A stretch of 36,893 nucleotides of DNA, from positions 1-36,893 of the forward strand of contig NZ_JAAGMD010000789.1 of the NCBI RefSeq assembly GCF_010548465.1, in the 5' to 3' direction. The position numbers and the translations under genes are program-made. Of the stretch, positions 1-36,893 are shown piece after piece; within the stretch, counting starts at the first letter, position 1; every line of letters begins with the position of its first letter. The notes under the pieces were generated by a model. The model was not told the origin of the DNA. It saw nothing but the letters and a program-made list of their open reading frames with translations, and made no database searches. Origin of the DNA: Streptomyces sp. SID14436. Lineage in GTDB: Bacteria; Actinomycetota; Actinomycetes; Streptomycetales; Streptomycetaceae.

Positions 1-1
1 C

Positions 2-163
2 ACGCCCACGCCACGCCCGTCCGTGACGCCCGTGCGTTACCCGGTGCACCGCCCGGCGGCCCGGGCCGAGCGGCCCACCCGCGGCGCCACGTCGCCGCTC
101 ACCTTCGTCCTGCTGATCACCACGCCCGCCGTGGTCGCCGTCGCCGCGCTGCGGCCGCGCTGA
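2..163 (+). CDS. C-terminal end of a membrane-anchored protein (partial)
   Basis: An open frame enters from the left edge and stops with TGA at 161-163, giving the last 53 residues of a protein. The fragment is rich in Pro, Thr and Arg, then ends with a hydrophobic segment (LTFVLLITTPAVVAVAAL) and a short basic tail (RPR). This is the shape of a secreted or wall-spanning protein with a C-terminal membrane anchor, like the two small proteins at 1282 and 2477, but it lacks their Gly-Ser box. No start is visible, so the family cannot be named. The assignment rests on an open frame of modest length, and chance is possible in DNA this GC-rich. Confidence 0.4.
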   Translation, partial: TPTPRPSVTPVRYPVHRPAARAERPTRGATSPLTFVLLITTPAVVAVAALRPR

Positions 164-268
164 TCCGGACCCCGGCCCGGCCCCGTCCGGGCCGCACACC
201 CGGTCCCGCTCCGGCCCCGTCCCGGACCGGTGGACCGTTGACCCGTCGACTCGTTCTGGAGGCACCTC

Positions 269-1033
269 TTGCCGGAATGGCTTGTTCTCACCCTCGCGAT
301 GCTGGCCGTCTGCGCCGTGGTGGTGACCATCACCCTCGTCCGGCACCGCCGTGCGGCCGACGACGAGGACCCCAGCGAGACACCGGACGTCATCGAGTAC
401 ATGACGATGTGGATCGGTGTGGTGTACGCCATCGTCCTCGGTCTGGCGATCGCCGGCGTCTGGGAGGGCCGCGGGGCCGCCGAGGACCACGTACGGGCCG
501 AGGCGGTGGCGCTGCACGAGATCTCCGAGCGGGTCCGGGTCTACCCGGCCGAGACGCGCGACCGCATCCGGGACGACATCGACGCCTACGTGTCGCACGT
601 GGTCACCACCGAGTGGCGCAGCATGGCCGACGGGGCCGGCGTCACGGAGCACGGCACCGAGCTCCTCGACCGCGTCCGCCGGGACGTCACCGACTACGAA
701 CCGCGCACGGACTTCGAGGCACAGGCCTACCAGCCGCTGGTCGACCAGGTCGCCGCCGCCGACCAGGCCCGCAGCGCCCGGGCGGAGTCCACCGAGGAGA
801 CCATGCCGGGCGTGGTGTGGTTCGGGCTGATCAGCGGGGCCGTCGTCACCATCGGGATGATCTTCGCGCTGCAGATCAGGCGCACCCCGCGCGAACTGGT
901 GCTGGCCGGGATGTTCTCGGCGCTGATCGCCTTCCTGCTGTTCCTCATCTGGGACTTCGACATGCCCTACAGCCGGGGCATCACCGCCTCGGCCGACCCG
1001 TTCCTCAACCTCTTCCCGCACCTGCGGACCTGA
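269..1033 (+). CDS. DUF4239 (bestrophin-like) membrane protein
   Basis: This 254-residue integral membrane protein has helices near residues 4-22, 46-66, 181-203 and 208-229. The middle is a soluble, charged, largely helical stretch (about 70-175). The two-helix pair, long hydrophilic middle and second helix pair match the DUF4239 bestrophin-like family, whose role in bacteria is not established; an ion-channel-like function is only inferred from the distant bestrophin resemblance. The start is a TTG, chosen because GGAGG at 258-262 sits at proper spacing before it and because the first helix then begins at residue 4. It stands alone between the partial gene to the left and the anchored protein to the right. 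Confidence 0.85.
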   Translation: MPEWLVLTLAMLAVCAVVVTITLVRHRRAADDEDPSETPDVIEYMTMWIGVVYAIVLGLAIAGVWEGRGAAEDHVRAEAVALHEISERVRVYPAETRDRIRDDIDAYVSHVVTTEWRSMADGAGVTEHGTELLDRVRRDVTDYEPRTDFEAQAYQPLVDQVAAADQARSARAESTEETMPGVVWFGLISGAVVTIGMIFALQIRRTPRELVLAGMFSALIAFLLFLIWDFDMPYSRGITASADPFLNLFPHLRT

Positions 1034-1201
1034 CGCCGCCGCACGCCGGGGTGGACGCCGGGCGCGCCGGGCACGCGGGAGGTCCGGTGCGCGGGCGCCA
1101 CGCCGGCCGGGTCCCCCGTCGGCGGGACGCGGGTTCGCCCGCACGGCCCACCGGGATGACCCGTTCGCGCGACTGCGATCGCGCGGGCGGGTGGGCGTTT
1201 C

Positions 1202-1207
1202 TAGCGT
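1202..1207 (+). promoter_or_regulatory. -10 box TAGCGT for the anchored protein gene
   Basis: TAGCGT fits the TANNNT -10 pattern of HrdB-type promoters and lies about 75 bases before the ATG at 1282. The nine bases TCTAGCGTT are repeated exactly before the sortase gene (2752-2760), which suggests shared control. No good -35 box is visible at the usual spacing. Confidence 0.45.
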
Positions 1208-1281
1208 TTCGCCCATCGAGGCGCATTCCTGCCCCGCGCGGAACAGGTCCGCGGCTGCACCTCGGGACCCGGAGGATCCAC

Positions 1282-1818
1282 ATGCACGCGATACGCGTCG
1301 CTTCCGCCGCCCTGCTGAGTGCCGGCGCCCTCGCCCTGGCGGCCGCGCCGGTGGCCGTCGCCGGCGACGTCACCCCGTTCGGGTTCGACGTCGAGCCCGA
1401 GATCGTCGACCCGGGTGACACCGTGACCCTGCGCGTGGACCGCGCGGGGGGCGGCTGCAAGGGCCACGCCAAGGTCTCCTCACCGGTGTTCGACACGGTC
1501 ACCATCCCGCCGAAGAAGTCCAAGGCCACGGCTGTGGTCGACTGGGACGCCCGGCCGGGAGCCGTGTACCAGGTGGCGTTCACCTGCGACGGCGTCACCG
1601 GCACCGCGCCGCTGACCATCGCCTCCGACCGGCCGGTGCCGCTGCCCACCCCCGTGCCGGTGCAGCCGGAGCACCCCAAGGGTGTGCACGCCGGCGAGGG
1701 CGGCAGCTTCGCCGGTCTCGACGCGGGCCGGCTGGGCCTCGGCGCGCTGATCGTCGCGGGCGCCCTGGGCGCCGCGTACCGCCACTACCGCCGTCCGTCC
1801 CCCGAGGACGGCGCCTGA
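1282..1818 (+). CDS. Small secreted protein with C-terminal membrane anchor
   Basis: The 178-residue product has a Sec signal peptide (about 1-27, cleavage near AVA-GD), a compact Ig-like beta region with two cysteines (C59, C102) that could form a disulfide, a Pro/Val linker (about 116-132), then GVHAGEGGS at 134-142, a hydrophobic helix (about 151-166) and a basic tail YRHYRRP. The order box, helix, positive tail is that of a sortase substrate, but no LPXTG or LAXTG motif is present. The start follows GGAGGA at 1271-1276. A protein of the same plan is encoded convergently at 1959-2477, and a sortase gene follows at 2812, so this is probably a surface protein attached or processed by that sortase. 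Its binding partner or function is unknown. Confidence 0.85.
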   Translation: MHAIRVASAALLSAGALALAAAPVAVAGDVTPFGFDVEPEIVDPGDTVTLRVDRAGGGCKGHAKVSSPVFDTVTIPPKKSKATAVVDWDARPGAVYQVAFTCDGVTGTAPLTIASDRPVPLPTPVPVQPEHPKGVHAGEGGSFAGLDAGRLGLGALIVAGALGAAYRHYRRPSPEDGA

Positions 1819-1875
1819 GGGCGGGGCGCGCGGGACGGCGGGCGGCGCGCCCATGATGTCCGGACGCCCCCCACA

Positions 1876-1925
1876 CCGCAGCCCCTCGCCCCGGAGCCGG
1901 TGGCGTCCGGGGCGAGGGGCTGCGG
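1876..1925. terminator. Bidirectional terminator, perfect 20-bp stem
   Basis: Arms 1876-1895 and 1906-1925 are perfect reverse complements (outer end CCGCAGCCCC, inner end CCCCGGA) around a 10-base loop. It lies between the convergent genes ending at 1818 and 1959 and can serve both. Confidence 0.9.
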
Positions 1926-1958
1926 TCACGTGCGAGCGGGCCGTCCGAGGGGAGGGAC

Positions 1959-2477
1959 TCAGATCCGCTTCTCGGCGCGGCGGCGCATCCAGAACACGCC
2001 GCCGGCGGCGACCGCCGCGGCGACGAGTCCGCCGCCGATGGCCATGTCGGTCGGGGTGGCACCGGTGGTGCTGCTGCCGCCGAGGCCGCCGCGCACCCCG
2101 CCGATGACGGTGAAGGCGTCCGAGCGGGTCAGGGTCCGCCCGGAGCAGTGGACGGTGATGTCGTACGGGCCGGGCCGCGCGTCGGAGTTGATGGTGGCGG
2201 TCCCCCGGGAGGTGCCGCGCTGGCCGCTGACCGGCGTCAGGTTGGTGCGCGGGAAGGCGTGGGACGTGGCGTGGCCGCCGTTGGGGCAGCCGTCGACGGT
2301 GATGGCCAGCTGGCCGCCGCGGGCGATGACACTGGGCATGGCGGTGATGTTGGACGGGCTGGGGACGCCGCCGCCGTCCGAGACGGTCACCGGGGCGTCG
2401 GCGACCGCGACCGGGGCGCCGAGTCCGAGGACGGCGACCGCCGCTCCGGCGGCCGCCAGGGCACGTGAGTTGCGCAT
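1959..2477 (-). CDS. Small secreted protein with C-terminal membrane anchor (paralogous plan)
   Basis: The 172-residue product has a signal peptide (about 1-27, AVA-DA), a beta-rich domain with two cysteines (C64, C111), the box GVRGGLGGS at 127-135, a hydrophobic helix (about 145-163) and the tail WMRRRAEKRI. Its layout, two-cysteine core and Gly-Ser box match the protein at 1282, although overall identity looks low. The start ATG at 2477 is preceded by GGAGG on the reverse strand. It is divergent from the sortase gene, with about 330 bases between them. I infer a sortase-linked surface protein; no enzymatic motif is visible. Confidence 0.85.
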   Translation of the reverse strand: MRNSRALAAAGAAVAVLGLGAPVAVADAPVTVSDGGGVPSPSNITAMPSVIARGGQLAITVDGCPNGGHATSHAFPRTNLTPVSGQRGTSRGTATINSDARPGPYDITVHCSGRTLTRSDAFTVIGGVRGGLGGSSTTGATPTDMAIGGGLVAAAVAAGGVFWMRRRAEKRI

Positions 2478-2811
2478 GTGATCCTCCGCGGAAGGCGCCC
2501 CGGGTCCCGTACCCGGTTGGATCGGCGAGAAAGCGCCTCCCGGAAAAACCCTCAGTTGCCGTGCGGGCAGCCGCATTTCGGGAATGGTCCGTCCCGGTGA
2601 GGGAAATTCCCGCGCCCGCTCCCAAGATCGTTCATCACCGCAGGTCACATGCCGCGGGGGCGCCCTCGTGCGGCGCTTCCCCGGATGGCGCACCGGTGGC
2701 GGCCGGGGGCACCCGTTCGGCGCCGTCCCGTCGCCGGTCGTGCCCGCGGAATCTAGCGTTCAGACATGCGCCGGTGACGCGGCGACGGCCGCGTCGAGAG
2801 GGGAAGAGCGA
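2478..2811. promoter_or_regulatory. Divergent promoter region between surface protein and sortase genes
   Basis: No gene is supported here. On the plus strand TAGCGT at 2754-2759, within TCTAGCGTT, is a likely -10 box for the sortase and repeats the sequence before the gene at 1282. The end near 2515-2640 is somewhat less GC-rich and should carry the leftward promoter, but no clear -35/-10 pair stands out. Confidence 0.5.
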
Positions 2812-3471
2812 ATGTCTGCTTTCGAAGCGGCCGCGGCCGAGGAGGAGGCACGGCGGAAGAAGCGCGCGCCGTGGGGCGTGATAGCGCTGGTGCTGCTCAC
2901 CGGCCTGGCGCTGATCCGCAACGGCTCGGGCGAGTTCGACGTGGGTCCGCCGCAGCCGGCCAGCGCGGCGGCGGCCGACACCCGGGCGCCGGTGACCGGT
3001 GGCGCCCAGCCGCTGCCGTACGCGCTGCCGGACCGGGTCCGGATCCCCGCCATCCAGGTCGACGCGCCGGTCATGCCGGTGGGGCTGGACGCGGAGGGCT
3101 GGGTGGACGCGCCGCCGGCCGAGGACCCCAACCTGGCGGGCTGGTTCACCGGCGCCGTCACCCCCGGTGAGAAGGGCACCGCGGTCGTCGTCGGCCACGT
3201 CGACAACCAGCAGGGGCCCGCCGTGTTCTACGGGCTCGGCGCCATGAAGAAGGGCAACCGCGTCGAGATCACCCGCAAGGACGGCAGGACGGCCGTGTTC
3301 GAGGTGTACGGCATCGAGGTCTTCTCGAAGCACGACTTCCCCGGCGACCGGGTCTACGCCTCCAAGGGCGCCGCGGAACTGCGGGTCATCACCTGCGGCG
3401 GCGGCTTCTCCCAGCAGGACGGCTACGACGGGAACGTGGTGGCCTTCGCCCGCCTGGCCGAGGTCCGCTGA
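2812..3471 (+). CDS. Class F-like sortase
   Basis: This 219-residue protein has a short cytoplasmic N-terminus (RRKKR), one membrane helix (about 21-36) and an extracellular sortase fold. The catalytic histidine is H129 in VVVGHVDN, the catalytic cysteine is C195 in VITCGGGF, and R214 in VAFARL is the likely catalytic arginine. The single N-terminal helix, small size and HVDN/TCGG signatures fit actinobacterial class F sortases better than the class E housekeeping type. It would join surface proteins to the wall by cleavage and transpeptidation. Its neighbours at 1282 and 1959 are the obvious candidate substrates. The ATG follows GGGAAGAG at 2800-2807. It is convergent with the deacetylase gene. 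Confidence 0.9.
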   Translation: MSAFEAAAAEEEARRKKRAPWGVIALVLLTGLALIRNGSGEFDVGPPQPASAAAADTRAPVTGGAQPLPYALPDRVRIPAIQVDAPVMPVGLDAEGWVDAPPAEDPNLAGWFTGAVTPGEKGTAVVVGHVDNQQGPAVFYGLGAMKKGNRVEITRKDGRTAVFEVYGIEVFSKHDFPGDRVYASKGAAELRVITCGGGFSQQDGYDGNVVAFARLAEVR

Positions 3472-3476
3472 GCCGC

Positions 3477-3504
3477 GCGGCCCCGGCCCGGCGGGCGGGG
3501 CCGC
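3477..3504. terminator. Bidirectional terminator
   Basis: GCGGCCCCG at 3477-3485 pairs with CGGGGCCGC at 3496-3504 around a 10-base loop. It fills the gap between two convergent genes (stops at 3471 and 3505). Confidence 0.8.
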
Positions 3505-4344
3505 TCAGGCGTACGTGCGGCGCGGCACGGTGATGTGGTAGCCGGAGTCGAGCAGCCCGGGCAGGTAGTCGCGCAGGGCGCGGACGCTCTGCGAGCGGTC
3601 GCCCCCGGCGTCGTGGGAGAGCACCACGACGCCGGGGGCGGCGCCGTTCCTCACCCGGCCGACGATGGTGCGGGCGCCGGGCTCGGTCCAGTCCAGGGTG
3701 TCGACCGTCCAGGCCAGGGGCTCCATGCCCAGTTCGGCGCCGAGCCGGAACGTGGTCCGGTTCCAGGCGCCGTAGGGGGCCCGGAACCACTGCGGGCGTT
3801 CGCCGTACCCCTCCTCGATGACGTCGCTGGTGCGTTCCATCTCGGAGCGGATGCGGCCGCGGGAGAGCTTGGTGAGCAGGGGGTGGGACCAGGTGTGGTT
3901 GCCGACGGTGTGGCCCTCCTCGGCCATGCGGGCCAGCAGTTCCTTGTTGTAGGAGGCCATCTCGCCGCACACGAAGAACATGGCGCGCACGTCGTACTCG
4001 GCGAGCGTGTCCAGGATGGCGGGGGTGTAGCGGGGGTCGGGGCCGTCGTCGAAGGTCAGCACCATGGTGCGGCCGCGGCCGGACACCCGCAGCAGCGGTT
4101 CGCTGCGCACCGGGGGCCGGGCGGGCACGGCGCGCGGGGTGCCGTAGCCGGTCAGGGGCTGGAGGCGGTACTCGGAGGGCCGGAGCGGGCGGGCGGCCGG
4201 GGCTCCGGCGACGGGCGGGGCGGGGGGCGGTGCGGCCTTGTTCCCGGTGAACGTCGTGAACAGGCCCGCCGCGCCGGCCGCTCCCACTGCGGCGGCGCCG
4301 GTGATCAACGCCCGGCGCCGGGTGAGCAACTGATCCTTCTTCAT
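3505..4344 (-). CDS. NodB-family polysaccharide deacetylase
   Basis: The 279-residue product carries all five NodB motifs: TFDDGPD (D99, D100), HTWSH (H150, H154, metal ligands), RAPYG (188-192), DTLDW (215-219) and LSHD (H244, catalytic base). It should remove acetyl groups from an extracytoplasmic polysaccharide such as peptidoglycan or chitin-like oligomers. The N-terminus TRRRALITG followed by a hydrophobic stretch (12-30) looks like a twin-arginine export signal, then a Pro/Ala linker. No clear ribosome site precedes the ATG; the start is supported by the signal peptide. It sits between the sortase and LysX genes, in an envelope-focused block. Confidence 0.92.
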   Translation of the reverse strand: MKKDQLLTRRRALITGAAAVGAAGAAGLFTTFTGNKAAPPPAPPVAGAPAARPLRPSEYRLQPLTGYGTPRAVPARPPVRSEPLLRVSGRGRTMVLTFDDGPDPRYTPAILDTLAEYDVRAMFFVCGEMASYNKELLARMAEEGHTVGNHTWSHPLLTKLSRGRIRSEMERTSDVIEEGYGERPQWFRAPYGAWNRTTFRLGAELGMEPLAWTVDTLDWTEPGARTIVGRVRNGAAPGVVVLSHDAGGDRSQSVRALRDYLPGLLDSGYHITVPRRTYA

Positions 4345-4426
4345 GAGTCATCAGTCGCCCGGCGGGGGCCCGGCGCTCTGCCGCGACACCGGTGTGGCGG
4401 CACGATTCAACCCGCTTGGCCCAGTG

Positions 4427-4444
4427 CCGGGGGCCGTGCCCCGG
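4427..4444. terminator. Possible terminator downstream of lysX
   Basis: CCGGGG at 4427-4432 and CCCCGG at 4439-4444 form a short stem with a six-base loop about 20 bases beyond the lysX stop. The stem is short, so this is a moderate call. Confidence 0.45.
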
Positions 4445-4463
4445 ACGTGCGGGCGGGGGCGGG

Positions 4464-7400
4464 TCAGCGGCGGCGCACGAGGGGGAACGGCAGCGTCTCC
4501 CGGATGGTCAGTCCGGTGAGGAACATGACGAGGCGGTCGACGCCGATGCCGAGGCCGCCGGTGGGCGGCATGGCGTACTCCAGGGCGTCGAGGAAGTCCT
4601 CGTCCAGTTCCATCGCCTCGGGGTCGCCGCCCGCGGCGAGCAGGGACTGCGCGGTGAGCCGGCGGCGCTGCTCGACGGGGTCGGTGAGTTCGGAGTAGGC
4701 GGTGCCCAGCTCGGTGCCGAAGGCCACCAGGTCCCAGCGTTCGGCGAGCCGCGGGTCGGTGCGGTGCTCGCGGGTGAGCGGGGAGACCTCGGTGGGGAAG
4801 TCCTTGTAGAAGGTGGGCAGTTGCGTCTTCTCCTCGACCAGCCGCTCGTACATCTCCAGGACGACGTCACCGGGGGTGTCGTCGTCGGTGTACGGCACGC
4901 CGGCGCGGTCGCAGAGCCGGAGCAGTTCGGGCAGTTCGGTGCCGGGGCCGATCTCCTCGCCGAGTGCCTCGCTGATGGCGCCGTGCACCGTCTTGACGGG
5001 CCAGCTGCCGGAGATGTCGTACTCCTTGCCGTCCTTGTGGGCGACCGGGGTGCCGAAGGCGGCGGTCGCGGCGCCCTGGATCAGTTCGCGCACGAGGTCG
5101 AGCATCACGTCGTAGTCGGCGTGCGCCTGGTAGGCCTCCAGCATCGTGAACTCGGGGTTGTGCTTGTAGGAGACGCCCTCGTTGCGGAAGGTGCGGCCCA
5201 TCTCGAAGACCTTCTCCATGCCGCCGACGCACAGCCGCTTCAGGTACAGCTCGGGGGCGATGCGCAGGTACAGGTCGAGGTCGTAGGCGTTGATGTGGGT
5301 GGTGAAGGGGCGGGCGTTGGCGCCGCCGTGGATCTGCTGCAGCATCGGCGTCTCGACCTCGAGGAAGCCGCGCTCCAGCAGGCCCTGGCGCAGGGCCTGG
5401 ACGGCGGTGGAGCGGCGCCGGACGACGTCGCGGGCGTCGGGGCTCGCCACCAGGTCGAGGTAGCGGCGGCGGACCCTGGCCTCGGGGTCGGCGAGGCCCC
5501 TCCGTTTGTCGGGCAGGGGGCGCAGGCACTTGCCGACGAGCTGCCAGGAGGTGACGAAGACGGTCGGTTCGCCGCTGTCGCTGACCCCGGCGCGGCCGGT
5601 GGCGCTGATGTGGTCGCCGATGTCGGTGTCGGCGGTGAAGCGGTCGAGGGCGGCGCCGGAGCCGTCGCGGGTGAGGGCGAGCTGGTGCTGTCCGGACCAG
5701 TCCCGCAGGACGACGAAGACGATGCCGCCGAAGTCGCGCACGAGCATGACGCGGCCGGTGACGGTGACGTCCTGGCCGGGCCGGATGCCGGCGAGGGTGT
5801 GGGTGCGGGCGGGGACGCCGACGGGGTAGGGGTCGATGCCCTGGGCGCGCAGCCGGTCCAGCTTGCGGTGCCGGACGCGGACCTGGTCGGGCAGGTGGGC
5901 GAGGGGGTCGGCGGGCTCGGTCTCGTCCCCTCCGTCGAGGCCGAGCGCCGCCAGGGACGGCAGGCCCTCGGTCGTCGCGGGCCGCTGCCCGGCCCTGGGG
6001 CGCCCCTTCTCGCGCAGCTCGCGCAGGGACGGCACGCGGACGAATCCCTCGGCGACGGCGGAGGCGAGGCCGACCCGGGCGAGGGAGGCGGCTTCCCCGT
6101 AGCAGAGGAAGCGGGGGTACCACTCGGGGTGGTACTTGGCGTTGGAGCGGTACAGCGCCTCCAGTTGCCACCAGCGGGAGAAGAACAGCAGCAGGCGCCG
6201 CCAGATCCGCAGCACCGGTCCGGCGCCGATGCGGGCGCCCTCCTCGAACACGGAGCGGAAGACGGCGAAGTTGAGGGAGACCCGGCGGACGCCCAGCTTG
6301 GGCGCGGCGGCGCACAGTTCGGCGATCATGAACTCGGTGACGCCGTTGGGGGCCTCGCGGTCCCGGCGCATCAGGTCCAGGGAGACGCCGTCGCGGCCCC
6401 AGGGGACGAAGGACAGCAGGGCGAGCAGCCGGCCGTCGGCGTCGTGCGCCTCCGCCAGGAGGCAGTCGCCGTCGGCGGGGTCGCCGAGGCGGTCCAGCGC
6501 CATGGAGAAGCCGCGCTCGGTCTCGGTGTCGCGCCAGGCGTCGGCCTTGTCGACGATCTCCCGCATCTCCTCCTCGGAGAGCGCGGAGTGGCGGCGCACC
6601 CGGCAGCCGGCGCCGGTGCGCCGCACCCGGTTGACGGCCTGCCGGGTGACCCGCATGTCCCGCCCGCCGAGGTCGAAGTCGGCGACGTGCAGGATGGCCT
6701 CGTCGCCGAGCTGGAGCGCGCCGAGCCCGGCCCGCACGTAGGCGCGGGCGCCTTCCTCGGAGGCGCCCATCACGGCGGGTGTCCAGGCGTGGCGGCGGGC
6801 GACCTCCAGCCAGGCTTCGACGGCGTGCGGCCAGGCCTCGCGGTCGCCGACGGGGTCGCCGCTGCCGAGGCAGACGCCGGTCTCGACGCGGTACGTGACG
6901 GCGGCCTTGCCGCTGGGCGAGAAGACGACGGCCTTGTCCCGGCGGGTGGCGAAGTAGCCGAGGGAGTCCTGGTCGCCGTAGGCGCGCAGGAGGGCGCGGA
7001 TGCGGGTCTCCTCGTCGCCGTGCAGGGCGGCTTCCAGGCGCTGGGAGCGGAACAGGGTGGCGGCTGCGTTGAGCAGGGCGAGCGCGCCGAACAGGCCGAG
7101 CAGGAAGTACAGGGGGCGCGGCGGGCTGCCGTCGAAGGTGCTGCCGGGGACGAGTCCGCCGAGGACGCGGTTGGCGGCCCAGGCCAGGCTCTGGCCGCGC
7201 GGGAGGCCGCCGGGGAACAGGGCGACCAGTCCCCAGCCGGCCAGGACGGCGACGACGAGGCCGGCGACCAGGACGGTCAGCGCCCGGCGCACGGCGCCGT
7301 GCCGGGAGAGGGCGTAGAACTCGCCGCGGGCCACGATCAGCACGGCGAGCGCGACGGCGCAGACGATGAAGGAGGGGATGGAGTCGGCGTACAGGCCGGA

Positions 7401-7742
7401 CGCGATGCCGATCACGTCGGCGAGCAGGAGCAGGCCGAGGTAGACGACCACCAGCCACCAGGCGATCTTCTTGCGGGCGGCGGTCGCGGCGGCCAGCAGG
7501 AAGAGGAAGACGGCGTAGGCGAGGTTGGCGCTGACCGGCACCAGGAGCAGTTCCAGCACGTCGATGAGGGGACGCAGCCCGGTGCGCAGGGGCGGGATGA
7601 CGGCGAGCAGGACGCACAGGATCCCGAGTGCGGTGAAGAAGGCCGCGAAGGCCTGGGGCACCCGGCCGGGGAACAGGCGACCGGACCGGCGGACCGGCGC
7701 CCGGGTGCCTTGGGCCGTACCGGCGTCCGCGGTGGCACTCAT
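4464..7742 (-). CDS. lysX: Fused lysyl-phosphatidylglycerol synthase / lysyl-tRNA synthetase LysX
   Basis: This 1092-residue protein joins three parts. Residues 30-230 hold about six membrane helices. Residues 245-545 form the DUF2156 aminoacyl-transferase domain that moves lysine from Lys-tRNA to phosphatidylglycerol. Residues 600-1092 form a class II lysyl-tRNA synthetase with an OB-fold, motif 2 ([19 protein letters not shown]) and motif 3 ([12 protein letters not shown]). The arrangement is that of mycobacterial LysX, which lowers negative surface charge and protects against cationic peptides; the fused synthetase supplies the Lys-tRNA. The ATG at 7742 begins MSATADAG, just before the first helix; no strong ribosome site is visible. 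It stands alone, divergent from the stress protein gene, with the deacetylase downstream on the same strand. Confidence 0.95.
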
Positions 7743-7837
7743 GTTTCGACTGTAGGAACACCTTCGCCGCCTCGCCCGTCGAGCGGGCGGGGCCGCCGCG
7801 CGGGCCTGGACACCGGCGCCCTCCCGGGAGGGTCCGA

Positions 7838-7843
7838 TAACCT
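7838..7843 (+). promoter_or_regulatory. -10 box TAACCT, leaderless start of the stress protein gene
   Basis: TAACCT is followed by seven bases and then the GTG start at 7851, the spacing expected if transcription begins at the start codon. No ribosome site lies at a usable distance. Confidence 0.5.
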
Positions 7844-7850
7844 CGCACAC

Positions 7851-8312
7851 GTGACGGAATCGCAGGCGCGACGGTTCGAACGGGGCACCGACGGTCCGAA
7901 GGTGATCGTGGTCGGGGTGGACGGCTCGGAGTCGTCGATGCGCGCGGCGGCCTATGCCCTGGGGCTGGCCCGGCGTCAGGGCGCGACGCTGGCGGCGGTG
8001 TACGTCCGGCCGGTGATGGCGGCGGGGGTGGCGCTCGGGGCGCCGGCGGCGGACGCGACCGACGAGATCGCGGACGAGCTGGTGACGCAGATCCGGGAGG
8101 CGGCGCAGCGGGTGCGGGACCTGTCCGCGCCGCGCTGGCAGTTCCACACGTTCCGCGGCGACCCGTACAACGGCCTGGTGAAGGCGGCCGACGACCTGCG
8201 GGCGGACGCGGTGGTGGTGGGCGCCTCGGAGAAGGCGGGGCACCGGTTCGTCGGGTCGGTCGCGGTGCGGCTGGTGAAGACGGGGCGCTGGCCGGTGACG
8301 GTGGTGCCGTAG
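7851..8312 (+). CDS. Universal stress protein (single UspA domain)
   Basis: The 153-residue cytoplasmic protein is one UspA alpha/beta domain. The first strand [13 protein letters not shown] (about 17-29) holds the nucleotide-binding aspartate. The C-terminal strand and loop [17 protein letters not shown] then PVTVVP correspond to the ATP-binding region, but the classical G-2x-G-9x-G(S/T) pattern is shortened, so nucleotide binding is less certain than the fold. Such proteins act in stress adaptation, usually as dimers. The GTG start is favoured because it fits a leaderless promoter at 7838-7843. It is divergent from lysX with about 108 bases between starts. Confidence 0.9.
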
Positions 8313-8317
8313 GACTT

Positions 8318-8354
8318 GCCCCGCCCGCCCCGGCGGGGAAGGGGCGGGCAGGGC
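8318..8354. terminator. Terminator after the stress protein gene
   Basis: GCCCGCCCC at 8323-8331 pairs with GGGGCGGGC at 8341-8349, and GCCC at 8318-8321 with GGGC at 8351-8354, with one mismatch between the two parts. The stop codon of the upstream gene ends at 8312. Confidence 0.8.
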
Positions 8355-8361
8355 GGTGGGT

Positions 8362-8409
8362 GTGAGTGAGTGAGTGGGTGCGTGCGTGCAGGGGTACGTG
8401 CGTGCGTGC
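8362..8409. repeat. Tetranucleotide microsatellite (GTGA/GTGC)
   Basis: The stretch reads three GTGA units, one GTGG, three GTGC units, a short interruption (AGGGGTAC) and three more GTGC units. It lies between convergent genes, ten bases before the stop codon of the CapA-like gene, and is non-coding. Confidence 0.85.
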
Positions 8410-8418
8410 GGGGGGCGT

Positions 8419-9570
8419 CTACTTCCCCATGACGAGTCCGTCCTGTGCCGCGCCCCGGCTGAGGACGACGGTGCGGATCCGGTCACGGACCGCCTTCACC
8501 TCGGCGCCCCGGGCGAGGGCCCGGTTGAGGTTGACGACGCGCCCGGCGTCCACGTCGAACAGCTGCGGGACGAACTCGGCCCGGGTGACCTGCCAGCGCT
8601 CCCCGGGCCGGGCGGGCGGGGCGAAGGTGAACCGGCCCAGCGTGGACTGGTTCCCGCGCGGGTCCTTGATCCCGTCGTGGTTGACCATCTCGCCGGCGAT
8701 CTGGTCGCCCATGCCGTAGATCACCCAGGTGCCGTTGACCTTCTCGTACGCCTGCGGGACGTGGGCGTGGGTGCCGAGCAGGAGGTCGATGGCGGGGCGG
8801 TCGCCGGCGCGGGCGGCGGTGAGGGAGCGGGCCAGGGTGATCTGCTGCTCGTCGGGGGCCTCCTGCCATTCGGTGCCCCAGTGCACGGAGACGACGACCA
8901 CGTCGGCTCCCGCCGTGCGGGCGGCGCGCGCGTCGGCGAGGATGCGGGACTCGTCGATGAGGTCGACGGCCCAGGGCTGTCCGGGGGGCAGCGGGATGCC
9001 GTTGGTGTCGTAGGTGTAGGCGAGGTGGGCGACCCGGGCGGTGCCCGCGCGCAGCACGGTGACCGTGCGGGACTCCTGTTCGGTGCGGGCCGACCCGGCG
9101 TGCCGCACGCCCGCGCGGTCGAGGGCGTCCAGGGTGCGGCGGATGCCGTCGGCGCCGTCGTCGAGGGTGTGGTTGGAGGCGGTGGAGCAGCCGTCGTAGC
9201 CGGTGGCGGCCAGGCCGCGGGCGATCTCGGGCGGCGACTTGAAGGCGGGGTAGCCGCTGTAGTCGCCGTTCTCGCCGTAGACGGTCTCCATGTGACACAG
9301 CGCCAGGTCGGCGCCGGCGACGACGGAGCGGATCCCGGCGAGCATGGGGCGGAAGTCGTGGCCGGTGCCGCCGGCGTCGAAGCGGGCGCGGTCGATGACC
9401 GACGTGTGGGGCAGCACGTCCCCGGAGGCGACCAGGGTGAAGCTCCGGGCCGCCGGAGCGGGGGCGGGATGGCCGGATTCCGCCCCTCGGTGGTCCCGGG
9501 CCTGACAGGCCGCGCCGGTCGCGAGGACGACGGTCAGGGCCAGGGCCAGCCGTCGACTGCGTGTGAGCAT
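8419..9570 (-). CDS. CapA-family (metallophosphatase-fold) exported protein
   Basis: The 383-residue product has an N-terminal hydrophobic signal (about 7-21) ending near C22; the lipobox (TGAAC) is imperfect, so lipidation is possible but uncertain. The rest is a CapA/PgsA-type domain with ASGDVLPH (D51), HMET (E95), SNHTLDDG (N133, H134), VHWGTEW (H230, E234) and GTHAHVPQ (H268, H270), the metal-site pattern of this calcineurin-like fold. CapA homologues act in poly-gamma-glutamate capsule handling in Bacillus, but no capB/capC genes lie nearby, so the substrate is unknown. A GTG (9573) immediately precedes the ATG used here; GGGGTGA upstream could serve either. Confidence 0.88.
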
Positions 9571-9605
9571 CACTTCACCCCGCTGTAGTCATATTTACGG
9601 ACAAT

Positions 9606-9619
9606 CAGATACAAATCTG
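9606..9619. promoter_or_regulatory. Inverted repeat in the CapA-gene promoter region
   Basis: CAGAT at 9606-9610 and ATCTG at 9615-9619 flank ACAA. The surrounding 9588-9625 is clearly AT-richer than the rest of the window and lies just upstream of the leftward CapA-like gene, so it probably holds its promoter and perhaps an operator. Confidence 0.4.
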
Positions 9620-9683
9620 GCAGCGGGCTCCTGTCGCTCCGACACGCTCAACAGGCCGTCCGGCGTGCCGGAACGGCCGCCTC

Positions 9684-9707
9684 AACCGTTCGTCGAACCG
9701 TTCGTCG
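9684..9707. repeat. Tandem 12-bp direct repeat upstream of the sigma factor gene
   Basis: AACCGTTCGTCG occurs twice back to back. It is intergenic, about 75 bases before the ECF sigma factor start, at a position where an activator or the sigma factor itself could bind. Confidence 0.6.
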
Positions 9708-9781
9708 ACGCGATCGACCGTCCGCCGCACGCCCCTGTGCGCGCCCTGTCTTCGAGCGGCGCCGTGGGTTGCCATACGGCC

Positions 9782-10327
9782 ATGACGGCCGGAATCACAC
9801 TCACGAACGGGACCACCGCCGAGCACGAGCTCGCCGCACTGCAGCGCGAGCACGGCCGGCCCCTCTTCGCGCTGCTGCTCCGGCTCTGCGACGGGGACCG
9901 GCAGCGCGCGGAGGATCTGGTCCAGGAGACGCTGGTGCGCGCCTGGCAGCACCCCGAGGCCCTGCGCGCGGACGACTTCGACTCGGTGCGGCCCTGGCTG
10001 CTCACCGTGGCCCGGCGGCTCGCCATCGACGCCCGGCGGGCCCGGCAGGCCCGGCCCGCCGAGGTCGGCGACGCCGTGCTGGAGAACGCCCGCGTCATCT
10101 CCGACCACGCCGAGCGGGCCGCCGCCGCCCTCGACGTCCGCGAGGCTGTGAAGACACTCACTCCGGAGCACCGTGAAGTCCTGGTGCTGGTGTACTTCCA
10201 GGGGGCGAGTGTGGCGGAAGCCGCGGCGGCCCTCGGCATCCCTGCCGGTACTGTGAAGTCCCGCGCGTTCTACGCGCTGCGCGCCTTGCGCCGGGTGCTT
10301 CCGGGATACGCCGCCGACCTGCGGTGA
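9782..10327 (+). CDS. ECF RNA polymerase sigma factor
   Basis: The 181-residue protein contains sigma region 2 (about 18-90, with AEDLVQETLVRAWQHP recognising the -10 element and RPWLLTVARRLAIDARR) and region 4 (about 120-175, with LTPEHREVLVLVYFQG and the helix-turn-helix VAEAAAALGIPAGTVKSR). It directs RNA polymerase to a set of promoters under a specific signal. A zinc-binding anti-sigma gene lies 830 bases downstream with one unknown gene between them, so the three probably form one regulatory unit. No ribosome site precedes the ATG. A tandem repeat sits in its promoter region. It resembles the second ECF factor at 22431 in size and in the GTVKSR--Y-LRALR tail. Confidence 0.92.
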   Translation: MTAGITLTNGTTAEHELAALQREHGRPLFALLLRLCDGDRQRAEDLVQETLVRAWQHPEALRADDFDSVRPWLLTVARRLAIDARRARQARPAEVGDAVLENARVISDHAERAAAALDVREAVKTLTPEHREVLVLVYFQGASVAEAAAALGIPAGTVKSRAFYALRALRRVLPGYAADLR

Positions 10328-10463
10328 AACCGGCGGCTGAGTCAAACCTCCGTAAAGCGCCTTGCCGATGACCCCTGTTGAGTAATCGGCTGTCCTCATC
10401 CGTGTTCCGGACCGGGGGCCCGGCTTCGGGCGACGCGCACGTGACGGAGGAAGGCTGGAAGGG

Positions 10464-10982
10464 ATGCTGCACAGAGGTCAAGAGAGCACGGAAGGCCCGG
10501 AGGACGGCCGACTCGTCGTCCCCATGGCCTGGTTGTACGCCGAGTACATCGCCGACGAACTGCTGCGCAGCGGCGACCTGATGCCGCCGACGTCCTTCGA
10601 GTTCCGGGCCGGCCGGGACGCGCTGGCGCTGACCGTCTTCCTGTCCGACACCGACCGCGAGCTGTCCGGCATCCGGGTGATCACGCAGTTGGAGACCTGG
10701 CTGTCGCTGACCGCCTACGACCAGCCGTGGCAGGAGTGGGTGGAGGAGCGCCTGGCCGACCTGTCGGCCGACGCCGCGGCCCGCCGGACGCGCCCCGACC
10801 CCGATCTGGAGCTGGCCCGGGCCGCCTGGCGCTGGCTGCAGGAGACGGAACTGCTGGCGCCCGACCTCAACGCGGTACCGGGCGGTGCGGCGGGGGCCGG
10901 TGAGGACGAGGGGCCGAAGGTGTGGACGCCGGCCTGGCAGCTGGGACTGCCGCTCGGGCACCTCGCCATCCACCTCTTCTAG
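10464..10982 (+). CDS. Unknown protein between sigma and anti-sigma genes
   Basis: This 172-residue soluble protein is acidic and rich in Trp, Leu and Glu. It has no signal peptide or membrane helix. Visible parts are a likely helical N-terminal region (VPMAWLYAEYIADELLRSGD, about 19-38), a beta-containing segment (SFEFRAGRDALALTVFLSD, 44-62), a second helical stretch ending EWVEERLADLSADAA and a short C-terminal tail LPLGHLAIHLF. I do not recognise the family. Its place between an ECF sigma gene and its likely anti-sigma gene suggests a role in the same signalling unit. GGAGGAAGG lies before the ATG; an internal ATG at 10524 (MAWLYAEY) is an alternative start. Confidence 0.75.
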   Translation: MLHRGQESTEGPEDGRLVVPMAWLYAEYIADELLRSGDLMPPTSFEFRAGRDALALTVFLSDTDRELSGIRVITQLETWLSLTAYDQPWQEWVEERLADLSADAAARRTRPDPDLELARAAWRWLQETELLAPDLNAVPGGAAGAGEDEGPKVWTPAWQLGLPLGHLAIHLF

Positions 10983-11044
10983 GCCGGACCCCGGACCTGT
11001 CTTCGACCCGGCGGAAAACCGACCAATCCGCGGGCCGGAGGGCT

Positions 11045-11068
11045 CCGAATCCTTTGGTCACGATTCGG
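11045..11068. promoter_or_regulatory. Inverted repeat before the anti-sigma gene
   Basis: CCGAATC at 11045-11051 and GATTCGG at 11062-11068 are perfect reverse complements separated by ten bases. It could be a weak terminator of the preceding gene or an operator for the anti-sigma gene, about 90 bases upstream of its ATG. Confidence 0.4.
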
Positions 11069-11156
11069 TGTGCTGCTTGAGTGATTCCGGTGCCCGGTGC
11101 GTACCGGTGGGAGCAAGGAGTAACCCCACCCGCACCCAACGGCACGAGGATTCGGC

Positions 11157-11810
11157 ATGAGGTCCCTGGAAAGGCATCGCGACGTCGGCGCCTATGCGCT
11201 CGGCGTGCTGGACGAGGCGGAGGCATTCCGCTTCGAGGACCACCTCATGGAGTGCCCCAGCTGCGCTGCCCAGGTGACCGAATTCGGCCCGGCGACGCGT
11301 CAGTTGATGTTGTACCGGCGCTCCACCCCGCGGCTGGTGCACCCCCTGGCCAAGCCGGGTCCGAGGATGCTGGACCGGCTGCTCGCGGAGGTGGCCACCC
11401 GCCACCGGGCGGGACGGCGCCGGCTGCTGCTGGCGCTCGCCGCCTCGGTGGTGTTCGCGGTGTCCGCCCCGGCCGTCGCGATCATGGCCGGCGGCGGCGG
11501 GGGCGGGTCCGGGAGCGTCGCCGCGACCGACACCCGGACCGGGGTCTGGGCCCAGGTCACCTCCGACGACGAGGCCTGGGGCAGCAGCATCGAGGTGCAG
11601 GTCAAGGACGGCGCGGGCCCCCGCACCTGCCATCTGGTCGTGGTGGGCCGCGACGGCTCTGAGGAGACCGTCACCAACTGGCGGGTGCCCGGCCGGGACG
11701 GCCGGGCGCACACCATGGTGGCCGGCTCCACCCTCCGCTCCGCGCAGATCGCCCGCTACGAGGTCCGCACCTCCGAGGGCGAGCACCTGGTCACCCTGCG
11801 GCCCCGCTGA
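11157..11810 (+). CDS. Zinc-binding membrane anti-sigma factor
   Basis: The 217-residue protein begins with an anti-sigma zinc-finger domain containing HLMECPSC (H29, C33, C36), the HxxxCxxC signature of ZAS proteins. A single membrane helix follows (about 88-110), then a Gly-rich joint and an extracytoplasmic beta-rich domain (about 120-217). It should hold the ECF sigma factor of 9782 at the membrane until a signal acts on the outer domain. GAGGA at 11145-11149 supports the ATG. The gene is convergent with the glycosylase gene, only 16 bases apart, with no clear terminator between them. Confidence 0.88.
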   Translation: MRSLERHRDVGAYALGVLDEAEAFRFEDHLMECPSCAAQVTEFGPATRQLMLYRRSTPRLVHPLAKPGPRMLDRLLAEVATRHRAGRRRLLLALAASVVFAVSAPAVAIMAGGGGGGSGSVAATDTRTGVWAQVTSDDEAWGSSIEVQVKDGAGPRTCHLVVVGRDGSEETVTNWRVPGRDGRAHTMVAGSTLRSAQIARYEVRTSEGEHLVTLRPR

Positions 11811-11826
11811 CACCGCGCCGCCGGGT

Positions 11827-12690
11827 TCACTTCAGCAGGCGGGAGAGCCTGCGGTCGGCGAGCGGCTTGCCGCCGGTCTGGCAGGTGGGGCAGTACTGCA
11901 GCGACGAGTCGCTGAAGGACACCTCGCGGATGGTGTCGCCGCACACCGGGCACGCCTCGCCGGTGCGGCCGTGGACCCGCAGACCGCTCTTCTTCTCCGC
12001 CTTCAGCCGGCCCGCCGCGATCCCCCGGGAGCGCTCCACCGCCTCGGTGAGGGTGGTGCGCAGCGCCTCGTACAGGCGGGCCGTCTCCGCCGCCGTGAGG
12101 GAGCCGGTCGGCTTGAACGGGGACATGCGGGCCGCGTGCAGGATCTCGTCGCTGTAGGCGTTGCCGACGCCCGCGATCAGGCTCTGGTCGCGCAGCGCTC
12201 CCTTCAGCTGCCGCCGCTCCCCCGAGAGCAGCCCGGCCAGGCGCTCCTCGTCGAAGTCGTCGGCGAGCGGGTCGGGGCCCAGGCGCGCGACGCCCGGCAC
12301 GTCCGCCGGATCGGCCACCACGTACACCGCGAGCCGCTTCTGGGTCCCGGCCTCGGTGAGGTCGAAGCCCGCACCGGTCTCCAGGGCCACGCGCAGCGCC
12401 AGCGGCCCCTTCCCGGGCCGGGGCGGGCCGCTGGGCAGGGGGTCGCGCCAGTGCAGCCAGCCCGCGCGCGCCAGGTGGGTGACGAGGTGCGGGCCGCCGT
12501 CCGTCTCCAGGCCCAGGAACTTGCCGTACCGGTGCACGGCGGTGACCTCCCGGCCCTCGACGGCCGACAGGGGCGGGTCGTAGGTCTTCAGGACGCTGAC
12601 CGCCACGGGCAGCACCCGCACGATCTCGTGGCCGACGAGGTGCTCGGTGAGGAAGTCCTTGAGCGCCTCGACCTCGGGGAGTTCCGGCAT
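11827..12690 (-). CDS. Fpg/Nei-family DNA glycosylase
   Basis: The 287-residue protein starts MPELPEVE, giving after Met removal the N-terminal proline nucleophile and the catalytic glutamate of this family. K57 (RYGKFL) matches the conserved lysine, DQSLIAGVGNAYSDEIL (168-184) is the helix-two-turn-helix, and C247, C250, C267, C270 form the zinc finger. It excises oxidised bases and nicks the strand at the abasic site. The turn of the finger, normally carrying an arginine that enters DNA, reads SFSDSSLQYC, with no arginine, and the tail after the last Cys is long (TGGKPLADRRLSRLLK). Substrate preference may therefore differ. The ATG lies six bases after CACTCT on the reverse strand, compatible with a leaderless transcript. 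Confidence 0.92.
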   Translation of the reverse strand: MPELPEVEALKDFLTEHLVGHEIVRVLPVAVSVLKTYDPPLSAVEGREVTAVHRYGKFLGLETDGGPHLVTHLARAGWLHWRDPLPSGPPRPGKGPLALRVALETGAGFDLTEAGTQKRLAVYVVADPADVPGVARLGPDPLADDFDEERLAGLLSGERRQLKGALRDQSLIAGVGNAYSDEILHAARMSPFKPTGSLTAAETARLYEALRTTLTEAVERSRGIAAGRLKAEKKSGLRVHGRTGEACPVCGDTIREVSFSDSSLQYCPTCQTGGKPLADRRLSRLLK

Positions 12691-12723
12691 ACGTCCAGAG
12701 TGCCCCATCCGGGGCCGGTGCGG

Positions 12724-14838
12724 TCAGTCCGGATCCGCCCGCCCGGGCACCACGAACTCGCCCCACACGCATTTGCCGCCGCCCCGCGCCTCCACGCCCC
12801 ACAGGTCGGTGAGCATGTCCACCAGCAGCAGGCCCCGCCCCGAGACGCCCGCCTCCCCGGCGTCGCGGCGGCGCGGGAGGGCGCTGGAGGAGTCCTCGAC
12901 CTCCACCCGCAGCCGCCGCTCGGCGCCGGTGAGCAGGCGGAGGGTGACGACCGCCGCGCCCTCGGTGTGCATCAGGGCGTTGGTGATCAGCTCGTCGGCG
13001 GCCAGTTCGATCTCGTCGGCGCGGTCGCGTGCTCCCCAGGCGCCGACCGCGGCGCGGATCATGCGCCGGGCCTCGGAGAGCGCCTCGGGGTCCCCGGGGG
13101 CCACGTGCTGCTGGAGGCGGCCGCCGGAGCGCGGGCTGTCCAGGGGGCGGCGGCGCAGCACGAGCAGGGCCACGTCGTCGTCGCCGCGGCGCTCGTCGGC
13201 GACCTCGATGAGCCGGTCGGCGAGGTCACGGACGTCGTCCGGGCCGGTGCTGACGAGCGCGGACAGGGTCTCCATGCCCTCGTCGAGGTCGGTGCCGGGC
13301 TGCTCGACCAGCCCGTCGGTGCACAGCAGCAGCGTGTCGCCGGGGTCGAGCTCCATGGTGCCCACCGGATACTCCAGCCGGCCGAACTCGGCGGACAGCC
13401 CCAGCGGCAGCCCGCCCGGCAGGGCCACCCTGCGGCAGGTGCCGTCGGTGCGCCGCACCAGGGGGTCGAGGTGGCCGGCCCGGACCACCTGGAGCACCCC
13501 GGTGGACAGGTCCGCCTCGGCGTAGAGGCAGGTCGCGGAGCGGTCGGTGTCGAGTTCGTGCAGGAACACGGAGGCGCGGGCCATCACGGTGGCCGGCGGG
13601 TGGCCCTCGGCGGCGTAGGCGCGCAGCACGATCCGCAGCTGGCCCATGACGGCGGCGGCGTGCGTGTCGTGGCCCTGCACGTCACCGATGACGGCGCCCA
13701 CCTTGCCGGCGCCCGAGGTCGTCCCCCCGGGCAGCGGGATCAGGTCGTACCAGTCGCCGCCGATGTCCCGGCCTAGCGACCCGCCGAGGGTGGCGCCGCG
13801 GTAGCGGACGGCGACGTCGGCGCCGGCGACGCTGGGGATGGTGCGGGGCAGCATGGCCTGCTGGAGCCCCTGGGCGAGGTCCATCTCCTGCTCGTAGAAC
13901 ATGGCCCGCTGCAGGCTCTGGGCGATGCTGCTGCCGAGGGCGACGAGGATGTTGCGTTCCTCGGGCGAGAAGCCGTGCCGGTCGCTGTAGAGCAGGCCCA
14001 TCGCGCCGATCGGCCGGGCCTGCACGATGAGCGGCAGATAGGCCGCCGATGTCACGTTCAGCGCGCCGAGGTGCGGCCACAGCAGCGGGTAGCGTTCGGC
14101 GAACTCCTCCGGGGACTCGATGAAGCACGGGCCTAGGGTCCGTACCGCCTCGCTCATCGGGTACGCCTCCTCGATCCCGGTGACCCGGGTGCCCGGCACG
14201 AAACTGCCGGCGGGTCCCTCGGCGATCAGCCGGATGCGGCCCGCCTCGACCAGGCCCATGACGAGGCTGGTCGCGCCCAGGTGGATGAGGCCGTGGGTGT
14301 CCTTGAGGACGTCGATGACGTCCTGCACGGTGCGGGCGTGGGCGAGGGCGGCGGTGGTGAGCTGGACGACGTTGGTCTGCTCGCGGCGGGCGTCCTCCTG
14401 GGCGGCCTGCTCGCGCCGGGCGGTGCTGTCCCTGAGTTCCTCGGTGGCGTCCCGGACGATGCCGATGATGCGGCGGGGCCGGCCGGTCTCGTCGCGGCGG
14501 ATGTAGCCCTGGGTGTGCGTCCAGCGCAGGCTGCCGTCGCGGCGGCGGAGACGGAAGTAGGCGCCGTAGTTCTCGCTGCCGTCCTTGAGCGCCTGGGAGA
14601 CGGCCGCGTCCAGCCGCTGGGCCTCGGCGGGCGGCACCCGGTCCGACAGCGTGCCGGGACGGTCGTCGTACTCCTCGGGCCGCATGTCGAAGATCTCGCG
14701 GGCCTGGGCGTCCATCTGCATCACGCCGGTGTCCAGGTCCCAGTCGAAGCTGCCCATGCGGTTGAGCGCCAGAATGGGGTCCGGGTGGTCCGGCCAGTCG
14801 TCCGGGAGTGACAGCACGCCCGCTCCCCGATCAGCCAT
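12724..14838 (-). CDS. PAS-GAF-PP2C (SpoIIE) phosphatase with anti-sigma-type ATPase domain
   Basis: The 704-residue cytoplasmic protein has a PAS domain (about 22-135), a GAF domain (about 160-312), a PP2C/SpoIIE phosphatase domain (about 325-563, with GGDWYD at 360-365, GDVQGHD at 385-391, CTDGL at 507-511 and GDDDVALLV near 552) and a histidine-kinase-like ATPase domain (about 575-700, with ELAADELITNALMH and GVSGRGL). Such proteins can both phosphorylate and dephosphorylate anti-anti-sigma partners in response to sensed signals; no partner gene lies nearby. The ATG at 14838 follows AAGGTGG; an upstream ATG at 14922 would add a low-complexity tail and is less likely. The stop is 33 bases from the glycosylase start on the same strand. 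Confidence 0.92.
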   Translation of the reverse strand: MADRGAGVLSLPDDWPDHPDPILALNRMGSFDWDLDTGVMQMDAQAREIFDMRPEEYDDRPGTLSDRVPPAEAQRLDAAVSQALKDGSENYGAYFRLRRRDGSLRWTHTQGYIRRDETGRPRRIIGIVRDATEELRDSTARREQAAQEDARREQTNVVQLTTAALAHARTVQDVIDVLKDTHGLIHLGATSLVMGLVEAGRIRLIAEGPAGSFVPGTRVTGIEEAYPMSEAVRTLGPCFIESPEEFAERYPLLWPHLGALNVTSAAYLPLIVQARPIGAMGLLYSDRHGFSPEERNILVALGSSIAQSLQRAMFYEQEMDLAQGLQQAMLPRTIPSVAGADVAVRYRGATLGGSLGRDIGGDWYDLIPLPGGTTSGAGKVGAVIGDVQGHDTHAAAVMGQLRIVLRAYAAEGHPPATVMARASVFLHELDTDRSATCLYAEADLSTGVLQVVRAGHLDPLVRRTDGTCRRVALPGGLPLGLSAEFGRLEYPVGTMELDPGDTLLLCTDGLVEQPGTDLDEGMETLSALVSTGPDDVRDLADRLIEVADERRGDDDVALLVLRRRPLDSPRSGGRLQQHVAPGDPEALSEARRMIRAAVGAWGARDRADEIELAADELITNALMHTEGAAVVTLRLLTGAERRLRVEVEDSSSALPRRRDAGEAGVSGRGLLLVDMLTDLWGVEARGGGKCVWGEFVVPGRADPD

Positions 14839-15086
14839 GGGGCCACCTTGCCAGGATTCATCCGAATCTTCGACCGCTGCGCGGGGTACGAGGGGGGCGC
14901 GCCGCGGGCGGCCCGCGGCCACCGTGTCCGGGCCCGCCGGTGACGACGGGCGGCGGCGCGCGTCCCGCCCGCTTTCACCCGCGCGGGTGACCCGTTCCGC
15001 GTGGTGGCCGCCGCGGGTGCCGGGGCGTGGCGTACGACGGAGCGCGTCCGTGGCGCGCAGCGGGACGTCGGAGGGAGGGCGCGGCC

Positions 15087-16496
15087 GTGGAGTGGTTCAC
15101 CGCGACCGAGTACTGGCTGAGCCGGGAGCTCTTCCAGCGGGCGCTGGCCGCGCTGTACGGGGTCGCCTTCCTGACCGCGGCGCTGCAGTTCCGTGCGCTG
15201 ACGGGCGAGCGCGGGATGCTGCCGGTGCCCCGGTTCGTGGCGCGGGTGCCGTTCCGCCGGTCGCCGAGCCTGTTCCACCTGTACTACTCGGACCGCTTCT
15301 TCGCCGCTGTGGCGTGGGCCGGGTGCGCGGTGTCGGCGGCGCTGCTGGCCGGACTGGGCTCAGTGGTGCCGCTGTGGGCCGCGATGCTGCTGTGGCTGGT
15401 GCCGTGGCTGCTGTACCTGTCGATCGTCAACGTGGGGCAGACCTGGTACGCGTTCGGCTGGGAGTCGCTGCTGCTGGAGGTCGGGTTCCTCGCCGTCCTC
15501 CTCGGCAACGACGAGGTGGCGCCGCCGGTCGTGGTGCTGTTCCTGCTGCGGTGGGTGCTCTTCCGGGTGGAGTTCGGCGCGGGGCTGATCAAGATGCGGG
15601 GCGACGCCTGCTGGCGGAACCTGACCTGCCTCTACCACCATCACGAGACGCAGCCGATGCCCGGCCCGCTGAGCCGGTTCTTCCACCACCTGCCCCGGCC
15701 GCTGCACCGGGTGGAGGCGGCCGCCAACCACGTCACCCAACTGGTGGTGCCGTTTCTGGTGTTCGCTCCGCAGCCGGTCGCCTCGGCCGCCGCCGCGCTG
15801 ATGATCCTCACCCAGCTGTGGCTGGTGCTGTCGGGCAACTTCGCGTGGCTGAACTGGATCACCGTCGTGCTGGCCCTCTCCGCCCTGCGGCTGCCGTCCG
15901 ACGCGCCGCGGGTGCCGGATCCCCCGCTGTGGTACGTGGTGGTCGTCCTCGCGGTGTCGGCGCTGCTGCTCCTGCTCGGCTTCCGCCCGGTCCGCAACAT
16001 GGTCTCCCGCCGCCAGGTGATGAACCGCTCCTTCGACCCGCTGCACCTGGTCAACACCTACGGCGCCTTCGGCAGCGTCAGCCGGGTGCGCTACGAGGTG
16101 GTCATCGAGGGCACCTCGGCGGCGACGCCCGGGGCGGACGCGGACTGGCGGGCGTACGAGTTCCGCGGCAAGCCGGGCGACCCGCGGCGCCGGCCGCGCC
16201 AGTTCGCCCCGTACCACCTGCGGCTCGACTGGCTGATGTGGTTCGCCGCGCTGTCGCCGGCCTACGCGGAGCCGTGGTTCGGCCGGCTGGTGGAGCGGCT
16301 GCTCGCGGTCGACCGGGACACGCTGCGGCTGCTGCGCGCTTCCCCGTTCCCGCCGGACGCGCCGCCCCGGTACGTCCGCGCCCGGCTGTTCCGCTACCGC
16401 TTCAGCACGCGGCGGGAGCTGCGGGAGACGGGTGCCTGGTGGCAGCGGACGTACGTCCGGGACTTCCTGCCGCCCACCCGGCTGGCGGACGGCTAG
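15087..16496 (+). CDS. Lipase maturation factor family membrane protein
   Basis: The 469-residue protein has several membrane helices spread over residues 15-330 and a soluble C-terminal part. WYAFGWESLLLEVGF, RVEFGAGLIKMRGD, CWRNLTCLYHHHETQPMPGP and the later YEFRGKPGDPRRRPRQFAPYHLRLDW are characteristic of the LMF1-like family. The vertebrate member assists folding of lipases in the endoplasmic reticulum; the bacterial role is unproven. The GTG start is chosen because GGAGGGAGGG at 15070-15079 is well placed. It is convergent with the M20 gene, 130 bases apart, and no associated lipase gene is in the window. Confidence 0.92.
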   Translation: MEWFTATEYWLSRELFQRALAALYGVAFLTAALQFRALTGERGMLPVPRFVARVPFRRSPSLFHLYYSDRFFAAVAWAGCAVSAALLAGLGSVVPLWAAMLLWLVPWLLYLSIVNVGQTWYAFGWESLLLEVGFLAVLLGNDEVAPPVVVLFLLRWVLFRVEFGAGLIKMRGDACWRNLTCLYHHHETQPMPGPLSRFFHHLPRPLHRVEAAANHVTQLVVPFLVFAPQPVASAAAALMILTQLWLVLSGNFAWLNWITVVLALSALRLPSDAPRVPDPPLWYVVVVLAVSALLLLLGFRPVRNMVSRRQVMNRSFDPLHLVNTYGAFGSVSRVRYEVVIEGTSAATPGADADWRAYEFRGKPGDPRRRPRQFAPYHLRLDWLMWFAALSPAYAEPWFGRLVERLLAVDRDTLRLLRASPFPPDAPPRYVRARLFRYRFSTRRELRETGAWWQRTYVRDFLPPTRLADG

Positions 16497-16626
16497 GCGG
16501 TTTTCGTTCGGGTCACCGGGCGGAGCGGAGAAGGACGACTTCGCAGCCGACGACGCCGCACCCGCCCGCGCACCGGGCCGCCGGCAGCCGGCAGGGCGGT
16601 CCGCCCGGCGCGTGTGCCGGGGGACC

Positions 16627-17829
16627 TCAGCGGACGGCGGCCTCGTTCCGCAGGGCCCGCAGCGCGAGTTCGGCGAGGACGAGAGCACCGTCGGAGAGCA
16701 CTCCGTCGTCGAACACGGCGTGTGCGCTGTGGTTGGGCGCCGCGGGGGCGTCGCTCCCCGTGTCGACGCGGGCGCCGAGATGCACGTAGCAGCCCGGCAC
16801 CTCGTTCAGGACGAACGAGAAGTCCTCCGAGGCGGCGACCGGATGGTCCATGAGCCGGAAGCGGTCGGCCCCCAAGGTCTGCGACACGACGGCGCCGGCG
16901 ACGTCATGGTGGTGACGGTCGTTGACGGTCACCGGGAATCCGTCCGTGAACCGGACGACGGCGGTGAGGCCGTGCGCCGCCGCGACGCCCTCGCACACCC
17001 GCCTGGTCTCGGCCCGCAGAAGGGCGCCGGCGGCGGGCGAGAAGCTCCGCAGCGTCGCCTCGAAGCCGGCTTCGTCAGGGACGATGTTGATCTTGGTGCC
17101 CGCCCGGAACACTCCCACGGAGAGCACCACCGGGTCGAAGATGTCGAAACGCCGGGTGACCATCGACTGCAGTGCCGTCACCATCTCCGCCGCCGCGTTC
17201 ACCGGGTCGCGGGAGAGGTGCGGGAGGGAGCCGTGTCCTCCGGCACCCTCGACGACGACCCGCAGTTCATGGGAACCCGACATCAGCGGCCCGGGCCGGC
17301 TGAAGAAGACGCCGCGCTCGCGGTAGGAGGAGACATGGAGCCCGTACGCCGCGGAGACCCGTCGTCCCGCCGCCTCCAGCACCCCCTCCGCGATCATGAG
17401 CCGGGCGCCGTCGTAGCCCTCCTCCCCCGGCTGGAACATGAAGACGACGTCGCCCTGGAGCGTCTCCCGCCGCGCGCACAGCAGTCGGGCGGCCCCGACG
17501 AGCATGGCGACGTGCAGGTCGTGCCCGCACGCGTGCATGACGCCCTCGATCTCGCTGGCGTACTCCAGCCCCGTGGCCTCGGTGACCGGCAGCGCGTCCA
17601 TGTCGCCACGGAGGAGGACGGCGGGCCCCGGACGGCCGCCGCGCAGTACCGCGGTCACCGATGTGGACGACGAACCGAGCGTGATCTCCAGGGGCAGCCC
17701 CTCCAGCGCCGCCAGCACCGCACGCTGGGTCTGCGGCAGGTCGAGGCCGATCTCCGGACGGCGGTGCAGCGACCGCCTCAACTCCGTCAGGTCCGCCTGC
17801 ATCAGCGACGCGTCACTCATTGTCGTCAC
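16627..17829 (-). CDS. M20-family amidohydrolase (hippurate hydrolase-like)
   Basis: The 400-residue metallohydrolase has LRGDMDALP (73-81), HACGHDLH (99-106), FQPGEEG (132-138), GLHVSS (H165), GGHGSLPH in the dimerisation domain, and ASEDFS near the C-terminus, the pattern of the M20D group that cleaves N-acyl amino acids. It is cytoplasmic, with no signal peptide. I prefer the GTG at 17829 (MTTMSDAS) over the ATG at 17820 because GGGAG lies six to seven bases before it. It is divergent from the sirtuin gene with about 276 bases between starts. Both enzymes remove acyl groups, but a functional link is only positional. Confidence 0.9.
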   Translation of the reverse strand: MTTMSDASLMQADLTELRRSLHRRPEIGLDLPQTQRAVLAALEGLPLEITLGSSSTSVTAVLRGGRPGPAVLLRGDMDALPVTEATGLEYASEIEGVMHACGHDLHVAMLVGAARLLCARRETLQGDVVFMFQPGEEGYDGARLMIAEGVLEAAGRRVSAAYGLHVSSYRERGVFFSRPGPLMSGSHELRVVVEGAGGHGSLPHLSRDPVNAAAEMVTALQSMVTRRFDIFDPVVLSVGVFRAGTKINIVPDEAGFEATLRSFSPAAGALLRAETRRVCEGVAAAHGLTAVVRFTDGFPVTVNDRHHHDVAGAVVSQTLGADRFRLMDHPVAASEDFSFVLNEVPGCYVHLGARVDTGSDAPAAPNHSAHAVFDDGVLSDGALVLAELALRALRNEAAVR

Positions 17830-18093
17830 GACGATCTCCCTCGTTGATCTCCGGCTCGGGGCGACGGCGTCGCCGGTCCCCGGAGCGCGCCCTCGCACGT
17901 CACCCCCCAGGCGTGACACCGGAGCGAACAACGTGTGCGTGGTCCTCCTCACAGTCCGGGGCGATGCCCGCGGGACGGCGTCGCGCGTGTCCTTGTGCAC
18001 CTGCCGGGGGCGGTGCATGTCGTGCGGGCGGCCGACGGCACCGGACCGGGCTCCTGCCCCGGTCACGGCGGCGGGCCGCGGTGCGGCGTTGCG

Positions 18094-18099
18094 TACCCT
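18094..18099 (+). promoter_or_regulatory. -10 box TACCCT, leaderless start of the sirtuin gene
   Basis: TACCCT is followed by six bases and the ATG at 18106, and no ribosome site is present. This is the spacing of leaderless promoters. Confidence 0.5.
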
Positions 18100-18105
18100 G
18101 GCGGA

Positions 18106-19008
18106 ATGCGGATGCGTCCCACCCTGAGCTGGACCCCGACCGAAGGCCTGCCGCCGGCCGCCACGGACCTGGAGGCGGTCGCCGGTGCGCTGGGCGACGG
18201 CGGTGTGCTGGTGCTCAGCGGCGCGGGCCTCTCCACGGAGTCGGGCATCCCCGACTACCGGGGTGCGGGCGGCAGCCTGAGCCGGCACACCCCGATGACG
18301 TACCAGGACTTCGTCGCCGGGGCCGGGGCACGGCGGCGGTACTGGGCCCGCAGCCACCTCGGCCGGCGCACCTTCGTCCGGGCCCGCCCCAACGCCGGGC
18401 ACCGGGCCGTGGCCGCGTTCGCCCGGCACGGTCTGCTCTCGGGCGTGATCACGCAGAACGTCGACGGTCTGCACCAGGCCGCCGGCAGCGACGACGTCGT
18501 GGAACTCCACGGCAGCCTGGACCGGGTCGTCTGCCTCTCCTGCGGTGCCCTCGGCAGCCGGGAGGAACTGGCCGCACGTCTGGAGGAGGCCAACCCCGGG
18601 TTCGACCCGGTGGCGGCCGCGATCAACCCGGACGGTGACGCCGACCTCACCGACGAACAGGTCAAGGACTTCACGGTGGTGCCGTGCACCGTCTGCGGCG
18701 GTGTCCTCAAACCGGACGTGGTGTTCTTCGGTGAGGCGGTTCCGCCCCAGCGGGTCGAGCACTGCCGCGCGCTGGTGCGGGAAGCGTCCTCCGTGCTGGT
18801 GCTCGGTTCCTCCCTGACGGTCATGTCCGGTCTCCGGTTCGTCCGCCAGGCCGAGCGGGCCGGCACCCCGGTGCTGATCATCAACCGGGACCCGACCCGC
18901 GGCGACCGGCACGCCGTCACCCGGGTCGCGCTCCCCCTGGGCGCCGCCCTCACCACCGTCGCCGCACGGCTCGGCATCCCGCTCGACGAGGGGACGGCCG
19001 GCGCCTGA
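18106..19008 (+). CDS. Sirtuin, NAD-dependent protein deacylase
   Basis: The 300-residue protein has the full Sir2 set: GAGLSTESGIPDYRG (39-53) for NAD binding, TQNVDGLH (116-123), the catalytic H135 in ELHGS, zinc ligands C143, C146, C194 and C197, KPDVVFFGE (202-210) and GSSL (234-237). It removes acetyl or related groups from lysines, using NAD. A loop of about 45 residues between the two zinc pairs is longer than in minimal bacterial sirtuins. The ATG at 18106 fits a leaderless promoter; a second ATG six bases on would change only two residues. A strong terminator follows. Confidence 0.95.
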   Translation: MRMRPTLSWTPTEGLPPAATDLEAVAGALGDGGVLVLSGAGLSTESGIPDYRGAGGSLSRHTPMTYQDFVAGAGARRRYWARSHLGRRTFVRARPNAGHRAVAAFARHGLLSGVITQNVDGLHQAAGSDDVVELHGSLDRVVCLSCGALGSREELAARLEEANPGFDPVAAAINPDGDADLTDEQVKDFTVVPCTVCGGVLKPDVVFFGEAVPPQRVEHCRALVREASSVLVLGSSLTVMSGLRFVRQAERAGTPVLIINRDPTRGDRHAVTRVALPLGAALTTVAARLGIPLDEGTAGA

Positions 19009-19049
19009 CACTCCGCGTGCGTCGGCGCCGGCACCTCGAAGCCGCGAGA

Positions 19050-19086
19050 ACGCGGGCCCGGTGACGAAGCGTCACCGGGCCCGCGT
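19050..19086. terminator. Bidirectional terminator, perfect 17-bp stem
   Basis: Arms 19050-19066 and 19070-19086 (outer end ACGCGGGCCCGG) pair perfectly around AAG. It separates the convergent sirtuin and small membrane protein genes. Confidence 0.92.
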
Positions 19087-19096
19087 CCGGGGGTGG

Positions 19097-19264
19097 TCAG
19101 CGTCTGCGGGGCATGCCCGCCCCGACGCCCGCCACGTGGAGGGCCAGGGCTGTCAGCCCCAGCAGCATGATGTTGACCGACGAGAACACGTCGTTGGTGC
19201 CGATGTCCGCCGCGTTGATCAGGAACGAGATGAAGAACAGTACGGCGGCCACGATGCCCAGCAT
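19097..19264 (-). CDS. Small two-helix membrane protein
   Basis: The 55-residue product has two hydrophobic helices: about 2-18 (LGIVAAVLFFISFLINA) and about 31-50 (NIMLLGLTALALHVAGVGAG), joined by a short polar loop, and ends MPRRR. GAGGAG lies eight to thirteen bases before the ATG on the reverse strand. No family name is certain; the size and layout resemble small Streptomyces membrane proteins of unknown role. It is followed by a strong terminator and has a long upstream gap. Confidence 0.75.
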   Translation of the reverse strand: MLGIVAAVLFFISFLINAADIGTNDVFSSVNIMLLGLTALALHVAGVGAGMPRRR

Positions 19265-19816
19265 GCGCGAGCTCCTCTCCTGGGGTGAACCCCCGTATGC
19301 CCCGCCGTCACGCATCCACTCGACGGACAGGCACATGACGGGTCCCGGGCGACGGTCCGTCACTGCCGACGGAAGCTGTGCGCGGGGCCGAACGTCAGCC
19401 CGGAGTGCGGACCTCCGGGCCGCTCGGTGCGTGCGTCGCCGGTGCGCTCACCCTCCGGTGGAAGGTGACCGGCCCGCCCGTGGCGCTGACGGCGGCGAGG
19501 ACACCGGACGGCGTCGTGAACCTCGGGGCCGCGGCGCCCGTTGGAAGAGGCAGGAGCCCCGGCGTCGCCCCCCGTTCGCCGGGGCTCCGTCGTCCGGCCG
19601 CCGACCCCGCCTCCGGGCGGGGTCACCCCGAAGAGGGGGGCCTCGCCGGCGACGACCCCCGGGGAGCCGCGACGGCTCGGCCCCGTCCGCGGCACCGGGC
19701 GGGGCGGGGGCCGGCCGCCGCCGCGCGGGTTCCGTTCACCGACGGCGGCGGAAAGAGACCAGTTCAGCGTGGTGCCCTCCGGGCACCCCTTCCTTCTCCG
19801 AGAGTGTGCAGAACAC
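19265..19816. other. Gene-free gap with strong hairpins
   Basis: I see no convincing gene in these 552 bases. The right third is very GC-rich and contains a perfect 12-bp stem, GGAGCCCCGGCG at 19553-19564 with CGCCGGGGCTCC at 19577-19588, followed by shorter GC hairpins. The left part must carry the promoter of the small membrane protein. A stretch near 19380-19550 is open in several frames with normal GC3, so a decayed gene cannot be excluded. Confidence 0.5.
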
Positions 19817-20590
19817 ATGCGGGACACCTCCCTTGTCCAAGTGGCCGACGGCGTTCACCTCGTCCACGGCAGCAATACCAACTGGGTGGTCCTGAGCGAG
19901 GGCGACTCGGCCACGCTCGTCGACTGCGGCTACCCCGGCGACCGCGCGCTGCTCCTCGCCTCCCTGTCCGCGCTGGGACACGCCCCGGAGTCCGTGTCCG
20001 CGGTCCTCGTCACGCACGCGCACAACGACCACATCGGCAACGCCGAGTATCTGAGCCGCACCTTCGGCACCGCGGTTCACGCCCACGACGAGGAGATCCC
20101 GCACGCCAGACGGGAGTTCCTGCACCAGATCGGCGTCGGCACGGTGCTGCGCAACATCTGGCGCCCCGGTGTCGCCCCGTGGGCCGTGCACAGCATCCGG
20201 GCGGGCGGACTGAGGGACTCACGTGTCGCCCTCCCCCGGCCGTTCCCCGCTTCCTTTGGGCCTCTCGACCTGCCCGGCCGCCCGGTGCCGCTGCACACCC
20301 CGGGACACACGGCCGGGCACTGCGCCTACGCACTCCCGCAGGCCGGGATCATCATCTCCGGGGACGCCCTCGTCAGCGGGCACCCCACGACGCGTGCGCG
20401 CGGTCCGCAGTTGCTGCCCGCCATGTTCGACCACGACCGTGAGCGCGCCCGCGCGTCCCTCGACGTCATCGGGGCGTTCGAGGGCGACACGCTGCTCCCG
20501 GGGCACGGCCCCGTCCACCGCGGCTCCGTCAGGAAGGCGGCCGAGACCGCCCGCGACCGGACGCCGGCCCGGTTCGAGCCCCGGCGGTAG
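19817..20590 (+). CDS. Metallo-beta-lactamase-fold hydrolase
   Basis: The 257-residue protein has the metal site THAHNDHIG (H67, H69, D71, H72), TPGHTAGH (H164), SGDAL (D183) and LLPGHGP near the C-terminus, the glyoxalase II-like type of this fold. It probably hydrolyses a thioester, lactone or similar ester in the cytoplasm; the sequence does not tell which. The ATG gives MRDTSLVQVADGVHLV, a natural start for this fold; the ribosome site is weak. Extending upstream would add Pro/Arg-rich residues encoded by the hairpin region, which is unlikely. It is followed by a terminator. Confidence 0.88.
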   Translation: MRDTSLVQVADGVHLVHGSNTNWVVLSEGDSATLVDCGYPGDRALLLASLSALGHAPESVSAVLVTHAHNDHIGNAEYLSRTFGTAVHAHDEEIPHARREFLHQIGVGTVLRNIWRPGVAPWAVHSIRAGGLRDSRVALPRPFPASFGPLDLPGRPVPLHTPGHTAGHCAYALPQAGIIISGDALVSGHPTTRARGPQLLPAMFDHDRERARASLDVIGAFEGDTLLPGHGPVHRGSVRKAAETARDRTPARFEPRR

Positions 20591-20600
20591 CCGACGGGTG

Positions 20601-20642
20601 GCCGGGCACGGGCGATGGCGTCCAACCCGTCCCGTGCCCGGC
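20601..20642 (+). terminator. Terminator after the beta-lactamase-fold gene
   Basis: GCCGGGCACGGG at 20601-20612 pairs perfectly with CCCGTGCCCGGC at 20631-20642. The loop is 18 bases. Confidence 0.75.
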
Positions 20643-21085
20643 ACACACTGTTCAACGCGCGGCGCCCGCACCGGGTTCAGCCGCGCCGCAGGGGATCCCG
20701 CCCCATGAGCCGACCGTGCACATACCGGCCGTGCAAGCGCCCCGAATCGACCTCACCCGCTTTTCCTCGTGCACGATCTACTTGTGCACGAGGGAATCGC
20801 GCATTAGGTTACTCACGGGAGCGCCGGGTCGGCGGACGACGTCGAAACCGGCGCGTCCACCCGAGGCCAAGGAGGCGTGGACCAGGGCAGACCGGGACCT
20901 CATCCGTCCGCTCGCCCGTCCCCGCCAGGCGGCACACCCGGGGCCGGCGCACCGCCGAACAGCTCACACCCACCCCGCCACCACCGCTGTCGCGGGACCA
21001 CGGCAGAACCACGCGCGCCGGCGCATCACGCAGCACGCACCCGATGAACCGAAGAACCGATGAACCCCTTCAAGGAGCACACACC
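20643..21085 (+). other. Long upstream region of the P450 gene
   Basis: This gap holds the operator-like inverted repeat and promoter at 20765-20810. From the predicted transcription start near 20817 to the ATG at 21086 there would be an untranslated leader of about 270 bases. The leader shows no gene I can support, only a low-complexity open stretch (20877-21047). Confidence 0.5.
20765..20810 (+). promoter_or_regulatory. P450 promoter overlapped by a perfect inverted repeat
   Basis: CCTCGTGCAC (20765-20774) and GTGCACGAGG (20784-20793) are perfect 10-base arms around a nine-base centre. TTGTGC at 20782-20787 is a fair -35 box, and TAGGTT at 20805-20810 is a good -10 box, 17 bases apart. The repeat therefore covers the -35 box, the usual position of a repressor site. 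The region is also AT-richer than its surroundings. Confidence 0.7.
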
Positions 21086-22288
21086 ATGGAACGCGATCAG
21101 GCCGTCTTCTCGTTCGACCCGACCGGCCGCCGCCTCCACGAGGACAATGCCCACCTCCGGTCGGCCGGGCCCGCCGTGCGGGTGTCCCTGCCCGGCGGTG
21201 TCACGGCCTGGTCGGTGACCCGGCTCCACCTGCTGCGGCAGCTCGCCGCGGACGACCGCCTGTCCAGGGACGCCCGGCAGCACTGGCCGGGACTGAGTGA
21301 GGTCCCCGAGGACTGGCCCCTCGCGCCGTTCCTCCTCTCCCCCACCGTCCTGAACGCCTACGGGTCGGATCACCGCCGGCTGCGCGACGTGATGGAGGAC
21401 GCGTTCACCGAGGAGCACATGGCGCGTATGCGGGCGGGCCTGGAACGACGGGTTCCGGCTCGCCTGGCCACGCTCGGCGACCCGGGCTCGGGCACGGTCG
21501 TCGACATCCGCAGCGCGTACGCCGAACCGATCGCGTCCGAGACCCTGTGCGACCTGTTCGGGGTACCGCCCGAGGACTGGCCCGCCGGCAGGCAGGCCAT
21601 GGCGGATCTCCTCCAGCCCTCCGCCGACCCGGACACCGCGGCCGCCCAGCTCGGCTCCGCCATGGGTTTCCTGTCCCGGCTCATCGCCGCGAAGCGCGAC
21701 GATCCGGGCGACGACATGGCGACCACACTCCTGCGGTCGCCCGACATGACGGAGGAGGAGCGGGTCCTGGCCCTGGCGGTCACCATCGCCGGAGGAGTGC
21801 CCGCCACGACCGGCCTCATCACGAACGCGGTCCTCCATCTGCTCCAGGACCCGAAGCAGCTCGCACTCGTCGCCTCCCACGAGGCGTCCTGGCCGGCGGT
21901 GATCGAGGAGACCCTGCGCCACGACGCCCCGGTCCAGCACATGCCGCTGCGGTACGCGGTCGATGACATCGATGTCGGAGACGGCATCGTGATCCGCCGG
22001 GGTGAACCGGTCGTCCTGGGCTTCGGCGCCGGCGGCCGCGATCGCGCGGTGCACGGGGACACGGCGGAGACGTTCGACATCCGCCGCACGAACACCGAGC
22101 ACGTGGCCTTCGGTCACGGAGTGCACCGGTGCGTGGGCGCTCCCCTCGGACGACTGGAAGCCTCCGTGGCGCTGCCCGCCCTGTTCGAGCACTTCCCCGG
22201 CATCGCACCCGCCGAGCCCGCGGACACGCTGCCGCCCCTGCCGACGTTCGTCTTCAGCGGGAAGGCCGCGCTGCCCGTGCGGCTCTGA
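21086..22288 (+). CDS. Cytochrome P450
   Basis: The 400-residue soluble monooxygenase has the ExxR pair (E275, R278 in EETLRH) and the heme loop FGHGVHRCVGAPLGRLE with the thiolate C349. Length and lack of a membrane anchor are normal for Streptomyces P450s. The I-helix, usually AGxE/DT, reads AGGVPATTG (235-243): by alignment from the following LITNAV, the acid is replaced by Pro and the alcohol by Ala. Oxygen activation may differ, or the substrate may help. AAGGAG at 21072-21077 supports the ATG. No ferredoxin gene is adjacent. A structured spacer and an ECF sigma gene follow. Confidence 0.92.
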   Translation: MERDQAVFSFDPTGRRLHEDNAHLRSAGPAVRVSLPGGVTAWSVTRLHLLRQLAADDRLSRDARQHWPGLSEVPEDWPLAPFLLSPTVLNAYGSDHRRLRDVMEDAFTEEHMARMRAGLERRVPARLATLGDPGSGTVVDIRSAYAEPIASETLCDLFGVPPEDWPAGRQAMADLLQPSADPDTAAAQLGSAMGFLSRLIAAKRDDPGDDMATTLLRSPDMTEEERVLALAVTIAGGVPATTGLITNAVLHLLQDPKQLALVASHEASWPAVIEETLRHDAPVQHMPLRYAVDDIDVGDGIVIRRGEPVVLGFGAGGRDRAVHGDTAETFDIRRTNTEHVAFGHGVHRCVGAPLGRLEASVALPALFEHFPGIAPAEPADTLPPLPTFVFSGKAALPVRL

Positions 22289-22321
22289 CCCTCCCCGGTC
22301 ATCGCCGCCACGAGGGACGCC

Positions 22322-22390
22322 GCGCGTCTCCGCGACGCCGGACCGGGACAGCCCCCGCGTCCGGCGTCCGGCCCCGCCCCGGAGACGCGC
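22322..22390. terminator. Nested double hairpin between P450 and sigma factor genes
   Basis: Outer arms GCGCGTCTCC (22322-22331) and GGAGACGCGC (22381-22390) enclose inner arms GACGCCGGAC (22334-22343) and GTCCGGCGTC (22359-22368). Both pairs are perfect. It may terminate P450 transcription or regulate read-through into the sigma gene, whose ATG is 40 bases on. Confidence 0.65.
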
Positions 22391-22430
22391 CGGCTCCCCC
22401 CTCAGGTACGTCCGTGAAAGGAACACCGTC

Positions 22431-22979
22431 ATGTCCTGGCCCGTTATGGGTTCCACGGGGGACGACGCGTCGGAGCGGTCCCTCCTCGCCGGGTGCAGTG
22501 CGTCGCTGCCCGCGCTGTTCTCCTTCGTGTCCCGCCTGGTGGAGGGCGACCAGCACCAGGCGGAGGACATCGTCCAGGAGACGTTCCTGCGCTGCTGGCT
22601 GAAGTACGGCACGGCCGACCGGGAGATGCTCCGGCCCTGGCTCTTCACCGTCGCCCGCAACCTGGTGATCGACGCGCACCGCAGGAGCAGGGCCCGTCCC
22701 GTCGAGACGGAGATCGATCGGAAGGCCCTTCCGGAACTGTGCGAGGCCGGTCCCGACGACGACGTCCTGTCGTCCGTGACCCTGACGAACGCCCTGAGGG
22801 CTCTGGCGCCGGCCCACCGCGAGGTGCTGTACCGCACGTACTTCCTGGAGAGGACGGACGAGGAAGTCGCCGCGGACCTCGGCATCCCCAAGGGAACCGT
22901 GAAGTCACGCCGCTACTACGGGCTCCGCGCCCTGCGGCTCGTCCTGGCGGAAGACGCGCCCGGCCCCGTGCCCGCCTGA
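22431..22979 (+). CDS. ECF RNA polymerase sigma factor (no adjacent anti-sigma)
   Basis: The 182-residue protein has region 2 with AEDIVQETFLRCWLKYG and RPWLFTVARNLVIDAHRR, and region 4 with LAPAHREVLYRTYFLERTDEEVAADLGIPKGTVKSR. It is close in plan to the factor at 9782. AAAGGA at 22417-22422 supports the ATG. No zinc-finger or other anti-sigma gene adjoins it: a P450 lies upstream and a convergent MarR gene downstream. Control may be transcriptional, by read-through from the P450 promoter, or by a distant anti-sigma factor. The residue C21 is not part of a known sensor motif. Confidence 0.9.
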   Translation: MSWPVMGSTGDDASERSLLAGCSASLPALFSFVSRLVEGDQHQAEDIVQETFLRCWLKYGTADREMLRPWLFTVARNLVIDAHRRSRARPVETEIDRKALPELCEAGPDDDVLSSVTLTNALRALAPAHREVLYRTYFLERTDEEVAADLGIPKGTVKSRRYYGLRALRLVLAEDAPGPVPA

Positions 22980-22997
22980 CCGCACGCCGGTGCGGTC
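22978..22997. terminator. Bidirectional terminator
   Basis: GACCGCAC (22978-22985) pairs with GTGCGGTC (22990-22997) around GCCG. It overlaps the sigma gene stop and lies between convergent genes. Confidence 0.65.
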
Positions 22998-23020
22998 CCG
23001 CGCCGTCGGCCCGGGTCGCG

Positions 23021-23503
23021 TCAGGGGCGCGGGTCGGGCGCGCAGACGTTGGCCGTCAGCCGCTTCAGGAACGCCTGGGCCCCTGCGATCTCCTCGGGGG
23101 AGAGGTTCATCGCCTCGCCGATCGCCTCCGGAACGGCGAGGGCACGCTCCCGCAGCGCCTCACCCTCGCCGGTCAGGACCACCTGCACGGACCGCTCGTC
23201 GTCCGCCTGGCGCTCCCGCCAGATGAGCCCTTGCGCCTCGAGCCGCTTGAGCAGGGGCGTCAGGGTTCCGTAGTCGAGGCTGAGGGCCGCTCCGACGTCC
23301 TTGATGGGCAGGACGCCGTGTTCCCAGAGGACGAGCATCACGAGGTACTGGGGGTAGGTCAGCCCGAGCTCGCTGAGGATCGGCCGGTAGCGCTTCACCA
23401 CGGCACGCGACGCCGAGTACAGGGCGAAGCACAACTGCTCCTCGAGCGCGAGGCTCGCGGGCACGGACACACCCGACTCGGCGCCGGCCCCTGTGCTGAT
23501 CAT
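23021..23503 (-). CDS. OhrR-type MarR-family peroxide-sensing repressor
   Basis: The 160-residue protein closely follows OhrR: LEEQLCFALYSASRAVVKRYRP, LTYPQYLVMLVLWEHG, the winged helix LDYGTLTPLLKRLEAQGLI and the wing ERQADDERSV. C25 corresponds to the reactive cysteine that organic hydroperoxides oxidise, and the nearby tyrosines of the sensing pocket are kept. A second cysteine near the C-terminus (C154) suggests the two-cysteine disulfide mechanism. Oxidation should release it from DNA. No ohr peroxidase gene is adjacent, so its targets may be itself and nearby genes such as the P450. GGGGA precedes the ATG. The upstream gene on the same strand is an alpha/beta hydrolase, 158 bases away. 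Confidence 0.9.
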   Translation of the reverse strand: MISTGAGAESGVSVPASLALEEQLCFALYSASRAVVKRYRPILSELGLTYPQYLVMLVLWEHGVLPIKDVGAALSLDYGTLTPLLKRLEAQGLIWRERQADDERSVQVVLTGEGEALRERALAVPEAIGEAMNLSPEEIAGAQAFLKRLTANVCAPDPRP

Positions 23504-23573
23504 GGCAATCCCCGGTCTCGTGACGGCCGCTCCGCTGATACCCACCGGTAGTCTACTGCGGACGGGACGTGTG

Positions 23574-23587
23574 CATCGTGCGCGATG
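23574..23587. promoter_or_regulatory. Inverted repeat upstream of the OhrR-like gene
   Basis: CATCG (23574-23578) and CGATG (23583-23587) flank TGCG, about 70 bases before the regulator start. On the reverse strand it contains GCACGAT, also present in the P450 inverted repeat region (20771-20777). It is a candidate autoregulatory site. Confidence 0.4.
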
Positions 23588-23661
23588 AGTCAAGGGGCGC
23601 AGACGCCGCCGCGGGCCGGCCGCACCTCCGTCGGTGAGCCGGAGCCGGGCGCGTCCGGGGT

Positions 23662-24543
23662 TCAGAACACGGAGACCAGTTCCTCGATCATGGCGTCCGG
23701 CCGCGCGATGAAGGAAAGATGGCCCTGGTCCGGTTCCAGGTGCAGTACCGCGTGCGGGATGTTCCGGGCCAGCCACTCACCGTGGGCGGGCGGGACCATC
23801 AGGTCCTGCTCGCCCTGCCGGACGAAGACGGGCGCGGTGATCTCCTCGACGGAGAATCCCCACGGCCTGACGAACGCCAGGTCGTCGTCGAGCCAGCCGT
23901 CGACGCCCGGCCGCAGTCCTTCGGCGCACTGTCCGGCCAGGTCCTCGGCGAGCTCCCGGTCCAGGGCCGCGCGGTCGGCCGGGGACAGCACGCTCGCCAT
24001 CCCCTCGCCGAGTTCCTCCGCCGTCGCGTCACGCAGCGCGACGGCCTCCCGTTCCAGCTCCGCCCGCAACGCGGCTTCGCCCTGCCTCGCGAGGCCGAAC
24101 TCCACGACGTTCCCCTCGCCCATGCCGTCCGTGAGTTCCCGGCCGGGCAGCCCGTCGGGCATCAGCCCGGCGATCACCAGGACGCCCGCCACGCGCCCCG
24201 GCAGCCGCGCGGCGGTGGCGAGGGCATGCGGTCCACCGCCCGACATGCCCACGACCAGGCAGCGGGTGACGCCCAGGTGGTCGAGCACGTCCTCCATGTC
24301 GCTCGCGACGTCGGCGACCGAGCGGCCGGGCCGTCTCGTCGACTCCCCGTAGCCGGCACGGCTGTAGGTGATCAGGTCGCAGCCCCGGGCGTGCGCCGCG
24401 CGCTCGAACGCACGGAACGGACGCCCGGCTCCGGGGGTCCCGTGGTGGAACAGAAGGGGAATGCCGTCCACCGGGCCGGAGGACCGCACCGCCAGGCGGC
24501 GGCCGTCCCTGGTCGGCATCAGCGTCTCTGCGTTCCTCGTCAC
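23662..24543 (-). CDS. Alpha/beta hydrolase
   Basis: The 293-residue cytoplasmic protein has the oxyanion loop LFHHGTPGAG (31-40), the nucleophile elbow GMSGGG with S101, a late strand VRQGEQDLMVP providing the acid, and DQGHLSF with the catalytic histidine. It resembles proline-iminopeptidase or haloperoxidase-like esterases; the substrate is not evident. The GTG at 24543 is preceded by GGAGGAG at ideal spacing, so it is preferred to the upstream in-frame ATG. The gene may be cotranscribed with the OhrR-like gene, and it is divergent from the AAA/TPR gene. Confidence 0.88.
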   Translation of the reverse strand: MTRNAETLMPTRDGRRLAVRSSGPVDGIPLLFHHGTPGAGRPFRAFERAAHARGCDLITYSRAGYGESTRRPGRSVADVASDMEDVLDHLGVTRCLVVGMSGGGPHALATAARLPGRVAGVLVIAGLMPDGLPGRELTDGMGEGNVVEFGLARQGEAALRAELEREAVALRDATAEELGEGMASVLSPADRAALDRELAEDLAGQCAEGLRPGVDGWLDDDLAFVRPWGFSVEEITAPVFVRQGEQDLMVPPAHGEWLARNIPHAVLHLEPDQGHLSFIARPDAMIEELVSVF

Positions 24544-24890
24544 GGTGCTCCTCCGGTTCGGTGCCATGGTGGCTGTCGCGGCCACCCACACCGATCAACG
24601 GGCCCGCCGGTTCCCGGGTTCACCCGCCGACCGACGGGCCCGCCCGGCTCCGTCGTCCCACGAACCCCGGCAGTGGATCCCGGTGTTCTGCCACGTCGCC
24701 ACGAACTGACCGATGCCGCGTGGGATTTCGCCCCGCGTTGCCCCCCGGTCACGACGGGGCCGCCGCCGTGGCGCCTCCCCGCCGCCCGTGTCCCGGCCCG
24801 GAGGCGGCCCGCCCGATGGCATGAGGCCCGCAGGATCCCGGACGGGGCAGCCGGACCGGGCGGGAACGGGCGGCACACTACGATGACCAG
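24544..24890. other. Divergent intergenic region, hydrolase and AAA/TPR genes
   Basis: No gene is supported in these 347 bases. The right end holds the leaderless promoter for the AAA/TPR gene (TACGAT at 24879-24884) and the left end the ribosome site of the hydrolase. The remaining sequence shows no clear repeat. Confidence 0.5.
24879..24884 (+). promoter_or_regulatory. -10 box TACGAT, leaderless start of the AAA/TPR gene
   Basis: TACGAT is followed by six bases and the GTG at 24891. No ribosome site is present, so transcription probably starts at or next to the start codon. No -35 box is recognisable, which leaves room for an alternative sigma factor. Confidence 0.5.
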
Positions 24891-27353
24891 GTGGAACCAG
24901 TAGGGCGGCGTAGAGAACTCGCCGCGGTGCGGCACCTTGTCGACCAGGCTCTCGCCGGTTCGGGGGGACACCTGCTCGTCACCGGTCCCCCTGGGGCCGG
25001 CAAGAGCCACCTGACGCAGTACGCCGAGCAGTTCGCCGCCGCCCGCGGGCTGAGGACACACCGCCTCGCCGCCGACGCCGGCACGGACCCCCCGGCATCC
25101 CGCCTGCTCGGTGGCCTGGCGGCCGTGACGGGCCGGCCGGTCCCTCCGGCGGACGCCCGGACGGAAGAGATCGACGCGCTGTTCCTGGCCGTGGCCGAAG
25201 GCCCCCCTTGCCTCCTCGTGGCCGATGATCTCGATGCCGGTCCGGGAGCGGACCCCGTCCTCCCCGACGTCCTCGTTGCGCCCCCTCACGCCGCCGGGGG
25301 CACCGATGACGCCGATCTGCCCTGGGACGTCCGCCTCTTCAGCCGGCTGGCCGGGCACCTGGCCGCCGGCGCCACCGCCGTGCTGGCCACCACCCGGCAG
25401 CCGACCGGGCTGCCGAACGAACTGCGACTCGGTGGCCTCGACGAGGCCGAGCTGTCGCAGCTGGTCGGCGACCTGCCCGCCGACGCCCTCCGTGCCGTCA
25501 GGCTGGCCTCGGCCGGGATGCCCGGCGCCGCGCTCGCAGCCGCACATCAGCTCGCTGCCGCCGGCAGCGGCAGCGGCAGCGGCAGCGGCGAAGAGGATCC
25601 CGTGGCGTACCTCGCGCTGACGACTCCGTCCCGGGCCTCCTTCCTCGATCCCGACACCCGGCTGATCCGGCTGCTCGAGGCCGCCGGCACGCGGCCCCTG
25701 CCGGCACGCACCCGGGCACGGGTGCTGGCCCGGCTGGCCCGGGAACTGCTGAGCGATCCGAGCGACACCCGCCGGCCCGCGCTGACCGAGGAAGCACTGT
25801 CCCTGGCCCGGCGCTCCGGAAGCCCGGGCACCATCGCCGAGGTCCTCGACTCCAGGCTGCACGCCCTGTGGGACCCGGCAGCCGCGCACGAGCGGCTCGA
25901 GACCGCGGCCGAGATCATCACCCAGGCCAGACTCGCCGGGGACATCGCCGCGGAGCGCCGCGGCCTCATGTGGCGCTTCACCGCCCTGACGGAACTCGGG
26001 GACCTCACCGCCGCCGAGGCAGCGCTCACCTCCTACGCCCGCACGGGCGAACTGTCCGGCGACGCCGAGACCCTGGCGGTGGTCACCGCCCGGCAGTCCA
26101 TGCTCGCGGCGATCCGCGGTCGTCTCGAGGAGGCCGCCTCGCTGGCGTCCGAGGTGGAGCGCCTCGGCCGCAGGGCGGGCATGGTGGACACCGCGCGGCT
26201 GACCGGCAGCCTGCGCGGCGGCATTTCCACCCTGCGCGGCGACTGGGAGAGCACCCTCGCGCCCTGGCAGGCACTGGCCCGGCGCCTGCCCGGGCACTTC
26301 TTCTCGGCCACGGCGGCCCGCGCCCTGGCCGAGAGCGGCCGGCTCGACGAGGCGGAACTCGAACTTGAGCGGCTGCTGCCGAGCGTCCTGGCGGGTTCCG
26401 GTCCTCGGTGGCTGGGTGCTGTCGCGGATCTCGCCGTGGTGGCGTCCCGCTCGCGCACCACCGACGCGGCCCGGCACCTGTACACCGCCCTCCTGCCCTA
26501 CCGCGGCCGGCTGGTGGTGTGGGGCGGCGCGAACACGGTCACCGGGCCGGTCGACCACTACCTCGGACTGCTGTCCGCCCACCTCGGCGACCTCGACCGG
26601 GCCATCGCCGACTTCGACGCGGCCCACACATGGGAGAGCAGGAACGGAACCCTGCCCTGGCTGGCCCAGACCCTCGCCGCCCGGGCCGAAGCGCTCCGGG
26701 CACGCCAAGGCGAGGGGGATGCCGTCCGGGCCCGTGACGATCAGGACCGTGCCCGGTCCATCGCACAACGCCTCGGCATGCGCGGGCTCCTGGCCGCCCT
26801 GGCCCCCGCCGGCGACACATGGCGGCTGACCCGCGTCGACGGCGGGTGGCTCCTGGAAGCAGGCAGCGAGTCGGCGCGGCTGAGCGACACCCGCGGCATG
26901 GGCTACCTCCGCAGCCTGCTCGCCGCCCCCGGACAGGACATCCCCGCTCTCGACCTGGCGGCCGGCGGCCGGGGGCTGCGGGCCCCCGACGGGGACCCCG
27001 TCCTCGACGCGGCCGCTCTCGCCGGCTACCGCAAGCGGCTCGCGCAGCTGGACCAGGCCCTCGACGCCGCCGACCGGGCCGGCGACGTCGACCGCGCACG
27101 GGACGTGCACCGGGAACGGAACGCGATCGTCGCCGAACTGCGCCGGGCCGGCGGCCTCGGCGGACGGGTACGGGCCATCAGCGCCGAGGCCGAAAGAGCA
27201 CGCGTCAGCGCCACCCGGGCCCTGTGGGCGGCGGTGAAGCGCATCGAGGCAGCCGCGCCCCTGGCCGGCGCCCACCTGCGTGCCTCCCTGCGGTCGGGCC
27301 GCACCTTCTGCTACCGCCCGGCCGCGGGCGGCCCGGACCGATGGCAGGTGTGA
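24891..27353 (+). CDS. AAA ATPase with TPR repeats, LuxR-like regulator without LuxR HTH
   Basis: The 820-residue protein begins with an AAA_16-type ATPase domain: Walker A GPPGAGKS (32-39) and Walker B CLLVADDLD (107-115). A Gly-Ser linker at 225-233 follows, then a long helical TPR-like region (about 265-635) rich in Ala, Leu and Glu. The final part (about 640-820) contains GWLLEAGSESARLSDTRGMG, LLAAPGQDIPALDL, a coiled-coil-like helix around YRKRLAQLDQALDAADRAGD and the closing LRSGRTFCYRP. I have seen this last module at the end of other actinobacterial AAA/TPR regulators, but it has no LuxR helix-turn-helix; a winged-helix role is a guess. It probably controls the hydrolase 71 bases downstream and possibly the redox genes beyond. 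Confidence 0.82.
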   Translation: MEPVGRRRELAAVRHLVDQALAGSGGHLLVTGPPGAGKSHLTQYAEQFAAARGLRTHRLAADAGTDPPASRLLGGLAAVTGRPVPPADARTEEIDALFLAVAEGPPCLLVADDLDAGPGADPVLPDVLVAPPHAAGGTDDADLPWDVRLFSRLAGHLAAGATAVLATTRQPTGLPNELRLGGLDEAELSQLVGDLPADALRAVRLASAGMPGAALAAAHQLAAAGSGSGSGSGEEDPVAYLALTTPSRASFLDPDTRLIRLLEAAGTRPLPARTRARVLARLARELLSDPSDTRRPALTEEALSLARRSGSPGTIAEVLDSRLHALWDPAAAHERLETAAEIITQARLAGDIAAERRGLMWRFTALTELGDLTAAEAALTSYARTGELSGDAETLAVVTARQSMLAAIRGRLEEAASLASEVERLGRRAGMVDTARLTGSLRGGISTLRGDWESTLAPWQALARRLPGHFFSATAARALAESGRLDEAELELERLLPSVLAGSGPRWLGAVADLAVVASRSRTTDAARHLYTALLPYRGRLVVWGGANTVTGPVDHYLGLLSAHLGDLDRAIADFDAAHTWESRNGTLPWLAQTLAARAEALRARQGEGDAVRARDDQDRARSIAQRLGMRGLLAALAPAGDTWRLTRVDGGWLLEAGSESARLSDTRGMGYLRSLLAAPGQDIPALDLAAGGRGLRAPDGDPVLDAAALAGYRKRLAQLDQALDAADRAGDVDRARDVHRERNAIVAELRRAGGLGGRVRAISAEAERARVSATRALWAAVKRIEAAAPLAGAHLRASLRSGRTFCYRPAAGGPDRWQV
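25563..25586 (+). repeat. In-frame hexanucleotide repeat (GGCAGC)4
   Basis: Four exact GGCAGC units, with a partial fifth, encode the Gly-Ser linker of the AAA/TPR protein between its ATPase and TPR parts. Each unit adds two residues, so slippage would keep the frame. Confidence 0.85.
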
Positions 27354-27424
27354 CCTCCGTCGCACACACTTTGTTCCCTGTCCCGGAACGCCTTCCTCGG
27401 GAAAGCACGGAAAGGCGGAACACG

Positions 27425-28216
27425 ATGACACTGGGACAGTACGAACTCATCGGGCGGCTGGGTGCCCGGGTGCACGGCGCGCGGCACGGCAACGAACCGC
27501 CGGTGGTCCTGCTCCACGGGCTCACCTACGACCACCGGCAGTGGGACACGCTGATCGAAGAGCTGACGGCGAGGGAGCCCGGCCAGCTGATCATCGTCTT
27601 CGACCTTCCCGGTCACGGCCGGTCCCCGGACGCGGAGTCCTGTCGTCCGGCCGACATCGCCCTCTCACTGCACCGTTCCCTCGACGCGTTCGGGGCGGCA
27701 GCACCGGTCGTCGTCGGGCACTCGTTCGGAGCGGTGGTGGCCACGGCCTACGCCGCCGTCCACCCGGCAGCCGGAGTGGTCAACATCGACCAGCCACTGC
27801 TCGCCGGCACCTTCGCCAAGCGGCTCAGAGAACTCGAACCCCTGCTGCGCAGTTCGCGGTGGCGGGACGTCTGGGACGAGCAGCTGGCGGCCATGGGCAT
27901 CGACGCGCTCCCGCCCCGGGCCCGCGAACTGGTCCGGACGGCGACGGCTCCCCGCCAGGAACTCCTGCTGGCCTACTGGCAGGAACTCCTTGAGGAGTCC
28001 TCCGAGGAACTCGCACGCCGACGCACCTGGCAGCTGCGGGCCATCAGGCACGCCGGCGTGGACTACACCCATGTCACGGGCGGCGAGGTACCGCAGCTGT
28101 ACGCGCAGTGGCTCACCGCCCTCCTGCCCACGGCGCGCCTCGTCACCTTCCCCGGCAGCGGGCACTTCCCCCACCTTGTCCACCCTGCCGCGATCGCCGG
28201 CCTCCTGACCGGCTGA
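27425..28216 (+). CDS. Alpha/beta hydrolase downstream of the AAA/TPR gene
   Basis: The 263-residue protein has VVLLHGLTYDHRQWD (27-41, oxyanion loop), FDLPGHGRSPD (59-69), the nucleophile elbow VGHSFGAVVA with S100, and SGHFPHLVHP with the catalytic histidine. Where the catalytic acid is usually Asp after the sixth strand, this protein has THVTGGEVPQ, so a Glu or another Asp must serve. It is probably an esterase or lactonase of the cytoplasm. AAAGGCGG lies before the ATG. The 71-base gap suggests cotranscription with the AAA/TPR gene. Confidence 0.88.
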   Translation: MTLGQYELIGRLGARVHGARHGNEPPVVLLHGLTYDHRQWDTLIEELTAREPGQLIIVFDLPGHGRSPDAESCRPADIALSLHRSLDAFGAAAPVVVGHSFGAVVATAYAAVHPAAGVVNIDQPLLAGTFAKRLRELEPLLRSSRWRDVWDEQLAAMGIDALPPRARELVRTATAPRQELLLAYWQELLEESSEELARRRTWQLRAIRHAGVDYTHVTGGEVPQLYAQWLTALLPTARLVTFPGSGHFPHLVHPAAIAGLLTG

Positions 28217-28355
28217 CACCCGGTGGCACGGCTGTGCCGCGCCGCTGCTGACCGAGGGCCTCCTCGCTGGTGGTGGCGCGGCCCCTTCGTGACCTGCGGC
28301 TCCTCCAGCCACCGCTGCCTCCGAGCCCGTACGGCCTTGTCCGGGTGGGAGCCGC

Positions 28356-28389
28356 CCTACGTCCCGGCCCTTCCGCGCCGGGACGTAGG
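28356..28389. terminator. Terminator-like hairpin, 13-bp stem
   Basis: CCTACGTCCCGGC (28356-28368) pairs perfectly with GCCGGGACGTAGG (28377-28389) around an eight-base loop, about 140 bases after the hydrolase stop. Confidence 0.7.
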
Positions 28390-28499
28390 CGTGCCGCCCG
28401 AGCGCCGCCGACCGAGGAGGCCCGGCGCGCCGGCGCGCGAACCCGCCGGTCCGGTCCCGGGCCCCGCACCACCCCGGACCGGGGCTGACCGTGCGGGGC

Positions 28500-28527
28500 G
28501 AGCAGTCAGCGCTTGTCCTGACTGCTC
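28500..28527. terminator. Second hairpin, 10-bp stem
   Basis: GAGCAGTCAG (28500-28509) pairs perfectly with CTGACTGCTC (28518-28527), and flanking GGGG/CCC extends the stem past one bulge. Confidence 0.6.
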
Positions 28528-28774
28528 CCCGGCCGTCCTGACCGGTACGACGGCCGCGGCCACCGCCACCGCAGCGGCGAGAGCGGCCGGGACGAGATGC
28601 CCCGGAACGGCGGCGGCGAGGGCGGTGGCCCGTTGCTCCCACGCGTACTCCGCTGTCCTGCCGCCCACCGTGCTTCTCCCCGGGAGCGGCCGGCGCAGGG
28701 GGTGCCTCCCGTTGCTGCCCGATGATGCCGTCGGCAACCGGCGACACCGAGGTCCGGCCCGATGTCGTCCCGGC

Positions 28775-28848
28775 GCCGACCGGAGCACCTACTTACAAAA
28801 GATTAGCCCCTTACCCGCCGTTTCCCCTTTTCGGCCGACCGGAGCACC
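28775..28848 (+). repeat. 15-bp direct repeat bracketing the redox-cassette promoter
   Basis: GCCGACCGGAGCACC occurs exactly at 28775-28789 and 28834-28848, 59 bases apart from start to start. The second copy ends eight bases before the ATG at 28857; the AT-rich core between them is the likely promoter. The repeats could be binding sites of a regulator or a trace of a small duplication or insertion. Confidence 0.8.
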
Positions 28849-28856
28849 GTGGAGCC

Positions 28857-29765
28857 ATGACCGACTACAGACGTCCGCTCTCCTTCGGCGTGAATGCCGA
28901 ACCGTCCGCCGCCGCGTGGCCGTTGACCCGGCTCATGTCCCGCCGGGCGGAGGACTCGGGCCTCGACTACATCGCCGTCCAGGACCACCCGTACCAGCCG
29001 GGGCATCTCGAGGCGTGGACCCTGATCTCCCATCTGTCCGCCCACACGGACCGGATTTCCTTCCTCACCGACGTCGCCGATCTCCAGCTGCGGCCGCCGG
29101 CGATGCTCGCCAAGGCCGCCGCATCACTGAGCGTGCTCACCGACGGGCGCGTCCAGCTGGGGGTCGGAGGCGGCGGCATCCCCGACGCCATCGCCTCCAT
29201 GGGCGGCCCGGCACGGCGCGGCCGGGACATGGTGGCGTACGCCGAGGACGCCCTCGGCGTACTCCGCACGGCCCTGCCCGGCGGTCCCGTGCAGGTCGAC
29301 AGCCCCTACCACGCGATCGGCGGCTACCAGGCCGGGCCGGTCCCGCCGAAGCCCGTCGGTGTCTGGCTCGGGGCGCAGAAGGCGAAGATGCTCGCCCTGG
29401 CCGGCCGGGTCGCCGACGGCTGGATCTCCCCGCTGAACATCTACGTCCCCCCGGAGGAGGTGCCGTCCCGGCAGCGGATCATCGACGAGGCGGCGCTGGC
29501 GGCCGGGCGGGAGCCGAGGTCTCTGCGCCGCGTCTACAACGTGACCGGTGCGATCGGCCCGTTGGGCGCGCCCCGGTCCGGACGCGGGCTCGTCGGCGAC
29601 GTGCGCCGGTGGGTGGACACCCTGACCGAGTGGACCGTGGACCTCGGCTTCGACACCTTCGTCCTCTGGCCCGCCGCCGATCCCGAGCGGCAGCTCGCGC
29701 TCTTCGCCGACGAGATCGTGCCCGCCGTCCGCGAGCGCGTCGACGCCGAGAGGAGCGGGCGATGA
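28857..29765 (+). CDS. LLM-class flavin/F420-dependent oxidoreductase
   Basis: The 302-residue protein is a luciferase-like monooxygenase TIM barrel. Typical segments are SGLDYIAVQDHPYQPG (34-49), ISFLTDVADLQLRPPAMLAKAAASLSVLTDGRVQLGVGGG (about 67-107) and the KPVGVWLGAQKAKMLALAGRVADGWI motif of F420-dependent members. It probably transfers hydride between F420H2 (or FMN) and an unknown substrate. It is the first gene of a tight cassette: its stop overlaps the next start by four bases (ATGA). The ribosome site CGGAG or GGAG is within the second direct repeat. Confidence 0.9.
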   Translation: MTDYRRPLSFGVNAEPSAAAWPLTRLMSRRAEDSGLDYIAVQDHPYQPGHLEAWTLISHLSAHTDRISFLTDVADLQLRPPAMLAKAAASLSVLTDGRVQLGVGGGGIPDAIASMGGPARRGRDMVAYAEDALGVLRTALPGGPVQVDSPYHAIGGYQAGPVPPKPVGVWLGAQKAKMLALAGRVADGWISPLNIYVPPEEVPSRQRIIDEAALAAGREPRSLRRVYNVTGAIGPLGAPRSGRGLVGDVRRWVDTLTEWTVDLGFDTFVLWPAADPERQLALFADEIVPAVRERVDAERSGR

Positions 29766-31120
29766 CCGGCACCCTGGGCGCCCTGCCGCACACGCTGGCC
29801 GGGAAGGTGGTCACCCCCGGCGACCCGCGCTACCAGGCCCTGCGCTCCACCTACACCACCGTGGGCAGCCCGGCTGCCGTCGTCAGGCCCGAGTCCGCGG
29901 ACGACGTCTCCGCGGCACTGCACCTGGCACGGCGGACAGGGCTGCGGATCTCGGTCCGCAGCGGCGGACACGGCCTGTCCGGCAGCGGCACCAACGACGG
30001 AGGGCTCGTCATCGACCTGGGCGCGCTGCACCGGGTCGAGGTCGTCGACCGCGCCTCCCGCCTGGTCCGCGTCGAGGCTGGGGCCCGGTGGGCCCAGGTC
30101 GCGCAGGCGCTCGCCCCGCACGGCCTCGCCATCAGCTCGGGCGACCACGGAAACGTCGGCGTCGGCGGCATCGCCACCGGCGGCGGGGTCGGCTGGATGG
30201 TGCGGCACTACGGACTCACCATCGACCACATCCGCGCCGTGGACGTCGTCCTGCCCGACGGCACGTTCGTCCGCGCCGACACCGTCAACGAACCGGATCT
30301 GCTGTGGGTGATGCGCGGGGCGGGCGCGGGAGCCGGGATCGCCGTCGCCTTCGAGATCGAAGCCATGGAGCTGAGCCGCGTCGGCCATGTGCAGCTGGCC
30401 GCGGAGGTGGATCCCACCGGGGAGACACTGCGGCGCTGGGCCAAGGCCATGGACGAGGCTCCCCGTGAGCTGTCGACGGCGGTGACGCTGGCCTCGTCCG
30501 GCGCCGGCACCACGGCGTTCATCACCGCCGTCGTCGCGTCCGGGGAACCCGCCGTCATCCGCGACGCCGTCGAACCGCTGCTCGGCATCGGCGAGGTGAC
30601 GGCGCAGCAGGCCCAGGTGGCTCCCTACCCGGCCCTGGTCCCCGCCGAGCACCTGCACGCCAACACCGGGCAGATGCCGGTCGCCACGACGAACGGGCTG
30701 CTCACCGAGATGTCCTCGGACGCCGCCCGCGCGCTGGTCGCCGCGTCCGCCGGCCCCCGGCCGATCCTGGTCCAGCTGCGGTCGCTCGGCGGCGCGGTCC
30801 ACGACGTGTCCCCCTCGGCGACGGCCTTCGCCCACCGCCACCAGAACACCCTCGTGATCGGCTCGGCGTTCCCTCCCGACAGCCGGGAGGCGCTCGCCGC
30901 CGCCTGGGCCCCCGTCGCACCGCACACCGACGGCGCCTACGTGAACTTCGAGAGTGCGTCCGACGCCGGCGCCTTCGCCCGCGCCTACCCCGGACCGGCC
31001 GGCGCCCGCGTCACCGAGCTGTGGCGGCGCTACGACCCGGAGGGCCTCCTGCGCCCCGGACCGCGCGCCGACGCCGGCCCCGGACAGCCCACCCCCGTGA
31101 CTCCGAGGAGAGCACAGTGA
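29762..31120 (+). CDS. BBE-type FAD-linked oxidoreductase
   Basis: The 452-residue protein has an FAD_binding_4 domain (about 35-175) with RSGGHGLSGSGT, where H70 is the likely covalent FAD attachment point, and GVGGIATGGGVGWMVRHYGLTIDHI. The C-terminal LWRRYDPEGLLRP fits a berberine-bridge-type end. The cysteine that makes a second flavin bond in bicovalent members is absent (GDHGNVGVGG), so one covalent link is expected. No signal peptide is present, so it acts in the cytoplasm. It overlaps the LLM gene by four bases and the cupin gene by four bases (GTGA), strong evidence for translational coupling. Confidence 0.92.
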   Translation: MTGTLGALPHTLAGKVVTPGDPRYQALRSTYTTVGSPAAVVRPESADDVSAALHLARRTGLRISVRSGGHGLSGSGTNDGGLVIDLGALHRVEVVDRASRLVRVEAGARWAQVAQALAPHGLAISSGDHGNVGVGGIATGGGVGWMVRHYGLTIDHIRAVDVVLPDGTFVRADTVNEPDLLWVMRGAGAGAGIAVAFEIEAMELSRVGHVQLAAEVDPTGETLRRWAKAMDEAPRELSTAVTLASSGAGTTAFITAVVASGEPAVIRDAVEPLLGIGEVTAQQAQVAPYPALVPAEHLHANTGQMPVATTNGLLTEMSSDAARALVAASAGPRPILVQLRSLGGAVHDVSPSATAFAHRHQNTLVIGSAFPPDSREALAAAWAPVAPHTDGAYVNFESASDAGAFARAYPGPAGARVTELWRRYDPEGLLRPGPRADAGPGQPTPVTPRRAQ

Positions 31121-31635
31121 GCTTCCCCTTCCCCGTCCCCCACCGGCACGACCCCCGCTGGACGCGTGAGGGGGGCGTCCACGTCCGCCGCGGTGAGGGA
31201 ACCGCCCGCTGGCTGGCCGGCGACGCCTACACGATCAAGGCCACCGCCGAGGACACCAACGGCGCCCTGGGCTTCGCCACGGCAGTGGTGCCGCCGGGCG
31301 GCGGACCGGTCGCCCACGCCCACGACGACGCGGAGGAGGCGTTCTACGTCCTCGACGGCGAACTGGAGTTCCTCCTCGGTGCCCGCACCTTCACGGTCAC
31401 CGGCGGGGACTTCGTCTTCGTCCCGCGCGACACCCGCCACCGGTTCAAGAACGTGGGCGACCGGGACGCGTCGTTCCTGTTCATGTTCACCCCCGGCGGG
31501 CAGGAGCGGTTCTTCATCGACCACGGGGACGAGCCCGTCGAGGGCGAGACGTCACCGCCCTGGGGACCCGAGCGGTACGCCGCCCTGGTCGACGCGCTGC
31601 TCGCGCAGAACGTCACGCTCCTCCCGGAGGACTGA
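31117..31635 (+). CDS. Cupin-domain protein 1
   Basis: The 172-residue protein is a single cupin with both motifs intact: G63-PVA-H67-A-H69, E73/E74 and G81 for motif 1, and G97, P103, H108 and N112 for motif 2, so it can bind a metal. The N-terminal DPRWTREGGVHVRRGEG is shared with the second cupin at 32143. It may be a small dioxygenase, isomerase or binding protein acting on the product of the two upstream oxidoreductases. CGAGGAG at 31104-31110 supports the GTG start, which overlaps the FAD gene stop. Confidence 0.9.
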   Translation: MSFPFPVPHRHDPRWTREGGVHVRRGEGTARWLAGDAYTIKATAEDTNGALGFATAVVPPGGGPVAHAHDDAEEAFYVLDGELEFLLGARTFTVTGGDFVFVPRDTRHRFKNVGDRDASFLFMFTPGGQERFFIDHGDEPVEGETSPPWGPERYAALVDALLAQNVTLLPED

Positions 31636-31759
31636 CCCAAGCGGTCACCCACCGGGACCGCCCGCCCGCCGGGCACCTCTCACGCACACCTCCGCGCCCC
31701 TTCACACCTCCGCGCGGGCCGCTCCCCCAGGACGCCCGCGCCGTCACCGGAGCCCATCC

Positions 31760-32107
31760 ATGTTTCTCGCCACCCTCGTCGTCACCATCCTGTTCGCCCT
31801 GGTCCTGCTCCTGTCCGCCTACGGCAAGCTCACCCGGGACCCCCAGCAGATGACGACGCTCGAACGCGTCGGATTCCCCGAGCGGTACGTGCCCCTTCTG
31901 GCGGCGGCGGAGATCGCCGGAGCGGCCGGAATCCTCACCGGCCTCGCCTGGGCACCCCTGGGTGTGGCCGCCGCCGTCGGGCTCATCGCCTACTTCATCG
32001 GCGCCGTCGTCTCCCACCTCCGGGTCCGCGACCCGCGCGTCCTGCCTCCCGCCACGCTCCTGCTCACGGCCGTGGCGACCCTCGCCCTCCGTCTCGCCTC
32101 CGCCTGA
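31760..32107 (+). CDS. DoxX-family membrane protein
   Basis: The 115-residue protein has four hydrophobic helices (about 2-20, 47-64, 68-86 and 97-113) and the early signature LLSAYGKLTRDPQQMTTLERVGFPERYVPLLAAAEIAGAAGIL found in DoxX-like proteins. Members sit in the membrane and are linked with quinone or thiol redox chemistry. CGGAG at 31748-31752 is well placed. It lies between two related cupin genes in the same direction, so it may couple their chemistry to the membrane. Confidence 0.88.
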   Translation: MFLATLVVTILFALVLLLSAYGKLTRDPQQMTTLERVGFPERYVPLLAAAEIAGAAGILTGLAWAPLGVAAAVGLIAYFIGAVVSHLRVRDPRVLPPATLLLTAVATLALRLASA

Positions 32108-32142
32108 CCGGCCCGCCGACTCCGCAGAGAAGGAAGACCACC

Positions 32143-32670
32143 ATGACCTTCGGGACCCCTGCCATCCCCGACAAGGACGACCCCCGCTGGACGCGCCGCG
32201 ACGGCCTCTTCGTCCGCCGCGACGAAGGCGCCACCAAGTGGCTGAACGGCGACACCACCACCGTCAAGCTCAGCTCGGCGCAGACCGGCGGCGCCCTGGG
32301 TGTGCTGGAGACATCGGTGCCCCCCGGCGGCGGAGCACCTCCCCACTCCCACGGCCGCGAGGAGGAGACCTTCTACGTCCTGTCCGGTGACTTCGGTTTC
32401 GTCAACGGCGACGAGACCATTCAGGCCGGCCCCGGCGACCTCCTCTTCATTCCCCGCGGCAACCGGCACGGCTTCACCAACATCGGCAACCTGCCCGGCA
32501 GGCTGCTCGTCTTCATCGCGCCCGGCGGACACGAAGGCTTCTGGCTCGACAACGGGATCGACCCCGAACCCGGCAGGAGCGCACCGGCCCCGACGCCGCA
32601 GGAGCTCGCCGCCCTGGCCGCGGAGATCGCCGAGCACCAGGTGACGCTCATGCCCGACCGCGAACCCTGA
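32143..32670 (+). CDS. Cupin-domain protein 2 (paralogue of cupin 1)
   Basis: The 175-residue protein has motif 1 (GGGAPPHSHGREEE, H68 and H70 with a Glu at 73-75) and motif 2 (GPGDLLFIPRGNRHGFTN, H109 and N113). Its opening DPRWTRRDGLFVRRDEGATKWLNGD aligns with that of cupin 1 across about 25 residues, and both end with EHQVTLMPD or QNVTLLPED. They are clear duplicates. AGAAGGA precedes the ATG. It is the last gene of the cassette; a palindrome follows. Confidence 0.92.
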   Translation: MTFGTPAIPDKDDPRWTRRDGLFVRRDEGATKWLNGDTTTVKLSSAQTGGALGVLETSVPPGGGAPPHSHGREEETFYVLSGDFGFVNGDETIQAGPGDLLFIPRGNRHGFTNIGNLPGRLLVFIAPGGHEGFWLDNGIDPEPGRSAPAPTPQELAALAAEIAEHQVTLMPDREP

Positions 32671-32754
32671 TCCCGTCCGCCACTCCTGGCGCGGCCACCT
32701 CGTTTCCTGGCCGGGCCCGCCGCCACACCCCCGCAGGGCCCGGCCCCCGGCCGT

Positions 32755-32780
32755 CGGCCCGCCCTGCACAGGGCGGGCCG
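32755..32780. terminator. Perfect 26-base palindrome: terminator and/or operator
   Basis: CGGCCCGCCCTG (32755-32766) and CAGGGCGGGCCG (32769-32780) are perfect reverse complements with two bases between. It can terminate the redox cassette. It also covers TGCACA (32765-32770), a possible -35 box 17 bases before CATAAT (32788-32793), so it could be an operator of the next gene. Confidence 0.75.
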
Positions 32781-32787
32781 TACGGGA

Positions 32788-32793
32788 CATAAT
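32788..32793 (+). promoter_or_regulatory. -10 box CATAAT, leaderless start of the lipoprotein hydrolase gene
   Basis: CATAAT is seven bases before the ATG at 32801, and there is no ribosome site. TGCACA at 32765-32770 is a possible -35 box with a 17-base spacer. Confidence 0.55.
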
Positions 32794-32800
32794 CGTCCCC

Positions 32801-33841
32801 ATGCGGCCGAAGGGCACCGTCCGTGCCGTCGCCGGAGCGCTGCTGGCCCTGACGGCCGGCTGCACCGGCGGCGGGGGCGAGGCCGGGCCGGTTCCGGCCT
32901 CCGTGCGCCCCGCCACCGGGAGCCAGGAGGCGGCCGACCCGGCGGCCCCCTCCCCGTCCGCCTCTGCGCGGGCCGACCCGGTGTCGGTCCCGGCGCTGAT
33001 CGCGCGGGAGCAGACCGGTTCCGGTCTGCGCCTCGGCAGGGTGCTGGCCCGCACCTCCGCCTACACCCGGTACGCGGTCACCTACGAGGCCAACGGCCTC
33101 ACCGTCTCCGGGGTGATGAACATCCCCGAGGGCGACGGCCCGTTCCCCGCGCTGGTGCTCGCGCACGGCTACATCGACCCCGCCGTCTACGTCACCGGGC
33201 AGGGCATGCCGCGCGAGCACGACCTCCTCGCCCGCAGCGGCTACGTGGTCCTGCACGTCGACTACCGCAACCACGCCGGCTCCGACAAGGATCCCGACAA
33301 CGACGTCGGTCTGCGGCTCGGCTACACCGAGGACGTCATCGGCGCCGCTCTGGCCCTGCGCTCCTGGGACCGTGCCGAGGTCGACGCCGGCCGCATCGGC
33401 CTGTTCGGCCGGTCGATGGGCGGCGGGGTCGTCTACAACGCCCTGGTGGTGGCGCCCGGGCTGTTCGACGCGGCCGTCGCCCACGCGCCGGTGAGCGGGC
33501 GGCCCGAGGAGAACCTGGACCACTTCCAGCGGCCCGACGGTGATCCGGTCGTCGAGCGGATCGAGGCCGAGCACGGCACGCCCGAGGAGAACCCGGAGTT
33601 CTGGCGCCAGGTGTCCCCGCTGACCCATGCCGCCCGGGCCGCCGACCCGCTGCAGATCCATCACGGCACGGCCGACGACACCTGCCCGCCGCGGTGGTCC
33701 CGTGCGGCCGCCGCCGCCTTCGAGGCGGCCGGGGCGGACGTCGAGCTGCGCGCCTATGCGGGTGAGGGCCACACCTTCGGACCGCGGTGGCGGGAGTCGA
33801 TGGACGTCACCATGGACTTCTTCGCGCGGCATCTGCGCTGA
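32801..33841 (+). CDS. Lipoprotein alpha/beta hydrolase (prolyl oligopeptidase-like)
   Basis: The 346-residue product has a lipoprotein signal ending LTAGC (C21), a Gly/Ala/Pro/Ser-rich linker to about residue 62, and an alpha/beta hydrolase domain. The triad is S205 in GRSMGGG, D292 in HHGTADDTCPP and H324 in GEGHTFG; the oxyanion region is VLAHGYIDP (119-127). It resembles S9-type peptidases and acylaminoacyl hydrolases, working outside the cell membrane on a peptide or ester. The start is supported by the signal peptide and by a leaderless promoter. It is followed by the amidase gene 125 bases on. Confidence 0.9.
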   Translation: MRPKGTVRAVAGALLALTAGCTGGGGEAGPVPASVRPATGSQEAADPAAPSPSASARADPVSVPALIAREQTGSGLRLGRVLARTSAYTRYAVTYEANGLTVSGVMNIPEGDGPFPALVLAHGYIDPAVYVTGQGMPREHDLLARSGYVVLHVDYRNHAGSDKDPDNDVGLRLGYTEDVIGAALALRSWDRAEVDAGRIGLFGRSMGGGVVYNALVVAPGLFDAAVAHAPVSGRPEENLDHFQRPDGDPVVERIEAEHGTPEENPEFWRQVSPLTHAARAADPLQIHHGTADDTCPPRWSRAAAAAFEAAGADVELRAYAGEGHTFGPRWRESMDVTMDFFARHLR

Positions 33842-33966
33842 CCCGCCCCCGCCGCGTCCGGGTCCGGGGTGCGGGACGATCTCGACGCGGGGGCGTCCGG
33901 CGGGGCACAGTGGCCCTGCGTACCCCCTGGTACGCCCCGTCCCCTCCGCACCCCGAGGAGCCGAAG

Positions 33967-35346
33967 TTGACCAGTTGGGCCGGCCGGACCGCCGTCGAGA
34001 TCGCCACCGCCGTACGGGAGAAGCGGGTGACGCCGCGCGAGGTCGTCGCGGACCACCTGGCGCGCATCGAGCGGCTCGACGGGCGGGTGGGCGCGTTCCG
34101 GGTGGTGCGGGCCCAGGCGGCCCTGGCGGAGGCCGACGAGGTGGCCGCCCGCGGCGATCTGGCGGAACTGCCGCTCGCCGGGGTGCCGGTGGCGGTCAAG
34201 GACAATCTCGCCGTGCGCGGCGAGAGCATGCGCGTCGGCTCCGCGGCCACCCCGGACACGCCCGCCGGGCAGGACCACGAGACGGTGGCCCGGCTCCGGG
34301 CGGCGGGCGCGGTGGTGGTGGGGCTGACGCATGTGCCGGAACTGTGCGTGTTCGGCACCACGGACGGGGTGCACGGCACCTCCCGCAATCCGTGGGACCC
34401 GGCGCGCAGCGCGGGCGGCTCCTCGGGCGGCAGCGCCGCGGCGGTCGCCGCCGGGATGGTGCCCCTCGCGCTCGGCAACGACGGCATGGGGTCGCTGCGG
34501 ATCCCGGCGGCCAACTGCGGTCTGGTCACCATCAAGCCGGGCCTCGGGGTGGTCCCCGCGGGCATCGGTGACGGCGACTGGTTCGGCCTGTCGGAGAACG
34601 GGCCGCTCGCCACGACCGTGGAGGACACCCGGCTGATGCTGGCGGTCCTGGCCGGTACCGGGACGCCGTCCGACGCCGGGGACGCGGCCGCGCCCGACGC
34701 CGGGGCGGGCACCCTGCGGATCGCGGTGTCCCTGCGCAGCCCGCTGCTGGGCGCCACGGTGTCCAAGCCGTACGCGGCGGCCGTGCGGGAGGCCGCCGGG
34801 GCGTTGATCAAGGCGGGTCACCAGGTGCGGCGCGCCGATCCGCCGTACCCGATGTCGCTCGGCACGACGGCCCTGACCCACTGGGCGGCGGGCACGGCCG
34901 TGGACGCGCGCGGCCTGGAGAAGCGGCTGCTGGCCCGGCGCACCCGGGTGCACGCGGCGATCGGCCGGCGCTGTGAGCGCTCCGTGCGCTCCGGCACCGG
35001 CCGGGAGCGGCTGCGCGAGCGGCTGGAGCCGTTCTTCGGCGAGTACGACGTGCTGCTCACCCCGGCCCTCGCCCGCCGCTCGCCGAAGGCGGGCCCGTGG
35101 TACGAGCGGGGCTGGCTGCGCAATGTGGCCGCCAACTCGTCGTACTCGCCGATGACTCCGCCGTGGAACCTGACGGGCTGGCCCGCGATGTCGGTGCCGT
35201 TCGGTGCGCTGCCCTCGGGGGCGCCCTGCGCGGTGCAGCTGGTGGGCGGGCCGGGGGCCGAGGAGGTGCTGCTGGGGCTGGCGCGGCAGCTGGAGGAGCG
35301 GCACCCGTGGCGGCGGACGGCCCCGCTCGCGGAGGCCGACCGGTAA
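33967..35346 (+). CDS. Amidase-signature family amidase
   Basis: The 459-residue enzyme has the Ser-cisSer-Lys site: K78 in VAVKDNL, the cis-serine at S152/S153 in SAGGSSGGSAAAV, and the nucleophile S176 in NDGMGSLRIPAANCG. It hydrolyses amide bonds of an unknown substrate in the cytoplasm. The TTG start is chosen because GAGGAG at 33955-33960 lies six bases before it and the first residues (TSWAGRTAVEIATAVR) match how this family begins. It may be transcribed with the lipoprotein hydrolase gene. Confidence 0.92.
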   Translation: MTSWAGRTAVEIATAVREKRVTPREVVADHLARIERLDGRVGAFRVVRAQAALAEADEVAARGDLAELPLAGVPVAVKDNLAVRGESMRVGSAATPDTPAGQDHETVARLRAAGAVVVGLTHVPELCVFGTTDGVHGTSRNPWDPARSAGGSSGGSAAAVAAGMVPLALGNDGMGSLRIPAANCGLVTIKPGLGVVPAGIGDGDWFGLSENGPLATTVEDTRLMLAVLAGTGTPSDAGDAAAPDAGAGTLRIAVSLRSPLLGATVSKPYAAAVREAAGALIKAGHQVRRADPPYPMSLGTTALTHWAAGTAVDARGLEKRLLARRTRVHAAIGRRCERSVRSGTGRERLRERLEPFFGEYDVLLTPALARRSPKAGPWYERGWLRNVAANSSYSPMTPPWNLTGWPAMSVPFGALPSGAPCAVQLVGGPGAEEVLLGLARQLEERHPWRRTAPLAEADR

Positions 35347-35362
35347 TCGCCTTGCCGTCGTG

Positions 35363-35409
35363 CCGGCCGGGCGCCTAGCCTCGGCCGGGTGACTGCCGGG
35401 TCGGCCGAG
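35363..35409. terminator. Alternative hairpins after the amidase gene
   Basis: CCGGCCG (35363-35369) can pair with CGGCCGG (35382-35388), or CTCGGCCG (35380-35387) can pair with CGGCCGAG (35402-35409). The two stems exclude each other. They may be simple terminator alternatives. Confidence 0.5.
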
Positions 35410-35445
35410 AGCCGTACACAGAAAGCGCGCCCGGCCCTGGCGTGA
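35389..35445 (+). CDS. Possible leaderless 18-residue ORF
   Basis: TAGCCT (35376-35381) is followed by exactly seven bases and GTG, then 17 further codons to TGA. The product would be MTAGSAESRTQKARPALA. The start arrangement matches the leaderless genes elsewhere in this window. Nothing else supports translation, so this is a tentative call. Confidence 0.2.
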   Translation: MTAGSAESRTQKARPALA

Positions 35446-35502
35446 GCCCGGGGCGGGGCCGCGACCCGCCCGTTCCTCCGTGTTCCTTTCCCGCCGCGCC
35501 CC

Positions 35503-35508
35503 TAGCGT
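35503..35508 (+). promoter_or_regulatory. -10 box TAGCGT for the VOC gene
   Basis: TAGCGT lies 40 bases before the ATG at 35548 and matches the -10 boxes at 1202 and 2754. Confidence 0.45.
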
Positions 35509-35547
35509 GGCGCCACCCATGGATTCGACACTCGGAGATCACCGGCC

Positions 35548-35973
35548 ATGCCTGAAGCACAAGCGTCGCATTCGAACGAACTGCCCACCACCATCGCCCA
35601 CTTGAACCACACCGTGGTGTTCGCCCGGGACCGGCGGCTGTCCGCCGGCTTCCTCGCGGCCGTCCTCGGCCTGGAGGTGGGCGCCCCGTTCGGGCCGTTC
35701 CTGCCCGTGGACCTGGGCAACGGTGTGACACTCGACTACTACGAGAAAACCGACGAGCCGATCCAGCCGCAGCACTACGCGTTCCTGGTGCCCGAGGAGG
35801 CGTTCGACGCGATGACCGGGCGCCTGGAGGCGCTCGGCGTCACCTACTACGCCGACCCGAACCACACGGAGCCCGGCCGGATCAACCGCCTCTTCGGCGG
35901 CCGGGGCGCCTACTTCGACGACCCGGACGGCCACAACATGGAGATCATGACCCGTCCCTACGTCCGGCCCTGA
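35548..35973 (+). CDS. VOC-family protein (glyoxalase/dioxygenase fold)
   Basis: The 141-residue protein is one vicinal-oxygen-chelate unit pair: the first half begins IAHLNHTVVFARD (H21) and the second begins QPQHYAFLVPEE (H76); EIM near the end gives E132. These three residues are the expected metal ligands. It may be a glyoxalase-like isomerase, a dioxygenase or a resistance protein; the sequence does not decide. CGGAG upstream is a weak ribosome site. A strong terminator follows. Confidence 0.9.
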   Translation: MPEAQASHSNELPTTIAHLNHTVVFARDRRLSAGFLAAVLGLEVGAPFGPFLPVDLGNGVTLDYYEKTDEPIQPQHYAFLVPEEAFDAMTGRLEALGVTYYADPNHTEPGRINRLFGGRGAYFDDPDGHNMEIMTRPYVRP

Positions 35974-35988
35974 CCCGTACGGCCGGTC

Positions 35989-36019
35989 CGCAGGGGCGTG
36001 CGTCCGGCACGCCCCTGCG
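35989..36019. terminator. Bidirectional terminator, perfect 13-bp stem
   Basis: CGCAGGGGCGTGC (35989-36001) pairs with GCACGCCCCTGCG (36007-36019) around five bases, between convergent genes. Confidence 0.9.
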
Positions 36020-36043
36020 CCGGGTGAGGGGAAGGGGCGCGGG

Positions 36044-36217
36044 TCAGTCGACGCTGGGCAGGATGTGGGGCTCGGCGAGGTCGTCCTCGTAGCCCGCGAG
36101 GCGGATGGGGGCCGACCGGGCCCACACGTCGAGACTGCACAGCTCGCCGTTGCGGCGGCGGGCCCGCTCGGGCCGTTCCTTGGGGCGCTCTTCGGTAGTC
36201 GTCTTCTCCGGTGTCAC
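36044..36217 (-). CDS. Small conserved-looking protein of 57 residues
   Basis: The reverse frame from GTG (36217) to TGA (36044) encodes a hydrophilic, charged N-terminal half (TPEKTTTEERPKERPERARRR) and a distinct C-terminal half with LDVWARSAPIRLAGYEDDL and ending HILPSVD. AAGGAG lies seven bases before the GTG. I recall similar short proteins ending in this way across Streptomyces, with no known function. It has no membrane segment. A terminator follows it, and its upstream region is long. Confidence 0.75.
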   Translation of the reverse strand: MTPEKTTTEERPKERPERARRRNGELCSLDVWARSAPIRLAGYEDDLAEPHILPSVD

Positions 36218-36689
36218 CGCGCACTCCTTATGTGTCGGTCACCCTGGGGACGTGCTGCGCCGGCTCCTGCGCCTGCGCCCGCCGCCCGTCCGGGCATGTG
36301 AAAAAAGCCGTTCGGACGCGGTGGCGCCGGTCGTACGAGGGAAGAGCTGGCCGTTGTGAACCGGCTTGTCCCAGACGGACCGTGGGTGTGGGTAGGACCC
36401 CGTGTGCTGTCCGTCCGGCTCAGATTAACCAAATGAGCGGCCACGCGCTCGATGGGGCTGGAAACTCGCGGTAACAATCGCGCGTCGGACCCATGTCAAC
36501 GCACTTCAATATGCTCCTATTTCACCATTGATGCCCCCGCGGTCCGTCACTCGAACGGACTACAGGGGCGTCGACATGTGCGGGAAGGTCACCTGGCCGT
36601 GGCGCCGTTCACGTCCCGTTGGCCGTCCCGCAAGCACGCCATGGTCTGCTGCCGTTCGGCAACGGCCGTCTCGCTGGGAGGACCGGCGC
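36218..36689. other. Divergent intergenic region with an AT-richer core
   Basis: No gene is supported. The stretch 36421-36545 is visibly AT-richer than the rest of the window (for example AGATTAACCAAATGA and CTTCAATATGCTCCTATTTC) and should hold promoters for the genes on both sides. A short inverted repeat, GAGCG (36435-36439) with CGCTC (36446-36450), lies in it. I cannot assign -35 and -10 boxes with confidence. Confidence 0.5.
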
Positions 36690-36893
36690 ATGGAACTGCG
36701 CGGTGTCGAGGAGCTGATGGACCTGCTGTACGCCTGCCGGGACCCCGGCGGCGCCGGAGCCGGAGGGTCCGGGCACGCCCTGCGGGCCGCCGCGCTGCTG
36801 CGCCGTGCCCGGCCCGCGGACAAGGAGCTCCAGGTCGCGGCCCTGGTACGGCCCGTGGGCCGGCTGCTGGGGCCCGGTGATCCCGCCGCGCGC
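36690..36893 (+). CDS. N-terminus of an HD-domain-like protein (partial, runs off the window)
   Basis: The first 68 codons run to the window edge without a stop. The start MELRGVEELMDLLYACRD, then ALRAAALLRRARPADKELQVAALVRPVGRLLGPGDPAAR, resembles the opening of PhnZ-like HD-domain proteins, where the segment normally reads VAALLHDIGHLL. Here the metal-binding His and Asp of that segment are replaced (VRPVGRLL). The rest is unseen, so a degenerate or non-catalytic member is an inference. GGGAGGA at 36676-36682 supports the ATG. Confidence 0.65.
   Translation, partial: MELRGVEELMDLLYACRDPGGAGAGGSGHALRAAALLRRARPADKELQVAALVRPVGRLLGPGDPAAR

Follow-up and report, generated by a model that had tools for sequence, protein, structure and literature searches.

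What signal might a class F sortase of Streptomyces read when the predicted membrane-anchored proteins encoded beside it lack both LPXTG and LAXTG? This question is raised by a locus of Streptomyces sp. SID14436, contained in a window of 36,893 nucleotides (the whole stretch of DNA that was analysed), in which genes for two proteins, termed A and B, lie next to the gene for a sortase, SrtF (Table 1). A preliminary description of the locus had assigned the sortase to class F, and had stated that the two proteins lack both pentapeptides and carry instead the boxes GVHAGEGGS (A) and GVRGGLGGS (B) before a C-terminal helix; a "Gly-Ser recognition box" of the form GV-x-x-G-x-GGS was proposed as a new sorting signal. 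The class assignment holds (209.9 bits to NF033748, against a cut-off of 166), both boxes precede the C-terminal helix at exactly the residues claimed, and neither LPXTG nor LAXTG occurs in A, in B or in the last 70 residues of their orthologues (0/59 and 0/78, respectively). Our preferred reading, to which we give a probability of about 0.78, is that A, B and SrtF would form a dedicated sorting module in which the box serves as the SrtF sorting signal.

Table 1. Features of the sortase locus (positions are those of the window).
Feature	Position	Strand	Description
Bipartite promoter-like element CCGTTCG-N34-TAGCGTT	1161..1208	+	Upstream of protein A; conserved in orthologous loci
Protein A	1282..1818	+	ORF of 178 aa; signal peptide (by eye), small ectodomain, Pro-rich variable linker, box, short helix, basic tail
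Protein A box GVHAG-EGGS	1681..1707	+	Residues 134-142; His-Pro-Lys directly before; putative cut Ala/Gly
Perfect inverted repeat	1875..1926		10-nt loop flanked by two 21-nt arms; located where the genes for A and B converge
Protein B	1959..2477	-	ORF of 172 aa; signal peptide (by eye), Ig-like beta sandwich, low-confidence box region, helix, basic tail
Protein B box GVRGG-LGGS	2073..2099	-	Residues 127-135; putative cut Gly/Gly
Same bipartite promoter-like element	2713..2760	+	Upstream of sortase
Class F sortase SrtF	2812..3471	+	NF033748

A bestrophin-like gene and a gene for a polysaccharide deacetylase flank the three genes, with A and B convergent and B and the sortase gene divergent; the inverted repeat between A and B is probably a two-way terminator. 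The closest matches to the sortase were all from Streptomyces (80/80 loci kept). In both proteins, scans showed the box to be followed by a hydrophobic segment and then by a tail rich in Arg, and the helix of protein B was also present in its AlphaFold model; the hydrophobic stretch of protein A is short and falls below the stricter helix filter. A Pfam scan gave no match for either protein, and an NCBIfam scan gave no family match for protein A. In the model of protein B, the ectodomain (residues 44-125) is a confident beta sandwich with weak Foldseek matches (best E value 7e-4, to cyclodextrinase chains, with Ig-domain chains from 1.7e-3), and the box region is of low confidence and probably unstructured, as expected of an exposed signal. 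The ectodomains of A and B are distantly homologous to each other (BLASTP E value 4e-7), so common descent, and not convergence, could account for the box that they share, a point absent from the preliminary description. Proteins A and B are predicted substrates of SrtF.

Orthologues of A (59) and B (78) were chosen by BLAST from 80 orthologous loci irrespective of the box; the "protein A" of one locus (L053) was an antisense reading and is excluded from the 59. The box persists throughout these homologues. The pattern GV.[AG]G.GG[STA] was found in 59/59 protein A orthologues, with Ser as the last residue in 31, and the exact GV..G.GGS in 70/78 protein B orthologues, all 78 of which contain xxGGxGG. 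The mean top-residue fraction of the box was 0.90 in A orthologues versus 0.52 in the preceding 30 residues, which form the variable linker, and 0.92 versus 0.75 in B orthologues, indicating that, in the sequences aligned, the conservation of both boxes is above chance. The alignments held 91 of the 97 selected sortases, including SrtF, and 56 of 58 protein B rows together with protein B of this locus. The residues spanning the box read PKGVHAGEGGS in A and GGVRGGLGGS in B.

A more general form of the signal emerged from 80 class F neighbourhoods of other genera, which contained 67 same-strand ORFs with a helix and a basic tail within 300 bp (59 loci). An unsupervised motif search of these ORFs yielded [TAVM]-P-x-G-G-[VPA]-x-T-G with a log-likelihood ratio of 412.6, compared to 144-164 for ten shuffles with equal restarts (60 each; the first shuffles had 8 restarts against 60 on the real data and were rerun). 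In-sample, the motif model reached a score of at least 3 in 65/67 ORFs and in 3/59 controls, the latter being 49 anchored ORFs taken from random regions plus 10 ORFs on the opposite strand next to sortases. When the model was subjected to a two-fold test by locus, 56/67 ORFs scored at least 3 against 2 and 3 of the 59 controls, and 47/67 scored at least 5 against 1-2 of the 59. Instances include MPEGGVETG, IPDGAPQTG, IPAGHPETG, IPPGFPQTG and VPSSVPAGD, and the layout outside this locus is mostly G-V-x-T-G with Pro some residues upstream. Plain LPXTG or LAXTG as the signal of the adjacent proteins was dropped, being found in 0/77 adjacent anchored ORFs of other genera and 0/52 of the same genus. 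The predicted signal is an LPXTG-like pentapeptide with the consensus P-x-G-[GAHS]-[VPAM]-x-[T/A/G]-G, of which the boxes of A and B are the local form; relative to LPXTG, the Leu position is now occupied by Gly, Ala, His or Phe, and the Pro position by Val, Pro or Ala.

The literal string GV-x-x-G-x-GGS does not hold up as the general signal. It was found in just 1/77 adjacent anchored ORFs of other genera (locus L119, in overlap with a GVATG box) and in 10/52 of the same-genus set, all ten in loci of this SrtF type. In the sets compared, this exact form is rare outside the clade of SrtF. What stands of the proposed link to class F is that a box marks proteins encoded beside these sortases and persists in their homologues. 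Nor is the signal wholly new, since NCBIfam already contains NF058571 (GVDTG_CTERM, "GVDTG sorting domain"), a 44-residue model likewise placed before a helix and a basic tail. The variants of A and B fall short of this model: protein B scored 24.9 bits (28 in the genome scan) against a cut-off of 29, and protein A gave no match. When ten box proteins were compared with NF058571, three exceeded the cut-off, three stayed below it (SVKTG, HVDGG and APQTG) and four were unmatched (GMHTG, two GVPAG and GVPSG). A full-text literature search for GVDTG, judged by its search entries and with most subscription papers outside its scope, returned no use concerning sorting.

A looser regular expression, R2, was devised after the boxes had been viewed, so its counts in other genera are not blind: it fitted 59/77 near ORFs versus 6/70 far or control ORFs, three of these six being box proteins in sortase loci. 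Among the 80 loci of other genera, 55 had an adjacent anchored ORF fitting R2 and 15 had none passing the filters. Applied unchanged to 40 new class F loci of the same genus, with the distance widened from 300 bp to 1.5 kb, both strands included and the paralogue types of the genome under study seen beforehand, R2 fitted an anchored ORF no more than 1.5 kb away in 38/40 loci, versus 1/14 farther ORFs. Eleven of the 40 loci are of this SrtF type (8 by the tree, 3 by a B-like neighbour), and the result without them was 27/29. The motif model from other genera, at a score of at least 5, detected 23/39 same-strand, 2/13 opposite-strand and 0/14 far ORFs in the same-genus loci, indicating that it transfers just partly to Streptomyces; its misses include the GVRGG, GVHAG and AVPAG types. 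Protein A scored 12.6 (HPKGVHAGE) and protein B, without Pro and Thr, scored -0.9, which is the weakest part of the case. The ORF filters (codon-position GC and helix) also miss real cases, among them protein A itself and the boxes of loci L120 and L144, visible only by eye.

On the genome scale, 296 genomes of the actinobacterial class were scanned, with at most 12 candidates per genome scored for class F sortase and at most 23 for the GVDTG model. Among the matches listed, class F sortases (E ≤ 1e-10) were present in 175 genomes, and NF058571 exceeded its cut-off in 74, 73 of which also have a class F sortase; that is, in 73/175 genomes with and 1/121 without the enzyme (Fisher p = 3e-19). 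The corresponding numbers at E ≤ 1e-3 were 109/175 and 9/121 among the matches listed (p = 1e-23). The preliminary description had named two outcomes that would count against its own proposal, a box missing from homologues and a box equally frequent in genomes without a class F sortase; neither was observed, the box family being nearly absent from the latter genomes. The lone over-cut-off match in a genome without the enzyme (G266) covers only model positions 11-44, the second part. Among the matches listed, 92 of the 96 above the cut-off have a class F sortase no more than 3 kb away (65 assigned by script and 27 by eye from a fuller list, one of the 27 beside a broken sortase); the others are G252:C24, G111:C1, G069:C194 at a contig edge, and G266:C4. 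No over-cut-off match was listed for 102 of the 175 class-F-bearing genomes, so that the GVDTG model does not reach the whole class.

For protein B, homologues (E ≤ 1e-17) were found in 35/61 Streptomyces genomes, in 35/35 cases within 2 kb of a SrtF of this locus's type, and such a SrtF, hand-picked as the best match per genome to E 1e-79 plus a partial one (G322), is present in 45/61. Of 32 weaker B-like matches (E 1e-6 to 1e-17), 16 are near a SrtF of this type. Three other class F sortases are encoded in the same genome, two of them with adjacent Thr-type boxes (SVKTG and GMHTG); for the third, at a contig end, no adjacent box was found. Such co-location points to functional linkage, not to cleavage.

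The AlphaFold model of SrtF has a sortase fold (mean pLDDT 87.5), its best fold match being 7f87 (Z 16.3, with an rmsd of 2.1 across 129 residues); a phmmer search of the sortase against solved structures gave no match at 0.001, and a 91-row profile did match sortases. The catalytic His129 and Cys195 are H and C in 209/209 class F rows. Opposite the catalytic Arg of class E, SrtF has Asn208 (hhalign probability 88%), which is Asn in 206/209 class F rows; as Asn in place of the catalytic Arg in class F has already been published (PMC6998099), we dropped it as a new discovery. Arg191, four residues before the Cys, is found in 186/209 rows and was considered as a candidate for a relocated catalytic Arg. 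A tree built from 99 class F sortases places SrtF in a clade (9 rows, support 100/99) that goes only with A/G boxes (GVHAG, GVRGG); the 20 rows of the sister clade (99/92) are paired only with boxes that have Thr at the fourth position (SVKTG, HVKTG and similar). Mapped on this tree, the box labels require 22 changes versus 33.7 when shuffled (0/200 as low), the labels having been set by hand for SrtF and by regular expression for the rest, with several off register (e.g. L112, L124, L128, L151 and L182). Near copies contribute to the match between clade and box. Since linked genes are co-inherited, the match need not mean recognition.

The preliminary description had also noted a -10 region common to protein A and the sortase, and TCTAGCGTT is indeed present at 1200-1208 and 2752-2760. 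It is the end of a longer common element, with CCGTTCG equally far upstream in both copies. As an exact pair separated by N30-40, CCGTTCG and TAGCGTT occur just twice across the 6.8 Mb assembly, once ahead of A and once ahead of the sortase; with N33-35 and TAGCGT, the element is found in 78/80 orthologous loci, and at the exact N34 spacing these 80 loci yield 72 sites preceding the sortase and another 15 that lie further upstream, towards protein A. A second half-site, weaker and CCGTTCGC-like, is seen by eye about 14 bp further on and suggests an activator. A sigma-70 promoter scan found no promoter. That A and the sortase have this upstream element in common favours co-expression of enzyme and substrate.

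The anatomy, the conservation, the class-wide co-location with class F sortases, the near absence otherwise and the box variants following the sortase clade are supported directly by the sequences compared, and from them we infer how the module might work. A glycine-rich tag that recurs, in relatives from many actinobacteria, in the gene beside a class F sortase is probably the signal that class F sortases read, and for the SrtF of this locus the box very likely plays that role, as a local version of an LPXTG-like pentapeptide that NCBIfam has partly named. Proteins A and B would be exported and then held by the C-terminal helix and the basic tail. SrtF would recognise the pentapeptide before the helix, G-V-x-A-G in A and G-V-x-G-G in B, and Cys195 would cut ahead of its fifth residue, Gly. 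The most likely outcome is a SrtF cut between box residues 4 and 5 (A/G in A, G/G in B), with both proteins joined to the wall, the new C-terminus presumably being linked to a cell-wall precursor; the G-x-G-G after the pentapeptide could form a flexible stem on the discarded tail. For the class as a whole, the box is probably a cut-and-anchor signal.

It might be argued that the box is a mere flexible Gly-rich stem, that A and B are permanent membrane tail anchors, and that the sortase serves other proteins. Gly/Ser-rich stems ahead of helices are plausible generally, a C-terminal anchor alone accounts for the helix and the tail, and the box of protein B, lacking Thr and scoring low, would fit. 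We nevertheless consider this unlikely, because the cross-tested consensus (56/67 versus 2-3/59) is an ordered series of Pro, Gly, V/P/A, Thr and Gly and not mere Gly richness, and because the box family is near absent in genomes without a class F sortase. The same tripartite layout of Gly-rich box, helix and Arg-rich tail characterises GlyGly-CTERM proteins, which a rhomboid-type enzyme has been proposed to process, so that another protease of this kind might cut the box beside an incidental sortase. We regard this as the least probable of the readings, in view of the NCBIfam profile scan, which gave no GlyGly-CTERM match for A or B, and of the co-location of nearly all listed GVDTG matches above the cut-off (92/96) with class F sortases.

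Hardly more probable is that A and B are anchored by one of the class E sortases of the same genome, class F being nearly inactive through the change from Arg to Asn. The class E sortase of Streptomyces reads LAXTG (PMC5148588), a signal that resembles the box in its C-terminal pentapeptide ending in Gly, its helix and its basic tail, and differs in that the box has Gly/Ser/His/Ala for Leu and Val/Pro/Ala/Met for Ala, with a Pro-x-Gly lead and Gly-x-Gly-Gly after it. The Asn of class F favours such a division of labour, as does the report that Actinoplanes missouriensis shows no visible phenotype when four class F genes are deleted together (PMC13251363), a finding that also weighs against our preferred reading, but L[PA]xTG is found in 0/137 orthologues of A and B, the box adjoins class F genes, and the catalytic His and Cys of class F are invariant.

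We therefore return to the sorting module of A, B and SrtF, and to what it may mean for class F. Among the matches listed, Streptomyces genomes with any class F sortase have 2-9 paralogues. The box variants seen beside paralogues are SVKTG, HVKTG, GMHTG, AVPAG and GVHAG/GVRGG. As a tentative extension, which may well not hold, class F sortases could be private sorting lines, each paralogue reading the box variant of its own neighbour by means of Asn rather than Arg, with a second internal box in the substrates of one clade as a possible second cut or linkage point. The predicted substrates of the class F sortase of Cutibacterium (Propionibacterium) acnes reportedly carry LPXTG. That enzyme of the same class is called housekeeping in the title of its paper (Di Girolamo 2019) and has 19 predicted substrates (as given in PMC8200545); the enzymes here instead look tied to neighbouring genes.

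Class F sortases are widespread in actinobacteria, and their physiological roles were called unknown in 2026 in the A. missouriensis study (PMC13251363). In the same study, AMIS_11010 and AMIS_36440, encoded beside class F sortases, were described as having a signal peptide, a helix and a basic tail without a canonical pentapeptide, and were set aside by the authors, yet as possible substrates of SrtF1 and SrtF4 (PMC13251363). Their anatomy and location match those of A and B, and a motif proposal is not seen in the available portions of that paper. Substrate searches by LPXTG-type pentapeptides miss such proteins, and a motif of the P-x-G-x-V-x-T-G type would explain why these two neighbours were passed over. 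A usable consensus, together with the rule to look next door, makes class F substrates assayable by peptide cleavage and wall proteome analysis. Should the paralogues prove orthogonal, they might also provide new ligation tools whose cut falls before a Gly that follows Thr, Ala or Gly.

Protein A and the sortase each have a copy of the two-part element CCGTTCG-N34-TAGCGTT upstream of the gene; these two copies are the only ones found in the assembly, and a near form of the element is present at 78 of the 80 orthologous Streptomyces loci. The inverted repeat between A and B is probably a two-way terminator. The replacement of the expected catalytic Arg by Asn in the sortase is shared by 206 of 209 class F rows and has been published before for this class (PMC6998099).

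Features of the window and of locus L022
Feature	Position	Strand	Location
Element, copy 1	1161-1208	+	upstream of protein A
Element, copy 2	2713-2760	+	upstream of sortase
Perfect inverted repeat, 21-nt	1875-1926		between convergent genes A and B
Catalytic His codon	3196-3198	+	class F sortase gene
Catalytic Cys codon	3394-3396	+	class F sortase gene
Asn codon (expected Arg)	3433-3435	+	class F sortase gene
Substrate-like protein, two boxes	L022 5213-6037		contig C650, same genome

In the two-box protein of L022, one copy of the predicted sorting signal is internal (PEGGMHTGGGAL) and the other precedes the helix, a layout found in 5 of 39 strict-core ORFs, four of them in a single sortase clade. 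Beside a deep 14-row clade of class F-like sortases (L167-L183 in the tree of 99), the boxes are mostly GVPAG, SVPAG or GVPSG, and none of three box proteins scanned there matched the GVDTG sorting domain (NF058571).

Genome G134 holds seven GVDTG matches among those listed, and a strong one adjoins a class F sortase (G134:C1:5695722-5696137) whose sequence falls into two overlapping fragments, one of which contains a TGA in frame. Two GVDTG proteins over the cut-off, G252:C24:80353 and G111:C1:8190304, had no nearby class F sortase among the matches listed, and are candidates for substrates remote from their sortase.
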